From NCBI RefSeq assembly GCF_011769525.1, contig NZ_CP050440.1, positions 5,209,501 to 5,273,500 of the forward strand: a DNA stretch of 64,000 nucleotides, written 5' to 3'. The notes under the pieces are model-generated. The model was not told the origin of the DNA and ran no database searches. It was given only the letters and a program-made list of their open reading frames with translations. The stretch comes from Tolypothrix sp. PCC 7910. Lineage in GTDB: Bacteria > Cyanobacteriota > Cyanobacteriia > Cyanobacteriales > Nostocaceae. Each line of letters opens with the position of its first letter. The stretch's first letter is position 1. The translations under genes and the position numbers were made by a program. Positions 1-64,000 of this stretch are shown in pieces.

Positions 1-133
1 CAGCCGGCCAGATACAGTCATGCAAAACATAGCCACTAGGATAAGGAGCCTTCACAACCCAGATGGCAAAGTTATCAGTGCCGGTGTTGGTTAAACGAGC
101 GAGCGCCAGGTTCAGGCATGGCAATGGATTCAT
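1..133 (-). CDS. Partial CDS running off the left edge; possibly a CHAT-domain protein N-terminus
   Basis: A reading frame on the minus strand opens with ATG at 133 and stays open to the window edge (44 codons). It begins MNPLPCLNLALARLTNTG and continues with WVVKAPYPSGYVLHDCIWPA, a well-behaved composition that does not look like random sequence. An in-frame stop lies upstream at 173-175 and no other start codon intervenes, so ATG 133 is the likely start. No clear Shine-Dalgarno is visible. From memory the opening resembles the N-terminus of large cyanobacterial CHAT (caspase-like) proteins; this is a weak inference because the catalytic part lies outside the window. It follows the PP2C gene on the same strand after about 200 bp. 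Confidence 0.45.
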   Translation of the reverse strand, partial: MNPLPCLNLALARLTNTGTDNFAIWVVKAPYPSGYVLHDCIWPA

Positions 134-334
134 TAAACTAAAAGGTAAAAACGAATTATTAATAACAATTTCTCAAGGTAAAGATTGTAGGGCATTGGAC
201 ATTGGGTATTTGTTATTTCTCCCTATTCTCCTTTTCCCCTTGTATACCTAGTATCTAGTCCCTAACCCCTAGTCCCCTATTCCCTAGCCCTTACCTGTAT
301 TATTTCAGTTTTTATGAGTTTATGGGGTGTGGGG

Positions 335-2581
335 CTAAGTTTGATTCCCATCTTTTTGTGGCGTTGTTGCTGGCGGTTGGTTCACTGGTGCTGGTGCTGT
401 GTCCTCACATGGATTAGTTTCGCCTGGTTGTAACACAGTGGCGCTATTTTGGAGTTTGGAGAGTTCAATGCGTAAGGTTTTCTTGGGTGGTTGTGATGCA
501 GACGCGTCTTTTGGGGGAGGGGTTGTGTCTGGATTAGGACATTCTTGGAGAGTCACCAAAGAGTCTTTATTAGCAGAATTAGGAATTGGTTTTTGCTCAA
601 TAACTTGAAAATAAGTCCCATTGGGAAACTTTTGTTTACTATTGGCTATTTCACGAGTGGTTTCGATTACCCATCCTTGTGAAAGGTTATTAAGGGTGCG
701 CTCTACTGATGATGGTTCTGGAGTAGGCTGCACAGTGGTATCGGGATTAGATGCAACTGGCTGAGTTAAGGGCGATCGCAATCGCATCAAGAAGTAGCCA
801 AATGTACCAGCTGCTGCAATTAATATTAAAGGCACAATCCAGTGTAGAGGTAGTTGAGCAATTTTGGCCCGTGGGTTATCGGGAATTACTTGGGTTTTGG
901 CATTGGAATTGCTTAAGTTGGTTGTTTGTGATGTTCTGCCAGTATCAGGGGCTTTTGTGGGCACATTTTCGGGAATGAAGGGAGTCAGGCTTGACTGTGG
1001 TTCTACATATTTGACTTGATAATGTACTAAAGCGATGGTGACATTATCATGTCCATTTTTCGTATTTGCGATTTCTACTAATTTCTCTGCCACCTCTACC
1101 ACATCGGTTTGCCCTGTCAGTATCGGCAATACTTCTGTTTCCCAGTAATCTTCGACGCGGTCAAAATCACTTAAGCCGTCTGATGTCAGGAGAAAAACCG
1201 CATCTTCATCCAAAATAAACCGCTGGGAAGTGGGATGTAATGAAGTACTGGGGCTCATGCCTAAAGCCTGTACTAGAGAGCCAGAACCACTCTGTTCGAT
1301 TGCTTCCCGATAAACAGCATAACCTAAACGCACTTCGCGAGAGGCGACATCATCGTCTAAAGTAACTTGATAACAACCTTGGCGTGTAATCCAGTAGGCG
1401 CGACTATCACCAACGTGGGTAATGTACATTTCATGGGCTATGGGCAATGCCATTACCAAAGTAGTGCCCATGCGTTTGCGCCCTTGGCGATTTTCGCTGT
1501 CGTTACGCTGGCTGATTTTATCATTCACCACTGCTACAGCCGATTCTAGATCTGTTAGCAGCATTGCCGGGTCTATATGGTCAGAAGGTACTTTAGTTAA
1601 TTGGTTTACTTGGTGTTGAATCGTTTCAATAGCTAAATTTGATGCGACATTGCCGCCTTCATGCCCACCAATACCATCGCAGACAATCGCTAAAGCTGTG
1701 GGTTGTGGCGGTTTACTCACCAAAGTGTCAGGCGGGGGATAACAAGCATCTTCATTCCGTTGGCGACTAGGGCCAGTATCAGTTTTGGTAAAAATTTTAA
1801 TTGTCGGCTTTTGCGATCGCCCTAGCTGAGACAAGCCATAATCTATAACTGCTATTAATTGTTCCGCCGATCTAATTTCTTCGTTAATTAAAGAACTACT
1901 GATTTTGTGAATTAATTCCGTGATCGCAGGTTTTGCCTGCTTTTGTAACTGCTGCCAAAATTCACCTAAGTGAATTAAGGTAGGCGCTGTTGAGTCATCA
2001 GCACGTAATTCTAACAAGCGGACTAAGGAGCCTTCTACCCTGATTAAATATGGGTCAAGTAAGCTAGATGCCACATTTTCACTTAAAAGGGGTTGCCACA
2101 GATTTGCAAGTTGCCACAGCCAATTGAGTTGGCGCATAGATGTGGCATCACCCCATGCTGTAATTAAGTTCGGGCAAAGTTTAACTTCTTGAGTCGTGCC
2201 ATCAGTCAGTAGGGGTGGTTTTTCTAAAAGTAAGATGCCATTGGGAGAACGCTCATCTATTGGCGGTATGATGCCATATACCTGCGGTATGTTTAAGCGA
2301 TAGGGAATTAACCTCAGATATGGTCTGAGTTCTGATAAATTATCTAATTCAGGTGTTTGTGGCGATATCCCTGGCTGAGTATCAAAAACCACGGATTTAT
2401 CGATGACTAAATAGCGATCGGCTAAAATTTCTCCGGCGGCAAAACTGAGATTGTCTCCCTGAACCCAGAGGTAGCGTTTAGGTAGGGGTGTAGAGCATCG
2501 CAAGCAAAATTTATGGCTTATAGGGTTAGGAGCTTGACAAAGTTCATTAGGGCAGTAGAGTGTTGCCGCATCATTTTCCAT
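335..2581 (-). CDS. Membrane-anchored PP2C-type Ser/Thr phosphatase with N-terminal zinc ribbon
   Basis: 748 residues from the ATG at 2581; a start seven codons upstream is possible, but MENDAATLYC is the natural beginning. Cys10, Cys15, Cys26 and Cys29 form a zinc-ribbon-like knuckle. A region of about 230 residues follows that faintly recalls a kinase N-lobe (LADRYLVIDK). The PP2C domain covers roughly 260-520 and shows its metal-binding motifs: TDTGPSRQRNEDA, DGIGGHEGG, HVGDSRAYW, TSDGLSD and GHDNVTIALV. One transmembrane helix at about 572-597 precedes a Pro/Thr-rich tail of about 150 residues, probably outside the cytoplasm. PP2C enzymes dephosphorylate phospho-Ser/Thr and counter Hanks-type kinases. 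No kinase is visible in the window, so the substrate is unknown. Confidence 0.88.
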   Translation of the reverse strand: MENDAATLYCPNELCQAPNPISHKFCLRCSTPLPKRYLWVQGDNLSFAAGEILADRYLVIDKSVVFDTQPGISPQTPELDNLSELRPYLRLIPYRLNIPQVYGIIPPIDERSPNGILLLEKPPLLTDGTTQEVKLCPNLITAWGDATSMRQLNWLWQLANLWQPLLSENVASSLLDPYLIRVEGSLVRLLELRADDSTAPTLIHLGEFWQQLQKQAKPAITELIHKISSSLINEEIRSAEQLIAVIDYGLSQLGRSQKPTIKIFTKTDTGPSRQRNEDACYPPPDTLVSKPPQPTALAIVCDGIGGHEGGNVASNLAIETIQHQVNQLTKVPSDHIDPAMLLTDLESAVAVVNDKISQRNDSENRQGRKRMGTTLVMALPIAHEMYITHVGDSRAYWITRQGCYQVTLDDDVASREVRLGYAVYREAIEQSGSGSLVQALGMSPSTSLHPTSQRFILDEDAVFLLTSDGLSDFDRVEDYWETEVLPILTGQTDVVEVAEKLVEIANTKNGHDNVTIALVHYQVKYVEPQSSLTPFIPENVPTKAPDTGRTSQTTNLSNSNAKTQVIPDNPRAKIAQLPLHWIVPLILIAAAGTFGYFLMRLRSPLTQPVASNPDTTVQPTPEPSSVERTLNNLSQGWVIETTREIANSKQKFPNGTYFQVIEQKPIPNSANKDSLVTLQECPNPDTTPPPKDASASQPPKKTLRIELSKLQNSATVLQPGETNPCEDTAPAPVNQPPATTPQKDGNQT

Positions 2582-3553
2582 AGTTTTCTCACCGATCAGC
2601 AATTGGCAATTCCTTCAACAGCATTGGCAGCGGTAACTAGACCGCTCAAGTTTCTTGAACCTGACATATCCAACTTTGGATCAATGATTTTAGCTGGCGG
2701 ATAGCAGCAGGTGCTAATACTTATTGATCTACTTATCCAAAGAACTCACTCCTGAGTCAACCCTACAGCCTCATCATAGCCTCTATTGCTCTATAACTTT
2801 CCATTGTCAGCACAGCTTACTCTAACTTTTTCACCAAAACATAACCCTAGCATCACTATATTCATTGTTAATGAATTATTACATCAAAATAGCCTGATAA
2901 TGCTGGTATTTCTTTAGTTTATAAGTTACTACGTATCAGTTAACTGTAAATTAAAGAATGTTAGATAGCTAAAATACAGCAGATAACCAAAGTTTAAAAT
3001 TTGTAAAATATTTAGCTCATCAATTGCTATTTTGATGCTCCCAATACTTGTATTTGTAGGAGTTCTGGCTAAAGAAGGACAAAATACTTATGCCTATTTT
3101 TATTAAAGGGGGAGGAAAGATTTACTCAGATCTGAATAATATTCTCTTTCCAGAGTGTTATAAAAATTAATAATTTTGGAAATATTATAGCTATTAATCC
3201 CTAAGGTAGTTGCAATTTAAAAAATAGAGTATTGCTCTGTATGCAGAGGGTCAAGGAGCAGGTAGTGGGGAGGAACAGTAGTATTAAGTCCAGAGAACAG
3301 GATGATTTATTTCTTTGGCGGGACTAAAATTTCAGGTTATCGCGGATGATTTAGTTAGAGTAATGCTAAAGCTTGCCCCTAAGAGCTAAAACTTATATCT
3401 ATACACTTAATAATCAGCAATTTGAATTTCTGGTATAGTTTGGCAAAAGTTCCTGGGAAAAGGAAAAAGAGTGAATTCAAATATACACCCCTTTCCTTTT
3501 CTCCCTTGAGCAAAAAGTATGCGAGTTAAATCACTAGCACTTAGGTGTTAAGT
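2582..3553. other. Intergenic, no gene seen
   Basis: About 970 bp of AT-rich sequence between the PP2C gene and ndhM. All short open frames here lack family resemblance or a ribosome binding site. I see no tRNA, hairpin terminator or repeat array. It should hold the PP2C promoter, but I cannot place it. Confidence 0.5.
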
Positions 3554-3913
3554 CTACTTTTTTTCGTCAACTGCTACTTGGGGAAGTCCCATACTGTAGT
3601 TATTGACTCGGCTTTGGAGATTGTAGCTGATTTCACCTTTTTGCAAGAGCGATCGCAGATAATGCTCCAAGTCTGAACCAACGCGGCGTAAGTTGTAGTC
3701 TGTCAAATCTGCGCCACTAGATGCTTCTACTAATTCATCAAACTTACGATAAATCTTTTGTAGGGCATCTTCATTCCAGTTGAATTCATTGTCTGGGTCT
3801 ACATCTAACGTTAAGACCTGATTACTGGGAACCAGTTCACCATCTCGGTCGATTTCTGCGGCAAAAATGCGAATATGCCGGGTTGTAGACTTGAGCAGCA
3901 TCGGGTTGTCCAT
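3554..3913 (-). CDS. ndhM: NAD(P)H-quinone oxidoreductase subunit M
   Basis: 119 residues, starting MDNPMLLKSTTRHIRIFAAE, which matches the strongly conserved cyanobacterial NdhM family over its full length (for example DVDPDNEFNWNEDALQKIY and YSMGLPQVAVDEK near the C-terminus). NdhM is a peripheral subunit specific to oxygenic phototrophs. It sits in the hydrophilic arm of the thylakoid NDH-1 complex, which takes electrons from ferredoxin for cyclic electron flow, respiration and CO2 uptake. The gene stands alone between two long intergenic stretches and is probably monocistronic. No internal oddities are seen. Confidence 0.93.
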   Translation of the reverse strand: MDNPMLLKSTTRHIRIFAAEIDRDGELVPSNQVLTLDVDPDNEFNWNEDALQKIYRKFDELVEASSGADLTDYNLRRVGSDLEHYLRSLLQKGEISYNLQSRVNNYSMGLPQVAVDEKK

Positions 3914-4879
3914 AAAAGGGTGTAAGATTTGGGTGAATTACACTGAAATCATTGTAGACGTTATGCCCTAGCTTAAAATGCCAGAAATAAAAAGGAATTG
4001 CTTCAATTAGGCAGGCAGAAGCAAAAAGCTTGTGTGTTAGTTATGAAGTTGCTAACAAATAGGCAAGGGAGGTTTGTTCGACTAAGAACGGCAGACAAAA
4101 TTTCCTCCAGAGAAAATGATGGGGTAGGTGGTTGTCATTTTTCAACAAACTACAACTTTACAGCAGCGATATGTTAATCATATTCAAGTAATACTGTCAA
4201 GCTGTTAATACTCATCAGGATTTATCAGGGTTCAGGTGAGGCTACTAGTAAAGTGCGTGGGAATTAACCAACCATATGAACATGGCTCAAAATCCGGCTT
4301 AATCAGAATCTGTGACTTCTATTCTGTGGTGCGGGGCTGTAATTACTTTGTTTCCGTGCCTAGAATTTGGATTCAGAACAACAAGAAACCATTAATGACT
4401 TTGCTACTCAACATCTTCTAAATTTGAGCCAGAAAAAACGTGCCTCTAGTAAATTTACGTAGTTACGCTACAACCGTCATGAGGTTTCATAAAAAATCCA
4501 AATTTTAGTGTTTTTACGTAAGTAAAATCACCAAAATTTCAGTAAAATCCCAAACTGTTGTTGACGTTCAGATAAAGTTGATGTAAAAACCTTTAAAAAG
4601 CTAGAACAACTTCTTACAGAAACTTTATTGTATAGAATCTTAAAAACTGAATAATAGTTATGGCTTACCTGAACCACCTCTGGTCTAGGAGAACTATAAC
4701 CTACGTAGTCAAAGCCGGAATCGAAAAAGACACAGGAGTTTGAAATGGAAGACAAATGTGATGGATAAAGAATGATTCTTAATTCAAAACTATTTGGATT
4801 CAAAAGACAATATAAAGAATTTTGGTGGAGATCTAACTCCTAAACTTCATGACCACTAAGTAAAGGAATCCTCAAATCT
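3914..4879. other. Intergenic, no gene seen
   Basis: About 965 bp between the divergent ndhM and the small gene at 4880. Short open frames on both strands (for example 4236-4421 and 4528-4803) lack recognisable motifs and I do not call them. Promoters for both flanking genes must lie here. I found no clear NtcA palindrome or TCCGGA (DIF) motif. Confidence 0.5.
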
Positions 4880-5161
4880 ATGAACTCTAAAGCTTTACCA
4901 CGCCAAATAAATAATATTGAAGTAGGTGTTTATGAATGCGAAATACATCTCAAATTCCGATTAGTTGAGGAAAAAAGCCTATTAAGCGATCGCGAACAAT
5001 TATTGCAAGTGCTGCTAGATGCTTTAACCGAAGGGTCTGATGATTTTTTAGAGACCCTACATGCGTCTGTTAAAGCCCAAGAAGTTTCTGAGTTTAAAGC
5101 TTCGCCGCAAATGCGTCGTCAGCTGATGCGCTTACGTAATTTTGCCGATAATAGCCAATGA
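4880..5161 (+). CDS. Small Npun_R1517/Asr1734-like protein, possible heterocyst differentiation regulator
   Basis: 93 residues: MNSKALPRQINNIEVGVYEC, then EIHLKFRLVEEKSLLSDREQ, an acidic middle and a basic end (ASPQMRRQLMRLRNFADNSQ). The sequence resembles, from memory, the family annotated as Npun_R1517 heterocyst-differentiation regulators (Asr1734 in Anabaena PCC 7120), small conserved proteins of Nostocales. There is no transmembrane segment or classical HTH. The start ATG has AAGGAAT about 14 bases upstream, a weak ribosome binding site. The gene is isolated in about 1.9 kb of otherwise gene-free DNA, as expected for a separately regulated small gene. That it is coding is fairly certain; the family name is a memory-based call. 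Confidence 0.6.
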   Translation: MNSKALPRQINNIEVGVYECEIHLKFRLVEEKSLLSDREQLLQVLLDALTEGSDDFLETLHASVKAQEVSEFKASPQMRRQLMRLRNFADNSQ

Positions 5162-5854
5162 TTATCTGTATTATTTAAGTAGTGAGAAGTTATGAATTGA
5201 GCTTCAAATGGTGAATTTGTTTTAAGTTTATCCATCTGCTCTCAAGATTTATGGAGTTGGCTTGTGTAATCTAACCCCAAGGCTAGGAGTTAAATATACT
5301 CTCTAAACAGCCTAAGAAGTCTCACAGTAGCCCTCACCCTTTGCACTACGGAAAATACTTGGGTGCCTACTAATGCAGTTCTGCCTTTCTAATCAGGGCG
5401 GGTTAAAATTGTTCCAAAATTCTCTGTTCTGGGAAATACGTTTAATCAGGGTGTCACTTCAAGTTGGCGAAGTATTAGCTAGCAATCTTTGGCGTTATAT
5501 ACTCTAAACATTTAAAAAATTGTTCAATTAATCACTTATGTTTTGAGCGATTGCAGTAGTTTAAAGTAGTATTTTGCCAGCTTGAAGTTACATTCCGCCC
5601 TTCAAACTGGTCATAGAAGGACAATTTCGGTTAAATCATCAGGGATGAATTAATTTTCTAAGAAAATCCAGGGTTAAGAGCTAGGGATTAAGAAATAGAT
5701 GATAAAAAAACAGAAGAATTAGAGTAGAAAAGAAAATAGGCGTGCTAATGCACCTATATGGCCATTAAAAAGCTCACAGTCTAGATTAATACAGACTGTT
5801 GACTTTTAACTAATGCTCTTTTTACTCATTGCTAATGTATGCAATTCATGACAT
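5162..5854. other. Intergenic, no gene seen
   Basis: About 690 bp between two convergent genes (4880-5161 plus, 5855-6550 minus). No open frame with family resemblance, no tRNA and no strong GC hairpin with a T-run was found. Confidence 0.45.
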
Positions 5855-6550
5855 TTATTTAGCAAGACCATGTTCTAAGGCAAACCGAACTAACTCTGTA
5901 CGGCTATTTGTGCCAGTTTTACTAAATAAACGGCTGACATACTTTTCGACGTTACGAACACTAGTCTCTAGACGACGGGCAATTTCTTTGTTCATCAACC
6001 CTTCAGCTACCAAATTTAAAACGCTTTGTTCTCTAGGGGTTAGGTCAATTTTAAAAGGTGCTGGTGATTGAGCAATAGCGTTTCTTTGCGTTAATAACGC
6101 TTTAATTTGGGCAATCTGATGGGCTAATTCAGCAATATCCGGGGTCTCACTCTCTTCACCTGTTGCTGGAGTTTTAGCTATGCGACGGGCAAGCAGGTTT
6201 TCTACTATGGCAATTAACTCATCTGGATCGAAAGGCTTAGGTAAGTAAGCATCAACACCAGCTTGGTAACCTTGGATGCGATCGCCTGTCATTCCTTTAG
6301 CAGTTAAAAATACTACAGGCAATGCTTGAAACCTGGGGTCTTCTCGCAGTTGTTTTAAAAACTGATACCCGTCCACCTGCGGCATCATGATATCCGAAAT
6401 CACTAAGTCAGGTGTATTTTGCTGCATCAAATCCCACCCTTCACGGGCGTTACTGGCAACTTGAACGCTGAAACCGCTTTCTTGTAAATAATCTTTTACG
6501 GCTTCCCGCAATCCTGGTTCATCATCTACCAGTAACAATTGTGCTGACAT
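5855..6550 (-). CDS. NarL/FixJ-family two-component response regulator
   Basis: 231 residues from the ATG at 6550. The frame is open upstream, but that extension is only translated G-rich repeat (Pro/Gln/Ser runs), so MSAQLLLVDDEPGLREAVKD is the true start. The receiver domain covers 1-120, with acidic pocket Asp9/Asp10, phospho-acceptor Asp53 in ISDIMMP and the conserved Lys in FLTAKG. A linker of about 40 residues leads to a LuxR-type HTH at about 165-231 (LTPREQSVLNLVAEGLMNKEIARRL). It should bind DNA when phosphorylated by a histidine kinase; none is adjacent. The HTH makes it OmpR-unlike and similar to the plastid Ycf29 type, though orthology is not established. Confidence 0.88.
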   Translation of the reverse strand: MSAQLLLVDDEPGLREAVKDYLQESGFSVQVASNAREGWDLMQQNTPDLVISDIMMPQVDGYQFLKQLREDPRFQALPVVFLTAKGMTGDRIQGYQAGVDAYLPKPFDPDELIAIVENLLARRIAKTPATGEESETPDIAELAHQIAQIKALLTQRNAIAQSPAPFKIDLTPREQSVLNLVAEGLMNKEIARRLETSVRNVEKYVSRLFSKTGTNSRTELVRFALEHGLAK

Positions 6551-6610
6551 TGAAAATTTCCTTGATTCTATCTTTTTCCAATTTAGCGAAACTTGGTAGA
6601 GATTGGATAG

Positions 6611-6746
6611 TGGGGAGGAAATAAGGGATTGGGGATTGGGGACTGGGGACTGGGGATGAGGGAGATGAGGGAGAGAAGGGAACAAGGGGAGAAAAAGCAA
6701 TTACCAATTACCCATTACCAAATGACAAATGACAAATGACAAACAC
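6611..6746. repeat. Composite heptanucleotide repeat (G-rich block, then AATTACC and AATGACA units)
   Basis: From the left: tandem GGGGATT/GGGGACT units (about 6617-6660), a short AGAAAAAGC spacer, CCAATTA/CCCATTA units and three AAATGAC units. The array ends one codon before the stop of the glycosyltransferase gene (minus strand). Seen in that gene's sense, the units read TTTGTCA, then TTGGTAA, then CCCCAGTCCCC. The same order recurs elsewhere in the window. Confidence 0.85.
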
Positions 6747-7715
6747 CTATAACCATTCAATGATTTGGGCTTTTTCTGGTAACTTGGCTTCGCTTTGACC
6801 AGAGTAGCGGGCTTTGGCGGTAAATAAACCGATGGGGGTACTTAAAAAGTCTACAAGGGTGGCTTTGCCTGCGATCGCCTGTAAAATATTTTTGGGTATT
6901 TCTTTTAATAACCAGCGGATTAAGCGATAAATATAATCTTTGGGTTTTAGCCCTGGCATTAACTTGACACCGTACAATTCATGCAAGTAGCGATTGGAGC
7001 GTCCGTAGCGTCGCCATTGGCTTTGTAGCTCTTTGAAGGTGCTGCGGTGGCGATGCTTCACTATTGCACCTGGAGCAAATTTTAAATCACCGATTTTGGC
7101 TAAGAAAATCCGCCAACAAATATCTGCATCGCCGCCTGTAGTGAGGTAAGGACGAAATAAACCGACTTTTTCTAAGACGATACGACGAATGGCTAAATTA
7201 GCGGTTTGTCCGTAAGCACAGAAGGGATGAGCGAGTGTGTGCTTTTGTGATAAGGTATCTTGCTGATCAGCGTGTTGCTCTAAAATATTTTTACTTGGCA
7301 ATGCGGCAATTTCACCGACCACAATCACTATATTTTGGTCGCTAAAAGGTTGAATGAGTAATTCTAGCCACTGTGGTTGTGGGCGACAATCAGCATCGGT
7401 AAAGGCGATAATTTCGCCTGTAGCGGCTCTAATTCCTGTGTTACGAGCTGCATAGGAGCTTTGAATTTGATTTTCGCTTAAAGGGCGAATCGTGAGGGGA
7501 GAAAGCTCTGCGGCTGTATTTAAATAAGTGAGAGTGCGATCGCTACTATTGTTGTCTACCAACAAATACTCTACCCGGTCTTTAGGGTAAGTTTGCGCTA
7601 ATAAACAAGAAATTAAATCTGGTAAATCTGTCTCACCATTATAAATAGGAACAACCACCGACACCTTAGGCCAAAAGCTGTGGGCAGTGGTTGCATCAAC
7701 TGGTGAATTATTCAT
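6747..7715 (-). CDS. Family 2 glycosyltransferase
   Basis: 322 residues. A GT-A fold begins at VSVVVPIYNGETDLPDLISC (about residue 19), with VDNNSSDRT for nucleotide-sugar binding, the metal-binding DxD as FTDADCRPQP and acceptor-side motifs GGDADICWRIF and KHRHRSTFKELQSQWRRYGR. No transmembrane helix is evident, so it is probably a cytoplasmic or peripheral enzyme transferring an activated sugar to a polysaccharide, lipid or protein. Substrate cannot be read from the sequence. It is followed by composite STRR repeats and then the response regulator on the same strand; there is no obvious polysaccharide cluster around it. Confidence 0.86.
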   Translation of the reverse strand: MNNSPVDATTAHSFWPKVSVVVPIYNGETDLPDLISCLLAQTYPKDRVEYLLVDNNSSDRTLTYLNTAAELSPLTIRPLSENQIQSSYAARNTGIRAATGEIIAFTDADCRPQPQWLELLIQPFSDQNIVIVVGEIAALPSKNILEQHADQQDTLSQKHTLAHPFCAYGQTANLAIRRIVLEKVGLFRPYLTTGGDADICWRIFLAKIGDLKFAPGAIVKHRHRSTFKELQSQWRRYGRSNRYLHELYGVKLMPGLKPKDYIYRLIRWLLKEIPKNILQAIAGKATLVDFLSTPIGLFTAKARYSGQSEAKLPEKAQIIEWL

Positions 7716-7810
7716 AAAAATAAAATTTTGGAGATGGGATTAATTAGATTCCTAATTAGTATTCCCATTCCAAAATTCTAAAATCAGTAATACTAGCTTG
7801 AGATTGAAAA

Positions 7811-9148
7811 CTAAAATTTCAAGTCGTTAGCACGGCTACTCATAGCCCCAGAAGGTTGGCTTGCTGGAGGTTGAGCGAAGTTAGTATTAGAGAGAGCTGC
7901 AATTGCCTTAGCATATTGCGGATCGTTTTGTGTACCGAGTAAATCGGGATTAGATGCTAATTGACGTTCCTGTGCTTCTGTCAAATCCAGCTTGATATCT
8001 GGTGCGATTCCTTTATGGTTAATATCTGTTCCTTTAGGAGTGTAATAGTGAGCAATAGTTACTGCCAAACCAGAACCATCTGAGAGTTCGTGAACTGACT
8101 GTACTAAAGCTTTACCAAAGGTTTGACTACCAACTACTACGGCTCGCTTATTGTCTTTAAGTGCGCCTGTAAGAATTTCGCTAGCACTAGCTGAATTACC
8201 GTCTACCAATACAGCTAAGGGCAGATTTGTTATGGCAGTACGATTAGCTTTAGTATCTTCTGTTCCACCTACACGGTCTACTGTGCGGACAATACCACCG
8301 TTATCCAGCCACATCCGCGCAATTTCAATGCTGGCTTGCAATAAACCGCCAGGATTACCCCGCAAATCTAAAACATAAGCATTAACTTGCTTACTATTTA
8401 AATCGCGGATAGCGCGCCGCATTTGATCCGCCGCGTGGGAACTAAATTCTCGTAACCGAATATAACCAACGCGACGGTTACCTTCTTGTTTGACGGTATA
8501 ACGTACTGTTGGTACTTCAATAGTCGCTCGGGTTAGCTTTAAATCAAAAGCACTTTGTCCTGTGCGTCCCAACCGCAAAGTTAAAATAGTACCAGCTTTG
8601 CCACGAATTAGCTTAGAAGCATCATCCACTTTCATTTGTTGAGTGGGTTTGCCATTAATAGCTAAAATTTCATCGCCGGCTTTAATACCTGCTTTCAGCG
8701 CTGGGGAATTTTCTATAGCTTCTACAACAGTCAGCCGCTTGGTTTTTTCGTTCAATTCCATTCGAATACCAATCCCCGAAACTTCCCCGGAGGTTTGGCT
8801 GGTTAGCGCTTCATATTGTTTGGGATCCATAAAGCGAGTGTATGGATCTCCCAAGGTTTGCAAGGCTTCGCGAATTGCAACGTATGCTTCTTCACGAGAA
8901 GAATAGTTTTTATTTAAAAGGCTCTGTCTAGTAGCTTGCCAATCTTGTTGATTAAATTTACCATCAACATACTCACGATTTACCAATTGCCATACTTGGT
9001 CTACTAAGGCTTTCGGGCTATCTTGGAGCGCAGCACGAACGCAGCGTGTCCAAGCAGGGCCAAATATGGATACAGTGGCAGTCGTGGCGATCGCTCCACC
9101 AATCAAGGCTACTTGGAGCGGCGAGTAACGTTTCGCAGATTGGTTCAT
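7811..9148 (-). CDS. C-terminal processing peptidase, S41 family (Ctp)
   Basis: 445 residues. An N-terminal hydrophobic stretch (VALIGGAIATTATVSIFG, about 13-30) is a signal or anchor sequence, so the enzyme acts in the periplasm or thylakoid lumen. A PDZ domain spans about 115-200 (GIGIRMEL, LKAGIKAGDEILAINGK). The S41 core follows, with catalytic Ser321 in DGNSASASEIL and Lys346 in QTFGKALVQ, 25 residues apart as in known Ctp enzymes. Cyanobacteria carry several paralogues; CtpA matures photosystem II D1, while CtpB/CtpC have other roles. This looks like a paralogue of that group, but I cannot decide which. The gene is monocistronic, divergent from the DUF218 gene. Confidence 0.92.
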   Translation of the reverse strand: MNQSAKRYSPLQVALIGGAIATTATVSIFGPAWTRCVRAALQDSPKALVDQVWQLVNREYVDGKFNQQDWQATRQSLLNKNYSSREEAYVAIREALQTLGDPYTRFMDPKQYEALTSQTSGEVSGIGIRMELNEKTKRLTVVEAIENSPALKAGIKAGDEILAINGKPTQQMKVDDASKLIRGKAGTILTLRLGRTGQSAFDLKLTRATIEVPTVRYTVKQEGNRRVGYIRLREFSSHAADQMRRAIRDLNSKQVNAYVLDLRGNPGGLLQASIEIARMWLDNGGIVRTVDRVGGTEDTKANRTAITNLPLAVLVDGNSASASEILTGALKDNKRAVVVGSQTFGKALVQSVHELSDGSGLAVTIAHYYTPKGTDINHKGIAPDIKLDLTEAQERQLASNPDLLGTQNDPQYAKAIAALSNTNFAQPPASQPSGAMSSRANDLKF

Positions 9149-9460
9149 GTATATTAGCTGGAATAATTGTGTTGTTGACAGTTTAGCAATCAGGATTTCC
9201 AGAATTTTTTAAGTTTTTATACTCAAAGTTCAGCTATCCTTTCTTCATCATTTCTTCTTAAAAGAATGATAAAAATATAGCTTAACTTTATTAATAATCA
9301 TTTCTCCGTTGGCTAGTTTTCTCCGGAAGATCATTTGGGAGTTATGACACTGTAATCTGCATCAACTATACACCCTAGATTACTTTTATAAGATAGCACC
9401 TTGCTAGCTTAGTTGCAGGTATTTTAAACATCCGCTAACCAAGCTTTTCGTAACTGCGTC
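9149..9460. other. Intergenic between divergent genes
   Basis: 312 bp holding the divergent promoters of the ctp and DUF218 genes. AT-rich; no specific operator recognised. Confidence 0.4.
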
Positions 9461-10159
9461 ATGAAACGTAATGGTTCCATCAAATCACAAATTTCCCACG
9501 AGAAAAAAGATAAGAAACTGTGGCGATTGATACGAAAAGTCGCTTGTGGTATGTGCTTTGTCCTGGGTGCTTGGCTGATTTGTACCACTATAACCCTAGT
9601 TTCTGCATCTTCACAGTCTGTAGATGCCTTTTTTGTGCTTGGTGGCAGTATTCAACGAGAAATACACGTAGCTCAAGAGGCAAAAAAGTACCCTAGTGTT
9701 CCAATTTTGATTTCTCACAGTTCTTTAGAGCCTTGTATATGGCTATTGTTCCAGCGAGAAGGTACTGAGTTGCGAAACGTTTGGTTAGAAGATTGTGCAA
9801 ATTCTACTTGGGAAAATTTTTATTATGGGATTCCGATTTTGCGGCGCTGGAAAGTACATAAGGTAAAGCTAATTACATCCTCTACTCATTCACCAAGGGC
9901 GCAATGGATGGCGCAAATTCTCTTGGGAGCCAATGGCATTTGGGTAGAGCCAGATATTATTCAAGAGCATGGGATTCCCGGTAATCGTGAGTTTTGGCAA
10001 AAAACTGGATTAGATGTCACCCGTAGTTTGTTATGGGCGGGTTTCAGCCAAATTATGCAGCCGCAATGCTCAAAGGTAACAAGGCTGGCTGAGGTGGATA
10101 TGCAAGCTTGGGAGAGTCGAGGGTTTAGGTGTGAGCATCAGGGGATGTTGGGGAGATGA
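9461..10159 (+). CDS. DUF218 / YdcF-ElyC-SanA family membrane protein
   Basis: 232 residues. A basic N-terminus (KKDKKLWRLIRKVACG) is followed by one transmembrane helix at about 28-48 and then a DUF218 domain: VDAFFVLGGSI, a middle LISHSSL, the NSTWENFYYG motif and KVKLITSSTHSPRAQWMAQI. DUF218 proteins are envelope-associated; E. coli ElyC and SanA influence peptidoglycan integrity and envelope permeability, but no reaction is firmly established. The Asn/Ser/Thr and His in the last two motifs are those usually conserved. Downstream is a short poly-purine spacer and the EACC1-like gene on the same strand, about 190 bp away. Confidence 0.82.
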   Translation: MKRNGSIKSQISHEKKDKKLWRLIRKVACGMCFVLGAWLICTTITLVSASSQSVDAFFVLGGSIQREIHVAQEAKKYPSVPILISHSSLEPCIWLLFQREGTELRNVWLEDCANSTWENFYYGIPILRRWKVHKVKLITSSTHSPRAQWMAQILLGANGIWVEPDIIQEHGIPGNREFWQKTGLDVTRSLLWAGFSQIMQPQCSKVTRLAEVDMQAWESRGFRCEHQGMLGR

Positions 10160-10347
10160 GGGAGGTGAAGGGCAAAAGGGGAAGGGAAAAAGGGGCAAGA
10201 AAAAACCTTTAACCCTTACCCTTTCACCTTTTCCCCAAACTCAATTCAGAGTTGAAAATCCTTAACCGAGCAGTATTGGTAGATGAGGGGGTGTTTCTCA
10301 AAGAGGCAGACATTAAAATATGCCTGAGAAGAATTGCAAATAAGTTT

Positions 10348-10674
10348 ATGGCAGACATTCGAGTAGCAATTGAGGGTGAGGATGCGATCGCAGCAACGGA
10401 GGAGTTGTTGGCGATTCCTGGTATATCTGGTGACTATACGGTAAATACGGAAGTACCGGAACGAGAAACAGTAGTTGCAACAGTGGCGACTATTGTGGGG
10501 ATTGTTGGGGGTGCGATCGCAATTGCTGAACAAATCCGCAAGTGGTATCAGGAGTATCAAGCAAAACAGTCCGGTAAAAGAATTGAAAAGGTGTTGATTG
10601 TGGGGCGCAATGGTAGGCGGTTGTTGTTGAAGAATCCGACGGTGGAGGAGATTCGGCAAATTTTGGAATCATAA
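10348..10674 (+). CDS. EACC1-like small conflict-system component
   Basis: 108 residues from ATG 10348. A TTG at 10252 would add 32 residues but is less convincing, because the recognisable domain begins at MADIRVAIEGEDAIAATEEL. The layout matches effector-associated constant component 1 (EACC1): an N-terminal strand/helix unit, a hydrophobic Gly-rich membrane-like helix (TIVGIVGGAIAIAEQIRKW) and a C-terminal beta-rich part (KVLIVGRNGRRLLLKNPTVEEIRQIL). EACC1 proteins are described as constant partners of CHAT, caspase and other effectors in NTP-dependent biological conflict systems. The next gene is a STAND/TPR protein of exactly that kind, 103 bp downstream, which supports the call. Biochemical function is unknown. 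Confidence 0.68.
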   Translation: MADIRVAIEGEDAIAATEELLAIPGISGDYTVNTEVPERETVVATVATIVGIVGGAIAIAEQIRKWYQEYQAKQSGKRIEKVLIVGRNGRRLLLKNPTVEEIRQILES

Positions 10675-10690
10675 AGGTGCGATGAATCAA

Positions 10691-10714
10691 GACGCGATGA
10701 ATCGCGTCTCTACA
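10691..10714. repeat. REP palindrome copy
   Basis: GACGCGATGAATCGCGTC is a palindrome with 8-bp perfect arms and a 2-nt centre, followed by TCTACA. The same unit occurs within and after the RAYT transposase gene at about 14.3 and 14.6 kb, so it is probably a mobile non-autonomous element. It lies between the EACC1-like gene and the STAND/TPR gene. Confidence 0.8.
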
Positions 10715-10777
10715 ATTACGTGACGGGATTGGGGGTGATAGACTTGGGGATAATACTGGATTGTTGGGATTCGGAAT

Positions 10778-13117
10778 GTGCAAGTCATCCACCTCGAACT
10801 GAAGCATATTACGGGTGATTACGTAGAGTTACGGTATTTTGTTGATAATCCTAATGAGTATGAAAAGCGATCGCTCCCGCTCTCAGAAATCGCTGATTTA
10901 AACGAACAACGTAAAAGCTTACAAAATTACGATGAAGAATTGAAATTTCGCTTGCGGCGAGTTTTGCAGCAGTTGCATGAGGGTGGAAAGTCGTTTTTGT
11001 TGGTGCTGGATGACTTTGAAGTGAATTTAGCACCCCGCAATGAGAGTTATGTGTTGCAAGCGGAAGTAGCCGAGGTGTTGAAAGCTTTAGTTTGGGCGAT
11101 TAGAGAAAATTACACTTCCCACCGCATCATTATTACTTGCCGTTACGATTTTGAATTTAGCCAGTTGCAGTATTTCTACAAGCAGCCGTTGGATGCACTG
11201 CAAGGCGCAGATTTGCAAAAAAAGTTTAATCGCCTCACAGCTTTTGGTGAGACATCTCAGGTTGATGAGGCGTTGAAGTTACAGGCGCAGAAGTTGGCGG
11301 ATGGGAATCCCCGGTTGTTGGAATGGTTGGATAAGATTCTGCAAAATAAAACTGTTGATCGAGCAGCAATTCTCAATAGTTTGGAAACAGATCGACAAGT
11401 GGAGTTGCGAGAGCAAGTTTTGGCGGAGGCGCTGCTGCAACAGATGGATGAAACTATGCGGGAGATGTTGTCACGGGGTTTGGTGTTTGAGTTACCAGTT
11501 CCGAGGGAAGCGTTAGCCGCAGTTTGTGAGAATATCCCGAATTTGGAACATTATATTAATCGGGCGGTGGTGTTGGGGTTGTTGGAAGTTAGCTATGATG
11601 AGGTGTTGCGAGTGCCGCGTATTTTGCCTGTGCAGTTACCGGGAGATGGGGAAGCTTTGTATAAGCAAGCGGCTGAGGTGTTGTATTGCCTTTGGTGGGA
11701 AGAGGCGGAAAGCGCAACTGAGGAACAACTCTTAGAAATTCATCGGCTGGCGTTGCGGGGGAAGTTAGACAAGATAGCGGTGAAAATAGCAGGTAAACTA
11801 GCAAGAAATTGGAAAAGTCAAAGCCGATTTCGGGAAGCTTTGAAATTGTGCAAATATACGTTAGAACTTGCTGAAGATTATTTAGTTTTACATGAGTTAG
11901 CTCGCTCTGAACAGGAACTGGGCGAAGTCATAAAAGCCCAAGAGCATTATCAAAAAGCTTTAGAGAATTGTCCAGCAGAAGACGAACAAGAGAAAGCTGC
12001 AATTATTCACAACTTGGGATATCTCAAAGCCAATAGCGGGGAAATTAACGAAGCGATCGCCCTTTTTAAACAATCCCTTACCATAAAGGAACAAATCGGC
12101 GATGTTCAAGGTAAGGCAGCGACATTGCACGAACTGGGGACAATTAAAGCCAATACTGGAGAAATTAATGAAGCAATCGCTTTATATGAACAATCTCTTG
12201 CCCTAACAGAAGAAATCAGCGAACAGGCAACAACTTTGCATTGTCTTGGAACAATCAAAATCAATAGAGGAGAAATTAACGAAGCAATAGCCCTTTTTGA
12301 AAAATCTCTTGCCATAAAGGAACAAATCGGTGATGTTCAAGGCATGGCAAGGTCGTTAAGTCAACTGGGGATTATCAAAGCCAATAGTGGCAAAGTCACT
12401 GAAGCGATCACTCTTTACAAACAATCTCTTATCCTCAAGCAGCAAATTGGCGATATCCAAGGTCAGGCAACGACACTACACTATCTAGGCATAATCAAAG
12501 CAGATAGAGGAGAAATAAACGAAGCGATCGCTCTATATGCACAATCTCTTGCCCTGGATAAACAAATTGGTAATGTCCGAGGTCAGGCTGCGACGTTGCA
12601 CAATTTGGGAATTATTAAAGCCAATCAAGGAGAAATAAAAGAAGCAATTGCTTTATATGAACAATCCCTGATTCTGACAGAACAAATCGGTAATGTCCAA
12701 GGTCAAGCGAGAACATTAAGCCAACTAGGTATTGTTAAAGCCAATAACGGAGACATCGCTGAAGCTATTACTCTTTACACAAAATCCCTTACCCTGAAGC
12801 AACAAATCGGTGATGTTCAAGGTCAGGCGACGACATTACACGAATTAGGAAGGCTCAAAGCCAACATGAGAAAATTTAAAGAAGCGATCACTCTTTTTCA
12901 ACATTCTCTTGCCATCAATAACAAAATCGGCTATGTCCAAGGTGAAGCAATGACATTGTGGTGGTTAGGTAGCATAGCCGCACAACAAGGTAATTACAAT
13001 CAAGCACTAGATTATTTGCAGCCAGCCTTGGAGATAATGCAGCGTATCAAATCGCCTCATGCTGAAGAAGTTAGGCAAATAGTGGAGAGAATACTAGGGT
13101 TAATTGGTGATTCGTAG
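10778..13117 (+). CDS. STAND-type NTPase/TPR protein with apparent internal deletion of CHAT domain and P-loop
   Basis: 779 residues from GTG 10778. Residues 1-41 (MQVIHLELKHITGDYVELRY through LPLSEIADL) match the N-terminus of cyanobacterial CHAT-NTPase-TPR proteins. In those, about 400 residues follow with the CHAT protease and the Walker A loop. Here the sequence jumps at residues 41-46 (nt about 10898-10915) to the post-P-loop segment (SLQNYDEELKFRLRRVLQQL). Walker B (SFLLVLDDFEVN, about 72-83) and the sensor-like IIITCRYDFEFS remain, followed by a winged-helix region. From about 365 to the end there are about nine TPR-like repeats of about 40 residues (KANxGEINEAIALYxQSL). It forms a pair with the EACC1-like gene. 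No Walker A or caspase-like His/Cys is visible, so it may be inactive or act only as a scaffold. Confidence 0.8.
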   Translation: MQVIHLELKHITGDYVELRYFVDNPNEYEKRSLPLSEIADLNEQRKSLQNYDEELKFRLRRVLQQLHEGGKSFLLVLDDFEVNLAPRNESYVLQAEVAEVLKALVWAIRENYTSHRIIITCRYDFEFSQLQYFYKQPLDALQGADLQKKFNRLTAFGETSQVDEALKLQAQKLADGNPRLLEWLDKILQNKTVDRAAILNSLETDRQVELREQVLAEALLQQMDETMREMLSRGLVFELPVPREALAAVCENIPNLEHYINRAVVLGLLEVSYDEVLRVPRILPVQLPGDGEALYKQAAEVLYCLWWEEAESATEEQLLEIHRLALRGKLDKIAVKIAGKLARNWKSQSRFREALKLCKYTLELAEDYLVLHELARSEQELGEVIKAQEHYQKALENCPAEDEQEKAAIIHNLGYLKANSGEINEAIALFKQSLTIKEQIGDVQGKAATLHELGTIKANTGEINEAIALYEQSLALTEEISEQATTLHCLGTIKINRGEINEAIALFEKSLAIKEQIGDVQGMARSLSQLGIIKANSGKVTEAITLYKQSLILKQQIGDIQGQATTLHYLGIIKADRGEINEAIALYAQSLALDKQIGNVRGQAATLHNLGIIKANQGEIKEAIALYEQSLILTEQIGNVQGQARTLSQLGIVKANNGDIAEAITLYTKSLTLKQQIGDVQGQATTLHELGRLKANMRKFKEAITLFQHSLAINNKIGYVQGEAMTLWWLGSIAAQQGNYNQALDYLQPALEIMQRIKSPHAEEVRQIVERILGLIGDS

Positions 13118-13127
13118 TTTGTCATTT

Positions 13128-13193
13128 GTCATTGCGAACGGAACGAAGTGCAGTGAAGCAATCCTAAAATTGCTTCGCTGTGCTCGCAATGAC
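13128..13193. repeat. 66-bp dispersed inverted repeat
   Basis: Ends GTCATTGCGA and TCGCAATGAC are perfect inverted copies; inner arms GAAGCAAT and ATTGCTTC also pair, giving a long imperfect hairpin. It is preceded by a TTTGTCA heptamer directly after the stop of the TPR gene. It may act as a transcript end structure or be a small palindromic mobile element. Confidence 0.7.
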
Positions 13194-13276
13194 AGTTATT
13201 ATTCAACTCAATTGTGCTGGGTGCGATCGCCGATTTTGCCTTAAGCTAACTTATTGACCAGCCTTTGATACTCATT

Positions 13277-13528
13277 AATGAGGCTCAGAAGCTCGTGAAT
13301 GAGGCTCGGAAGCTCGTGAATGAAGCTCAGAAGTTCATTAATGAGGCTCAGAAGCTCGTGAATGAGGCTCAGAAGTTCGTGAATGAGGCTCAGAAGTTCG
13401 TGAATGAGGCTCAGAAGTTCGTGAATGAGGCTCAGAAGTTCGTGAATGAGGCTCAGAAGTTCGTGAATGAGGCTCAGAAGTTCGTGAATGAGGCTCAGAA
13501 GCTCGTGAATGAAGCTCGGAAGTTCATT
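13277..13528. repeat. 21-bp minisatellite, twelve units, each encoding a heptad
   Basis: Twelve consecutive 21-bp units; the consensus begins GAGGCTCAG and reads as NEAQKFV or NEAQKLV on the plus strand. The flanking units are the diverged ones (GCTCGG, ATTAAT), and six or so central units are near-identical. Because 21 is divisible by three, both this frame and a minus-strand frame (IHELLSL) stay open. A plus-strand frame spans 13265-13720 from a TTG codon, but it has no ribosome binding site and its end is not protein-like, so I call this a repeat and not a gene. Confidence 0.85.
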
Positions 13529-13943
13529 AATGAGCCTTTAATATTTGTTTACCTGCTTTTTAGGCTAGTACTTGGGTTATCCTACCTTGCGATCGCCCCA
13601 ATTCAGCCCACAGTAAATTCTAAACTAAAGAATCTGGCATCCTCTAGCATCAATCAGCACATCTTATATTCATCACGTCCGATAAATTTTGTCAATCAAT
13701 CGCCAGCTTTGTGCATCTAATTATCACTATGTCTTGTGATTTTACCCAAATTTGTAATATGCGATCGCCTGTAGTGAAAGAGATATTTTGAGCAGGATAT
13801 AAGTGCAATGTTTTTTTGATTGCAAAGATGAATAGCTTTGGTTTTTGTAGGAATAATTCCGCATTTTTTAGGTTGGCAATTACATAAATGCAAGGCAATA
13901 ATTACATGATTATAAATTCTTTGCATCAATCAAAGATGTAATC

Positions 13944-14600
13944 ATGAATAATTCTCATCCTCAACCAAATAACGACAAACTTAAATATAACGGTAAATAT
14001 CGAGTTGATTCGACACGGTTGCCAGCATGGAATTATGCGACTAATGGGGCATATTTTCTGACTATTTGCACGAAGGGTAAAGAATGCTTTTTTGGTGAGG
14101 TTGTGCAGGGGGAAATGCAGTTATCACAAGTTGGAGAGGTTGCTCGAAGGTTGTGGGGTGAGATTCCTAATCAGTTTTCTAATTTTGATATTGATGTGTT
14201 TTGCGTTATGCCTAATCATATTCACGGGATTCTTATACTTAATCAAACGCAAATGGAATCGGTGGATTCGGAAGAAGGCGCGATGAATTTGATGAATCTG
14301 GAAGAAGACGCGATGAATCTAGAAGAAGACGCGATGAATCGCGTCTCTACAAGAGGGGGGGTGACGGGGTTGTTTAATCCGATGTTGTCGAAAAATTCGG
14401 TTTCTAAAATTGTGCGGTGGTATAAGGGACGATGTACGTTTGAAATTAATCGAATTTATCAAGGTTTTGGATGGCAAGAACGGTTTTATGATGAAATAAT
14501 TCGCAATCAATTCGCTTTGGATAAAATTCGACAATATATTATCGATAACCCAATCAATTGGGAACGCGATCGCGAACAACAACCCCATCCCCCCTTGTAG
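13944..14600 (+). CDS. REP-associated tyrosine transposase (RAYT, IS200-like Y1 family)
   Basis: 218 residues. The N-terminus has the RAYT signature (YRVDSTRLPAWNYATNGAYF, then LTICTKGKECFFGEV). The HUH motif is PNHIHGI (His92, His94), and the probable catalytic Tyr is Tyr182 in RFYDEIIRN. These enzymes cut and join single-stranded DNA at REP palindromes and are usually single-copy, domesticated genes. Residues about 105-138 are an insertion of low complexity (EEDAMNL repeats) encoded by REP-unit DNA, located between the HUH core and the C-terminal part (VSKIVRWYKG). The stop codon lies inside an inverted copy of the same unit. The fold may tolerate the insert because it sits in a variable loop, but activity is uncertain. 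Confidence 0.9.
   Translation: MNNSHPQPNNDKLKYNGKYRVDSTRLPAWNYATNGAYFLTICTKGKECFFGEVVQGEMQLSQVGEVARRLWGEIPNQFSNFDIDVFCVMPNHIHGILILNQTQMESVDSEEGAMNLMNLEEDAMNLEEDAMNRVSTRGGVTGLFNPMLSKNSVSKIVRWYKGRCTFEINRIYQGFGWQERFYDEIIRNQFALDKIRQYIIDNPINWERDREQQPHPPL
14305..14353. repeat. REP unit inside the RAYT gene (left arm of a 49-bp inverted repeat)
   Basis: Contains one partial and one complete GACGCGATGAATCGCGTC palindrome separated by TCTAGAAGAA, ending CTCTACAAG. It is an exact reverse complement of 14594-14642. An additional degenerate GCGATGAAT unit lies just upstream (14278-14304). Confidence 0.93.
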
Positions 14601-14642
14601 AGACGCGATTCATCGCGTCTTCTTCTAGATTCATCGCGTCTT
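14594..14642. repeat. REP unit at the RAYT 3' end (right arm of a 49-bp inverted repeat)
   Basis: Exact reverse complement of 14305-14353. The TAG stop of the RAYT gene (14598-14600) and the TGA stop of the convergent cyclase gene (14631-14633) both fall inside it. Its own palindrome (14602-14619) could fold as a bidirectional hairpin between the two convergent genes. Confidence 0.93.
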
Positions 14643-17018
14643 GCTTGCAAATGAGTCATCGATTGGATTCTCATTACAATTGGGATATTGATTCTCCAAA
14701 GAAATGTCATTATATATTTGATCCAACATCGCTCGCACAGATGGCGGCAGGGCTGTAAAGTGGATGTAGAAACTACCCTCAGCCGTAGGTTTTTCTAACA
14801 CCTTGCCATAAAAATCTTCCCGTACTTCTTGAGGCAAATTCTCATTCAGCAGAATCAGCTTGAGATTTGTTAGCGGCGGTAATTTACCCTCATGACTTTC
14901 ACACTGAATCAACGCTTCCCGATGGGAAAGTTTAATAATTTGCGCTTCATACCAGCGATCGCCTACGTGTTTGCTTTCTAAGGTGACGTACTGGAGTAAA
15001 ATCGGCTCTGGTAGTTCGCGGAATTCTTCTTCTGATTTGGAGAGAAATAAATTATGTTCTCCCCTAATCCCGCTAATTTCATACAGATTAATGGGGTCTT
15101 TCACTCCTTTCATCTGTACTTGTTGCGTTCCTTCCACTTGCACGATATCTCGCACTTCCGCTAAAACATCCTCGGAGACGATAATTTGTCCGCCAACGCT
15201 ACAAGATTCTATGCGGTAGGCGAGGTTGATGTGATTCCCCACGACACCATATTTAGTCCGTTTTTCTGAGCCGATGTTACCAACGACAACCTCGCCTGTA
15301 TGGATACCAATCCCCATTTCGATTTCTGGGAAACCCCATGCTTGCATTTGTTGGTTGACGGGAATCATGGCTTGTTGCATAGCTACAGCACAAGCGATCG
15401 CTCTTTCTGTGTCGTTGGCTCTCACTGTCGGCGCACCGAAGAATGTGAGAATTCCATCCCCCATAAATTCATCAATAGTACCTTCGTAGCGGGTAATTAC
15501 TTCCGCCATATATTGCAGGTAAAAGTTGAGGATAGCGATGACTTGCTCTGGAGATATGCGTTCTGATGTCGCTGTAAAGCCACGCAAATCTGAGACTAGG
15601 ATGGTGATTTTCTGTCGCTTACCGCCTAACTCTAACCCTTGGGGACTTTCTAAGAGATTGCTAACAATCTCATCACTGAGGTAGCGTCCAAAGATTTTCC
15701 GAATCAGCGCATTTTTATTTTTCAGTTCGCCGTTGATTTTGGCGAGTGCTTGAGTGCGATCGCGTACTTTTTCTTCTAAAGTGGCAAACAATTCTTTTAG
15801 CTGTTTCGCCATGCTGGTGAAGGATTCAGCCAATTCGCTAATTTCATAGGATCCATCAACTGCTAGTTTTTGCTCCCAGTTTCCATCTGCTAGTCCTTTA
15901 GCAGCAGTATTCAAACGCTGAATCGGCTTGACAATCCACAGGGATGTTTGCAATCCCACCACCGTTGCAACGATCAGCGATAGCAGACACAAGACAACTG
16001 TAATGCGAGTGTTTTCATGAATGCGCTTCATGAACTCCGCTTCTGGTACAACTACCGCAATTAAAACATCTAACCCCCTGTTATCCTTTAATGGCGTAAC
16101 CTGAAGAAATTGCCGTTCTCCTTGAATTTCAAAGTCTAGTAGTTGACTGTTGTGAATCTTGCTAAAACTCCCAAACTTATGTTCTAAATGTTTGGCACTT
16201 TGTTGGATGAGATAATTTTGGCTCTCAGAAGCTTTAATTCGTTGCGTCTGATTAGTCCGATTGCGATAACTGGGATCGGGAGTAGATGTAGCCACTAGCA
16301 ATCCCGAACGTTCCATAATAAACGTCTGTCCAGATGCACCAATCTTCAGGCTTTGCAGAAATGTGTTCACCTCAGAAAAAATAAAATCGCTACCCAGAAC
16401 CCCCTTGAGTTTTCCTTGCTTGTCATAGATAGGTTGAGCTGCGGTAATTGCCAATCCCCCTGTACTAAAGTCGGGATAGATTGTACTCCAAATAGGTTTA
16501 CCCGCAGCTACAGCTTGCTTGTACCAAGGGCGTTGTCTGGCATCAAAATTAGGAAGAGACTGGATGCGCTTTGTGCGATCGCCCTGTACATTGGTTGCAA
16601 AATACTGGTTGTATCCAGTAGTGCGATCGCGTTCCATTACTTGCAAGTCACCATTGGCTAAACGTCTGGCTCCTAAATATTCACCTGTAACATTTCCGTA
16701 AAAATTGTAGGTAATCACCGGAAAGGTACGGATTTGCTGCCAAAAATACTTCTGCTTATATTGGATATTGTGTTTATCTAACTCCCCTAACTCAATGGCA
16801 TTGGCATTCAGCCGATTAATCAAATGGGGTGTTTCTATATACACTAGTAGCTTATCCTTAACCCTGCCAGTCACCTCATCCCGGAGTTTGGTAGCGACTT
16901 CATTAACTGCCCTTTGCCCATTGCGAAAGGAGAAATATCCAGTTAGTCCGACAGCAGTCATCACCTGGAGTAGTGTAGATACAACAAAAATGACACGTAA
17001 CGGCATTTTTCTATACAT
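14631..17018 (-). CDS. Receptor-type class III adenylate/guanylate cyclase (dCACHE-HAMP-cyclase-PilZ-like)
   Basis: 795 residues. Transmembrane helices at about 8-30 and 334-359 enclose an extracytoplasmic dCACHE-like sensor (DARQRPWYKQAVAAGKPIWS, GVLGSDFIF). A HAMP segment follows (about 360-412), then a short coiled linker and the cyclase domain (about 470-650). Metal-binding Asp residues are seen in VSDLRGFTA and EFMGDGILTFFGAP, and the purine-binding Lys region is EKRTKYGVVGNHINLAYRIE. The site where many cyclases have Asp/Thr reads Gly in YGVVG, so the base preference is not certain, though cAMP is usual in cyanobacteria. The last 100 residues resemble a PilZ-like domain. The final residues SKTR come from REP repeat DNA, so the C-terminus has been altered by the repeat. 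Confidence 0.87.
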   Translation of the reverse strand: MYRKMPLRVIFVVSTLLQVMTAVGLTGYFSFRNGQRAVNEVATKLRDEVTGRVKDKLLVYIETPHLINRLNANAIELGELDKHNIQYKQKYFWQQIRTFPVITYNFYGNVTGEYLGARRLANGDLQVMERDRTTGYNQYFATNVQGDRTKRIQSLPNFDARQRPWYKQAVAAGKPIWSTIYPDFSTGGLAITAAQPIYDKQGKLKGVLGSDFIFSEVNTFLQSLKIGASGQTFIMERSGLLVATSTPDPSYRNRTNQTQRIKASESQNYLIQQSAKHLEHKFGSFSKIHNSQLLDFEIQGERQFLQVTPLKDNRGLDVLIAVVVPEAEFMKRIHENTRITVVLCLLSLIVATVVGLQTSLWIVKPIQRLNTAAKGLADGNWEQKLAVDGSYEISELAESFTSMAKQLKELFATLEEKVRDRTQALAKINGELKNKNALIRKIFGRYLSDEIVSNLLESPQGLELGGKRQKITILVSDLRGFTATSERISPEQVIAILNFYLQYMAEVITRYEGTIDEFMGDGILTFFGAPTVRANDTERAIACAVAMQQAMIPVNQQMQAWGFPEIEMGIGIHTGEVVVGNIGSEKRTKYGVVGNHINLAYRIESCSVGGQIIVSEDVLAEVRDIVQVEGTQQVQMKGVKDPINLYEISGIRGEHNLFLSKSEEEFRELPEPILLQYVTLESKHVGDRWYEAQIIKLSHREALIQCESHEGKLPPLTNLKLILLNENLPQEVREDFYGKVLEKPTAEGSFYIHFTALPPSVRAMLDQIYNDISLENQYPNCNENPIDDSFASKTR

Positions 17019-17338
17019 AAAACCAATTCTTAATTCGTAATTTTTAATTATTAAAGTCAGATTTTATCGGGTTTTGCCAGATTTGAATCTGTTACTGAAT
17101 CTTGGAGAATTGGTATATTTTGATGCATGGTTTTGCACCAGTAAGTATCCTCCAGGTGAATCTTCCTTTCTTTCAGGATTCCCAGATTAGAAGGTGATAT
17201 TGTCTTTAGCGAAGACTTCAGCAGATTGCAGAGGGTGAAGAGAGGTTTGGGGGATGAGGTAGATGAGGAGAATGAGGAGAATGAGGAAATAACCAACACT
17301 CAACATCAATGCCCCATGCCCCATGCCCAATGCCCTTA
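17019..17338. other. Intergenic with short repeats
   Basis: 320 bp between recJ (stop at 17339) and the cyclase start. Near recJ are CATGCCCCATGCCC-type heptamers (about 17307-17334) that end directly at the recJ stop codon. Upstream of these is a purine-rich GATGAGGAGAATGAG stretch. No gene seen. Confidence 0.55.
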
Positions 17339-19696
17339 CTACTGAGTATTCACCATTGCCGCAATTGTAGATAAAGGCACTTCGGCAAAATATTCGCGTT
17401 GAAATTGTTCTTCGCGGACTGCTGCTAAAAATTTGCTTGCAGCAGCATCGGCTTGAGTTTTGGAGATATTTTTGAGTTCTTGGATAATTCGCAAATTATT
17501 ATCTTGGCGTTGCACTGTGAATCCCAAATATTTTAAGGCTCTGATGCCTAAAAGTAAGGCTTGGTTACTGATGCCCAGTTTCTCTAACAATTGGACGCGG
17601 GTAACTGGTTGATGGGTGCGGCTGAGGTATTTGGCAATTCCGATGAGAGTTAGCCAAATTTGGTTGGGTGATTGCTGATTGGGTTTACTCCAGGCGATCG
17701 CTAGTTGTTGATTATTGTACAAACATCGCTTCCAGCAGGTGCGTAAATCATCCCAGCTTGTCGGACATTCTTCTAGGATGAGTGCTGAGTTCTGAGTTCT
17801 GAGTGCTGAGTGTTTTTGATTGCGCCAGTCTAGGATTAATTCTGAGTTGTGGGTGGTGAAGACTGAGTTAGCGCTGGGGCGAACGGCGATTAATCTGATT
17901 TCGTAGCGTTTTTTAAAGGTGTTGTAATCAAGTTCCGCTATGCAATCACATCTGCCTATGGGTAATTCATCTTTGTAGTGTCCCCACCAAATACCAGGGA
18001 AAGGATTTCTCGTGGAATCATCCCGAATATCAAAATCGGTTTTAATGTACTGTATTTTTTTCCCTTGAGAATCTTGTTGATTGCGATGCCAAGCATTTTC
18101 AAACCAGCAGTTTTGAATCAACAGTTTTGGCACGGGATTACCCATTCCACAAGGTTCTAGGATTTTCAGTTCTAAAAATAAATCTTTCCCTAAGTCTGCA
18201 ACTGTGACTACTATGTCTGCTTGCACTGTGGCGGTGAGGGTTTTACCACCCAATGATTGCCGTAACCTTTGGTTAATCGCCTCTGTAAATAAGGGGATAT
18301 TCTCCACCAACATACTCAACCCAGCCGCAAAGGGATGTCCGCCAAAGCGATGCAATAAATGTGCTTGGTCTTTGACTAATTGGTATAAATCGACAGAATT
18401 TATAGAACGGGCAGAACCACGGGCTAGGGATTGGGGATTAGGGATTGGGGATTGGGAAGAGTCTTCCCCAGTCCCCAGTCCCCAGTCCCCAGTCCCCAAT
18501 TCTTCTGTACTCAACAAAATCGTAGGGCGACCAGTTTCTTGTGCTACTTGTCCGGCTACTAAGCCTAATACGCCTACGGGCCATTGGGCATCGGCAAGGA
18601 CGATCGCACTTGTGGTAGATAAGTCTAATTGAGTCAGTTTTTGGGCGACTTGGGTTTGTACGTCTTTCTGCAAAGACTTGCGGCGGGCGTTGGCTAATTC
18701 TGTGTCTTCTGCGAGTTCGCTGCAGCGTTTAATATCGCGGCTGGTGAGTAATTCTACACAAAAGCTGGCATCTCCTTGGATGCGGCTGACAGCATTGATG
18801 CGCGGCCCTAAGCCAAAGGAAATATCTGTGGGGCGATCGCCACTTTTCTGACACAATTCTAATAATCGCCCTACCCCTGGCCGTCGTCTGGCTGCTGGTG
18901 GTTGTTTAAAGTCTTCTTGTAAGCGTTGAATGCCTAATTGGGCTAAATAACGACAATCTCCGCTTAATTGGACTAAGTCGGCAATTAATCCCACAGCCAC
19001 TAAATCTAGTAAATCTGTTAAGGGATGCTTTGGTATATTGGGCAGAGTTTGATACAGTGCTTCTACTAACTTGTAAGCTACCGCCACCCCGGACAAATTA
19101 TATAGGGGATGTTCATTCGGTAAGTTGCGCGGATTGATAATTGCAATGACTGGTGGGCGTTCTGGTAGTAATGTGTGATGGTCTGTAACTATGACATCAA
19201 TACCTAGCTTTTGAGCATAAATAATTTCATCAATATTTGTGCTGCCAGTATCGCAGGTAACAATTAATGTACAGTCTTGTTTTGCTAAGTTATCGATACC
19301 TGCATAGTTCAGCCCGTGAGATTCTTTGAGACGGTTGGGAATGTAGTAACTTAACTGCGAATTCTGAACGAAAAACTCTCCCAAACCATCCCACAAAACA
19401 GATGTAGAAGTAATCCCATCCGCATCAAAGTCGCCCCAAATTGCTATTTTCTCACCAGCATTGCGTGCTAGCTGCAATCTTGCCACAGCGCGATGCATTT
19501 CTTCCCCAAACTCAAAGGGGCTAGCTGGTTGATAAGTTTTATAGTTAACGAAACCTTCTAATTGCTGCGTGTCACGAATACCACGTTGCCATAATAATTG
19601 CGCTGCATAAACTCCACTGGATGCAGGCGTATACTTTTTCACGGCTTGGATAAACCACTCTGGCGGTTGTTCAGTTGCGGCTAGAGTCCATTGCAT
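17339..19696 (-). CDS. recJ: Single-stranded-DNA-specific exonuclease RecJ
   Basis: 785 residues from ATG 19696; the open frame upstream is only translated repeat DNA ([10 protein letters not shown] runs), so MQWTLAATEQ is chosen. DHH-family motifs are present: IWGDFDADGITST, TCDTGS, VIVTDHHTL, GLGPRINAVSRI and HRFGGHPFAAGLSM. RecJ degrades single-stranded DNA 5' to 3' in recombinational and mismatch repair. It is longer than typical RecJ (about 570-580), partly because of a C-terminal extension of about 200 residues found in cyanobacteria. Two in-frame insertions derive from heptanucleotide repeats: residues about 397-425 ([13 protein letters not shown], then QSPIPNPQS) and about 627-640 (HSALRTQNSALIL). 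Confidence 0.92.
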   Translation of the reverse strand: MQWTLAATEQPPEWFIQAVKKYTPASSGVYAAQLLWQRGIRDTQQLEGFVNYKTYQPASPFEFGEEMHRAVARLQLARNAGEKIAIWGDFDADGITSTSVLWDGLGEFFVQNSQLSYYIPNRLKESHGLNYAGIDNLAKQDCTLIVTCDTGSTNIDEIIYAQKLGIDVIVTDHHTLLPERPPVIAIINPRNLPNEHPLYNLSGVAVAYKLVEALYQTLPNIPKHPLTDLLDLVAVGLIADLVQLSGDCRYLAQLGIQRLQEDFKQPPAARRRPGVGRLLELCQKSGDRPTDISFGLGPRINAVSRIQGDASFCVELLTSRDIKRCSELAEDTELANARRKSLQKDVQTQVAQKLTQLDLSTTSAIVLADAQWPVGVLGLVAGQVAQETGRPTILLSTEELGTGDWGLGTGEDSSQSPIPNPQSLARGSARSINSVDLYQLVKDQAHLLHRFGGHPFAAGLSMLVENIPLFTEAINQRLRQSLGGKTLTATVQADIVVTVADLGKDLFLELKILEPCGMGNPVPKLLIQNCWFENAWHRNQQDSQGKKIQYIKTDFDIRDDSTRNPFPGIWWGHYKDELPIGRCDCIAELDYNTFKKRYEIRLIAVRPSANSVFTTHNSELILDWRNQKHSALRTQNSALILEECPTSWDDLRTCWKRCLYNNQQLAIAWSKPNQQSPNQIWLTLIGIAKYLSRTHQPVTRVQLLEKLGISNQALLLGIRALKYLGFTVQRQDNNLRIIQELKNISKTQADAAASKFLAAVREEQFQREYFAEVPLSTIAAMVNTQ
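17780..17813. repeat. TGAGTGC/TGAGTTC heptamer array inside recJ
   Basis: Five consecutive 7-bp units (TGAGTGC, TGAGTTC, TGAGTTC, TGAGTGC, TGAGTG) within the coding strand of recJ; they translate in frame to HSALRTQNSA. A second diverged copy lies at about 17840-17870 (CTGAGTTGTGG). A related TGCTGAGTGCTGAG run occurs at about 24508. Confidence 0.85.
18428..18505. repeat. Inverted pair of G-rich/C-rich heptamer arrays inside recJ
   Basis: On the plus strand GGGGATT-type units (18428-18456) run into AAGAGTCTT and then CCCCAGT-type units (18465-18500), so the two halves are inverted copies and could form a hairpin. Length is compatible with the recJ frame, giving the peptide stretch around [11 protein letters not shown] and QSPIPNPQS. 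Confidence 0.88.
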
Positions 19697-19698
19697 AG

Positions 19699-19887
19699 TT
19701 GGGGATTGGGGACTGGGGATTGGGGACTGGGGATTGGGGATTGGGGATTGGGGACTGGGGATGAGGAAGATGAGGAGGATGAGGGAGATGGGGAGACAAG
19801 GGGACAAGGGGAAATAACTATTAGCAATTACCAATTACCAATTACCAATTACCCATTACCAAATGACAAATGACAAATGCCAAATAA
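19699..19887. repeat. Composite heptanucleotide repeat between the GNAT gene and recJ
   Basis: GGGGATT/GGGGACT units (19699-19760), a GATGAGG purine stretch, GGGGAAATAAC, CCAATTA/CCCATTA units (about 19828-19858) and AAATGAC units up to the GNAT stop codon at 19888. Block order is the same as at 6611-6746 and 45655-45915. Confidence 0.88.
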
Positions 19888-20532
19888 CTACTCATCATTC
19901 AACCTTAAATCTATTTGTGGTTCGGTGACTAAGGGATTGAGGACGACTTCGTTGGCGAAACCATCAGGCTTACGGGCGCGAATTGCAGCCGGACGCGATC
20001 GCCTATAACCTGCTCTTTCAGCTTTTTGATGTTCATAATCAATTAGTCTGCCATAGTATGGATGCTTACTTAAATTCATTGACAAGAAAATATGTTGCCT
20101 ATTGTTACCAAAACCTTTGCGGTTAAAGAACTTTACGGCTGGGGTATTGGTAGGGTCTGTATCTACTAGCATGAACCGCGCGCCATCTTCAATCATACGA
20201 GCAACAGCTTTATCAACTAACTTGTCTGCAACTCCCCGACGCTGAAAATTCGGGCTAACTCCTAACCAGAGAATATAACCGTAAGTCCATGAGGCTTTGG
20301 TGATGATGGTTCCTAAAATAAAGCCTGCTAAGTCGCCATCGATTTCTGCAACCAAACAGTACTCTGGATCTGTGTTGTAAAGTCCAATGACTTCCCACTC
20401 ATCCCAAGTTCTATATAAATAAGGATATAAATCGCTGGTAAATAGTTCTTCTCCCAAATGGTAAACCGGCGCTATATCGTCAATTCCTAATTCACGGACG
20501 TAAACCGCGTCCATGTCATCAACGTTTGTCAT
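19888..20532 (-). CDS. GNAT-family N-acetyltransferase
   Basis: 214 residues. The N-terminal part (VYVRELGIDDIAPVYHLGEE) and the acetyl-CoA-binding segment LGVSPNFQRRGVADKLV are classic GNAT features, followed by VDTDPTNTPAVKFFNRKGFG. About 60 residues after the fold (from KHPYYGRLIDYEHQKAERAG) form a basic tail not needed for catalysis and seen in cyanobacterial members. The acceptor could be a protein N-terminus or small amine; it cannot be read from sequence. Upstream lies the PD-(D/E)XK gene on the same strand, separated by 126 bp with a hairpin; downstream is a repeat array that starts at the stop codon. Confidence 0.85.
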   Translation of the reverse strand: MTNVDDMDAVYVRELGIDDIAPVYHLGEELFTSDLYPYLYRTWDEWEVIGLYNTDPEYCLVAEIDGDLAGFILGTIITKASWTYGYILWLGVSPNFQRRGVADKLVDKAVARMIEDGARFMLVDTDPTNTPAVKFFNRKGFGNNRQHIFLSMNLSKHPYYGRLIDYEHQKAERAGYRRSRPAAIRARKPDGFANEVVLNPLVTEPQIDLRLNDE

Positions 20533-20613
20533 AACTTTTAAGTATATATTCTGCTTTCATCTTAGCGAGAGTAATAAGAGTCAAGCGTCAACAGTCCAAA
20601 GTCCAAAGAGGTA

Positions 20614-20641
20614 GGATGCGTTAGCCAAGGCTAACGCATCC
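20614..20641. repeat. Perfect 13-bp inverted repeat
   Basis: GGATGCGTTAGCC, 2-nt loop, GGCTAACGCATCC. It lies between the PD-(D/E)XK gene and the GNAT gene (both minus). The same GATGCGTTA core recurs at 29577-29642 (as GTGTTACGG) and 63908-63933. It is probably a dispersed palindromic repeat and could also end or attenuate transcription; there is no strong T-run. Confidence 0.75.
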
Positions 20642-20658
20642 CGCATTTGTGTTAAATT

Positions 20659-21462
20659 TCAAAGTGCTACTTCTTCTATACTGGCGATATCTGGTAAGGA
20701 ATTGCTATCGCTTTCTTCTTCAATAGCCTGGAGGCGATCGCATCGAGTACCAAATTGACAATATCCGCAGGCTTTGTTTCCTTGTGGTAATTGGGGAAAT
20801 AGTTCTTTGTGTTGATAACGTTCTAACCAATAAGTTAAATCGTTTAATAGTTCATTAAGGTCTTTTGCTGTTTGCTGGTGCTGGGCTTTATTGTAATTAA
20901 ATTTAATATTTTGCGGTTTACCTTCAGATTGAACAAACCAATAAGTCATAGAGATGTTTTCTGGCAAATACTCGCTAGTTTCTGCCAAAACATATAAATA
21001 AAGACGTGTTTGCCAATTCTGCTCTAATTTACGTTTATGTAATGGTTTAGGATAGGTTTTCCAGTCGAGAATCTGCGCTGTTTGCTTATCAGCAATTAAT
21101 AAATCATAAACAACAGTCAGCAAATAATTTTGTACTTGTAGAGTGCGGTAATGTTCGCTTTCACGAAAAGTTTGAATACCCGCAGCAGGTGTCAGAATTT
21201 CTGGTGCAGTTTCCGCAAAAGCTGACATCCAATTTTGTAATTGGCTATCGGCTTGCAAAATACTATTAATTGGCAAACCCATTTCTCTTTGCTGCATCAG
21301 CAGGTGAAATCGGCTACCTAAAGTTTGCCGTTCTTCATGTTCTGGATCTGAGGGAGAATTGAGATTGTCTAGATAGGTATGTTGAAACTGACGGGGACAA
21401 CGTTCTAGTAAATTCAGTTGTCCTTGGGAAATACGTAATAGTTGAGTGGAAGTTGACAGCAT
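20659..21462 (-). CDS. PD-(D/E)XK nuclease-family protein (RecB/Cas4-like)
   Basis: 267 residues. The N-terminus ISQGQLNLLERCPRQFQHTY is typical of RecB-like nucleases that open with an iron-sulphur cysteine. The core acid residues appear in LLTVVYDLLIADK and QILDWKTYPKP (D-x-K). The C-terminal KACGYCQFGTRCDRL supplies three more cysteines (CxxCx5C). This four-Cys arrangement is that of 4Fe-4S nucleases such as AddB and Cas4. There is no helicase part, and no CRISPR locus or adaptation genes nearby, so a role in DNA repair or processing is more likely than CRISPR. Monocistronic or upstream of the GNAT gene. Confidence 0.83.
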   Translation of the reverse strand: MLSTSTQLLRISQGQLNLLERCPRQFQHTYLDNLNSPSDPEHEERQTLGSRFHLLMQQREMGLPINSILQADSQLQNWMSAFAETAPEILTPAAGIQTFRESEHYRTLQVQNYLLTVVYDLLIADKQTAQILDWKTYPKPLHKRKLEQNWQTRLYLYVLAETSEYLPENISMTYWFVQSEGKPQNIKFNYNKAQHQQTAKDLNELLNDLTYWLERYQHKELFPQLPQGNKACGYCQFGTRCDRLQAIEEESDSNSLPDIASIEEVAL

Positions 21463-21532
21463 TTTTCTATTTTAGACGCGATCGCCGCTCTATCTAAAGT
21501 CATTACATGTAATAGAATATACACATTTTTTA

Positions 21533-22278
21533 ATGAATGTGCGGTTAAGCACTTGTGTGCCACAAACAGATATTATTGCCCATTTAAGTAAAGATGAATT
21601 TGCAATCGCTCGAGTGGAAATTCCTTCTTTTGAAAGTGTGATTAAGCTATCACAATTACTGCTGAATACTCTGGCAAAACCATTTTTAATAGAGAGCAAC
21701 TCAATTCATATTACTGCCAGCATTGGCATCACAATTAATGACTTAAATGAGAGTAATAGGGTAGAGCAACTCTTGCAACAGGCGCACATAGCACTCTCCC
21801 AGGCTCAAACACAAGGGCGTAGCCAATATTTATTTTATTCACCAGAAATTAATGCTCGCCATCTTACCTAGAATTAGAAGTAACTGAAAGCTTTTTGATG
21901 GCTGATATTCAGCACTCGGTGAAAATCTTGAATCAATTACGAGAATTAAGTATTTGGCTGGCTCTGGATGATTTTGGTACTGGTTATTGCTCGTTAAATT
22001 ACTTAACGCGCTTTCCCGTTAATATGCTGAAGATTGATCGCTCATTTGTACAATATATAACATCCAATCCTGATAGTGCGGCTGTTACCGATGCCATTAT
22101 TGCTTTAGCCAATAGTCTGCAATTGAAGATTACAGCAGAGGGTGTGGAAACCGAAGAACAGCTAAACTACTTAAAAAGACGGGGATGTGAGGAAGGACAG
22201 GGATTTTACTTCAGTCGCCCTGTTCCTGCTGAGATAGCTATTGAGATGTTACAGAACAGTTATCAGCTAAACAGATAA
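21533..22278 (+). pseudogene. Degraded GGDEF-EAL (c-di-GMP) gene
   Basis: The first part (21533-21871) encodes the end of a GGDEF domain (LSKDEFAIARVE in place of the GG(D/E)EF site, then ITASIGITIND and AQTQGRSQYLFYSPEIN). It stops at TAG 21869-21871. In another frame the sequence resumes at once with the late half of an EAL domain: LELEVTESFLMADIQ, LDDFGTGYCSLNYLTRF, KIDRSFVQYI, TAEGVETEEQLNYL. About 100 residues between, including the EAL signature itself, are gone, as is the whole N-terminal sensor part. The reading frame is therefore both truncated and deleted internally. The surviving 127-residue frame could not be an active phosphodiesterase. Confidence 0.88.
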
Positions 22279-22402
22279 TTACAATCACACGCTTCTGTAA
22301 TCCAAACTTCACCTGTACTTAGACAAAAGTAAAAGGTAAAAGGCAAAAGGATAAATTTTGTGATCGCTCCTTTTTCCTTTCACCTTTTTATGTACCTGAT
22401 GC

Positions 22403-22606
22403 TTATTTAATGTTAGCCTTTGCGTCCCTCACTGCGGCAAAGAAAAATAATCCTGTGAGAGGAATACTCAATACTAAGATGATCGTCGTGGCTTGAACGC
22501 CTAAGTCTGGTTGTCCGTAACTCAGTTCAAAAATCGAACCAACAGCCGCGATCGCTGCTACACAAGAACCAGCTAGAAATAATCCGCTTTTTGGAGTTAA
22601 ATACAC
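22403..22606 (-). CDS. Small two-helix membrane protein, cyanobacterial conserved hypothetical
   Basis: 67 residues. Two hydrophobic helices, about 8-28 (LFLAGSCVAAIAAVGSIFEL) and 38-60 (TTIILVLSIPLTGLFFFAAV), with a short polar loop and basic end. It starts 12 bp after the stop of def on the same strand, so the two genes are almost certainly co-transcribed. I recognise it only as a conserved small membrane protein of cyanobacteria; no function is known to me. Confidence 0.72.
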   Translation of the reverse strand: MYLTPKSGLFLAGSCVAAIAAVGSIFELSYGQPDLGVQATTIILVLSIPLTGLFFFAAVRDAKANIK

Positions 22607-22618
22607 TACTAAACCACC

Positions 22619-23182
22619 CTATGCTACTGGTTTCACCGCCTGATACGAGAAGCCATTTTTAGATAGTTCCTGGGCCAAAGTCAAGGAATTATCTACACGA
22701 TCTACGAATACCACGCCATTGAGGTGATCCATTTCGTGCTGAATACAGCGCGCGAGTAAGTCAGTAGCTTTTAATGTCTTAGGACGACCATTTTCATCCT
22801 TATAAGCAATTTCCACCACTTCTGGACGCTTGACATCCATATAAACGTTGGGAATGCTCAAACATCCTTCTTGAGCAACGCAGATTTCTTTGCTTACCTG
22901 TTTAATAGTGGGGTTAATTAATACCAATGGCGGATTAGCAGGATTATCTGGTTCTAAGTCGATGACTATTAGTTGTTTATGAATCCCAACCTGGGGTGCA
23001 GCCAAACCAATGCCATCTTTGCTGTACATAGTTTGCAGCATATCGCGGATTAGTTGGCGCAGTTCATCATCTACTTTGGCAATGCGCTTTGCTGGTTGAC
23101 GAAGAACGCGATCGCCTAAATAGTGAAGTTGCAAGGGCGGATTTTTTAACTTTTTTTTCTCGACAGCAATTTCGGAGGGCAT
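22619..23182 (-). CDS. def: Peptide deformylase
   Basis: 187 residues. All three family motifs are present: GIGLAAPQVG (57-66), EGCLSIP with metal ligand Cys107, and QHEMDHLNG with ligands His149 and His153 and catalytic Glu150. It removes the N-formyl group from nascent proteins in the cytoplasm. The first 20 residues (MPSEIAVEKKKLKNPPLQLH) are a short extension before the domain. First gene of a two-gene unit with the small membrane protein. Confidence 0.95.
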   Translation of the reverse strand: MPSEIAVEKKKLKNPPLQLHYLGDRVLRQPAKRIAKVDDELRQLIRDMLQTMYSKDGIGLAAPQVGIHKQLIVIDLEPDNPANPPLVLINPTIKQVSKEICVAQEGCLSIPNVYMDVKRPEVVEIAYKDENGRPKTLKATDLLARCIQHEMDHLNGVVFVDRVDNSLTLAQELSKNGFSYQAVKPVA

Positions 23183-23566
23183 GATTCCTTATGGCTTGAT
23201 TGTGAAAATTCTTTCTAGTTTAATTCTATCAATCCCTTAATGGCTGAAATCTTGCTGACCAAAAACAAGAAACATACTCAGCTGATACGCACCTAAATAA
23301 AATATTCGGCGTTAGGACTGTCAAGAGTCAATATTCCAGAGTTAAAGGCTAGTAAAACAATATGAATTGAGCGCCAGCAGATTCATCCTTGGGCTGATTA
23401 ATTTTGAATTTTGAATTTTGAATTCCCCCTCCGGGGGTTGACTCTGCTATTAATAACAGTAAACACACAAATTCTGCACAGTCGAGTATAAATGTGATGT
23501 TATATCGTGCCAAGACCTCAGTATTTTCCGTCTAGGCGCGAAATTCTGGTATTAAGGTAATAATGT
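23183..23566. other. Intergenic between divergent def and ftsX-like genes
   Basis: 384 bp. Contains a TTTTGAATTTTGAATT repeat and a CCCCC/GGGGG hairpin (23425-23437), probably remnants of dispersed repeats. Promoters for both genes must lie here but are not placed. Confidence 0.45.
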
Positions 23567-24469
23567 GTGTTGAAATTTTTAACTAAACTCGACTACCTCC
23601 TCAAAGAAACTTTCCTTGGCTTGCTGCGCGGAGGTTGGATGAATTGGGCAGCAGTCAGTACTGTAACAGTATTACTATTTTTATTTGGGATGAGTCTGCA
23701 AACCTCCTGGCAAGTAGAAAAACTACTTTACCAATTTGGTAGCCAAATGGAGGTTGCAGTTTATCTAGATTCTGGTATATCAGCAGCTAACCTAGAACCG
23801 CTAGTGAAACATATACCAGAGGTGGTAGGGACACAAGTAATTACCAAAGAAGAGGCTTGGACTAAGTTAGTTAAAGAACTAGGAATATCTGATATTGAAG
23901 GTGCAAATCAGCAGTTAGAAGAGAATCCTCTAGTTGATGAAATCAAAGTAAAAGCACGTAACTCGGAAGTTGTGCCGAATTTAGCAACTAAGTTAGCTAA
24001 ATTACCAGGAGTCAGTACAGTGCAGTATGTTGATGAAGTCCTCAAGCGTATCGCCCACTTACATCAAGGTCTAAACTGGATTACCTTAACAATTACCATC
24101 ATCCTTACCTTAACTGCGATCGCTGTCACCAGCATTACCATTCGCCTGATTGTCATGGCGCGACGACAGGAAATTGAAATCATGCAGTTAGTTGGTGCAA
24201 CTACAGCTTGGATTTACCTGCCGTTTATTTTACAGGGTGTAGCCTTTGGTGTATTTGGGGGTGCGATCGCTTGGAGTTTTATTACTGTAATTCAGCAATT
24301 TATCAGTAACTTGCTGAGCAACCAGCCTGAGTTTATTCAATTTCTTAGCAACGGCTTGCAACTTACTCCAGTACAAATTTTATTATTACCCCTAATTCTT
24401 GTAAGTTTTGGTGCAGCTGTAGGATTAATAGGTAGTTTATTTGCTGTAAGGCGTTTTGCTAGAGGTTAG
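23567..24469 (+). CDS. ftsX: FtsX-like ABC permease subunit
   Basis: 300 residues from GTG 23567 (MLKFLTKLDYLLKETFLGLL). One transmembrane helix at about 25-45, an extracytoplasmic domain of about 115 residues (EVAVYLDSGISAANLEPLVK), then three helices in the FtsX permease core (about 165-295) with the MARRQEIEIMQLVGATTAWI motif. In bacteria FtsX works with ATPase FtsE to regulate peptidoglycan hydrolases at division. No ftsE gene is adjacent, which is usual in cyanobacteria. A TTTGTCA heptamer array starts straight after the stop codon. Confidence 0.88.
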   Translation: MLKFLTKLDYLLKETFLGLLRGGWMNWAAVSTVTVLLFLFGMSLQTSWQVEKLLYQFGSQMEVAVYLDSGISAANLEPLVKHIPEVVGTQVITKEEAWTKLVKELGISDIEGANQQLEENPLVDEIKVKARNSEVVPNLATKLAKLPGVSTVQYVDEVLKRIAHLHQGLNWITLTITIILTLTAIAVTSITIRLIVMARRQEIEIMQLVGATTAWIYLPFILQGVAFGVFGGAIAWSFITVIQQFISNLLSNQPEFIQFLSNGLQLTPVQILLLPLILVSFGAAVGLIGSLFAVRRFARG

Positions 24470-24612
24470 GCAATTGGCATTTGTCATTTGTCATTAGGTA
24501 ATGGGTAGTGCTGAGTGCTGAGTTAAGAATTATTCGCCTTGTCCCCAATCCCCATTACCCCTTATCCCCAGAGGGGGCCCCGAGTTCCCCAATCCCCACT
24601 CCCCAAATTCTT
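24470..24612. repeat. Heptamer repeats following the ftsX stop
   Basis: TTTGTCA units (24479-24494), TAATGGG, TGAGTGCTGAG, and C-rich CCCCAATCCCC units up to the DUF3598 start. Orientation relative to ftsX matches that seen after other genes. Confidence 0.75.
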
Positions 24613-25422
24613 ATGACATCTAAATGGGAAAGATTACTGCTAAACATTGGTGAATGGCATGGTTCATTTACCAGTTTCTCTGCCCAAGGTGAACTGCTGC
24701 AAGATATCAAAAGTGTCGTTTCTCTAGAAGCGTTAAATAATAACCAGACAATTCGCCAAATTGTGAACCTTCAAGGACAAGAAGATTTAGTTCTCGAATA
24801 CAGTTCTTTGTCTAACAGTATTTTATTGTTTGAAAATGGGGCATTTTCGCAAGGTTCAATTCAATTTGGCCCCTTTAGTGAATTTGGCGCAGAATTGGGG
24901 TTGATTTATGAAAATCGTCGATTGCGGCTAGTTCAGTTATTTGATAAAAATAGCCAACTCAACAAACTCACTTTGATACCAGAACATTTAGCTGGTAATG
25001 AATCTATAGCAAACCAGAATCTACAAATAGAGGACTTGTTAGGAGAATGGCGAGGTGAAGCAACAACAATATATACAGATTTTCGCCCTGCTAATACTGT
25101 CTCCACAACCCTAAAATTACAACTTGATGATGCTGGGCAGTTGATCCAAACTCTTTCTTTTGGACAATATACAATTACTTCCAGCGCTACGATTCAAGGC
25201 TCAATTATCCACTTTGATCAAGATCCACAAAAGCAGATGCAAGTATTACTCCTACCTCACGGTGCTTCTGCAACTTCGCCACTCAAGATAAATTCACGTC
25301 AAAGCTTTATTCTAGAAGTGGGTTGGTTAATTAAGCCAAATCTCCGCCAACGCATGATTCGCAGCTACAGCGATAAAGGCGAATGGGTGAGCCTCACTTT
25401 AGTGACTGAAGAAAGAATCTAA
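24613..25422 (+). CDS. DUF3598 family protein (lipocalin-like)
   Basis: 269 residues from ATG 24613; the frame opens earlier only through translated C-rich repeat DNA. The start MTSKWERLLLNIGEWHGSFT matches DUF3598, followed by a beta-rich body and a second similar half (LLGEWRGEATTIYTDFRPA) as in the family, suggesting two lipocalin-like barrels. There is no signal peptide, so it is probably cytoplasmic or peripheral. DUF3598 proteins are conserved in cyanobacteria and plants; a proposed lipid or chromophore binding role is not proven. The gene follows ftsX on the same strand after about 140 bp of repeat DNA, so they may not share a transcript. Confidence 0.8.
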   Translation: MTSKWERLLLNIGEWHGSFTSFSAQGELLQDIKSVVSLEALNNNQTIRQIVNLQGQEDLVLEYSSLSNSILLFENGAFSQGSIQFGPFSEFGAELGLIYENRRLRLVQLFDKNSQLNKLTLIPEHLAGNESIANQNLQIEDLLGEWRGEATTIYTDFRPANTVSTTLKLQLDDAGQLIQTLSFGQYTITSSATIQGSIIHFDQDPQKQMQVLLLPHGASATSPLKINSRQSFILEVGWLIKPNLRQRMIRSYSDKGEWVSLTLVTEERI

Positions 25423-25450
25423 AAACTGAAGATTGAAATAAAAATTCTGC

Positions 25451-26008
25451 TCAACTTTCCCAAGATTCTTTTGTCAACAGCCATTCAGTTTGACTCCAGC
25501 CGCGCTCAAGCATCCAATCTGGACTAGGAATTGTGCCGATTGTCACAAATCCATACCGGAGTGCTAAACGTGCAATACGCAAATTTGCACTGACAGTAAT
25601 ACCTCGAATTTCTTTTAAACCTAGATTCTGGAATCCAAAATCAATCATCGCTTTCGCCACTTCAATTGCGTATGCATAACGCCCCCAGAATTTAGGTGCT
25701 AATTCTATCCCTAATTCCGCCTGTTCTGAACTGTGATTTTCTCGGCGCAGTCCACAACAACCGATTAATTCTTGAGAGTTGAAACGTTCAACAATGGCAA
25801 GCTGATAATTGATCCGCGGACGCTCATTTGCCCACTGACGAAACAGGTACAAAAGCTCACGCGTATAATTAAGTGCTACTTCTTCTGGTGAACAAAATTC
25901 AGCATACCTTGGCTCGGTATGATAGGCGAAAAATGCAGGCTCATCTTCTGTAATAAAGTCTCGCAGAAGAAATCTTTTAGTGACAATTTCCATAGCCACT
26001 GAGTCCAT
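25451..26008 (-). CDS. GNAT-family N-acetyltransferase (RimJ/RimL type)
   Basis: 185 residues. It opens METIVTKR-like (METIVTKRFLLRDF pattern: MEIVTKRFLLRDFITEDEPA), has LGIELAPKFWGRYAYAIEV as the acetyl-CoA-binding segment and ends in a typical GLKEIRGITVSANLRIARLAL segment. These features place it among RimJ/RimL-like acetyltransferases, which modify protein N-termini or small amines. The start could be the Met at 25993 (MEIVTKRF) and not that at 26008. No operon partner is evident; it is convergent with the DUF3598 gene. Confidence 0.85.
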   Translation of the reverse strand: MDSVAMEIVTKRFLLRDFITEDEPAFFAYHTEPRYAEFCSPEEVALNYTRELLYLFRQWANERPRINYQLAIVERFNSQELIGCCGLRRENHSSEQAELGIELAPKFWGRYAYAIEVAKAMIDFGFQNLGLKEIRGITVSANLRIARLALRYGFVTIGTIPSPDWMLERGWSQTEWLLTKESWES

Positions 26009-26102
26009 CTTGATAATTCAAGTGCAAGCAAAAGGCGATCGCAACTACAAATACAGAACTTTTCGCAGCCCTTCATCTACTTCTATGTGTAAATGCTCTT
26101 TT

Positions 26103-26678
26103 TTATACTAAACTACAGGGACTTTGCAACGCTTTGTGTAGTAAGGCTTGATATTCTTCATCATTAATGCGGTAAGCACCAAATCTTTCTAAATGCGGAT
26201 TCATCATTTGTGCATCAAACAGCACAAATTTATTCTGGCGTAATCTCTCTACTAATTTCACCATAGCTACCTTTGAGCCTTCGGGGATACGATAAAACAT
26301 GGATTCGCCAATAAAAGCACCTGCGATCGCAATTCCTAAAATTCCCCCTGCAAGTTCGTCACCTTGCCAAGTTTCAAAACTAAAAGCGTAACCATTTTGA
26401 TACAAAAGCCAATAAATCTTTTCTAATTCCGGCGAAATCCATGTTGTCTCGCGGTTAGCGCAACCAGCTACCACCGATTTAAAATCACGGTTAATTGCCA
26501 CTGTAAACCGTTCTTGATTCAAAACACGGCGCAAAGATTTAGGATAGCGAAATCTTTCATCTAAAGGAATTAATGTGCGATCGCGACTACCATACCAACC
26601 CAAGCCTTGACTGTCGTCAGCCATGAGAAAATAGCCTTGAGCATAACCCTGAATAATAGCAGCGATATCATATTCCAT
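26103..26678 (-). CDS. aat: Leucyl/phenylalanyl-tRNA-protein transferase
   Basis: 191 residues from ATG 26678 ([20 protein letters not shown]); a start four codons upstream is possible. It has family motifs [10 protein letters not shown], the core [24 protein letters not shown], and [19 protein letters not shown]. The enzyme moves leucine or phenylalanine from aminoacyl-tRNA to N-terminal Arg/Lys of proteins, marking them for ClpAP/ClpS degradation by the N-end rule. It lacks the Trp-rich N-terminal stretch of the E. coli enzyme, as is common in cyanobacteria. It is followed by the GNAT gene on the same strand after about 95 bp. Confidence 0.93.
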
Positions 26679-26774
26679 AGTGAAGATCACAATTCAAAAA
26701 TTCATATTCACAACGCTATTCGATGTTAACAGTCATCCTTTGCGTTCCTTTGTGTCCCTCTGCGTTTAAAAAAA

Positions 26775-27104
26775 ATGACAGAACCAATTCCACCTATCAC
26801 CCTACCACCCTCAGAAAATCCCCAGCTTGAAGGCGAATGGTTACAACAACGCCTGCTGCGGTGGCTGGATGCAGAATTTCTGCCAGAAATTATCAATCAA
26901 AAGATTGCTCAACGCGCCGCCCAGATTTTTATGCGCCAACGCATGGAAGGAGAAAACGACCTTGGTTCTCTGGTAATTGCCATTGTCACAGAGATGCAGG
27001 CGTTTGATTTTTCTAAAAGCTTTTATGGAGAGTTTGCGATCGCTAACGCTGTCAGCGATCTACTCTTAGAAAGTTTGGGAATTGATCGATGTTGTGGTCA
27101 ATAA
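26775..27104 (+). CDS. Conserved hypothetical protein
   Basis: 109 residues, starting MTEPIPPITLPPSENPQLEG and continuing as a mostly helical acidic protein (EWLQQRLLRWLDAEFLPEII, then AIVTEMQAFDFSKSFYGEFA). No transmembrane segment, signal peptide or known motif. I recognise the type as a small cyanobacterial conserved protein without function. It is divergent from aat, with about 95 bp between starts. Confidence 0.65.
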   Translation: MTEPIPPITLPPSENPQLEGEWLQQRLLRWLDAEFLPEIINQKIAQRAAQIFMRQRMEGENDLGSLVIAIVTEMQAFDFSKSFYGEFAIANAVSDLLLESLGIDRCCGQ

Positions 27105-27186
27105 TATTTATCATTAGTCATTCTTACAAAGTTCTGTTCGGAGGAAACCTCCGCTCAGACTTTGCGCTTTGTCCCTTGTCCTTAGT

Positions 27187-27232
27187 GAATAACTAATGAC
27201 TAATGACCAATGACCAATGACTAATGACTACC
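27187..27232. repeat. AATGAC heptamer array abutting rpsN
   Basis: Seven-base units (AATGACT, AATGACC) in tandem, ending at the stop codon of rpsN (minus). In rpsN sense the units read GTCATTA/GTCATTG directly after the stop. Confidence 0.85.
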
Positions 27233-27530
27233 AGCTAGACTTAACCACGCCAGGTAAAAGTCCTTCGTGCGCCCATTCCCGCAGGACGTTCCGAGACAGA
27301 CCAAAGTCACGATAAACACCTCTGGGACGACCTGTTACCCAGCAACGATTGCGGCGACGGTTAGGTGCGCTGTTGCGGGGTAGTTGTTGAATTTTGCGGT
27401 GAATTTCTAGCTTATCAAGGGGAGATTCGGCGTTTTGGAAGTCTAGTTGTAACGCTTCTCGCTTCTCAGCATACTTTTCTACCAACTTAGCGCGCTTTTT
27501 CTCGCGCTCAATCATGCTCTTCTTTGCCAT
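27228..27530 (-). CDS. rpsN: 30S ribosomal protein S14
   Basis: 100 residues: [20 protein letters not shown] at the start and [20 protein letters not shown] with [17 protein letters not shown] at the end. There is no CxxC pair, so this is the long zinc-free form usual in cyanobacteria and plastids. It binds 16S rRNA in the head of the small subunit. It is the last gene of the minus-strand row rseP, nth, rpsN, with about 90 bp to nth. Confidence 0.96.
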
Positions 27531-27620
27531 ACTTTCTCGAATTTATTTAAAGACAGCATTTCCCATTCTACAGTTAGCACAGGCATTTAGCCTTTCTAGC
27601 AATAGGGCTGCTATTATAGC

Positions 27621-28310
27621 TTAACCTAAGGCCGCTGGCTTATTTGCGTCTGGGCATAAATCTGCTAATTCACAAGCGATACATACAGGGGAACGGGCTT
27701 TACAGATGGCACGTCCGTGATAAATTAGTCGAATTGACCAATTCTCCCAATCCTGTTGAGGCAATAATTTCATTAAATCTTGCTCAATACGGACAGGGTC
27801 TGTATGTTTTGTTAAACCTAGGTGATTGCTCAGTCGCTTAACGTGAGTATCGACCGTCACCCCAGCATTAATGCCATAAGCATGAGCCAAAACTACATTA
27901 GCCGTCTTCCGCGCTACACCAGGAAGTTTTAACAGCTGTTCCATTTGGTTAGGAACAACAGAGTTAAACTCAGTGACAATCATTCTACAGGCGGCTTGAA
28001 TATTCTTAGCCTTATTGCGATAAAACCCTGTAGAACGTACCAAATCTTCTAACTCTGCTAAGTCAGCATTAGCTAAACTCGCAGCATCGGGAAAGCGAGC
28101 AAACAAAGCTGGTGTGACTTTATTTACTCGCTCATCTGTACACTGTGCGGAGAGAATTGTTGCTACTAAAAGTTGTACAGGTGTTGAGTAGTTCAAAGAG
28201 CAAGTTGCATCTGGGTAAAGATGCTGCAGGCGATTTAAAATTTCAAGCGCCCGTTGCTTCTTAGATATGGCTTTACGCGTAATGGTCACTGGAACAGTTT
28301 TTGTACCCAC
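27621..28310 (-). CDS. nth: Endonuclease III (DNA glycosylase/AP lyase)
   Basis: 229 residues. It contains the helix-hairpin-helix LKLPGVARKTANVVLAHAYG with catalytic Lys135, catalytic Asp154 in VDTHVKRLSN, and a C-terminal iron-sulphur loop Cx6Cx2Cx5C (CKARSPVCIACELADLC). It excises oxidised pyrimidines and cleaves the strand at the abasic site. Its start overlaps the 3' end of rseP by 25 bp, so translation is probably coupled; the N-terminal 15 residues (MGTKTVPVTITRKAISK) are likely an extension before the domain, and a later start is possible. Confidence 0.95.
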   Translation of the reverse strand: MGTKTVPVTITRKAISKKQRALEILNRLQHLYPDATCSLNYSTPVQLLVATILSAQCTDERVNKVTPALFARFPDAASLANADLAELEDLVRSTGFYRNKAKNIQAACRMIVTEFNSVVPNQMEQLLKLPGVARKTANVVLAHAYGINAGVTVDTHVKRLSNHLGLTKHTDPVRIEQDLMKLLPQQDWENWSIRLIYHGRAICKARSPVCIACELADLCPDANKPAALG

Positions 28311-29383
28311 TCCAACTGGATTGTTAATTGGGTAGTTTCTTTGACGATGAGAAAGATACCTAGTCCTAACAGTAGCACCAAACCAGTTTGCATGACACTT
28401 TCTTGAATGCGGCTAGGTAAAGGTTTACCGCGCACACCTTCAATCAACAGAAACGCCAACTGTCCGCCATCTAAAGCAGGTAGAGGCAAAATGTTGATAA
28501 TTGCTAAGTTAATGCTGATCAATGCCGCAAAGAAGAACAAACTACCTGTATCATTTTGGGCAATATTAGCTCCAATTTCCACAATTTTAATTGGCCCGGC
28601 TACTTGTCCAGCAGTTTCCCCAAAGTTAGTAATTAGTTGTCCAAAGCCTTTGAATGTCATCACCACAATGCGTTGAAATTCAGTAGCACCAACACTCAAC
28701 GCTTCGATGGGATTAGCAACACGACGACGCTCAACTTTACCATTGGGAGAAAGCCCAATGCCAATTGTCCCGCCGCTAGGTTTGGCATCTGGAGTGACAT
28801 TGACAGTCAATTTTTCATCGCCACGGGCAATTTCTAATTGAACTGATTTACCTGCACTAGTTTTAATTAATTCTCTAAAAGCGTCTATTTCTTGTAAAGA
28901 AGTACCAAATTGCCTTTGATTAGCCGCTACGATCACATCTCCAGGTTTAATTCCCGCGTTCGCGGCTACAGAACTAACTTCTGGTGCTAGCTGTTGAATT
29001 AATACACCGGGTTGGCTAGCTTGTCCCACACCAACAACACTCACCTGTCCCACTAAAAGTAAGTAGGCGAATATTAAATTGGCGATGACACCTGCACTAA
29101 TCACGATCGCCCGATCTAATATAGGACGGTTACGCAGCAGATTCGGGTCATTGGGGGGAATATCACTATCTGGATCGTCATCGGGAAAGCCGACAAAGCC
29201 ACCTAAAGGAAAAGCGCGGATAGCATATTCGGTTTCTGAACCTTGATATTTCCAAAGAACCGGGCCAAAACCTAACGAAAACCGATTAACATGAATGCCC
29301 TGAGAACGTGCTGCAATGAAATGTCCTAGTTCGTGTACCAAGATCAAAACAGCCAAAACTGCGATCGCTGCTAAAACTGACAT
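28286..29383 (-). CDS. rseP: Site-2-type intramembrane protease RseP
   Basis: 365 residues. HELGH (17-21) in the first transmembrane helix gives the zinc ligands and catalytic Glu18. The FPLGGFVGF loop follows at about 55-65, a PDZ domain spans about 125-205 (SVAANAGIKPGDVIVAANQ), and the third ligand is in NILPLPALDGGQL (about 302-314). It cleaves membrane-spanning regulators or signal peptides in the cytoplasmic or thylakoid membrane. It lies in a minus-strand row with serS upstream and nth and rpsN downstream, an arrangement common in cyanobacteria. Confidence 0.94.
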   Translation of the reverse strand: MSVLAAIAVLAVLILVHELGHFIAARSQGIHVNRFSLGFGPVLWKYQGSETEYAIRAFPLGGFVGFPDDDPDSDIPPNDPNLLRNRPILDRAIVISAGVIANLIFAYLLLVGQVSVVGVGQASQPGVLIQQLAPEVSSVAANAGIKPGDVIVAANQRQFGTSLQEIDAFRELIKTSAGKSVQLEIARGDEKLTVNVTPDAKPSGGTIGIGLSPNGKVERRRVANPIEALSVGATEFQRIVVMTFKGFGQLITNFGETAGQVAGPIKIVEIGANIAQNDTGSLFFFAALISINLAIINILPLPALDGGQLAFLLIEGVRGKPLPSRIQESVMQTGLVLLLGLGIFLIVKETTQLTIQLEWVQKLFQ

Positions 29384-29576
29384 AGATCAAACAAGATATT
29401 AAGCTATATACCTATCTCCATTCTAAAATGTGTCACTGGTTAGCATTGGCAGTAAATCGTCTGAATTGAACATTTTACGCCTTGCGATCGCCAAATATTA
29501 GTCAATAGTTATAAGCCAATAGGGATTACCCCCACAAAAATTATTCAACTCTTGTGGAGGCAATTAAATCCTGTAG

Positions 29577-29642
29577 GATGTGTTACGGCTCGATCAATCT
29601 ATATTTCCTAGCGAAAAATTCAATATTTAGCCGTAACGCATC
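29577..29642. repeat. Inverted repeat with 14-bp arms between serS and rseP
   Basis: GATGTGTTACGGCT and AGCCGTAACGCATC pair with one mismatch around a 38-bp centre. Same GTGTTACGG family as the tandem pair at about 50.2-50.34 kb. A TTGTGGAGGCAA stretch lies just left of it. The rest of 29384-29700 holds no gene. Confidence 0.7.
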
Positions 29643-29660
29643 ACCCAAATTGGCTGTACA

Positions 29661-29700
29661 AATGACAAATGACAAATGACAAATGACAGATGACAAATAA
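29661..29700. repeat. AAATGAC heptamer array abutting serS
   Basis: Five AAATGAC-type units that run to the serS stop codon at 29701-29703; in serS sense they read TTTGTCA just after the stop. Confidence 0.85.
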
Positions 29701-30981
29701 CTATAACACTTCACGCCCTAAATAAGGTTGCAGCACTTCTGGTATGCGTACTGTCCCATCTGCTTGTTGATAATTCTCCAAAATTGCTGCCATTGTTCTT
29801 CCTACAGCCAAGCCTGAACCATTTAAGGTATGCAAGTACTGAGTACCTTTCTTCCCTGCTTCTTTAAAGCGAATATCGGCCCGTCTTGCTTGGAAGTCAA
29901 CAAAATTGGAACAGCTGGAAATCTCTCGATATTTACCCGAAGAAGGTAACCAAACCTCTAAATCGTAGGTTTTAGTAGAAGAAAATCCCAAATCCCCAGT
30001 GCATAAATTAATTACTTGGTAAGGTAATTTCAAAGCTTGTAAAATCGCTTCTGCATTTCCCACCAGTTTTTCTAGTTCATCAAAAGAAGTGCTGGGATGA
30101 ACAAATTTCACCAACTCCACTTTATTGAATTGATGCAGGCGAATTAATCCCCGCATATCTCGCCCATAACTTCCAGCTTCCCGACGAAAACAGGGAGTGT
30201 AAGCACAATGGTAGATAGGTAATTCTTCCGCAGTGAGAATTTCTCCCCGATAGAGGTTAGTCACTGGAACTTCTGCTGTGGGAATTAACCACAAGTCATC
30301 ATCGGCACATTTAAAGCTTTCTTCCGCAAACTTTGGTAACTGACCAGTAGCTGTCAGAGATTCACTATTTACTAAAATCGGCGGACTGACTTCTACATAA
30401 CCAGCCTCAGTCTGACGCGCTAGCATAAATTGAATTAATGCCCTTTCCAGCGCTGCGCCAGCACCTATCAAGTTCACAAAGCGACTTTGGGCAACTTTAA
30501 CAGCCCGCGCCACATTCAGAATACCGAGCTTTTCGCCAATTTCCCAGTGAGGCAAAATATTCTCATTTTGAGGAATATATTCCTCACCCCAACGCCGGAC
30601 TTCTACATTATCTTCTTCACTTTTGCCAATGGGTGTGGAATCGCTAGGCAAATTAGGGATTGCAAGTACTAGTTGCTCAATTTCAGCTTTTAGGGCTTTT
30701 TCTTGCGGTTCAAGTTCGCTCAATTGAGTTTTGATAGCGTTCCCCTCATCCCGCAAAGATTGAATTTCCGGAGACTGAGGATTGGTTCCAGATTTAATCT
30801 TTTGCCCAACAATTTTACCAACTTCGTTGCTGCGGGCTTGGAGTTGATTACGCGTAACTTCCAGTTCCCGTTGTTTTTGATCTAACTGCAATATTGCTTG
30901 AATATCGTATTTACCACTACGACTATTCAAGCGTTCTTCAACTAGTTGGGGATTTTCCCTTATTTGCTTAATATCCAGCAC
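29701..30981 (-). CDS. serS: Seryl-tRNA synthetase
   Basis: 426 residues from GTG 30981 ([20 protein letters not shown]). The frame is open for 30 further codons, but family members start at this point and their usual length is about 425. An N-terminal coiled-coil arm (about 25-105) binds the tRNA long variable arm. The class II catalytic motifs follow: motif 1 region ERALIQFML, motif 2 [20 protein letters not shown], motif 3 [20 protein letters not shown]. Charges tRNA-Ser in the cytoplasm. It precedes rseP on the same strand with about 318 bp between, which hold repeats. Confidence 0.96.
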
Positions 30982-31071
30982 AGATTTTTCTTTTATTTTT
31001 TGCCTAGTATCTTCTGCCAACACATCAGCATATCCTGATTTTGGTGCGACATAACAGGATTTGTAATACAA

Positions 31072-31231
31072 AATTTAATTAAATTGGGGAATGGGGACTG
31101 GTGACTGGTGACTGGGGATTAGGGAGATGAGGCTTTCCAGGAGAAAATAACAAATTTCTACTCCCCATTACCAATTACCGATTAGCAATTACCATTCCCC
31201 CATGCCCCATGCCCAATCCCCTATGCCCAAA
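31072..31231. repeat. Composite heptamer repeats between DUF3611 gene and serS
   Basis: GGGGACT/GGTGACT units (31086-31120), CCAATTA/CGATTAGC units, then CATGCCC/CAATCCC units that end 12 bp before the DUF3611 stop codon. Confidence 0.75.
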
Positions 31232-31807
31232 CTAAGGTTTATTAATCCGATTCAGCAGCCAAAGCGAGGCTAATAGCCCACCAAAGTGAGCCATAACTGT
31301 GTTGGTGTTGGCTTGGACAACGAACATATCCAAACCGCTGATAAATGGTTGGTTACCTTGAGGAGAAAATAAAAATTGAGTTTGGGTAATCGCCCTGGCT
31401 GCTAGTGTCCCGACGATCGCCTGTGCGCCTAACAGAGTTAGTAATATTCCTCCTAAACTCACCATTACCCCTAAGCGTAAAACTTGTATCGTTTCGCTTT
31501 TACGCGGTCGATTGTTGGGATTAGCCGATAGTAGTTGAGCGCCTAGTCTGGTATAGCGGAAAGCTAAATAAATGCCTACACCTAAGGCTACTAATCCACA
31601 AATTGCCAGAAAAATACCAAATCCTGCTCCGGCATTATTACCTGAGCTACCAGGCCTTTGGCTAGAAATGGCAAATAGTAACAGAATTACACCAGAAACT
31701 ACGCCTAGTACTAACTGTATCCAAAAACTAATCCAACCTGTCAACCGGAACTTTTGGCCAATTGCCCGAATGTTAGAAGACGATGTTGTGTCAGGGTTTT
31801 GTGACAT
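31232..31807 (-). CDS. DUF3611 family membrane protein
   Basis: 191 residues. Four hydrophobic helices are visible: about 25-48 (WISFWIQLVLGVVSGVILLL), 60-83 (GIFLAICGLVALGVGIYLAF), 105-130 (LRLGVMVSLGGILLTLLGAQ) and a weaker one near the end (HFGGLLASLWLLN). The Ser-rich N-terminus (MSQNPDTTSSSNIRAIGQKF) is typical of DUF3611, a family of cyanobacteria and chloroplasts located in thylakoid or envelope membranes, function not established. It lies upstream of serS on the same strand. Confidence 0.82.
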   Translation of the reverse strand: MSQNPDTTSSSNIRAIGQKFRLTGWISFWIQLVLGVVSGVILLLFAISSQRPGSSGNNAGAGFGIFLAICGLVALGVGIYLAFRYTRLGAQLLSANPNNRPRKSETIQVLRLGVMVSLGGILLTLLGAQAIVGTLAARAITQTQFLFSPQGNQPFISGLDMFVVQANTNTVMAHFGGLLASLWLLNRINKP

Positions 31808-32359
31808 ACTGGTAACGAATTATCTAGGCGCTGCATAAAAAATTGGGCATGGGGCATTGGGTAATTGGTAATTGGTAATGGGGATTGATTATTTCTCCCT
31901 CATCCCCCTCATTCCCCTCATCTCCCTTATCCCCAATCCCCACTCCCCAACCCCATATTCTAAGGTCTGCACTGGTAAATTTATTGTAAAAAAAGTGTTT
32001 ATTAACTTTTTACAGACAAAACTGCATTTTACCTGTAAAATTTCTTCGATGGCATCTTATTGCTACAGCAGTTCTAACCAGCTCGGCATCACTTGACACC
32101 AAGATTTGGCTTTGCCAATATCTTAAATTGCTCCTCACCACACAGTCTTGAGCTTGGGTAGGAACGCAAAATCCTGCGTTCCTGAACTCACACACTCGTC
32201 CCACAACTGTCAAGAACGTGGGTTACCGTTTAATGTTTACGCTTTGAAAATTTCGCCTAAGTAGCTTTAGATACTGGTACAAGTGCCGGAGTATCAGTAT
32301 ATACTGACTACAAGCATTGTAGATCTCACCTTAAGGCATTTTTTAGCCATCCACTAACC
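31808..32359. other. Intergenic between divergent DUF3611 and PadR genes
   Basis: About 550 bp. Near the DUF3611 end are GGGGCAT, GGTAATT and CCCTCAT heptamers (31842-31955). The rest is AT-rich, with a 14-bp palindrome close to the PadR start (described separately). No gene seen. Confidence 0.5.
32294..32307. promoter_or_regulatory. 14-bp perfect palindrome, candidate PadR operator
   Basis: TCAGTATATACTGA is a perfect palindrome 52 bp before the padR-like start codon. PadR-type regulators bind short AT-rich palindromes in their own promoters, so this is a reasonable autoregulatory operator. No experimental link is known to me. Confidence 0.5.
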
Positions 32360-32707
32360 ATGAAACTTGAGGATATATATCATTTCTTTGAAAATCCTCC
32401 GCCAACTTACCTCTGTCAGGAACTAGCAGTTTGTTACATTCTGTACGTTTTACTACAAGGTGAATCATACGGAACCGAGTTGATTCAGCGATTGGAGACT
32501 GAATATCCCACCTATCGGCTTTCGGATACCGTACTGTACAGTGCAATTAAATTCCTCGAAGACCAAAGGGCAATAACTGGGTATTGGAAGAAGCTTGAAG
32601 GGCGGGGCCGCCCAAGGCGGATGTATCAAGTTTCTCCAGAATGGCAAGTTCAATCACAAGAATTAGCCCAACTTTGGCTAGAGTACATCAATCCGAGAAC
32701 AAAGTAA
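32360..32707 (+). CDS. PadR-family transcriptional regulator
   Basis: 115 residues. After a short N-terminal extension (MKLEDIYHFFENPPPTYLCQ), the winged helix reads LAVCYILYVLLQGESYGTEL, LSDTVLYSAIKFLEDQRAIT and the wing KLEGRGRPRRMYQVSPEW. PadR proteins are dimeric repressors that respond to small ligands. A palindrome in its upstream region may be its binding site. The gene is followed on the same strand, after 65 bp, by the CCB2/CCB4-like gene, which could be a target or simply a neighbour. Confidence 0.88.
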   Translation: MKLEDIYHFFENPPPTYLCQELAVCYILYVLLQGESYGTELIQRLETEYPTYRLSDTVLYSAIKFLEDQRAITGYWKKLEGRGRPRRMYQVSPEWQVQSQELAQLWLEYINPRTK

Positions 32708-32772
32708 CGAATAATTGATATTGAGAATGAAATGAATAAGTCTCCTCCAATCAAATAGTACCTTTTTTAGTT

Positions 32773-33303
32773 ATGGATACTGCTATTCTGCCATCTACGT
32801 TCTTACTAACCTTGTTGTTATCGGTTGGGCTGTTTTTCTTTATTCGTGCTTCTACTAAAGAACGCACCCAGACAGCGCAACTGATATCTGAGCAAGACGA
32901 AGCTAGTTTAATGCCTCAATTGCAAGAGTATTTTCGCTCTCGGTCTTATCGAGTGGCAGCGCTAGACCGAGAACAAAACCAAGTGACTTTTGAAGGGTTT
33001 GTGCAACCAAGCTGGTTTTTAGCAGTGTTTTTGACGCTGTTAGCAGCTATTGGGTTACTTTGTTTATCACTAGTTTTGGCAATGCTGTTTCCGAGTTTTG
33101 GCACTCCGTTTCTGGGGTTAATTCTGCTGTCCCCTTTGAGTGGTATTTTTTATTGGCAAAAAGCTGGAAGACTTGAGAAGGTGTTGCTCAAATTGGAAAC
33201 TTTCCCAAATCAGCAACACTCCTCAAGTATAATCACCGTAATGGGCCATCGTGACGAACTCACAGAGTTGCAGAAGGCACTACAGTTAAAACCTTTTAAA
33301 TAA
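32773..33303 (+). CDS. Cofactor assembly of complex C subunit B (CCB2/CCB4-like)
   Basis: 176 residues. An N-terminal membrane helix (about 7-26, TFLLTLLLSVGLFFFIRAST), a polar part with LMPQLQEYFRSRSYRVAALD, then two close helices (about 79-122, FLAVFLTLLAAIGLLCLSLV and FLGLILLSPLSGIFYW) and a short C-terminal domain. The pattern agrees with PF11152 (CCB2/CCB4), thylakoid proteins needed for covalent attachment of heme c(i) to cytochrome b6. Partner CCB genes are not in the window. The family call rests on memory of the sequence type. Confidence 0.66.
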   Translation: MDTAILPSTFLLTLLLSVGLFFFIRASTKERTQTAQLISEQDEASLMPQLQEYFRSRSYRVAALDREQNQVTFEGFVQPSWFLAVFLTLLAAIGLLCLSLVLAMLFPSFGTPFLGLILLSPLSGIFYWQKAGRLEKVLLKLETFPNQQHSSSIITVMGHRDELTELQKALQLKPFK

Positions 33304-33420
33304 ATTTTGATTTTTTGGGAATTTTTTGCACATCACAGAAATATGAGATGCTGCATTATCTCCAAATTTTTCCGGAAAAAGAGTCTTAAGAGTTGAAAAT
33401 ACAAGCTAGAAGTTATGAGT

Positions 33421-33449
33421 ATTCCCTACGAGGTAGGATCGTAGGGAAT
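33421..33449. terminator. Hairpin downstream of the CCB-like gene, possible terminator
   Basis: ATTCCCTACGA and TCGTAGGGAAT form perfect 11-bp arms around a 7-nt loop, followed by ATTCTATATCTTTTTA. It lies about 120 bp after the stop. The rest of 33304-33722 shows no gene; a second hairpin (CAACCCAT/ATGGGTTG) lies at 33570-33595. Confidence 0.5.
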
Positions 33450-33722
33450 ATTCTATATCTTTTTACAGAGCGTCCTGAGCAATCTACCGAATGAACGCAC
33501 AATTACGCTCCCGCTTGTAGATACTTTTTGTTCTATGCTGGCTTCTTTTTACATCATGAGATTATCAACCAACCCATGCAAACAAGTATGGGTTGAAAAT
33601 CTCTACTGGCAAATCTAGCTACAAACTTAAAAGAAAATGGAATTTTTGCATAACCAGAGCAATTTTGCCAGTTAAATGATTGTCAGAAGTCGCATAAAAT
33701 GCGTAAGATAACCACTGATAGT

Positions 33723-34040
33723 TTAGCGACCAGCTAAAGCCAACGCTTCCTGACCAGTAGGAGATTCTAAAGTCCTAAGGCTGGGAAACAAGAAATGGTT
33801 TTCTTCTACGTATTGAGCACCAAACAAACCTTTTTCTGCCCAGAAATAACGGTCTGTAGTGTGTTCATTACGTTTTACTAGTAGCAATGCAGGTGGCGCG
33901 ATACCTTCAGCTTGAATAAATTTTCTTGCTGCTGTCACAGGCTTTTCTTCGCCACTCTCGATGCTATATTGAGGCACATGTTCTAGGATTCGCCGCCCTT
34001 CTTGGCGACGACGACTTTTCCGCTTCCGTCTCCTTGCCAA
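33723..34040 (-). CDS. DUF3155 family protein
   Basis: 105 residues from TTG 34040. The frame is open to another TTG at 34061, but a clear GAGGAGG Shine-Dalgarno lies 8 bases before the inner TTG, and family members start (M)ARRRKRKSRRRQEGRRILEH, so I choose it. The basic N-terminus is followed by an alpha/beta part (ITAARKFIQAEG pattern: VTAARKFIQAEGIAPPALLL, RNEHTTDRYFWAEKGLFGAQ). DUF3155 is confined to cyanobacteria; function unknown. The basic start suggests nucleic acid binding, but this is only inference. Confidence 0.82.
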   Translation of the reverse strand: MARRRKRKSRRRQEGRRILEHVPQYSIESGEEKPVTAARKFIQAEGIAPPALLLVKRNEHTTDRYFWAEKGLFGAQYVEENHFLFPSLRTLESPTGQEALALAGR

Positions 34041-34321
34041 CCTATTTTCCTCCTCTTTCAAGCTATAGATTGTAGTGATAGCTACAAAATCCGTCGTAAT
34101 TATATAGGTTCTAGTTCAAAAAATCAACCGTTTTTAAGGCTTTGATACAACTCAATTAATGTGTGAAAAGCTAGACAAATCAAATTTAGGGAAATATATA
34201 ATTCCCTGAACCAAACCATTAGTAAGAAGATTTAGTTAAGCTTTATTAAATGAGCGGGGAACAAATTCCCCTCTTCTTTAATTTACCCTTAAATTCTATA
34301 ATCTTGAGCAAAATCTGAAAA

Positions 34322-35653
34322 ATGTTAATGTCTGCCAGTTCTGATTTTGTTGCTCTATGCCGAGAGCAAATAGCATTGTTAACCCAAGGGCTAGGAGCAT
34401 CGTTAAGTGTTGTCTACTTAACACAAGAATTGGTGGGGTCTCCTACAGGTGAGGCAAAACTGATTCCTGTAGTGGTATATCCAGAGACGGCTATATTAAA
34501 GCAGGGTGAGGAGACTGCTGAGGTGAAAACACCTAAGCACATGAAAATCAGGAATGTTTTAGCTTTACCGCAATATCAAGGACAAACATTGCCGGATGAT
34601 GGGGAATCGTCAACTTCGCCACAGGATTCTGAAGCATCAGAGGAATACCTACTGATTGAAAACCAAATTGTTTTACCCTTAAGTCATGAGGGTGTGATGA
34701 TGGGGTTACTAGTGACGGGTAGAGAAGACAGGGCATGGAATGAACAAGAGCAAAGTCAGATTCAAAGCATAGCCCAAAGTCTAGCGATCGCCTGTATTTT
34801 AGATCAACGTCGGGCTTGGTTACAGCAGCAATTGCAACAACAACAGATTTTGCAAGAACAGCAGCGCGACTTGCTAGATAATCTCTTGCATCAGTTTCGT
34901 AACCCCCTAACAGCAATTAGAACCTTTGGCAAACTGCTAATGAAACGCTTGCGCGCTGGCGACCCGAACCGCGATGTAGCTGGTAACATCATCCGAGAAA
35001 GCGATCGCCTGCAAGAATTATTACTACAGTTTGATCAGGTCATTGATTTATCAGAAGCAGATTTAGCACCTCTCCCACTTCCAGAAACTCAAGTAGTAGA
35101 AGCTACTCTCCAAAAAGAGCCAACGAAGCCACCCTTGTTATTACCAGGAACAGGAGAAAAAGAAGCTGATTGTGCTTTAGCAGAGTTATTAGCACCGTTA
35201 TTAGTGTCAGCTAAAGCAATTGCTCAAGAAAGAAATTTACAACTAATTACTAAAATTCCTCGAAATTTACCCTTAGTCCGTGCCAACACTAAAGCATTAC
35301 AAGAAGTATTAAATAACATCATTGATAATGCATTGAAATACACGCCAGCAGGAGGCAAGATTTTCATTCAAGTAGGGCAAGAAAGAGATAATTTACAAGG
35401 AATTGCCATTAGTGACACCGGGCCAGGGATTCCATCAGAAGACTTAGCACATATTGGCGAACGTCATTACCGAGGCGTACAGGCGCAAACAGATATCCCT
35501 GGTACAGGTTTAGGATTAGCGATCGCTAAACAGTTGATCGAGCAAATGCAGGGTAAAATCGAAGTTTTTAGCCCTGCAATTAATTCCACCATCGCCTCAC
35601 CCAAAGCACCGGGGACGACGTTTATTATTTGGTTACCGGAAGTTGGGGGTTAG
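34322..35653 (+). CDS. Sensor histidine kinase (GAF-like, HisKA, HATPase)
   Basis: 443 residues (start at ATG 34322 or 34328). The first 160 residues form a GAF-like sensor (FVALCREQIALLTQGLGASL, QIVLPLSHEGVMMGLLVTGR), with no transmembrane helix, so the protein is cytoplasmic. A Gln-rich coiled coil (about 165-183) precedes the H-box with phospho-acceptor His190 in LLDNLLHQFRNPLTAIR. The ATPase domain has N-box LNNIIDNALKYTPAGG, G1 ISDTGPGIPS and G2 GTGLGLAIAKQL. It should phosphorylate a response regulator; none is next to it, and no pairing with the one at 5.9 kb can be shown. The heptamer array starts at its stop codon. Confidence 0.9.
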   Translation: MLMSASSDFVALCREQIALLTQGLGASLSVVYLTQELVGSPTGEAKLIPVVVYPETAILKQGEETAEVKTPKHMKIRNVLALPQYQGQTLPDDGESSTSPQDSEASEEYLLIENQIVLPLSHEGVMMGLLVTGREDRAWNEQEQSQIQSIAQSLAIACILDQRRAWLQQQLQQQQILQEQQRDLLDNLLHQFRNPLTAIRTFGKLLMKRLRAGDPNRDVAGNIIRESDRLQELLLQFDQVIDLSEADLAPLPLPETQVVEATLQKEPTKPPLLLPGTGEKEADCALAELLAPLLVSAKAIAQERNLQLITKIPRNLPLVRANTKALQEVLNNIIDNALKYTPAGGKIFIQVGQERDNLQGIAISDTGPGIPSEDLAHIGERHYRGVQAQTDIPGTGLGLAIAKQLIEQMQGKIEVFSPAINSTIASPKAPGTTFIIWLPEVGG

Positions 35654-35794
35654 TCATTTGTTGTTTGTCCTTTGTCATTTGTCATTTGTCCTTTGTGAAT
35701 CACCAATGACCAATGACTAATGGACTAATGACTAATGACTAATGACTAATGACCAATGACCAATGACCAATGACCAATGACCAATGACCAATGA
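35654..35794. repeat. Two opposed heptamer arrays between convergent genes
   Basis: TTTGTCA/TTTGTCC units (35654-35693) follow the kinase stop; AATGACC/AATGACT units (35704-35794) run into the stop of the SLH gene on the other strand. Each array is therefore in the same orientation relative to its own gene, meeting in the middle. Confidence 0.9.
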
Positions 35795-37036
35795 CTATTT
35801 GAGCGATAACAACAGGTTTTGATTGATGGTCATTTGCAGGTCAGTGTCGGGGTCGATAGCGATTAAATCAACACTGTTCTTACCGAAGAACAAGCCAATT
35901 AAAGCACCGATACCAGCCCCACCGAGAACTTCTTCCGTTGCGATCGCGCGATCGCCTGTGACTGCAGAGACAGCAGCAGCGGCTCCAGCGCCCAGGACGG
36001 TATCTTTAATGATGCTTCCTGTACTAGTTCCCTTGTTGACGGTTTCTGTCTTGGTAATGACCTCAGAGGTGGCGTTGACTTGATATTCTTGACCATTGGT
36101 CAATACTAGTTTTTGGGCGACGAATTGAGAACCGCCTTGTGCTGGTTTGATTTGACCAACTACCTTACTACCAGCGGGAATTACCACAACACCGTCTTGA
36201 GTAATGACGTTTTGCGCTACGGTTAGGGTTAAAGGTGCAGTCTCAGTTTTGGTAACGAGAATTTTTTGCGCCTGATCGTACTTGACAGGGATAGCAGTTC
36301 CTTGAGGAATGGTGACTGCTACAGGTGTAGGTGTGGTAGATTGAGCCGCCACAATATAAGGCGAGTTAACAGCAGAGGCTTGATTAGAACTAACCAACGC
36401 TTGATAAATAAACGCTGCTACCTGTGCTCTTGTCGCGGTAGTAGTAGGATTGAGGAACTTTACATTGGGATAGTTGACTACAATTTGTTTTTCCGTAGCA
36501 GCTGCGATCGGACTCCGAGCATAGTCAGCAATGTTAGAAGCATCGTTGAAATATTGCAGAGTGCTTTCAACATTGCTACTAGGACTATATTCCAAACCGT
36601 TGGCGAGGGAAACTAGAACCTGTTGACGAGGAATTGCTTGGTTAGGTTCAAAGCGGTTACCGGGATATCCTGACAAGAAACCGATGGTATAAGCTTGCTG
36701 AATAGCACTAGCCGCCCAATAGTTGCTGGGTACATCTGTAAAGTTAATTGCTTGCCGTTGTGGTGATTTTTGGAAAGCTTTGTTAACCATAGCAGCAAAT
36801 TGGGCGCGGGTAACTGGTTCTTCTGGACGGAAACTACCATCAGGAAACCCAGCAATTACTCCTCTTTGTGATAATTGTTGAATAAATTGTGCTGCCCAAT
36901 AATTAGAATTAACATCAGAAAAAGTAGTTTGAGCAAATGAAGGAGCAGCTGTAATTAAAGGTGCTACTGTAGCAGTTGTAATACTTAAAGCCATCAATGC
37001 AGCTGTTCCGGATTGCCAACGATTTAAAGCAAACAT
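35795..37036 (-). CDS. Exported protein with three SLH domains and a Gly-rich C-terminal domain
   Basis: 413 residues. Signal peptide 1-36 (TAALMALSITTATVAPLITA, ending SFAQ). Three SLH domains lie at about 38-90 (FSDVNSNYWAAQFIQQLSQR), 95-150 (FTDVPSNYWAASAIQQAYT) and 160-215 (degenerate). The remaining 190 residues have IPQGTAIPVKYDQAQKILVT, VVIPAGSKVVGQI and a Gly/Ala-rich segment (VLGAGAAAAVSAVTG, GGAGIGALIGLFFG) and end in LLLSLK. This tail is shared with the next gene. SLH domains bind secondary cell wall polymers or peptidoglycan, so it is probably an envelope protein. Confidence 0.86.
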   Translation of the reverse strand: MFALNRWQSGTAALMALSITTATVAPLITAAPSFAQTTFSDVNSNYWAAQFIQQLSQRGVIAGFPDGSFRPEEPVTRAQFAAMVNKAFQKSPQRQAINFTDVPSNYWAASAIQQAYTIGFLSGYPGNRFEPNQAIPRQQVLVSLANGLEYSPSSNVESTLQYFNDASNIADYARSPIAAATEKQIVVNYPNVKFLNPTTTATRAQVAAFIYQALVSSNQASAVNSPYIVAAQSTTPTPVAVTIPQGTAIPVKYDQAQKILVTKTETAPLTLTVAQNVITQDGVVVIPAGSKVVGQIKPAQGGSQFVAQKLVLTNGQEYQVNATSEVITKTETVNKGTSTGSIIKDTVLGAGAAAAVSAVTGDRAIATEEVLGGAGIGALIGLFFGKNSVDLIAIDPDTDLQMTINQNLLLSLK

Positions 37037-37402
37037 AGAGTTTTAGTCCAATATAATTTATTTGTTTTTCTGTTACTTACCTAGACAATTGATGGATGCT
37101 AATGTTCCTAAGTATTCTGCCTTTTTATAAAACCGTGACTTAAGTCACAGTTCGTTATTAAAGCATCTAGATAAAGTTAAAAACTGCAATACCAAAAGTT
37201 TGATTTAAGCGTTAATCAAACCAAACATTAAGGTAGAGTATTGAGTTTTGATTGTTTATATTCAAGGCAAGATAAAATTATCCGGATGAAATAGAATTAG
37301 CCGGATAAAAGAGCTATGAAAAATTAAGCGATCGCACACATATAAAAAAGTGGCGATCGCAGATTAGGGATGATTAAATTCACTAATTAGAGCAAGTTGA
37401 GT
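37037..37402. other. Intergenic between two paralogous exported genes
   Basis: 366 bp, AT-rich, carrying the promoter of the SLH gene and the 3' region of the paralogue. Contains TTATCCGGATGAAATAGAATTAGCCGGAT-type short repeats and two GCGATCGC sites. No gene seen. Confidence 0.4.
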
Positions 37403-38098
37403 CTAGTAGCGGGATAGTAGCAATCTAGAGTTCAATGTGATACCTAAATCTTGTTCAGGACGCAAGACGAAAACATCAGCTTGGTTTTTCCGTAGCAGTA
37501 CACTTGCTCCAGCACCAGCCGCCGCACCAATAATAGGTTCTAAAACTTCAATTTTGCGGTTACCTGTAACCAATGAAATTAAAGTTGCAGCACCAGCGCC
37601 AATAGCAGCATCTGTTAAAATACTGCCTGTATCAGCTCCTTTAGAGATTCTTTCAACTTGAGAATATGTGCGAGAACTAGCACTAATTTGCTGACGACGA
37701 CCAGAAGAAAATACTAATTCTTGAGCGACAAATCTGACACCTTGTTTATTGTTATTATTATTTCTGTCACCAGAATAAACGCTACCAAGGTTTACAGGTT
37801 CTAGTCTGCCAACAACATCAGTTCCCCGAGGAATTAATACATTCCTGTTATTATCGATAATATCACTGGCGATTTTGAGTGTTAGATCCATCCTTTCGCC
37901 AGGCTTAACAATTACTTTTTCTTTTTCGTATGTAACAGGAAAAGTTACATTAGCAGGAATAGTAACTGTTCGGGATTGGTTAATATTATATTGAGCACTA
38001 GCAGGAGCAGAGGCAAATAAAGGCGCGATCGCACCTGTAGTAATTGCCATTGCCATGAGTGCAGCAGTTCCGGTTTTCCAACGATAAAGGCGTGTCAT
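37403..38098 (-). CDS. Exported paralogue of the SLH protein tail, without SLH domains
   Basis: 231 residues. The signal peptide (RWKTGTAALMAMAITTGAIA, then APASAQ) is nearly the same as that of the SLH protein. After it comes only the tail domain: TVTIPANVTFPVTYEKEKVI, NVLIPRGTDVVGRLEPV, FVAQELVFSSGRRQQISASS and the Gly-rich DAAIGAGAATLISLVTGN and IGAAAGAGASVLL. A run of Asn (RNNNNNKQ) interrupts the middle. Both proteins thus share one envelope-located domain, and this one must be held in place differently. It is on the same strand as the SLH gene, 366 bp apart; a duplication and domain gain or loss is likely. Confidence 0.75.
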   Translation of the reverse strand: MTRLYRWKTGTAALMAMAITTGAIAPLFASAPASAQYNINQSRTVTIPANVTFPVTYEKEKVIVKPGERMDLTLKIASDIIDNNRNVLIPRGTDVVGRLEPVNLGSVYSGDRNNNNNKQGVRFVAQELVFSSGRRQQISASSRTYSQVERISKGADTGSILTDAAIGAGAATLISLVTGNRKIEVLEPIIGAAAGAGASVLLRKNQADVFVLRPEQDLGITLNSRLLLSRY

Positions 38099-38510
38099 AC
38101 TAGGGTTTCCGTTTAAGTCAGAGAGATTTTTAATGACGCAGATTTACTGAAATTGTTTCAGCATATTTTTAAACCTGTCTATAGGGATATGCCGTAGGTA
38201 AAGTAGTTCTAAGACGCGTAGTATTTGCGATCGCTATTGGGCAGTTATATGCTGCTAATACGCGCCTATTAATTAGTTTGCTATACATATATATGATATC
38301 TGACGGCAAACGTGGTCAAATTGTTCCTGAAGGTTGATATCTGTCGAAAAGACTGACAATTACAAAAACACTTAAATACTAGGCAATATAGAAAAACTTT
38401 GTTTGTAAAAGATATCTTAGACATATCTTATCTTTATAAAATATCTATATTCATATATAAATAAAATCAATTTTTGTGATTTTAGCGATAATAGTAAATG
38501 TTGAGGATTG
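38099..38510. other. Intergenic, AT-rich
   Basis: About 410 bp between the NACHT gene stop and the start of the exported paralogue. Contains a TATATATATGATATC stretch; no gene or clear hairpin seen. Confidence 0.4.
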
Positions 38511-40865
38511 TCAGGTATTTTGGATATTGGTAATAGGTAATAGCAAAGTATTTTCAAGATGGTGTCTCATTTCACGACTGACATAACAATCGCTATTTAG
38601 GCATTTTGCTAACAATAAATTTGCATAATAATACTGCTTGAGCAATACTTTCTGTTGGTTGTTAAATTGCCAATCATGACCGATATTGCGATACTGTATC
38701 ATAATTGCTCGTAATTGCTCTGTCCAAGTTTGGCTATTATCTATCATCCACATCTCAAATTCTAATGGGTTATTGTGTTGGTTAGGAAGTAGATTTTTGA
38801 GTTTTTCAAGTGATGTTTTCAATTCAATGTCAATTTCAGGCTTAGACGAAAAATTATAGTTAAGAGCAAGTTCAAGAGTAAGGTAAAGGTCAAGAGCACG
38901 AGCAAGGACTAGAGGGAAGTAAGATACATTACCTAAGGTTACACCTAAACCAAGATCATGATTAAACGCACGCTCAGGATTTAGGCCAAGTTCACGAACA
39001 AGATTTAGGTCAATAGCATAAGCACGGGTACGAACAAGATTAAAGGAAAAGTCAGAGATAGAATACAGACTAAGGCTAAGATAAAGGGCAAGGGTTAGAT
39101 AAAAAGCTCTAACTGCTTCTGGTCTATAAATTGTTTTGACAGAACAAGATTTAGAAGTTACCCAAATCAGAAATTTTTGCAACTTCTCATCTTCAGCTAT
39201 TAGTCCATCAATTTGTTGTTTCATTAACTGCAATAAACTATCTGCACTAGGTGACATCCCAACTGCCAGCAACATAATTTCTTGCCAGCGTTTTTCAGTG
39301 ACATGGCTAGTTAAATTACGTAATGCTTCTTCTGATGACTGTTTGACCACAACAATTTCTCGAGCAGCGAAATACTCATGAAATGTCTGATGTGAAAATG
39401 AGTAAATACCTTTTGCTATTTCTATTAATAAGCCATGTTGAGCTTCGATAGAACGCAACACGTCTGTGCTGTCCCTTTGCAGTTCTTCTTCATCAAGATT
39501 AGCATCTGGCAAATTACGGATATATTCGGTTATGTATTGCTCTGCTGCTCTTTGCTTAAAAAAATATTCTCCTCTCTCAAATGTAATTAAAGCAATTTTG
39601 CTGAGTAATTCTTCTTTACGCTTAAGTGATAACTTTTTATAAACTTGATTACGCTCAATGCCACGACTAGCGTCCCATTTTTTAAGTAATGCATCTACTC
39701 CTTCTTCATATAATTCAGAGCGATTGGCAGGAAAATCCATTGAACCTTCAAATACTAAACATAGAAGTGTCAGCAGCAATGGGTTAGTAGCAAGCTCTCT
39801 AATTCTGCTGTTGTCTTGAATACGTTTAATAAAAATATCTGATTTTACAGCTTTTCCTTTAAACCATTGAATAGCAAAATTAACAATTTGCTCATCTTCA
39901 AAATCCGCTATTTCTACCTCAGTAAACTTCTCAAAAGTATACTCTTTGGCCGCAATACGGCAGGTCATAACAAAATGATTATTTTGGAATTGGATAGCAA
40001 ACTCACGAATCTCTTTTAAGATGCGCTCACTGTCCTCTTCTCTAACCTCATCTAAGCCATCAAGTAAAATCAGCATCTTACCTTGACTTAACAAATGTTC
40101 AGTGAGTGAAGTAGTTGTGGAGTAGGAAGCTAGGCAAGATACTTGCCCCATTAATTGAGCAATGTATTCTAATAGCCCAGGTTTATTAGCAAATTCCGCA
40201 AAATCTTTGAGAGTAATAAAAATAGGAACACGTTCACCTTGAAACTTACCCTCAATACAGTGAATGGCTAAATAGCGCAAAAAAGTAGTTTTACCAGCTC
40301 CTGGCTTTCCTAAAATCATCAATTTAGGATATTTGTCAACTGCCTCTAAACCTGGGACTCTTTTTCCTAGACCATCCCGTTGTCCTCGCTCATATCGTTC
40401 AAACTCTTCACCAATCAGCTCTGTTAGTAGTTCAGCAATCTCTTTTCGCCGTCGTCCAGTTATTTTCTCCAATATATTTACGCTGGTGTAAATATCATTC
40501 AAACCAATAGGCTGAGTCATGTCTAGCACTCTCATTGTGCCGCAGCGTTCTTGGATTAGGGGTTTTATCCTGTCACGTACTTCTTTAACTACACCAGCTA
40601 TATCAATATCAGTACCCTGATCCGCTTTCACCGATGCTTGACTAGCTGGTTGAGCAACTACCTCTTCCCACTCCAGATCTAACCGATCGCAAATCTGGAC
40701 AAAGAGATTGCGGTCAACTGGCTTACCTGTAAAAAACTTTCCTATTGGCTGGCGAGTCACTTCCAACTCTTCAGCTAAAGCTTTTTGAGTTAAAGAATAG
40801 CGGATTAGAGCTTTTTTTGCTTGTTGGATACCTTCTGGAGAACAGGAAAGCGATCGCCCAGTCAT
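38511..40865 (-). CDS. NACHT NTPase with N-terminal HTH domain
   Basis: 784 residues. An N-terminal HTH-like segment (about 10-70, LTQKALAEELEVTRQPIGKF) precedes a linker and the NACHT module: Walker A ILGKPGAGKTTFLRYLA (GKPGAGKT 186-193), Walker B MLILLDGLDEVREED (about 264-278), and a sensor segment HFVMTCRIAAKEYTF. A C-terminal helical part includes SLYSISDFSFNLVRTRAYAI and LVLARALDLYLTLELALNYN, a repetitive Leu/Ala pattern often seen in cyanobacterial NACHT proteins. Such STAND proteins are presumed sensors that oligomerise on detecting invasion; some bacterial NACHT proteins protect against phage. Whether this one does is unknown. It is divergent from the small membrane protein gene. Confidence 0.88.
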   Translation of the reverse strand: MTGRSLSCSPEGIQQAKKALIRYSLTQKALAEELEVTRQPIGKFFTGKPVDRNLFVQICDRLDLEWEEVVAQPASQASVKADQGTDIDIAGVVKEVRDRIKPLIQERCGTMRVLDMTQPIGLNDIYTSVNILEKITGRRRKEIAELLTELIGEEFERYERGQRDGLGKRVPGLEAVDKYPKLMILGKPGAGKTTFLRYLAIHCIEGKFQGERVPIFITLKDFAEFANKPGLLEYIAQLMGQVSCLASYSTTTSLTEHLLSQGKMLILLDGLDEVREEDSERILKEIREFAIQFQNNHFVMTCRIAAKEYTFEKFTEVEIADFEDEQIVNFAIQWFKGKAVKSDIFIKRIQDNSRIRELATNPLLLTLLCLVFEGSMDFPANRSELYEEGVDALLKKWDASRGIERNQVYKKLSLKRKEELLSKIALITFERGEYFFKQRAAEQYITEYIRNLPDANLDEEELQRDSTDVLRSIEAQHGLLIEIAKGIYSFSHQTFHEYFAAREIVVVKQSSEEALRNLTSHVTEKRWQEIMLLAVGMSPSADSLLQLMKQQIDGLIAEDEKLQKFLIWVTSKSCSVKTIYRPEAVRAFYLTLALYLSLSLYSISDFSFNLVRTRAYAIDLNLVRELGLNPERAFNHDLGLGVTLGNVSYFPLVLARALDLYLTLELALNYNFSSKPEIDIELKTSLEKLKNLLPNQHNNPLEFEMWMIDNSQTWTEQLRAIMIQYRNIGHDWQFNNQQKVLLKQYYYANLLLAKCLNSDCYVSREMRHHLENTLLLPITNIQNT

Positions 40866-41027
40866 AGCCTCACCATAAACATTAGTGCTGATTTTAACGG
40901 TAAAATCTGGAATTCATCCCCAGCGCATACATAAATCACCCAAATAGCAAGCCTGGATTCAAGCTGATAGCAAACACCTACCTGTAAAGCTAAGGATGTA
41001 GTGATTTACAGGATTTAAAAGTAGATT

Positions 41028-41228
41028 ATGTTTAATAAATTTCCTTCCAGAGATGAAGTACTGGCTGTTGTCACCCTAATTATGGTGATTGGTTCTCTGA
41101 GTCTTGCAATTCTCGATGAGAAAAGCCGCCCTCAATTTCTGGATTTAACAAAATTTGCGGTAGGTACATACGTGGGTATGTTAATACCTCGGTCAAGAGC
41201 AAACGAGAACAATATCAATAATCGCTGA
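41028..41228 (+). CDS. Small membrane protein next to the NACHT gene
   Basis: 66 residues. A first hydrophobic helix at about 10-30 (VLAVVTLIMVIGSLSLAILD) and a weaker second (about 41-54, FAVGTYVGMLIPR), with an Asn-rich tail. The start codon has a weak ACAGGA upstream, 163 bp from the NACHT start on the other strand. I do not recognise it. Coding is likely because hydropathy is orderly, but it could be a spurious frame. Confidence 0.5.
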   Translation: MFNKFPSRDEVLAVVTLIMVIGSLSLAILDEKSRPQFLDLTKFAVGTYVGMLIPRSRANENNINNR

Positions 41229-42010
41229 AGCATTTTCTCCTTGCAATTGAGTTTGGGGTAAAAGCATGAGGGGAAGAGTTAAAGGTTTCCTCCCTTTTCC
41301 TTTTCACCTTTCCCCCTTCACCAACTACTATTAACCCCACATCTATATATAGTGACTTGTCTGGGTTGGGATTTTTTAAGATTAATCACAAAATCCCATG
41401 CTCTGACTATTGTGAGAAAACCTTGGCATAAAAAATTGTCTGATAGTCGCCTTTATTAGACTTGACAATGTGACAAAAGTAGCTATTAAATTTGGGAACT
41501 GAAGATTTTTTTGTCATCAAGGGAAAATATTTTAGTCAACTCTCACCATACTGCTAAGGCTAACTCAATTTGCAGTTGCGACTCCTCTGCTACCCATGCA
41601 TAGCCGATGCAAGCAGAGGTTTATTTGATTTTTCTGGGTAAATGTGAAATGCTTTAGCCAGTTCTCCCTAGCTAAACTAGGCGATGGAAATTTGCCTTTA
41701 CTTGGCGGTTTATTCGACTGTCAAACAAGTCAAAAATCAAAAACTCCTACTTTCCTAACTAGTAAATATGCTTACCGAGCTTTCTTCTTAGCCAACAGGG
41801 GTAAATATAGACGCATCTTGTAAGGAGTTTAATTTTTCTTTGCGCTTTACAAAAATCCTTTAGCCAACAACAAAAAACTGCTGATTATGATGTTAAATTT
41901 TGTAAAATAGAAGTCTTCAAAGCTAGAATACACATATATAGATAGTTAAACTAACAAGAAGTGCATCTTTACTGTTAATTATTAAAAGTAAATGTGGCCC
42001 AATAGCCTCA
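41229..42010. other. Intergenic, no gene seen
   Basis: About 780 bp upstream of sbcC. AT-rich with poly-pyrimidine CCCTTTTCCTTTTCACC near 41295. No convincing open frame, tRNA or repeat array. Confidence 0.45.
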
Positions 42011-45000
42011 ATGATCCCAATACAACTAATTCTCAAAAATTTTCTCAGTTACCGTGATGCAACTTTAGATTTTCGCGGTTTACATACAGCTTGTATTTGT
42101 GGTTCCAATGGTGCGGGTAAATCTTCCCTTCTGGAAGCAATCACTTGGGCGATTTGGGGTGAAAGCCGCGCCGCTGCTGAAGACGATGTTATTCATACAG
42201 GCTCTAAAGAAGTTCGGGTTGATTTCACTTTCCAAAGTAACCAACAAAAATATCGAGTGATTCGCACCCGCGTGCGGAGTGGAACTAGTGTTTTAGAATT
42301 CCAAATCGAAACGCCTAATGGTTTTCGTCCTCTGACTGGCAAAGGAGTGAGGGCAACCCAAGATTTGATTCTAGAACATATCAAGCTGGATTACGATACT
42401 TTTATTAATTCTGCTTACTTACGTCAAGGGCGAGCTGATGAATTCATGCTGAAGCGCCCGACGGAACGCAAAGAAATTTTAGCGGAGTTATTAAAGCTGA
42501 ATCAGTATGATGATTTGGAAGAACGCGCTAAGGAATCATCCCGTCAGTTTAAAGCCCGGGTGGAGGAATTGGAACGTTCTTTAGAGTCGATTAAAGTTCA
42601 GTTACAACAACGTGAGACAACGCAAGCACAAAAAGTTGAGTTAGAAGCAGAACTTAACCAACTGCAACAAGTGCAAGCTTTTGAAACGATTCAATTACAA
42701 AGTTTGCAGGTTGTACAGCACCAACGCCAAACAAAAGTAGAACAACTAAATTTTGTAAGACAACAATACCAAAATCTGACTCAAGATTGCGATCGCCTAC
42801 AACAAGAGCAGTTAGCTGTTAAAAACCAAATTGCGGAATTAGAAAAGATATTAAGCCAAGAAGCGGAAATAAAAGCTGGATATCAACAATATCAAACATT
42901 ACAATCCCAAGAAGAGGCTTTTGCTAACAAATTTGCAGAATTTACTCGCGCGCAACAAAACCGTCAACAAAAGCAGCAGCAGCTGACTAAACAAATTAAT
43001 GAAATAGAACGCCAACTCCAACAAGCGCAAGCTCAATTAGAAGCTTTGCAGCAACAAGAACGGGAAATTCAGCAAACCCTTACCAAATCCGGTGAGGTAG
43101 AAGCTGGTTTAGCGCAACTCACAGCAGCGCGTCAAAGGGTAGCGCATTTCGATCAGTTGCAAATGCAAGTTTCTCCTTTGTTACAACAACGCGCCACTTT
43201 ACAAAGCCAAATAGATAGATTCCATGCAGGTTTGGTGGCGCGCTTAGAACAGCTAGCAAATACAGAAAATCAACTCCAACGCCAGCAACATCGCCAACCT
43301 CAACTGCAACAAGCTGTGATGGATGTGGCAATTCAAATTGAGGAATTGGAGAAAAAGCGGGTTTATTTGCAACGCGTACAGGAGAAAGGACAAGAAAGAC
43401 GACATTTTATTGAACGACTACAAGCGCACCAAAGAGATTATGAAAAACTCTTAGGAGAGCTAGAGCAAAAGCTGCAAATGCTCCAGACTCCCAATGCGCT
43501 GTGTCCCTTGTGCGAACGTCCCCTTGATGAACACCACTGGGATCGAGTAGTATCTAAAACCGAAGAAGAATTAAAAGATACACAGGGACAATTTTGGGTA
43601 GTCCGCGAACAAATGGCTGTTTCCGATAGAGAGATTCAAGTCCTTAGGCAAGAATACAGAGATATTTATCAACAATTAGCCAGTTATGATACCTTGCGCG
43701 AACAACGGGGACAGTTAGCCGCCCAGTTGGAAGCCACCAGCGATGTGCAACAACAGTTACAACAAATTGCGGCAGAAAAACAACATTTAGAGCGATCGCT
43801 GCAATTAGGTGATTACGCCCCCGACAAGCAAGCCGAACTACAGCAGCTAGACCAATATCTGCAAAAACTCAATTACAATGAGCAAGACCATGCCCTAGCC
43901 CGTAGCGAAGTCGAGCGTTGGCGCTGGGCAGAAATTAAACAAGGGCAGATAAAAGACGCAATTAAGCGGCAAACGCAACTAGCAGCACGCAAACCAGAAT
44001 TAGAAGCTACTATTGCCCAATTACAAGCCAGAATCCAGCAAGAGCAAGTAAATTCTGAGTGCGCCCAACAAATAGCCGCCCTCGATCGCTATATTACAGA
44101 ACTAGGCTATAGCCCCGAGCAGCACAATCAATTGCGAATGGCTGTTAAGCAAAATCAAGCTTGGCATTTGCGCTATCAACAAATGCTATCAGCCCAGCAA
44201 CAGTATCCCCAACTGCTGACGCGATCGCAAGAATTAGCAGCAGCCAAAACCGCGAGATTAGCAGAACGGCAAACCCTAGCCAGCCAAATTGACAGCATTA
44301 GCGAGCAATTAGCAGAAACAGCCAACCCAACCGCCCAAATTCAAGCATTAGAACAGCAACTCCAGATTCGCAGACGACAACTCGACGAACAAATTGCCAA
44401 ATTAGGGCGTTTAGAACAGTTGGCTGTACAGCTAGAATCGTTGCAAATTCAATACGAACAGCAGCAACAGCAATTGCAAGCCACCAAACAGCAACAACGC
44501 GTCTATCAGGAATTAGCGCAAGCTTTTGGTAAAAATGGCATCCAAGCACTGATGATTGAAAATGTCCTGCCGCAGTTGGAAGCTGAGACAAATCAACTAC
44601 TTTCACGACTCAGTGCCAATCAGTTGCACGTACAATTTATTACCCAAAAAGCCGGACGTAATGGTAAATCAACCAAGAAGAACGTCAAGCTAATAGACAC
44701 CTTAGATATTTTAATCGCCGATGCCAGAGGCACAAGATCCTACGAAACCTACTCTGGTGGTGAAGCCTTTAGAATTAACTTTGCCATTCGCCTCGCCCTA
44801 GCCAAACTCCTAGCACAACGGGCGGGAGCGGCATTGCAATTGTTGATTGTCGATGAAGGATTTGGTACACAGGATGCCGAAGGATGCGATCGCCTAATTG
44901 CAGCCATCAATGCGATCGCCTCCGATTTCGCCTGCATCCTCACCGTCACCCATATGCCCCACTTGAAGGAGGCATTCCAAGCGCGGATTGAGGTTGATAA

Positions 45001-45037
45001 AAATCAGGAAGGCTCGCACGTGCGGATTTTGACTTGA
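42011..45037 (+). CDS. sbcC: Exonuclease subunit SbcC (Rad50-like ATPase)
   Basis: 1008 residues. Walker A is in CGSNGAGKSSLLEAITWAIW (about 30-49). Two long Gln/Glu-rich coiled coils (about 160-470 and 520-870) flank the zinc hook NALCPLCERPLDEH (about 495-508, CxxC). The C-terminal ABC motifs are ETYSGGEAFRINFAIRLALA and LLIVDEGFGTQDAEG. With SbcD nuclease it opens DNA hairpins and trims DNA ends; SbcD is not in the window. The start is close to standard for the family. Confidence 0.95.
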   Translation: MIPIQLILKNFLSYRDATLDFRGLHTACICGSNGAGKSSLLEAITWAIWGESRAAAEDDVIHTGSKEVRVDFTFQSNQQKYRVIRTRVRSGTSVLEFQIETPNGFRPLTGKGVRATQDLILEHIKLDYDTFINSAYLRQGRADEFMLKRPTERKEILAELLKLNQYDDLEERAKESSRQFKARVEELERSLESIKVQLQQRETTQAQKVELEAELNQLQQVQAFETIQLQSLQVVQHQRQTKVEQLNFVRQQYQNLTQDCDRLQQEQLAVKNQIAELEKILSQEAEIKAGYQQYQTLQSQEEAFANKFAEFTRAQQNRQQKQQQLTKQINEIERQLQQAQAQLEALQQQEREIQQTLTKSGEVEAGLAQLTAARQRVAHFDQLQMQVSPLLQQRATLQSQIDRFHAGLVARLEQLANTENQLQRQQHRQPQLQQAVMDVAIQIEELEKKRVYLQRVQEKGQERRHFIERLQAHQRDYEKLLGELEQKLQMLQTPNALCPLCERPLDEHHWDRVVSKTEEELKDTQGQFWVVREQMAVSDREIQVLRQEYRDIYQQLASYDTLREQRGQLAAQLEATSDVQQQLQQIAAEKQHLERSLQLGDYAPDKQAELQQLDQYLQKLNYNEQDHALARSEVERWRWAEIKQGQIKDAIKRQTQLAARKPELEATIAQLQARIQQEQVNSECAQQIAALDRYITELGYSPEQHNQLRMAVKQNQAWHLRYQQMLSAQQQYPQLLTRSQELAAAKTARLAERQTLASQIDSISEQLAETANPTAQIQALEQQLQIRRRQLDEQIAKLGRLEQLAVQLESLQIQYEQQQQQLQATKQQQRVYQELAQAFGKNGIQALMIENVLPQLEAETNQLLSRLSANQLHVQFITQKAGRNGKSTKKNVKLIDTLDILIADARGTRSYETYSGGEAFRINFAIRLALAKLLAQRAGAALQLLIVDEGFGTQDAEGCDRLIAAINAIASDFACILTVTHMPHLKEAFQARIEVDKNQEGSHVRILT

Positions 45038-45039
45038 TG

Positions 45040-45174
45040 AGTGGGGACTGGTGATTGGGGCTTGGGGACTGGGGATTAGGGATTGGGGACTGGGGACTCG
45101 GTGGAGAAATAACTTTTGACTTTTGACTCTTGACTTTTGACTCTTGACTCTTGACTCAATGCCCCATGCCCATT
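45040..45174. repeat. Heptamer repeats between sbcC and the SRPBCC gene
   Basis: GGGGACT/GGGGATT/GGGGCTT units (45043-45100), TTTTGAC/TCTTGAC units (45113-45156), and GCCCCATGCCCATTTC up to the SRPBCC stop. Confidence 0.85.
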
Positions 45175-45615
45175 TCACATCCTTTCCGCCACCTGTTTTA
45201 AACGAATCAACTGCGCTTGCATATCTTGTTTTGTCCAAGCGGCGGCGAAGGTATTGAAACCCCAGCTAACTAAGGGGTTGGGGATGTCGAATTCAAAACG
45301 ATTTATTAGCTGCGTTCCCTTTTCTAGGGGTTGACATTCCCAGCGATCGCGTCCTTGGAAAAATCCTTTAAATTCCCAAACCACTAAACCCGGTTGTCGT
45401 TGTGCGACAACCGTTTTTAATGTGGGTTGAATTACTGGAATTTGAATGATGAAACGGCTTTGGCTACCAACATCAGTACTCCAGACTTCACCCACAGGTT
45501 CGCATCGTAAAACCGGATTTAGCCAGCGGTGCATAAGAGTTAAATCGGTAATACAATGCTCCACCACCGTAGCTGGGGCATTAATTTGAATCGATTGTTC
45601 CAGAACTTGGGGCAT
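45175..45615 (-). CDS. SRPBCC-family (START-like) protein
   Basis: 146 residues from ATG 45615; the frame continues upstream only through repeat DNA ([10 protein letters not shown] runs). MPQVLEQSIQINAPATVVEH is the usual opening of polyketide-cyclase/dehydrase-type SRPBCC proteins, and ITDLTLMHRWLNPVLRCEPV plus INRFEFDIPNPLVSWGFNTF complete the hydrophobic-ligand-binding fold. No catalytic residue is recognisable. It is convergent with sbcC; a G-rich repeat lies straight upstream. Confidence 0.82.
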   Translation of the reverse strand: MPQVLEQSIQINAPATVVEHCITDLTLMHRWLNPVLRCEPVGEVWSTDVGSQSRFIIQIPVIQPTLKTVVAQRQPGLVVWEFKGFFQGRDRWECQPLEKGTQLINRFEFDIPNPLVSWGFNTFAAAWTKQDMQAQLIRLKQVAERM

Positions 45616-45654
45616 ATGGTTGATGCAGCTTTTGCAATTAGAGTAACTCAAAAT

Positions 45655-45915
45655 GGGGACTAGGGATTGGGGACTGGGGATTGGGGATTGGGGATTGGGG
45701 ATTGGGGACTGGGGACTGGGGATTGGGGACTGGGGACTGGGGATTGGGGACTGGGGACTGGGAAAAAGCAGGGAGCAGGGGGAAAAATAACAAACACCAA
45801 TTACCAATTACCAATTACCAATTACCAATTACCAATTACCAATTACCCATTACCAATTACCCATGACCCATTACCAAACACCAAATGACCAATGACAAAT
45901 GACAAATAACCAATG
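45655..45915. repeat. Largest composite heptanucleotide repeat in the window
   Basis: About 15 GGGGATT/GGGGACT units (45663-45760), AAAAAGCAGGGAGCAGGGGG, then about 9 CCAATTA units (45798-45850), CCCATTA and AAATGAC/CCAATGAC units to about 45915. It lies upstream of the SRPBCC start, with no gene stop at its right end, unlike the others. Confidence 0.92.
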
Positions 45916-46089
45916 ACAAACCCTGAAGATTAAAAATTACTCCGGATACCAATGTCAAAGATACTTTTACTGGTACATTGTTAGGCAAAATACTCGTGAA
46001 CTTACGGGGCTAAAGGATTGAGTAAGACAATCCATGTCAGAACACTTAAGTGTTTTGGCGTAACAATCAACTTTTAATTCCGAAAAACC

Positions 46090-47748
46090 ATGAATACAAC
46101 TTGGCTAGGAATAACCCAGGTATTAGATATTGGTTGGTCAATCAGGGTGCAGCAGTTTTTAGCACAATCACCAAGCCTACCACCGGAGCAATCGGTGGTT
46201 AATCAAGGAATTGGTGAGGTGCGAGGAATTGTAGACCAGATAATTCTGTTTACACCTCGCTTGCTAGGAGCTGCAGCCATTCTGTTAATCGGTTGGCTAA
46301 TTGCTGCGATTATTGCTGCAGTAACCAGGGGAATCCTCAATCGCACTGATATAGATAACCGCATCGCTTCAGGAGTAACGGGCCGTGAGAATGTTCCCAA
46401 CGTGGAACAATTAATCTCCGGCTTAGTTTTTTGGAGTATTATTCTGTTGACTGCGGTAGCTGTTCTACAGACTTTAGGGCTAGAGGTAGCTTCTCGACCA
46501 TTAAATAATTTTGTCGATCAGCTTGCAGGCTTTTTGCCAAAGTTGTTTGGTGCAGCAATTCTTTTGGGCGTTGCTTGGTTATTAGCTACCCTTGTGAAGG
46601 TGATAACGATTCGGGGACTGCAAGTGTTGAGGTTTGATGAGCGTTTGAATCAACAAGCGCAGGATGCTGACTCTACACCAGGACTGAATCAATTATCTGT
46701 CACAGATACCATTGGTAATGCTCTGTACTGGTTCATCTTTTTACTATTTATTGTCCCAGTTTTAGATACTCTGGGGTTAAGGGAAGCATTACAACCAGTC
46801 AAAGCTCTGATTACAGAGATTCTTTCCATTCTGCCCAATATCTTAGCTGCAACATTAATTGCGGCTGTGGGCTGGTTTGTGGCAAATCTCATTCGCCGGG
46901 TTGTTACCAATTTATTGATTACAACTGGAATCGACCATTTGGGCAGTCGTTTTGGACTTTCGCCTAATGTTGGAGCGCAACCACTGTCGAATATTCTCGG
47001 CACTGTGGTTTATATTTTGATTTTGATTCCTGTTGCGACCGCAGCGCTGAATGCTTTGAAAATTGAGGCGATTTCAGTCCCTGCGATCGCCATGTTACAA
47101 CAGATTCTTAATGCCTTACCTGCAATTTTTACAGCTATCGGCATTCTGATTCTAGGCTATTTCTTGGGAAGGTTTGTCTCGGAAGTTGTCACGAGTATCC
47201 TTACCAGTTTAGGCTTTAACAACATTTTTTCAGTTCTGGGTTTGCCATCCCCAAGACAAACAGCTGTCTACACAGAAACAGGCGCACCAGTCACTACACC
47301 CACCCGTACCCCATCAGAAATTGTCGGTATTATTGTCTTCGTCGGCATTTTACTATTTGCGACGGTAGCAGCAGTCAATATCCTCAATATTCCTGCACTC
47401 ACAGCGCTAGTATCGGGTATCTTGATTATCTTCGGCAGAATTTTATCGGGATTAGTGGTATTTGGCATTGGGCTATTCTTAGCAAACCTGGCTTTTAACA
47501 TCATTGTCAGTTCCGAAAGCGCTCAAGCAAGGATTTTAGGACAAGTAGCGCGGATTGCCATCCTTACTTTAGTCTCAGCAATGGCGCTGCGGCAAATTGG
47601 AGTAGCTAGCGACATTGTAAATTTAGCATTTGGGCTTTTACTCGGTGCGATCGCAGTGGCTATTGCTCTAGCTTTTGGTCTTGGTGGTCGAGATGTAGCC
47701 CGCGAACAAGTTAAAGAGTGGTTAGACTCTTTTAAAAGTAAGGGTTAA
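46090..47748 (+). CDS. Mechanosensitive channel-like protein with repeated conserved TM helices
   Basis: 552 residues. It has about twelve hydrophobic helices in a repeated pattern, in which amphipathic helix pairs GAAILLIGWLIAAIIAAVTR, GAAILLGVAWLLATLVKVIT, AATLIAAVGWFVANLIRRVV, and AIGILILGYFLGRFVSEVVT recur. These are the 'conserved TM helix' repeats (PF05552) seen in mechanosensitive channel-type proteins. No C-terminal MscS vestibule is recognised. It probably sits in the cytoplasmic membrane, perhaps as an osmotic or small-solute channel. Isolated gene. Confidence 0.83.
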   Translation: MNTTWLGITQVLDIGWSIRVQQFLAQSPSLPPEQSVVNQGIGEVRGIVDQIILFTPRLLGAAAILLIGWLIAAIIAAVTRGILNRTDIDNRIASGVTGRENVPNVEQLISGLVFWSIILLTAVAVLQTLGLEVASRPLNNFVDQLAGFLPKLFGAAILLGVAWLLATLVKVITIRGLQVLRFDERLNQQAQDADSTPGLNQLSVTDTIGNALYWFIFLLFIVPVLDTLGLREALQPVKALITEILSILPNILAATLIAAVGWFVANLIRRVVTNLLITTGIDHLGSRFGLSPNVGAQPLSNILGTVVYILILIPVATAALNALKIEAISVPAIAMLQQILNALPAIFTAIGILILGYFLGRFVSEVVTSILTSLGFNNIFSVLGLPSPRQTAVYTETGAPVTTPTRTPSEIVGIIVFVGILLFATVAAVNILNIPALTALVSGILIIFGRILSGLVVFGIGLFLANLAFNIIVSSESAQARILGQVARIAILTLVSAMALRQIGVASDIVNLAFGLLLGAIAVAIALAFGLGGRDVAREQVKEWLDSFKSKG

Positions 47749-47894
47749 CCCATGTTTTTCTCGGCAGCTTGTCTGCAAATCTCGGCACTTGCTGCTAAAA
47801 GCATCACAATTTGAGAAAATATCTCGGCAACTCGCCTTGAGATATTAAAAGTTAAAGCTTTGAACTTGGATGTTCAACCATAAAAGTTGACATT

Positions 47895-48080
47895 CCGAGT
47901 TCAAAGCTTCAATTTTGCAGTTCCAAGCTCGACATTTCTAGTTCTAAACTCGAGGTTTTTAGTTCCAAGCTCGAAGCTTCTAGTTTCAAACTCGAAGGTT
48001 CTAGTTCCAAACTCGACATTTCAACTTCTAAGCTCGACATTCCGAGTTCCAAGCTCGAAGTTTCTAGTTCCAAACTCGAA
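47895..48080. repeat. Second 21-bp tandem array, diverged
   Basis: About nine units of about 21 bp with core TTCCAAGCTCGA and variants (GTTCCAAACTCGA, CTTCTAAGCTCGA). Both strands stay open with heptad spacing (minus SSLELET-like, plus VPSSKFL-like). It sits between the channel gene and the DUF6658 gene. It has no ribosome binding site at either end and differs in sequence from the array at 13277, while having the same unit length. Confidence 0.85.
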
Positions 48081-48155
48081 AGAATAGGTAATGAGCGAGA
48101 ATTCCCACCCATTACCCATTACCCATTACCTATTACCCATTATTACCCATTCCAC

Positions 48156-48551
48156 TTATCGTCCAACAGAGTTAGAAATATCTCTACCTGCTTGAGCTGC
48201 ACTGTCTTTTACACCGCCAGCAGTTTCCTTAGCACCTTCTACATAGCCGGAGCCGAATTCTTTAAAAGCTTCTCCTGATTGTTGACCAATCCGTTGCAGT
48301 CTTTCACCAGGATTACCTTTTGTTTCGCGAGCTTCGCGGTTCCATTGTCCTATTGTCTTTGGTCTTTGAGCATCATTTTGTTCTACACTTTCCCGAACTT
48401 GCTGGCGTAACTGTGAGTTACTGCGTCCAGAATCAACATTTGTAGTCAATACAATCAAACCAACTACAGCTACAGCCAAAAAACGCTTGACCTGAAGTCC
48501 CTGAAACAGAGAACTGATTTTAGCGATCGCGTTAGAAATCCAATTTGTCAT
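48156..48551 (-). CDS. DUF6658-like exported or membrane protein without lipobox
   Basis: 131 residues from ATG 48551. An N-terminal helix (about 21-41, KRFLAVAVVGLIVLTTNVDS) is followed by a low-complexity polar tail rich in Arg, Glu and Gly ending AGRDISNSVGR. The arrangement (helix, then GNPGERLQRIGQQSGEAFKE, VEGAKETAGGVKDSAAQAG) resembles the proteins at 58294 and 58939. Those have a lipobox cysteine, but here the position reads TTNVDSG with no Cys, so this one stays as a membrane-anchored protein. Heptamer TAATGGG units follow its stop codon. Confidence 0.7.
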   Translation of the reverse strand: MTNWISNAIAKISSLFQGLQVKRFLAVAVVGLIVLTTNVDSGRSNSQLRQQVRESVEQNDAQRPKTIGQWNREARETKGNPGERLQRIGQQSGEAFKEFGSGYVEGAKETAGGVKDSAAQAGRDISNSVGR

Positions 48552-49053
48552 GCCAATACTCCGTTGATGCATTCTTAATTTTTTTCAGACCTTCGCAATA
48601 TCATTGGCTCACTCTAAATTCAGTTAATGACACGATGAATACACGGATTTTCTATATGCCACTAACTAAAAATTTAATTATTTTAGAGATTAAGTAATGC
48701 AATCTGGTGCAATACTGCCTATTTTGAAGCAAATTGTCTGTTTTGATTACAAATTCCAGACTAACTGTAAAAAAATAATAATTCCTCTAACAAAAGTCAG
48801 AGGTTGCTTATAAATAAGCAATACTTATTTAAGTCTCTGGTATGGCAAATATCTGAGTTTGCAATTTAATAAAGCAAAATAAATTTTAATTTTCACTCAC
48901 ATGATTAATTTTTATCGAGCCTCTGTTTATTAAACAAGAGAAAAGCTACAAAGGCATATCTGGGTAGTAAAATACAGGTTATTCTAGCTTCTGCAATTTG
49001 TCTATTAAAGTAAAATTCAAAAAATATATCTCTAGGCTTATTCCTCAAGAAAT
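48552..49053. other. Intergenic between divergent genes
   Basis: About 500 bp, AT-rich. It contains a hairpin CCTCTAAC...GTCAGAGG (about 48783-48806) and GCTTATAAATAAGC (about 48808-48821). No gene seen. Confidence 0.45.
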
Positions 49054-49845
49054 ATGAAGTATATAGTTGGCATAATCATATTATTGTTGATTACTGGCAT
49101 TGCACTACTTAATGCAACAATTAGAAGAAAATTATTGCAAGAATCTCATCAGAAATCACTAAAAGTATTATTTATAGGTAATAGTTATACCTATTACAAT
49201 GAGCTTCCTAATTTGGTGAAAAATCTAGCTCTAAACGCAAAAGCAGCTAGAAAGTTTGAAACTGAAATGGTGACAGTTGGAGGAGCTACATTAGAACAGC
49301 TTTGGCAACAGGGTAAAGGTGTAAGCAGGATTAAGAATGGCAAATGGGACTATGTTGTATTACAAGAACAAAGTACTTTACCTATCACTAATCCAAAATT
49401 AATGTACGAATATGCTCGGTTATTTAACGAAGAAATCAAGAAAATTAATGCTCAAACTGTGTTTTACCTAACTTGGGCAAGACAGAATCGACCAGAAACA
49501 CAACAAGCACTGAAAGATTCATATATGACAATTGCTCAAGAACTAAATGCAATCGTCGCTCCAGTGGGAATAGTTTGGCAAAAAATTCAAGAACAAAATC
49601 AAAATTTAATGCTTTACGAGCCAGATAATAGCCACTCCAGCCCAATTGGTTCTTATGTAGCAGCTTGCGTCTTTTATGCAACTATTTATGGTAAAATTCC
49701 TGAAGGCTTAAACTATCCGAATAACAATAATAATTCAAATAATCCACCAGAAAATAATAAGACAAAATTAGAAGAATTAAACCAGATAGATATGACAATG
49801 ATTCAACATTTGGCTTGGGAAGTGGTTAGCCGAACACAATCATAA
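49054..49845 (+). CDS. SGNH-type hydrolase, membrane-anchored or exported
   Basis: 263 residues. An N-terminal hydrophobic segment (about 3-22, YIVGIIILLLITGIALLNAT) acts as anchor or signal. The domain opens LKVLFIGNSYTYYNELPNLV with catalytic Ser in GNSYT, has TVGGATLEQL as a second block, LTWARQNRP as a third and DNSHSSPIGSYVAA with the catalytic Asp and His. The substrate (lipid, acylated sugar or peptide) is not readable. An Asn-rich stretch (NNNNSNNPPENN) lies near the C-terminus. A hairpin terminator follows. Confidence 0.8.
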   Translation: MKYIVGIIILLLITGIALLNATIRRKLLQESHQKSLKVLFIGNSYTYYNELPNLVKNLALNAKAARKFETEMVTVGGATLEQLWQQGKGVSRIKNGKWDYVVLQEQSTLPITNPKLMYEYARLFNEEIKKINAQTVFYLTWARQNRPETQQALKDSYMTIAQELNAIVAPVGIVWQKIQEQNQNLMLYEPDNSHSSPIGSYVAACVFYATIYGKIPEGLNYPNNNNNSNNPPENNKTKLEELNQIDMTMIQHLAWEVVSRTQS

Positions 49846-49867
49846 ACCTTACTTTAGCGAGGTTTAG

Positions 49868-49896
49868 ATACCCGAATTTTTGAAAAAGTCGGGTAT
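49868..49896. terminator. Possible terminator after the SGNH hydrolase gene
   Basis: ATACCCGA and TCGGGTAT pair around a 13-nt loop; AATTTTTTCTT follows after about 14 bp. Some 22 bp after the stop codon. Confidence 0.5.
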
Positions 49897-50107
49897 ATGG
49901 GCAGCAATTTTTTCTTAACCCTCTTATGTCAGACTGGGAAAAGCCAATCCCTGAAAGCCTTTCGGAGCTTTACTTTTCAGCTTTTGGCTATAAATTTTAG
50001 TTTCTATTAGAAAAGAAAGGCTCAAAGGTTGATTAGATAAAGGTTCCAATGTTTCGCTACGATTATTGTTTTCCGAAAGTGACACAACAGGGTTAAGTAA
50101 TTGCCTT

Positions 50108-50342
50108 TCTAATGTAGGGTGTGTTAGGCGCGTATTTGCGATATTATTTGTCATTAAATAACTATTCTAGCGCCTAACGCACCATCCAGGCGGCGGTGCG
50201 TTACGGCTAAATTTAATTGTCTCTTTGTCCCAAATCCCTTCGTAACCGTAACACACCCTACTTCAGATTTACTGCGGTGCGTTACGGCTAAATTTCATTA
50301 TCCCTGTGTCCGAAATCCATTCGTAGCCGTAACACACCCTAC
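50108..50342. repeat. Tandem pair of GTAGGGTGTGTTA-type repeats
   Basis: Two direct copies of about 67 bp (50195-50261 and 50275-50342), each opening GGTGCGTTACGGCTAAATTT and ending CCGTAACACACCCTAC, with their ends in inverted orientation. A GTAGGGTGTGTTAGGCGC end lies to the left (50114). The layout suggests a MITE-like element that duplicated in tandem. No gene in 49897-50593; a frame at 49924-50154 overlaps this repeat. Confidence 0.7.
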
Positions 50343-50593
50343 ATTTTATAAATGGTCTTTAAGCAAATCTGTTTTAGGGTTGATTATATTTTGAGTTTTA
50401 AATTTTGAATTTTTAATTCCACCTTTGGGCGTACAGTATCGCTTTCCCTTCGGCGGAAGATTTTGGTTTTTATAACTACTAATATCTTTGCTTAATTATG
50501 CTGTTTTCTGTAAGCGATGTTCTTGATTTATCGCTATAGGAATATGCATTTTTCTCACTTCTGCCAGGTTAAGTAATTTGGAGACTTGAAGTT

Positions 50594-51445
50594 ATGCGCT
50601 GGGAATTTGGGCGAAGAAGTACCAATGTTGAAGACAGGCGAGGAAGCAGGATTTCGGCTCCTGTGGTGGGAGGTGGTATTGGAGCAGTTATTTTATCTGT
50701 GATAGTGGCTTTATTGGGTGGCGATCCTAGCGTCATTTGGGAGCAACAACCGAGCGATCGCCCTTATTCACAATCTCCCCAAACCCAACGTTCCGCAAAC
50801 AGCGATCGCATGGCTGATTTTGTTTCTGTTGTCCTCGCAGATACAGAAGATACATGGAGTAGCTTGTTTCAGCAACAAGGAAGAACTTATAGAGAACCGA
50901 CTTTAGTTTTATATTCAGATGCAGTGGAATCAGCTTGCGGCTTTACGCGATCGGCTGTTGGGCCTTTCTATTGTCCTAGCGATCAAAAGCTCTATATCGA
51001 TTTAAGCTTTTATGAGGATCTGAAAAATCGCTACCAAGCACCAGGAGATTTTGCCCAAGCTTATGTAATTGCTCATGAAGTTGGACACCATGTCCAGAAT
51101 CTCATGGGAATTTCCCAGCAGGTGCGATCGCTTCAACGTCAAGCAGATCAAGTAGAAGCCAATCAACTTTCCGTACGCCAAGAATTACAAGCTGATTGTT
51201 TTGCTGGTGTTTGGGCGTATCATGCTGATCGCTCACGCCAAATTCTCGAAACAGGTGATATTGAAGAAGCTCTCAATGCTGCTAGCAGTATTGGAGATGA
51301 TCGCTTACAAAGTCAAGCCAGAGGATACGTGATTCCTGAATCTTTTACTCACGGTAGTTCAGATCAAAGAGTCCGTTGGTTTAAACGCGGTATTCAAACA
51401 GGTAATCCTGAACAATGTAATACTTTTACAGCTACAAATCTCTAA
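50594..51445 (+). CDS. Putative neutral zinc metallopeptidase (YpfJ family)
   Basis: 283 residues. A glycine-rich membrane helix (about 25-45, VVGGGIGAVILSVIVALLGG) follows the basic N-terminus MRWEFGRRSTNVEDRRGS. The PF04228-type domain has SACGFTRSAVGPFYCPSDQK, YIDLSFYEDL and the zinc site VIAHEVGHHVQNLMG (HExxH), with ELQADCFAGVWAYHAD as the third-ligand region. It is annotated as a neutral zinc metallopeptidase, but catalysis is unproven in most members. Isolated, following a repeat region. Confidence 0.88.
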   Translation: MRWEFGRRSTNVEDRRGSRISAPVVGGGIGAVILSVIVALLGGDPSVIWEQQPSDRPYSQSPQTQRSANSDRMADFVSVVLADTEDTWSSLFQQQGRTYREPTLVLYSDAVESACGFTRSAVGPFYCPSDQKLYIDLSFYEDLKNRYQAPGDFAQAYVIAHEVGHHVQNLMGISQQVRSLQRQADQVEANQLSVRQELQADCFAGVWAYHADRSRQILETGDIEEALNAASSIGDDRLQSQARGYVIPESFTHGSSDQRVRWFKRGIQTGNPEQCNTFTATNL

Positions 51446-51668
51446 AATTTTGGGGATAATACGAATTTCCAGCCAAAAACCAATAAAATTGACTTTTCTG
51501 AATTACGAATTAGTAACTATATAAATATACTCACTTCTGCTGTTATTCCAATTAGGAATCAGATGTGAGTTATTTTTTTATATGAATTTATTATTTATAG
51601 TTATTTCCTAGTCAAGACTAATTAACATCAAGGTAGTTACGAACCCTGCTAACTACTATATTTGGCTA

Positions 51669-52316
51669 CTAACGCAATTCGTCGTATTCTGGTGTTTCTA
51701 CACGTCTTGTTTCGGAACGGGGAGGCAAAAACTCCGCACGACGAACAGGAACTAAAGGAGGTGTAGGCCCTTGATAGGGATGAATTACTTGTACAGTGCG
51801 GGCTGGACGCTGTTTTGGAGAAAATAAAGCCAAGACTCCAGCTACCACAACACCGCCACCAATAGTGAGAGTCATACCTCCCACAGCCCAAACTATGGGC
51901 GAAGACCACCAAGGATTTTGCGGTTGTAAAGCGGCTCTTTGATTATTTTGTTGAGCAAATAACTGCTGTTGCTGTTGTTGCTGGTTATAAGTTTGAAATT
52001 GCCACTGGAGTTGTTGATTTTGCACTCTCAACTGCTCGTTGTCGCTTTTTAATTTCGCCATTTCCGACTTCACTGATTCCAATTCTGCTCGCTGATCGGA
52101 ATTAGGTCCAGTTGGCGGTTGATTTGGATACACTGGCTGTCCAGGGTAATACTGTGGTGGCGGCATTACTTGAGGTTGTACTACAGTAGCTGGCATTTGC
52201 GGAGCTACAGCAGCAAAGTTAGGTTGTAGCGAATTACCACCTGCTCCTTTGAGCAATACGAGAGCTGCTAGCCCAGCTACAGCAACTCCGCCGATAAATG
52301 CCATACTTTCACTCAT
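51669..52316 (-). CDS. Membrane protein with Gln-rich coiled coil, hypothetical
   Basis: 215 residues. The N-terminal helix (about 6-23, AFIGGVAVAGLAALVLLKGA) is followed by a Pro/Gln-rich linker and a coiled coil (about 80-125, RAELESVKSEMAKLKSDNEQ, then QQQQQQLFAQQNN). A second helix (about 143-168, WAVGGMTLTIGGGVVVAGVL) precedes a basic tail. No known family. A structural or scaffolding role is possible, but nothing shows it. Confidence 0.62.
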   Translation of the reverse strand: MSESMAFIGGVAVAGLAALVLLKGAGGNSLQPNFAAVAPQMPATVVQPQVMPPPQYYPGQPVYPNQPPTGPNSDQRAELESVKSEMAKLKSDNEQLRVQNQQLQWQFQTYNQQQQQQQLFAQQNNQRAALQPQNPWWSSPIVWAVGGMTLTIGGGVVVAGVLALFSPKQRPARTVQVIHPYQGPTPPLVPVRRAEFLPPRSETRRVETPEYDELR

Positions 52317-52576
52317 CGCCTCTGCCCCTTAACTGCGACTGAACTATAACCATTTTTAACTTACTCACACTCACACTCATACTTGCTCTTGTACGTCACT
52401 TCGCATAATAATCACAGTTACAGCAATTATCTTAGCTGTTTTTTTACAGCATGATATCTACTGAATAATATTCAAGATTATACCTGTTAAATTGTCTACC
52501 AGCTAAGGGCACAAAAAACTACACTGTTATATATTTTTAATCTACTTTTTCTGTCTGAGCAAGATGAGTATTTGTA

Positions 52577-53383
52577 CTAGTTGCTATTTGTTTTGATAGC
52601 TGCATTGAGATTTTGGCAAAATTCTGCGATCGCACTCAATCCTTGGGCTGGTGTACCTTCTGCTAACCGTTTTACAAAAGCACTACCCACAATTACGGCA
52701 TCGGCTCCCCAATCTTTTACCTGACGCGCTTGTTCTACTTGGGAAATACCAAAGCCTACGCCAATAGGCTTATCTGTAACATTACGAATTTGGTTTAGTA
52801 AATCCGACACTCGTGTTTCCATCTGGGAGCGTATACCTGTGACACCGGTGACACTAACTAAATAGATAAATCCTTGTGAAGAACGAGCGATCGCTTCTAT
52901 GCGTTCTGCCGAACTTGTTGGTGCGACTAACAAAGTTAAGTCAATTCCAATTTCACTGGCTGGTTTAAGTAAACCTGAAGCTTCTTCCAGAGGTAAATCA
53001 GGTACCACCAAACCTGCTACTCCAGCAGCAGCCACTTGTTGGAGAAATTTCTCAATCCCCCTATGCAAAATTGGGTTGTAGTAAGAAAACAGAATAATTG
53101 GCGCTTTTAAATCGGGAGTCGTTGCTTGTAACATTTCCAGCACCCGATCTAATGTGGTTCCTTTTTCCAAAGCGCGGGTAGCAGCCGCTTGAATTACAGG
53201 GCCATCTGCCAAAGGATCTGAATAGGGAACCCCTAGCTCAATAATATCTGCTCCGCTGCGATCAAGAGCCCGCAATGCTGCCGCTGTTGTTTCTAAATCT
53301 GGATCGCCAGCTGTGATAAACGGAATCAAAGCAGTTTCTTTATTGCGTCCAAGAGTTTCAAAGCAGTGAGAAATGGCAGTCAT
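52577..53383 (-). CDS. trpA: Tryptophan synthase alpha subunit
   Basis: 268 residues. The catalytic residues Glu49 and Asp60 lie in [20 protein letters not shown], and the (beta/alpha)8 barrel motifs [17 protein letters not shown] and [10 protein letters not shown] are complete. It cleaves indole-3-glycerol phosphate to indole and G3P, passing indole to TrpB (not in the window). It lies downstream of ndhL and the DUF3007 gene on the same strand, a known cyanobacterial order. Confidence 0.96.
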
Positions 53384-53584
53384 TGGTCAAGATTCAAGAG
53401 TCAGTTGTCATATAGTATCAAACAACGGACAACGAGCAAACGACCAATCAGAACTTAGAGTGAATCGGCAGCCATCAACATAACTATATTAAAAAGGGAA
53501 AAGGAGAAGGGGTGAAGGTAAAAACCTTTATCCTTTCTCCTTTTCCCTAGAAAACTTAACCTAGATCAGCTAAAGCGCGCCTAC

Positions 53585-53896
53585 TTAGACCTGAGTTTGT
53601 TTTTCTTGTTCGATCTCAGCTTGAATCTTGGCTAATTCTTCGGGAGTTAATTCGTCCAGGCGCTTTTGGAAAAAGGCTTGTTCGTAATCTTCCCTTTGTT
53701 GGTGGTAGGTCATTTTTTTACCCACCGCACGGAAAATATAGGTAGCTAACCAGCCAAGCAATCCACTGATTAGCAAGACTTGGCTCCATATACCAGCTTT
53801 TTGACTATCTAACCCTACTAGCTGCAAGCCGATATATCCTACACCTCCAGCAACAAAAAAGCCCAAGCCAATTCCTATAGCATCAATGCGTCGCAT
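53585..53896 (-). CDS. DUF3007 family membrane protein
   Basis: 103 residues. Two helices (about 7-28, IGIGLGFFVAGGVGYIGLQL; about 39-60, QVLLISGLLGWLATYIFRAV), then a basic and acidic coiled tail (YHQQREDYEQAFFQKRLDEL). DUF3007 is conserved in cyanobacteria and plants and adjoins ndhL in many genomes, which suggests a link to thylakoid NDH-1 or membrane assembly; no function is proven. The gap to ndhL is 24 bp. Confidence 0.83.
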   Translation of the reverse strand: MRRIDAIGIGLGFFVAGGVGYIGLQLVGLDSQKAGIWSQVLLISGLLGWLATYIFRAVGKKMTYHQQREDYEQAFFQKRLDELTPEELAKIQAEIEQEKQTQV

Positions 53897-53920
53897 GAGA
53901 TTTATGACCTACCAATATTG

Positions 53921-54133
53921 TTAAACTTCAATTTTTCGCGGCTGGGGTCGAATATTTACAAATGGTGATAGCACCAACAACCCCGGGAAGAAAAAGAACA
54001 CCAGAAAGTACATAAAGGTGCGCTCTACAGAACTAGCCACATACCAGCGCAGCTTTAAGTAAAATAAAACAGCTACTGGGAGGACTAACAAGTAAGCTCC
54101 AGCTAAAGTCAGATACAGCAGGGCTACAATCAT
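53921..54133 (-). CDS. ndhL: NAD(P)H-quinone oxidoreductase subunit L
   Basis: 70 residues with two transmembrane helices (about 4-26, [20 protein letters not shown]; about 40-59, [20 protein letters not shown]) and a basic end (RPQPRKIEV). This is the cyanobacterial and plant NDH-1 subunit, first described as IctA for inorganic carbon transport. Together with ndhM it marks a complete oxygenic-type NDH-1. First gene of the ndhL-DUF3007-trpA row. Confidence 0.93.
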
Positions 54134-54590
54134 AATTCTTTCTCTAAGATAGACAAGAACGTTCAGGACATGTATTTCTCATCATAGGCTGAATGGCTGA
54201 ACTCAGGGAAGTGGGGAGTAGGGATGAGGGGGATGGGAGAAATAACAAACACAAAACACCTAATTTAAATTTTTAGTTGTCATTTTATATAAGTGCATGT
54301 TAAACTAGGAAAGGCTTGTGGCAAAAGAATGCTTGTATAACCCAAAATTAATAGGCGCTGCCTAGTTAAAGTGAGGGGAACAAAAGTACTTCCAAAGCTA
54401 AAGAGCGATCGCATAATTTTATTGATTTTCATGCAGTAAAATATTTTGCGAAGCTACCAAGCTGGTAAAATTGCTGACTGTGAACAAAATTTTTTTAAAT
54501 TTTAGTTGCACAAAAACGCAATTAATGGTGGAATGTATGAGGAGGTTTTTTAATCCTCTGAAATACAACTAGCCCCTAGTAAAAAAATAG
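54134..54590. other. Intergenic before the split tRNA gene
   Basis: About 457 bp with a short GGGATGAGGGGGATGGGAG repeat fragment (54215-54237) near the ndhL end. It carries the ndhL promoter and probably the trnL promoter; neither is placed. Confidence 0.4.
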
Positions 54591-54929
54591 GGGGGTGTGG
54601 CGGAATGGTAGACGCTACGGACTTAGCTAACTGAGCCTTGATAGAGAAATCTTTCAAGTGTCAGCTCTCAAACTCAGGGAAACCTACATCTGTTTACAGA
54701 CATGGCAATCCTGAGCCAAGCCCCAAAATTTATGTTTTTTAAAACATAAATTTTCGGGAAGGTGCAGAGACTCGACGGGAGCTACCCTAACGTTAAGTCG
54801 AGGGTAAAGGGAGAGTCCAATTCTCAAAACCTAAAGTTGTAAAAACTGTTAGGTAGTAGCGAAAGCTGCGGGAGGATGAAAATCCGTTGATCGTAAAAGG
54901 TCGTGTGGGTTCAAGTCCCACCACCCCCA
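54591..54929 (+). tRNA. trnL: tRNA-Leu(UAA), interrupted by a group I intron
   Basis: Exon 1 (54591-54624) runs GGGGGTGTGGCGG through CGGACTT; exon 2 (54879-54929) AAAATCCGTTG through the T arm GGGTTCAAGTCCC and the acceptor CACCCCC plus discriminator A. GGGGGTG pairs exactly with CACCCCC. The anticodon UAA is split between U34 and A35, the known intron position. CCA is not encoded. The variable arm (GATCGTAAAAGGTC) is long, as expected for a type II Leu tRNA. It reads UUA and UUG codons. Confidence 0.97.
54625..54878 (+). ncRNA. Group I self-splicing intron in trnL(UAA)
   Basis: 254 nt. It follows the U34 exon end and ends with the conserved G (GGAGGATG). Core elements are visible: P/Q region GGCAATCCTGAGCCAAGCC, R GTGCAGAGACTCGACGGGAGC, S-side AAGGGAGAGTCC. 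A hairpin of about 40 nt with AAAATTTATG and CATAAATTTT arms corresponds to the variable P6b loop, where Nostocales often carry heptamer repeats. No homing endonuclease frame is inside. The intron is shared by cyanobacteria and plastids at the same position. Confidence 0.93.
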
Positions 54930-55048
54930 TAAACAACTGAAAAAGTATTAGCCTTGCTCAATGTACAGCTAATTATTATAGATGAGAGTGAATAGGTTAC
55001 TCTTCATCTCTAATATAAAGTATTTTTTAGCAAATTAAGCACAGAGAT

Positions 55049-55076
55049 AAAAGCGCACAGCCAGCTGTGCGCTTTT
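55049..55076 (+). terminator. Strong hairpin downstream of trnL
   Basis: AAAAGCGCACAG and CTGTGCGCTTTT form a perfect 12-bp stem with a 4-nt loop, ending in a T-run. It lies 120 bp after the tRNA and is the most convincing intrinsic terminator in the window. Confidence 0.8.
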
Positions 55077-55417
55077 ACAATACAATCAGGCGTATCTCAC
55101 CTTGGCATAGCCTCTCATAGAGAACTTACAATCGGCTGTAAGTCAAGATTTTTATTCAGCCAAAGTAAGTAAAGTTTTCTTAGGAGAAAGCTGAAAGGTA
55201 ACAGCGTTTAAATTTTCCCGTATTAATTAAGCGAATTTCCGCCAAACTACTGAGAAAAAGTTCATTTTTCATATTACACTGAATAAATTTATTAGTATTT
55301 TTACCGAATTTTAGGTAAAAAATCATCGAATTTACGAATTATTGATTGATACTCTGGATTGCCGAGGTTAAGCTGATAACAATATTATCAGCAACGGCTT
55401 GGTTATTAAAAACAGGT

Positions 55418-56752
55418 ATGGCAATTAATGGTTTAGACATTAGTCAGGAAGAGCAAAATATTGTTAAGCAGAAGTCTCAACCGATGAATCTGCAAATTGC
55501 ACAAGAAAGGCTATACAGCTTTCTCATAGCAATAGTACAAAAATGGCAAGGAGATGATGTTTTACAAGAGTTTAAAATTTTATTTATAGATTTTAAAGAT
55601 TCGGCTAATTTAGCTAAATCTACGGGGCTATATAGAATTTCTTTCATGAAGAAAGAAAAAGATTTTAATTATACAATTAAACGGTGTTTTTATATATTAG
55701 TAAATAATTGGGAAGCCCAAAGGCGATATCAATATATTCATGATTTGATTAAATTATTTGATGATTATAAAGATAAAAACCTAAATAATGAACCAGAAGA
55801 TATAATACACAAAGTTTGGTTAAAAAATTTTATTAATAGTCAAGACTACAAAAATATCAAGTTATTAACTGAGAAATATAAAAAACAAGTAAATAATTCA
55901 GCAACCAAAACCAATTGGGCTAATCGCTACACTTCTTATTTATTATCAGCGCAAGCTTTCGATGAAAAGAGGCCCAAAGAGCAACAAGAGGTAGCCAGAA
56001 AGCTCGCTAGACAAATGAAAGACAAATTTAAATTTGAATTAGCAATGTATATTGCTCGTTCTCAGTCTTCAGCTTCTAGTAGAGCGCGCTACCAAAATCC
56101 TAGCCTTTTAGGTGATAATGTTTTGCGAATAATTAAAATTATTCTAGTTAAAAAAGGTAGATTCAGCTATGAAAATGTTGCTAATATATTTATTAAACAA
56201 ACCGAAAATCAAAAATTGAAAGACTTTAAAAAAAGTCTGCAAAGTTATTTATTTTTTACTGTAGAATCCCAAGGTTGTATAGTTACTTTGATGGATCAGT
56301 TATCAGAAACTCTATCTGAGTGGAAGATAGAAGCTGATGAGAAAATTGTAACTCCTAACTTATTTCTCAGAGTTTGCACGCGCTTAATTGATTGCCTGAT
56401 TATAGAAAATGGCAAAGAACCGTCAGCCTTATTTAATTTATTGCTTTCTCAAGGGCATCCTCTGACATTAGTAATTTTATTATTAAAAATAATATTAATT
56501 TGTGAAAACGCACGGAGCCATTTAGAAATTAAAATTGCTAATTTAATTAGATACTATGAAAATTTTCCAGAAGAGGAATGCGAAAAGCTGATTAATTTTC
56601 TAGAATTTTTTAATATTACTTTTGCTATTTATGCCGAAAATGTAGAATATAACTTAATAAAAATCAACGAAAATTCTCCAGACGTGCAAAAATTTAATCA
56701 GGAAAATATAGATGAGTATCGAGTATTTTCCCAATCAAGGATAGATGAATAA
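55418..56752 (+). CDS. Hypothetical AT-rich helical protein
   Basis: 444 residues from ATG 55418; the frame is open for 24 codons upstream from a TTG, but the ATG gives a cleaner start (MAINGLDISQEEQNIVKQKS). The protein is almost all alpha-helix, rich in Lys, Asn and Ile, with no transmembrane helix or signal. I see no family motif. Repeated helical stretches (ANRYTSYLLSAQAFDEKRPK, KEQQEVARKLARQMKDKFKF, LFLRVCTRLIDCLIIENGKE) suggest an armadillo- or TPR-like solenoid. Codon use is more AT-rich than in neighbours, which may mark recent transfer. Isolated, 3' end 31 bp from the convergent gene. Confidence 0.65.
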   Translation: MAINGLDISQEEQNIVKQKSQPMNLQIAQERLYSFLIAIVQKWQGDDVLQEFKILFIDFKDSANLAKSTGLYRISFMKKEKDFNYTIKRCFYILVNNWEAQRRYQYIHDLIKLFDDYKDKNLNNEPEDIIHKVWLKNFINSQDYKNIKLLTEKYKKQVNNSATKTNWANRYTSYLLSAQAFDEKRPKEQQEVARKLARQMKDKFKFELAMYIARSQSSASSRARYQNPSLLGDNVLRIIKIILVKKGRFSYENVANIFIKQTENQKLKDFKKSLQSYLFFTVESQGCIVTLMDQLSETLSEWKIEADEKIVTPNLFLRVCTRLIDCLIIENGKEPSALFNLLLSQGHPLTLVILLLKIILICENARSHLEIKIANLIRYYENFPEEECEKLINFLEFFNITFAIYAENVEYNLIKINENSPDVQKFNQENIDEYRVFSQSRIDE

Positions 56753-56783
56753 AAATTACCCATTAAGCATATAAAAAAGATAA

Positions 56784-57707
56784 TTATTTAGCCAGGTATT
56801 CGTCCAGCCAAGCTAGGACAGCACCACTGGTTTCAGCAATAATACTAATTAAACGATAGAGAGCGATCGCACTAATAATGACAGCCGCAGGAAAATGATT
56901 TTGCAAAAGTGCGATCGCGGTTGCTTCAAATACACCCAATCCTCCAGGCGCACCAGGAACAACAAACCCAAGTAGCCAAGCCAAACTAAACGCCCCTAGC
57001 AATAAAGGAATCTGCTCTGCACTCAAAGGCCCCAAGGCAAATAGAGTTAAGATAAACCCAGCACCACGCAGCCCTAAAAAGCCAAATTCTCCTAATAAAG
57101 GGCGTACAGGATAGCGTTCAATACGCAAATTGCTGCTGGAGTCGCTAGCCTGTCGATCCAGCTTTTTGGCTTTCAATTTATGTACAAAGTGAATAGCTGG
57201 GTTCAAAAACCACGGATGAAGCGCACAAAGCACCACAGCCAAACACAGAAATTGCAATATTAACAACAAAATATTGGTATTGGCAGCAGTCAATTGTGTA
57301 CCAAATACAAGTACGATAATTAAAGCAGCCGCAGCCATCAGGAGTGGTTCTAGTACGACACTTAAAGTCGCAGCCCCAGTAGAACCTGTAGCATTTTTTG
57401 CCGCTACAATTCTTCCGTAGTGATGCCAAATATTGCCAGGTAAATACTTAGCGATATTTGTTTTGAGATATACCTGAATCAATTGAATAGATACAACAGG
57501 TTGATTTAACTCTTTGAGAACCCAAGTCCATATCCAGCCAGCCCAGGTATGTGCAAGTAAAGTCACCCCAGTAGCGATCGCTAAAATTGCCCATCCGGCT
57601 GTATCAATCTGGATGTTTGTTACTTCTTGCCAGTGATCTTTTAAGGCTTTGCCTAAAAAAACCAGCGTTCCGCCTAAAATTATCCAACGTAAAATTTTTT
57701 TCCACAT
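56784..57707 (-). CDS. UPF0104 / lysylphosphatidylglycerol synthase TM-region family protein
   Basis: 307 residues with about eight transmembrane helices. Characteristic motifs are NIAKYLPGNIWHHYGRIVAA (about 90-108) and PGAPGGLGVFEATAIALLQN (about 252-271). These match PF03706 membrane proteins, the flippase-like part of MprF, but without the transferase domain. It is probably a cytoplasmic-membrane lipid or polysaccharide-related transporter; substrate unknown. Convergent with the hypothetical gene at 55418. Confidence 0.83.
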   Translation of the reverse strand: MWKKILRWIILGGTLVFLGKALKDHWQEVTNIQIDTAGWAILAIATGVTLLAHTWAGWIWTWVLKELNQPVVSIQLIQVYLKTNIAKYLPGNIWHHYGRIVAAKNATGSTGAATLSVVLEPLLMAAAALIIVLVFGTQLTAANTNILLLILQFLCLAVVLCALHPWFLNPAIHFVHKLKAKKLDRQASDSSSNLRIERYPVRPLLGEFGFLGLRGAGFILTLFALGPLSAEQIPLLLGAFSLAWLLGFVVPGAPGGLGVFEATAIALLQNHFPAAVIISAIALYRLISIIAETSGAVLAWLDEYLAK

Positions 57708-58293
57708 TCCAGCAATTTAACGATTAAATACCCTCAGGCTTAACATCTCAAATTTTATGTTACATCAGCTGATTAACATTATGGTTGAGTAGAGGATAAA
57801 AACTGAAAACTGTGGAACTTGCGTTAATAAACGAAACCTAACATCAAGTTTATTATTTGGGTTCAGCTGCATTCAACTCAGTAAACTAAACGCTAACATA
57901 CTCGCTACATCCGGAAAAATCAAAGAGTATTTTACTAATTATCTTGAGCGTCACCCGAATATTTAATATTCTTTAACAAGCTTTTATTAGAAAGTATAAA
58001 TTGAAAATCAAATTCAAAAGCAAAAACATATACTATGCTAAATAGCCTAATAATAGGTACCATCAGGATTGCAAGCTAATTATCTTAGATAATCTCTCTC
58101 CATAGTTAGATAAAAATAGTGTATTCCTCACTATAAAAATGTGACCTACGCTAGAGGAAAAGCATTTTTTAAGACCCTATTGTTGATAATTGTTGAACAC
58201 AATATTGCTCAACTGAAAACAAGCACGAATTTCGCTGAAAAACAAATCATGTTCAGCGCCAATCGGCTTGCTTACAGTTGCAAGGAGGACTTA
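57708..58293. other. Intergenic, no gene seen
   Basis: About 585 bp of AT-rich DNA between divergent genes. The open frame from 58141 upstream of the DUF6658 start is not called, because a strong ribosome binding site marks the GTG at 58294. No operator or hairpin recognised. Confidence 0.45.
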
Positions 58294-58860
58294 GTGAATC
58301 GTTTGATAGCTTTATTGAAAAAACTACGACTGCGCCAAATTTTAACTGTCTGTTTGGCCAGTCTATTTTTGATAGTTAGTACTGCTTGTAGTGGAGCAAA
58401 TGCACAAGGTGCAAATCCTCAAAATCCAGCTGTACAAGCTGGTGGTGCAAATAATCCATATAAAAACGGTGGAGATAAATATACCAAATATAGAATGTCC
58501 ACCGACCCTAAAGTTACTAACTCTAGCAGCCGGAATGAACGCGACCAAGCTAGCTTAGAGACTAAATCAGGACTGTTAATTGCCACTAATCAAGAATCAA
58601 AAATACTTTATCCTGGTGCTGAAACACCAACAGGTAGAGTACTAAAAGAAGCTGAATTACCCCTAATCACCGAAAAGAATTTTCAACAACCCGAACCAGG
58701 TGGTTTAATTCAGCGTGAACCAAGCGTAGGTACTCGCGTTCAAGAACGTATTGATACTGTCAAAGAAACTGTAAAAGAAGCTTCTGGCTTTTTGAAAGAG
58801 AAAGCAGATGAAGCAAGTGCGAGACCTGAATTACAAAAAGATCCAGCAGTAGGCAGATAA
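58294..58860 (+). CDS. DUF6658 family lipoprotein
   Basis: 188 residues from GTG 58294, with an excellent Shine-Dalgarno (AAGGAGG) 6 bases before it. The N-terminus has a basic start (IALLKKLRLRQI) and a lipoprotein signal with lipobox STACSG (Cys at about residue 30). The mature part is disordered: NPYKNGGDKYTKYRMSTDPK, LYPGAETPTGRVLKEAELP, and a helical end (ERIDTVKETVKEASGFLKEK). It matches DUF6658 by this pattern. Function unknown; it is likely an outer- or plasma-membrane lipoprotein. It is directly followed by a related gene on the same strand. Confidence 0.85.
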   Translation: MNRLIALLKKLRLRQILTVCLASLFLIVSTACSGANAQGANPQNPAVQAGGANNPYKNGGDKYTKYRMSTDPKVTNSSSRNERDQASLETKSGLLIATNQESKILYPGAETPTGRVLKEAELPLITEKNFQQPEPGGLIQREPSVGTRVQERIDTVKETVKEASGFLKEKADEASARPELQKDPAVGR

Positions 58861-58938
58861 GAAATTTATTTGCTGACTGAGGTTGAGTATTAGAATTACA
58901 GTCCAAGAATTTAGTCAAAAAATGCAAGGAGTAACATA

Positions 58939-59499
58939 ATGAAAAAATTCACAGCTTGGCTACAAAACTTTCGTCCGGTAAAAATTGTCGGAGTTTTCTT
59001 AGCAGGAATCCTCCTATTAGTAACACAAGCTTGTAACCGTCCTACAATAGCTGGACAGCCACCACAACCTAGCGCTCAATCACCCAATACTGAACGTTAC
59101 GATCCCACAAAAAATTATAATCTCGGCTCACCTCAAGGTGGAATGAATAACTTTAGTGATGTAGATCCCCGCGCACGCGGAGATGAAAAAGCAGCAGAAG
59201 CAAGAGCTAAAGCTTTGCGGGATAATGCTCAAAGAAATGTCGATGAAAAAGGCATTGATAGCCCAGGACAATATGTAGAAAACTATCGTCAAGGTACACC
59301 CTTTGGTCAAAGAGTGAAAAACTTGGGTGAAGATATCGGTAGTTCTGCTTCAGAAGTAGGCGAAGGTGTTGCTAAGGGAACCAAGCGCGGTATTGAAAAC
59401 ATCAAAGAAAACACTCAGAATGCTGCTGAAGGATTAGGCAAAAATGCTCAACGCTCAGCTGAAGATGCAGGTGATGCTGTAAATAGAGCACTGAGATAA
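58939..59499 (+). CDS. DUF6658-like lipoprotein, second copy
   Basis: 186 residues. GCAAGGAG lies 7 bases before the ATG. Signal and lipobox LVTQACN (Cys at about residue 32) follow a KIVGVFLAGILLLVTQAC helix. The mature part carries NLGSPQGGMNNFSDVDPRAR, a segment DEKAAEARAKALRDNAQRNV, and ends with Glu/Gly/Asn-rich repeats (GVAKGTKRGIENIKENTQNA) like the protein at 48156-48551. It is 78 bp downstream of its paralogue and probably transcribed with it. Function unknown. Confidence 0.83.
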   Translation: MKKFTAWLQNFRPVKIVGVFLAGILLLVTQACNRPTIAGQPPQPSAQSPNTERYDPTKNYNLGSPQGGMNNFSDVDPRARGDEKAAEARAKALRDNAQRNVDEKGIDSPGQYVENYRQGTPFGQRVKNLGEDIGSSASEVGEGVAKGTKRGIENIKENTQNAAEGLGKNAQRSAEDAGDAVNRALR

Positions 59500-59539
59500 G
59501 TTCATCAAAATCACTCATCGGTTAAATGACATTCAGGGT

Positions 59540-59561
59540 GGGCAAATGCTTGCCCTATTTT
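59540..59561 (+). terminator. Terminator after the DUF6658 pair
   Basis: GGGCAA and TTGCCC with a 4-nt loop, followed by TATTTTTTA. About 40 bp after the second stop codon. Confidence 0.72.
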
Positions 59562-59579
59562 TTATGTTTGCAATAGATA

Positions 59580-59679
59580 ATACCAATTCAAATAATGTTT
59601 GCGACACATCAATATATTCTAGAGGGCAAGGCAATGCCTTGCCCCTACAATCTGTCGCATTGTTTTTTCAAATTGGTAT
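59580..59679. repeat. 100-bp MITE-like element with nested inverted repeats
   Basis: Ends ATACCAATT and AATTGGTAT are perfect inverted copies. Inner arms GCGACA and TGTCGC also pair, and the centre has a GGGCAAGGCA/TGCCTTGCCC hairpin. No open frame inside. Layout is that of a small non-autonomous element, or of a structured RNA. Confidence 0.75.
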
Positions 59680-59793
59680 AAGTAGACGCAAAAATACGAC
59701 TTAAATCCAGGGAAAGAGTGAGGCTTAAAGGTTTTTCCCTTAACCTTTTCCCTTTCCCCCTTCCCCTTTTGCTTGATTATTTACTTAAACAAC

Positions 59794-61065
59794 TTAACTT
59801 GTTGTTTTTAAATACCAACTTTGCAGCGCTAGCCGTTGAATTTCGCGCCAGGGAATATGATGTTTTCGTGCTAATTCTGCACAATCTTCGTATTCTGGTT
59901 GAACGTTAGCTATAACACCTTTACTCTGCCAAGCTACCTTGACGCGAACTGTGCCATATTCAGTTTCTACTTGTTGAAATTCTCTTTGTAAAATTGCCCG
60001 TTGCTGAGTTGTACGGCGAATTCCTAAAGTAGTAGTTTCCCGAAATAAAATTGCTTCACAGTTGAGTAAATTTTCTGGATGACAAATGACAGTGAGCAAT
60101 ATCCCCGGACGAGATTTTTTCATCCCTATAGATTGAGTGAAGACATCCACTGCACCTGCGGCAAATAATGCTTCAAATACATAGCCAATTGCTTGGGGAT
60201 TTAAGTCATCAATTTGAGTTTCTAGTACCGAAATTGTTTCGAGAGTAGAGCTAGTATCGTCATAATTGCTAATATCTGCCTGTAAACTGCTGCTTTCACC
60301 CAGCCACATGCGTAGTATATTGGGGATGGGCAAATTTATCGAACCTGCTCCCAATCCTACCTGCTTGATGGTGATTGGTGGTGGTGAACCGAAGTCTCTT
60401 GCCAAAGTAGTGGCGATCGCAGCTCCCGTAGGTGTTACTAATTCTCGTTCAATTCCGTTGCTATAAACTGGACAACCCCGCATTTCCCACAATTTCAATA
60501 CAGCGGGTACTGGTACTGCCATTTGTCCATGTGCTGCACGCACTGTGCCTCCGCCCGTGGGAAACGCTGAACAGTAAAGTAAAGGCCATCCTGCGCGATC
60601 GCTCCCAACGCCTAGCCAATCTAACCCCAAGCAAGTGCCAACAATATCCACAATTGCATCCACGGCACCCACCTCGTGAAAATGAACTTTTTCTGGGGCG
60701 ATGCCGTGTACAGCCCCTTCTGCCACTGCCAGTTGGCGAAATACAGCTAAACTCCAAGCTTCTGCTCTTTGTGGCAATTCGGCTTGCAAAATCATGCGTT
60801 CTATTTCTGGCAAATGTCGTCCATGATGATGACTATGTTCGTGATCATGGTGTGCGTGATTATGTCCTAAATCCACATGGACTTTAGTTGCTTGCTGACC
60901 ATGATGCTGAACTAATTGGGCTGTTAATTCGTACTCCTTGGCAATTCCCAATTTGTTGAGTTTTTCACTTAAATACTCCAAGGGAACACCCAGACTTACC
61001 AAGGCTCCCAAACACATATCACCGGAAATTCCCGATGGACATTGAAGATAAACAAGTGTGGTCAT
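59794..61065 (-). CDS. larC: Nickel pincer cofactor biosynthesis protein LarC
   Basis: 423 residues, starting [21 protein letters not shown] histidine-rich stretch ([17 protein letters not shown], 68-84) is a likely metal-binding loop. [20 protein letters not shown] and the C-terminal [20 protein letters not shown] complete the LarC family. LarC inserts nickel into the pincer nucleotide cofactor used by lactate racemase and related enzymes. LarB and LarE are not in the window. It is continuous, unlike the split larC1/larC2 of Lactobacillus. Cytoplasmic. Confidence 0.9.
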
Positions 61066-61264
61066 ATATAAAATTACTCATCAGTACATAGTAATCAGTT
61101 AACAGTACAAATCACAAAAGCTAATAACTCACAACTGACAACTGAATAACTTTTGAGGATGTTTTCGCAGTTTTAAATATAGTTATCTTTACTGCCTATC
61201 CTAGTATTCAATTTTATATTTTCCTGGCAATGTACAACCCTCAATTTTCCTTCCTAAACTTTTT

Positions 61265-61930
61265 ATGGCAAAAATTTTCACAGTCCATCCTGATAATCCT
61301 CAAATCCGCCGAATAGAGGAAATAAAATCGGCACTCTCTAGCGGCGCAGTAATGCTCTACCCTACTGATACAGTCTATGCAATTGGTTGTGATTTAAATG
61401 CTAAATCGGCGGTGGAACGAGTACGGCAAATTAAGCAGCTAGCGAATGACAAACCACTGACATTTTTATGTCCTTCACTGTCAAATGTGGCAACTTATGC
61501 GTTCGTAAGTGATACAGGCTATCGAATTATGAAGCGCCTGATTCCAGGGCCCTACACATTTTTGCTACCTGCGACAAAGTTAGTTCCACGCCTGGCGCAA
61601 AATCCCAAGCGCAAAACTACTGGCATACGAGTACCAGACCATACTGTATGTCTAGCATTACTGACAGCACTGGGCAATCCAATTATTTCTACTTCCGCTC
61701 ATTTGCCGCCAGATGAGGATCGCGAAGATGATGAGATATTTGGAGCTAGCGCCAACTCTAATCTGTCTCAGGTGGAACTGTTTGACCGTTTGGATAGCTT
61801 GGTAGATATCATTGTAGACACTGGCGAAGAACCCACATATGAAGTGTCAACAATATTAGATCTAACTGGAGATCAGCCAATGATTACACGACGAGGGTTA
61901 GGTTGGGAAGCAGCAGCAGCATGGGTTTAG
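61265..61930 (+). CDS. L-threonylcarbamoyladenylate synthase (YrdC/Sua5 type)
   Basis: 221 residues. MLYPTDTVYAIGCDLNAKSA is the ATP/threonine site, followed by KQLANDKPLTFLCPSLSNV, IPGPYTFLLPATKLVPRL, TTGIRVPDHTVC and NPIISTSAHLP. YrdC-type enzymes make threonylcarbamoyl-AMP for the t6A37 modification of ANN-decoding tRNAs. The length is that of the YciO/YrdC group, without the C-terminal Sua5 domain, so it could be the less characterised YciO. Isolated, with no operon partner. Confidence 0.87.
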   Translation: MAKIFTVHPDNPQIRRIEEIKSALSSGAVMLYPTDTVYAIGCDLNAKSAVERVRQIKQLANDKPLTFLCPSLSNVATYAFVSDTGYRIMKRLIPGPYTFLLPATKLVPRLAQNPKRKTTGIRVPDHTVCLALLTALGNPIISTSAHLPPDEDREDDEIFGASANSNLSQVELFDRLDSLVDIIVDTGEEPTYEVSTILDLTGDQPMITRRGLGWEAAAAWV

Positions 61931-62205
61931 AGAGTATAATTCACAGCCTGATTCGTCGATTTCGGAAAATCTAATTAAAAAAGCTCCAGTTTAACAATTG
62001 TCCTAAATACAGGGTGAGGAACGGCTAAAAGCAGCTGACGGCAAAGTTCGGCGCAGCAAGAGTTGTGGCTGATTTTAGAACATGGTAAATCCCCTGTGCC
62101 ACTAGTCATGAGGTTGCTTTTGAAAAAACCGACACAATACCTTCCCTGTAACTTTTTCAGATTGCCTACAGTCATATATGTGAGCGGTGCTCACAGGGAG
62201 TCTTG

Positions 62206-63519
62206 ATGATGAATACCAAAATGTTCACCAATCAAGAAACAACTCAGGTGCTGAAACGACATTGTTATAAGGTGCAATACCATTTCCTGGAAAAAGTTAT
62301 GAAAGCTAACCTTGCTAATCTACCAACTTCTACATCCGCTTTTGACTTCCAAGCTGCAACTAACGAAGTAACAGCCAGTAACATTAATACTCTGATGCAA
62401 CTGCTAGTTGAAGAAATCCAAGCCCAAGTAAAAGCTGCACCTGGGTGTGTGCAAGCGGTAGCAAAACGCATAGCAAAGGAAGTGGAACGCATTTGTGATA
62501 AAAGCGCCCGCATCCAAACCTCCGGAGAAATCCAAGCTTGGCAGCTAACCTTAGCAAGACATCGTTTGCAAAAATGTCTGCGTTACTACCAACTGGGATC
62601 ACGCAGAGGTCGGGTAGAATTACATAGCAGTCTCGGTGCTATGGTTTACCGTCATGTGACTATTTCCGGCTCAGATATGGGATTTCAGGGTCGTTACAAC
62701 CTGATTGAAGATTTTCTGCAAGCCTTTTATATCGAAGCTATCAAAGCTTTCCGCCGGGAAAATGAACTAGCTGAAGATTACACCCCGCGCACTCAGTTAC
62801 AATTAGCGGAATACATGGCATTTACAGAACAGTATGCCAAGCGCCGCATCAATTTACCTGGTAGTGCGAGTCAGCAGTTAATTATCTTACGCGCTCAAGG
62901 TTTTGCTCGTCGCCAGCCTCAAGAAACTACTGTAGATATTGAAATGGCGGTAGAGTCTGCTAAGAGTGAAGAAGGCGAAGCCTACCAGCGTAACTCGGCT
63001 GTACAACAGCTGAGATCCCAGATGATCGCCCAAACCAACTTCGATCCCTCAGAAGAATCAGAACGCGATCGCGTTATTACTGAGTTAATTAATTATCTTG
63101 AATCTCAAGGTCAATCTGACTGTGTAGATTACCTCACCTTGAAATTACAAGACCTATCTGCACCCGAAATTGACCAAATTCTTGGTCTCACCAGCCGTCA
63201 GCGCGATTATCTGCAACAACGCTTTAAATATCATGTAGAAAAATTCGCCAAGCAACATCATTGGCAATTGGTACATCAATGGTTAGGTGCTGGTTTAGAG
63301 CATAGATTGGGCTTATCTGCTCAACAGTGGCAAACCTTTTTAGGTCTACTGACTGAACAGCAACAGCAAATTTTGCAGTTAAAAACAGCCAGACATAGCG
63401 ACCAAGCGATCGCTAAAACACTCAAATGTACCCCCAAACAGCTGCAAAAGCGTTGGACTCAACTGTTAGACCTAGCATGGGCTATCCGTAACGGCAATCT
63501 GGAAGTTCAAACAGGCTGA
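62206..63519 (+). CDS. HetZ-like heterocyst differentiation protein
   Basis: 437 residues from ATG 62206, 9 bases after AGGGAG; ATG 62299 (MKANLANLPTSTSAFDFQAA) is an alternative if the first 30 residues prove dispensable. The central part LARHRLQKCLRYYQLGSRRG, RVELHSSLGAMVYRHV, LIEDFLQAFYIEAIKAFRRE and the C-terminal TELINYLESQGQSDCVDYLT, LGLTSRQRDYLQQRFKYHVE match, from memory, the HetZ family, DNA-binding proteins needed for early heterocyst differentiation. The C-terminal HTH-like segment (QAIAKTLKCTPKQLQKRWTQ) supports DNA binding. It lacks the neighbouring patU genes of the hetZ locus, so it is probably a paralogue and not hetZ itself. Confidence 0.72.
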   Translation: MMNTKMFTNQETTQVLKRHCYKVQYHFLEKVMKANLANLPTSTSAFDFQAATNEVTASNINTLMQLLVEEIQAQVKAAPGCVQAVAKRIAKEVERICDKSARIQTSGEIQAWQLTLARHRLQKCLRYYQLGSRRGRVELHSSLGAMVYRHVTISGSDMGFQGRYNLIEDFLQAFYIEAIKAFRRENELAEDYTPRTQLQLAEYMAFTEQYAKRRINLPGSASQQLIILRAQGFARRQPQETTVDIEMAVESAKSEEGEAYQRNSAVQQLRSQMIAQTNFDPSEESERDRVITELINYLESQGQSDCVDYLTLKLQDLSAPEIDQILGLTSRQRDYLQQRFKYHVEKFAKQHHWQLVHQWLGAGLEHRLGLSAQQWQTFLGLLTEQQQQILQLKTARHSDQAIAKTLKCTPKQLQKRWTQLLDLAWAIRNGNLEVQTG

Positions 63520-64000
63520 TGAGGTGTGAGATTCAACTTTAAAATTCAAAATTCAAATGTACGAACTAGTACAGAAAGCCTGAATTATGAAAAGTAAAAA
63601 CTGAATCAAGATGCCCAAATTGTAGGCTGTTTCTAGATTTTCAATTTTATTTTGATTTTACCTGTCATTTATTAAGTAAGTGTTCAGGACATTTGCAAGT
63701 CGGCATTTTCAGATTTTCAGCTATCTTGTTTGTTATTTTTAAACAAACAGTTAATAATTTATTAAAGTCGCATTTTGACATTATTAAATATTATCAATTA
63801 ACCTCCATCCTCTCGCATAGCTGTAGAGAGAAATGGGGGTTAATTAATTTTGGATTTTGGATTTTATATTTTGGATTGATTTTTCCTAATATTTACAGTT
63901 CATGTAGGATGCGTTAGCGACAGCGTAACGCATCATTACCAAAGCTTTTCATGCGTTACTGAGATTTTTTCAGAAATCAAATCGGATTCCTATATTTACA
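63520..64000. other. Right-edge intergenic with a palindromic repeat
   Basis: About 480 bp, AT-rich. An inverted repeat at 63908-63933 (GATGCGTTAGCG/GCGTAACGCATC) belongs to the same family as 20614-20641. TTTTGGATTTTGG repeats occur at about 63848-63880. No gene seen. Confidence 0.5.

Follow-up and report, generated by a model that had tools for sequence, protein, structure and literature searches.

A GTAG-tagged REP in the reading frame of a cyanobacterial RAYT gene, its inverted copy at the stop codon and their conservation among relatives

RAYTs (TnpA-REP) bind and cut single-stranded GTAG REP hairpins, the cut falling at CT in E. coli, which raises the question of how enzyme and REP remain matched in the long term. 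The question takes a particular form in Tolypothrix sp. PCC 7910, where a RAYT gene holds a REP in its own reading frame and a second, inverted copy at its end. Is such a REP a recent accident, a tolerated passenger or a maintained component of the gene? The window, the whole 64,000-nt stretch of DNA analysed, contains the following features at this locus.

13944..14600, plus strand: RAYT (TnpA-REP) gene, an ORF of 218 aa; HuH motif NHIHG at 14214-14228, catalytic Tyr198 codon at 14535-14537
14256..14384, plus strand: codons of the linker (residues 105-147), which joins the HuH strand to the half with the catalytic Tyr; AlphaFold2 pLDDT <50
14260..14326, plus strand: repeated tail units beside the inner REP, encoding EEGAMN / EEDAMNL; repeat family D2, copies at 14260, 14290 and 14311
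14327..14350, minus strand: inner REP, its GTAG foot reading CTAC at 14347-14350; same linker and orientation in 25/25 close orthologues
14597..14620, plus strand: outer REP, its GTAG foot giving the RAYT TAG stop; REP in 22/25 orthologues, foot as stop in 18/25
14621..14642, plus strand: outer REP tail, containing the TGA stop of the cyclase gene
14631..17018, minus strand: dCache-HAMP-adenylate/guanylate cyclase gene (Pfam), convergent with the RAYT gene

An inverted REP pair in and after a RAYT gene

Letter-by-letter comparison established that the 49 nt at 14305-14353 are the exact reverse complement of those at 14594-14642, as the initial annotation had it. The arms grow to 54 nt at 98% complementarity (14305-14358 and 14589-14642, spacing 230 nt). 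With up to 3 mismatches allowed, the 49-mer occurs at two sites only in the 8.76-Mb genome, namely the two window copies, and the pair is therefore not a product of chance. Within each copy the REP proper covers about 24 nt (14327-14350 and 14597-14620) and the remainder of the 49 nt is tail sequence. In the inner copy the REP itself encodes DAMNRVST and the tail sequence EEDAMNL-like units. As also proposed, the outer copy supplies both convergent stop codons, as read from the sequence and its ORFs: the RAYT stop TAG (14598-14600) is the TAG within the GTAG foot of the outer REP (14597-14600), and the cyclase stop TGA (14631-14633, minus strand) sits in the REP tail.

The repeat is a REP, as proposed, and GTAG followed by AGACGCGATNNATCGCGTCT has many copies in this Nostocaceae genome. 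At one mismatch or fewer, the pattern gave 137 forward and 145 reverse matches, a count in which one element may appear twice, the pattern being near-symmetric. Among 30 REP readings that were fetched (some of them two readings of one element), 2 lay within an open frame of at least 150 codons. Their consensus has CTT preceding GTAG, which would be compatible with TnpA-REP cutting at CT.

The identification of the gene as a RAYT also stood. Pfam PF01797 (Y1_Tnp) matches the protein as a whole (30.2 bits, cut-off 23); taken singly, no stretch passes the E-value threshold. The best PDB match of the AlphaFold2 model is 4er8 (E 5.4e-06), a complex of a REP-associated tyrosine transposase with a REP hairpin. 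The NCBIfam model NF047646 (REP_Tyr_transpos) gave 51.2 bits, under its curated cut-off of 80. The AlphaFold2 model has a mean pLDDT of 73.3 and a confident core, with pLDDT <50 at residues 1-24, 105-147 and 216-218; the middle one of these zones follows a strand (92-99) and precedes a helix (153-171). Residues 105-147, which hold the insert, are presumably a flexible linker.

As for its class, the NH[IFV]H motif of subclass 2.4 is present as NHIH (residues 91-94), and the WQ motif, the His and the Tyr are invariant in 49 aligned rows. The YIxNNP motif reads YIIDNP, one letter off, and YIINNP in close relatives. The in-frame REP (14327-14350) falls in the variable beta3-alphaC region that separates HuH from Y, and the flanking GTAG REP that goes with subclass 2.4 (long canonical or double foot) is present as the outer REP (14597-14620). 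The locus is best explained as a group 4 / subclass 2.4 RAYT (TnpA-REP) with its cognate GTAG REPs as the normal inherited layout, and we regard this explanation as probable.

On the cyclase side, the 3′ end of the cyclase gene occurs without this RAYT in four genomes (G001, G003, G006, G007). In G003 similarity ends at window position 14664, just past the outer REP, and in G004, where the RAYT is present, similarity on the other side begins at 13735. A bidirectional terminator was tried as a candidate for this region and received no support: one terminator-like site only was found, on the minus strand at 14605-14586, and shuffles average 1.0.

We also observed further repeats upstream of the RAYT gene. 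Between it and a TPR gene, about a dozen 21-nt units of the AATGAGGCTCAGAAGTTCGTG type stand head to tail (13265-13560) and have one frame without stops (NEAQKFV); an array of other 21-nt units adjoins the cyclase gene of G001. Another inverted repeat, with arms TGTCATTGCGAACGGAACGAAG / CTTCGCTGTGCTCGCAATGACA 24 nt apart, occupies 13127-13194. A lone GTAG follows GCGATCGCC at 13771-13774, and some relatives have their upstream REP after similar letters; it is perhaps the remnant of a lost upstream REP.

Conservation of the inner REP among close orthologues

Orthologues were searched in 192 family genomes, an even sample of the larger family. A match at E 1e-40 or better was obtained in 43 genomes, 25 of which hold a close orthologue (identity 68-100%; for some the match is split in two). 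Three loci (L081, L083, L084) duplicate L064, L071 and L070, respectively, and were removed before counting, and REP calls tolerated 3 mismatches or fewer within the 18-nt core. The inner REP was found in minus orientation and in the same linker in all 25 orthologues, the outer REP in plus orientation in 22, and a further plus-oriented REP upstream in 18; the seven that lack the latter include all 4 holders of the window's genus. In 18 of the 25, the RAYT frame ends on the TAG of the outer foot. As for the others, L056, L057 and L061 end at an earlier stop, L059, L066 and L067 are without outer REP and L068 is frameshifted. Tail-unit number varies between species, L040 for instance being shorter by 21 nt in this region.

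The median dN/dS was 0.231, and 0 of 231 pairs reached 1 or more (22 orthologues; L039, L068 and L070 excluded): the RAYT coding core is under purifying selection. These results bear on the initial view of a gene invaded, and perhaps inactivated, by its own REP. The REP is ancestral in the lineage rather than newly arrived, and inactivation is unlikely given purifying selection and an insert placed in a linker of very low model confidence (residues 105-147). Some relatives are indeed broken, L039 by an in-frame TAG, L068 and L070 by frameshifts. However, with the inner REP in every close orthologue, an open frame in the window and dN/dS values of this order, a recent inactivating self-insertion in the window's genome is very improbable. 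Nor did the comparison reveal an orthologue conserving the peptide without the REP: the nearest relative lacking the inner REP, L069 (about 50% identity), lacks the peptide as well. In L069, eight double-footed REPs are found at steps of about 120 nt after the RAYT gene (2100-2957 of that locus).

Silent positions were also informative. At fourfold sites, identity was 98.3% in the eight REP codons, versus 73.9% in the N part and 80.3% in the C part of the gene (23 orthologues; L068 and L070 excluded). Conservation of this kind suggests that the inner sequence is preserved in its REP form, either through use or through overwriting. The excess is difficult to accommodate if REPs are passively tolerated, that is, if the transposase acts near its site of production, REPs land in or near the RAYT gene, survive only in the flexible linker without function, and persist through common descent or ordinary gene conversion. 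The very low model confidence of the linker agrees with such tolerance, as does the argument of Quentin et al. 2018 (PMC6006769) that subclass 2.4 has its variable region at the periphery. So does L043, where a decayed inner REP (by eye) lies in an open frame, indicating that the inner REP is not indispensable.

The tails of the inner and outer copies were compared as well. Of 22 genomes, only L031 and L038 have tail letters at least 95% alike between the two copies, with partial agreement (75%) in L039, and shuffles reach the observed mean in 387 of 5000 trials. General concerted evolution of the two tails is thus not supported in these 22 genomes, and outside the REP core the copies do not in general change in concert. 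Lineage-specific tail letters that the inner and outer copies share, one set in L031 and another in L038, nevertheless suggest inner-outer copying after the divergence of these two species. An inverted 3′ half, flipped between the two REPs, was considered from the split matches of G109 and G122 and not seen there, both parts being on the same strand.

An inverted pair may also act as a structure. In this rival explanation, the two copies would base-pair with each other, in the transcript or in ssDNA, and so reduce RAYT expression, or the hairpins would be bound by the RAYT protein itself. The segment 14240-14670 is predicted to fold at -186.7 kcal/mol, versus -113.7 for 100 shuffles (z -12.6), with a long stem joining both copies; single REPs fold at about -13. 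The two REPs are inverted relative to each other in 22 of 25 orthologues, which points the same way. However, any inverted repeat of this length folds so, and the outer REP is absent in 3 of 25 orthologues. The long transcript stem is a possible route to self-control, and an autoregulatory RNA or DNA structure as the explanation of the layout appears unlikely.

REP types in other RAYT genes and REP numbers in genomes

The survey was extended to 190 RAYT loci from family and order searches. We dropped 20 (no HuH frame or no W motif) and one duplicate protein, leaving 169, of which 23 belong to the window lineage; this set replaced a stricter first pass that kept 155. The linker, taken from the HuH to the W motif, shares a stretch scoring at least 16 with its own flanks in 88 of 169 loci, versus 10 for the N-terminal part and 7 for the C-terminal part, a control about half as long in total (19.1 kb, against 40.7 and 40.9 kb). 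Without the 23 window-lineage members, all of which score, the linker figure is 65 of 146. Hairpins with a GTAG or GTGG foot were detected in 84 of the 169 linkers, in 3 N-terminal parts and in 1 C-terminal part. These linker hairpins have many sequences and are single-footed, in either orientation, or double-footed. The 85 of 169 RAYTs without a detected footed hairpin in the linker lend some weight to passive tolerance, though the detector misses some perfect palindromes (L072, L095, L096).

Footed hairpins occur in both linker and flanks at 49 loci outside the window lineage. In 35 of these 49 the inner hairpin is at least 90% like a flanking one of its own locus, whereas shuffled pairs averaged 2.65 such matches and never exceeded 9 in 1000 shuffles; the inner REP thus mostly follows the REP type of its own locus. 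REP types differ between lineages, and the inner one mostly agrees with the flank beside it. This argues against passive tolerance and, together with the silent-site result, leaves it as a possible but somewhat unlikely account. A tree count of changes (29, at least 12 of them forced by starred branches) was set aside as evidence, because the detector misses palindromes and the tree has few columns.

At two of the loci, parts of the RAYT gene that adjoin or include the inner REP are repeated. In L144, a 216-column stretch of the RAYT 3′ half recurs nearby. In L097 a 109-nt HuH-linker-REP stretch recurs after the gene; the REP found there stands within this repeat, a case of RAYT sequence being copied together with a REP.

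The window's genome has three RAYT genes, and apart from these and the outer REP itself no copies of the 3′ half were found elsewhere in it. The second RAYT (L033) carries an inner GTAGGGGCAAGGCACTGCCTTGCCC, a type with 36 forward and 37 reverse matches in the genome. In the third (L032), the linker has palindrome halves about 36 nt apart, and similar halves stand 35 nt apart elsewhere in the locus. REP-like palindromes with halves GGGCACGGCA / TGCCGTGCCC about 35 nt apart were seen in L032, L041, L042 and L044, both in the linker, where they are more or less decayed, and elsewhere in the locus. These split palindromes are perhaps a long-loop REP type.

REP number follows RAYT presence in part. 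The median number of pattern hits was 135 in the 25 genomes with a close orthologue (range 6-271) versus 3 in the 167 without (range 0-639; Mann-Whitney p 3e-11, uncorrected for kinship), and within genus g6 alone, 10 holders versus 18 non-holders gave p 0.01. However, 36 of the 167 genomes without close orthologue have at least 40 hits (up to 639), and two of the four non-holders of genus g1 have 161 and 163, versus 111 to 271 in its holders; RAYT presence therefore does not fully explain REP number. For the GACGTTGC type, any hit was found in 94 of 192 genomes. RAYTs bearing an inner GACGTTGC REP are found in seven of them (G014, G025, G052, G109, G112, G133, G191), with 6 to 79 forward hits, the inner copy of G052 being slightly decayed. 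G119 has 173 forward hits of this type and no RAYT match in a search with the window protein at E 1e-40.

A probable maintained REP and comparison with known systems

The layout is conserved, inner and flanking REPs match within a locus across many RAYT lineages, and the coding sequence is under purifying selection. The best reading of these observations, and one that we hold with some confidence, is that the REP is a maintained component of these RAYT genes. The usual layout comprises a minus-oriented REP in the reading frame and a plus-oriented one after the gene, the foot of the latter often forming the RAYT stop codon; often there is also a REP upstream, which was not found in the window's genus. 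The RAYT may act on single-stranded REP hairpins near its own gene, where copies would preferentially arrive, and the linker would be the only region of the gene that tolerates a REP. After its arrival, the inner REP would stay REP-like and in step with the flanking REPs. It could be kept by use, as a cis site serving as donor copy or as a transcript or ssDNA hairpin for self-control; alternatively, it could be kept by repeated overwriting by other copies.

A stronger proposal makes the inner REP a functional part of the RAYT coding sequence. It would be a protected master copy of the enzyme's own substrate, enzyme and REP type would change together, new genomic REP types would start from or be locked by the inner copy, and the inverted outer copy would complete a self-limiting hairpin. 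We consider this proposal doubtful. Under the reading of a maintained component, RAYT genes with a REP inside the frame offer natural enzyme-substrate pairs, type by type.

Palindromes inserted in frame in proteins are also known from the Rickettsia palindromic elements. The latter are CGTC-tagged, occur in many host genes and have no known link to RAYTs, in contrast to the window gene, with which they share the in-frame position.

REPs around rayt genes (REPtrons, BIMEs) were described by Nunvar et al. 2010 (PMC2817692), with four cases in which the rayt 3′ end joins a BIME. In those systems, as presented there, the REP comes after the gene, whereas the window gene also has one inside its frame. 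Di Nocera et al. 2013 (PMC3733652) reported that GTAG feet give TAG stops to flanking ORFs, that REPs occur inside ORFs and that cyanobacterial families exist. In the portion of their text concerned, RAYT genes are not named as hosts of intragenic REPs; the window RAYT is such a host.

The idea of a REP inside a RAYT frame is already published: according to the corresponding sections of Quentin et al. 2018 (PMC6006769), REPs are inserted in frame in subclass 2.4 tnpA-REP genes, generally between HuH and Y, in a peripheral region. This subclass corresponds to RAYT group 4 of Bertels. A measurement of the match of inner and flanking REPs type by type was not found in the parts of the literature covered by the search. 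The window gene has in common with subclass 2.4, as described in those sections, the HuH and Y motifs, the surrounding GTAG REPs (long or double-foot), the in-frame REP between HuH and Y and the occurrence in Cyanobacteria. We see no difference in kind between them; what is added here is the conservation across an orthologue lineage and the matching of inner and flanking REPs, measured type by type.
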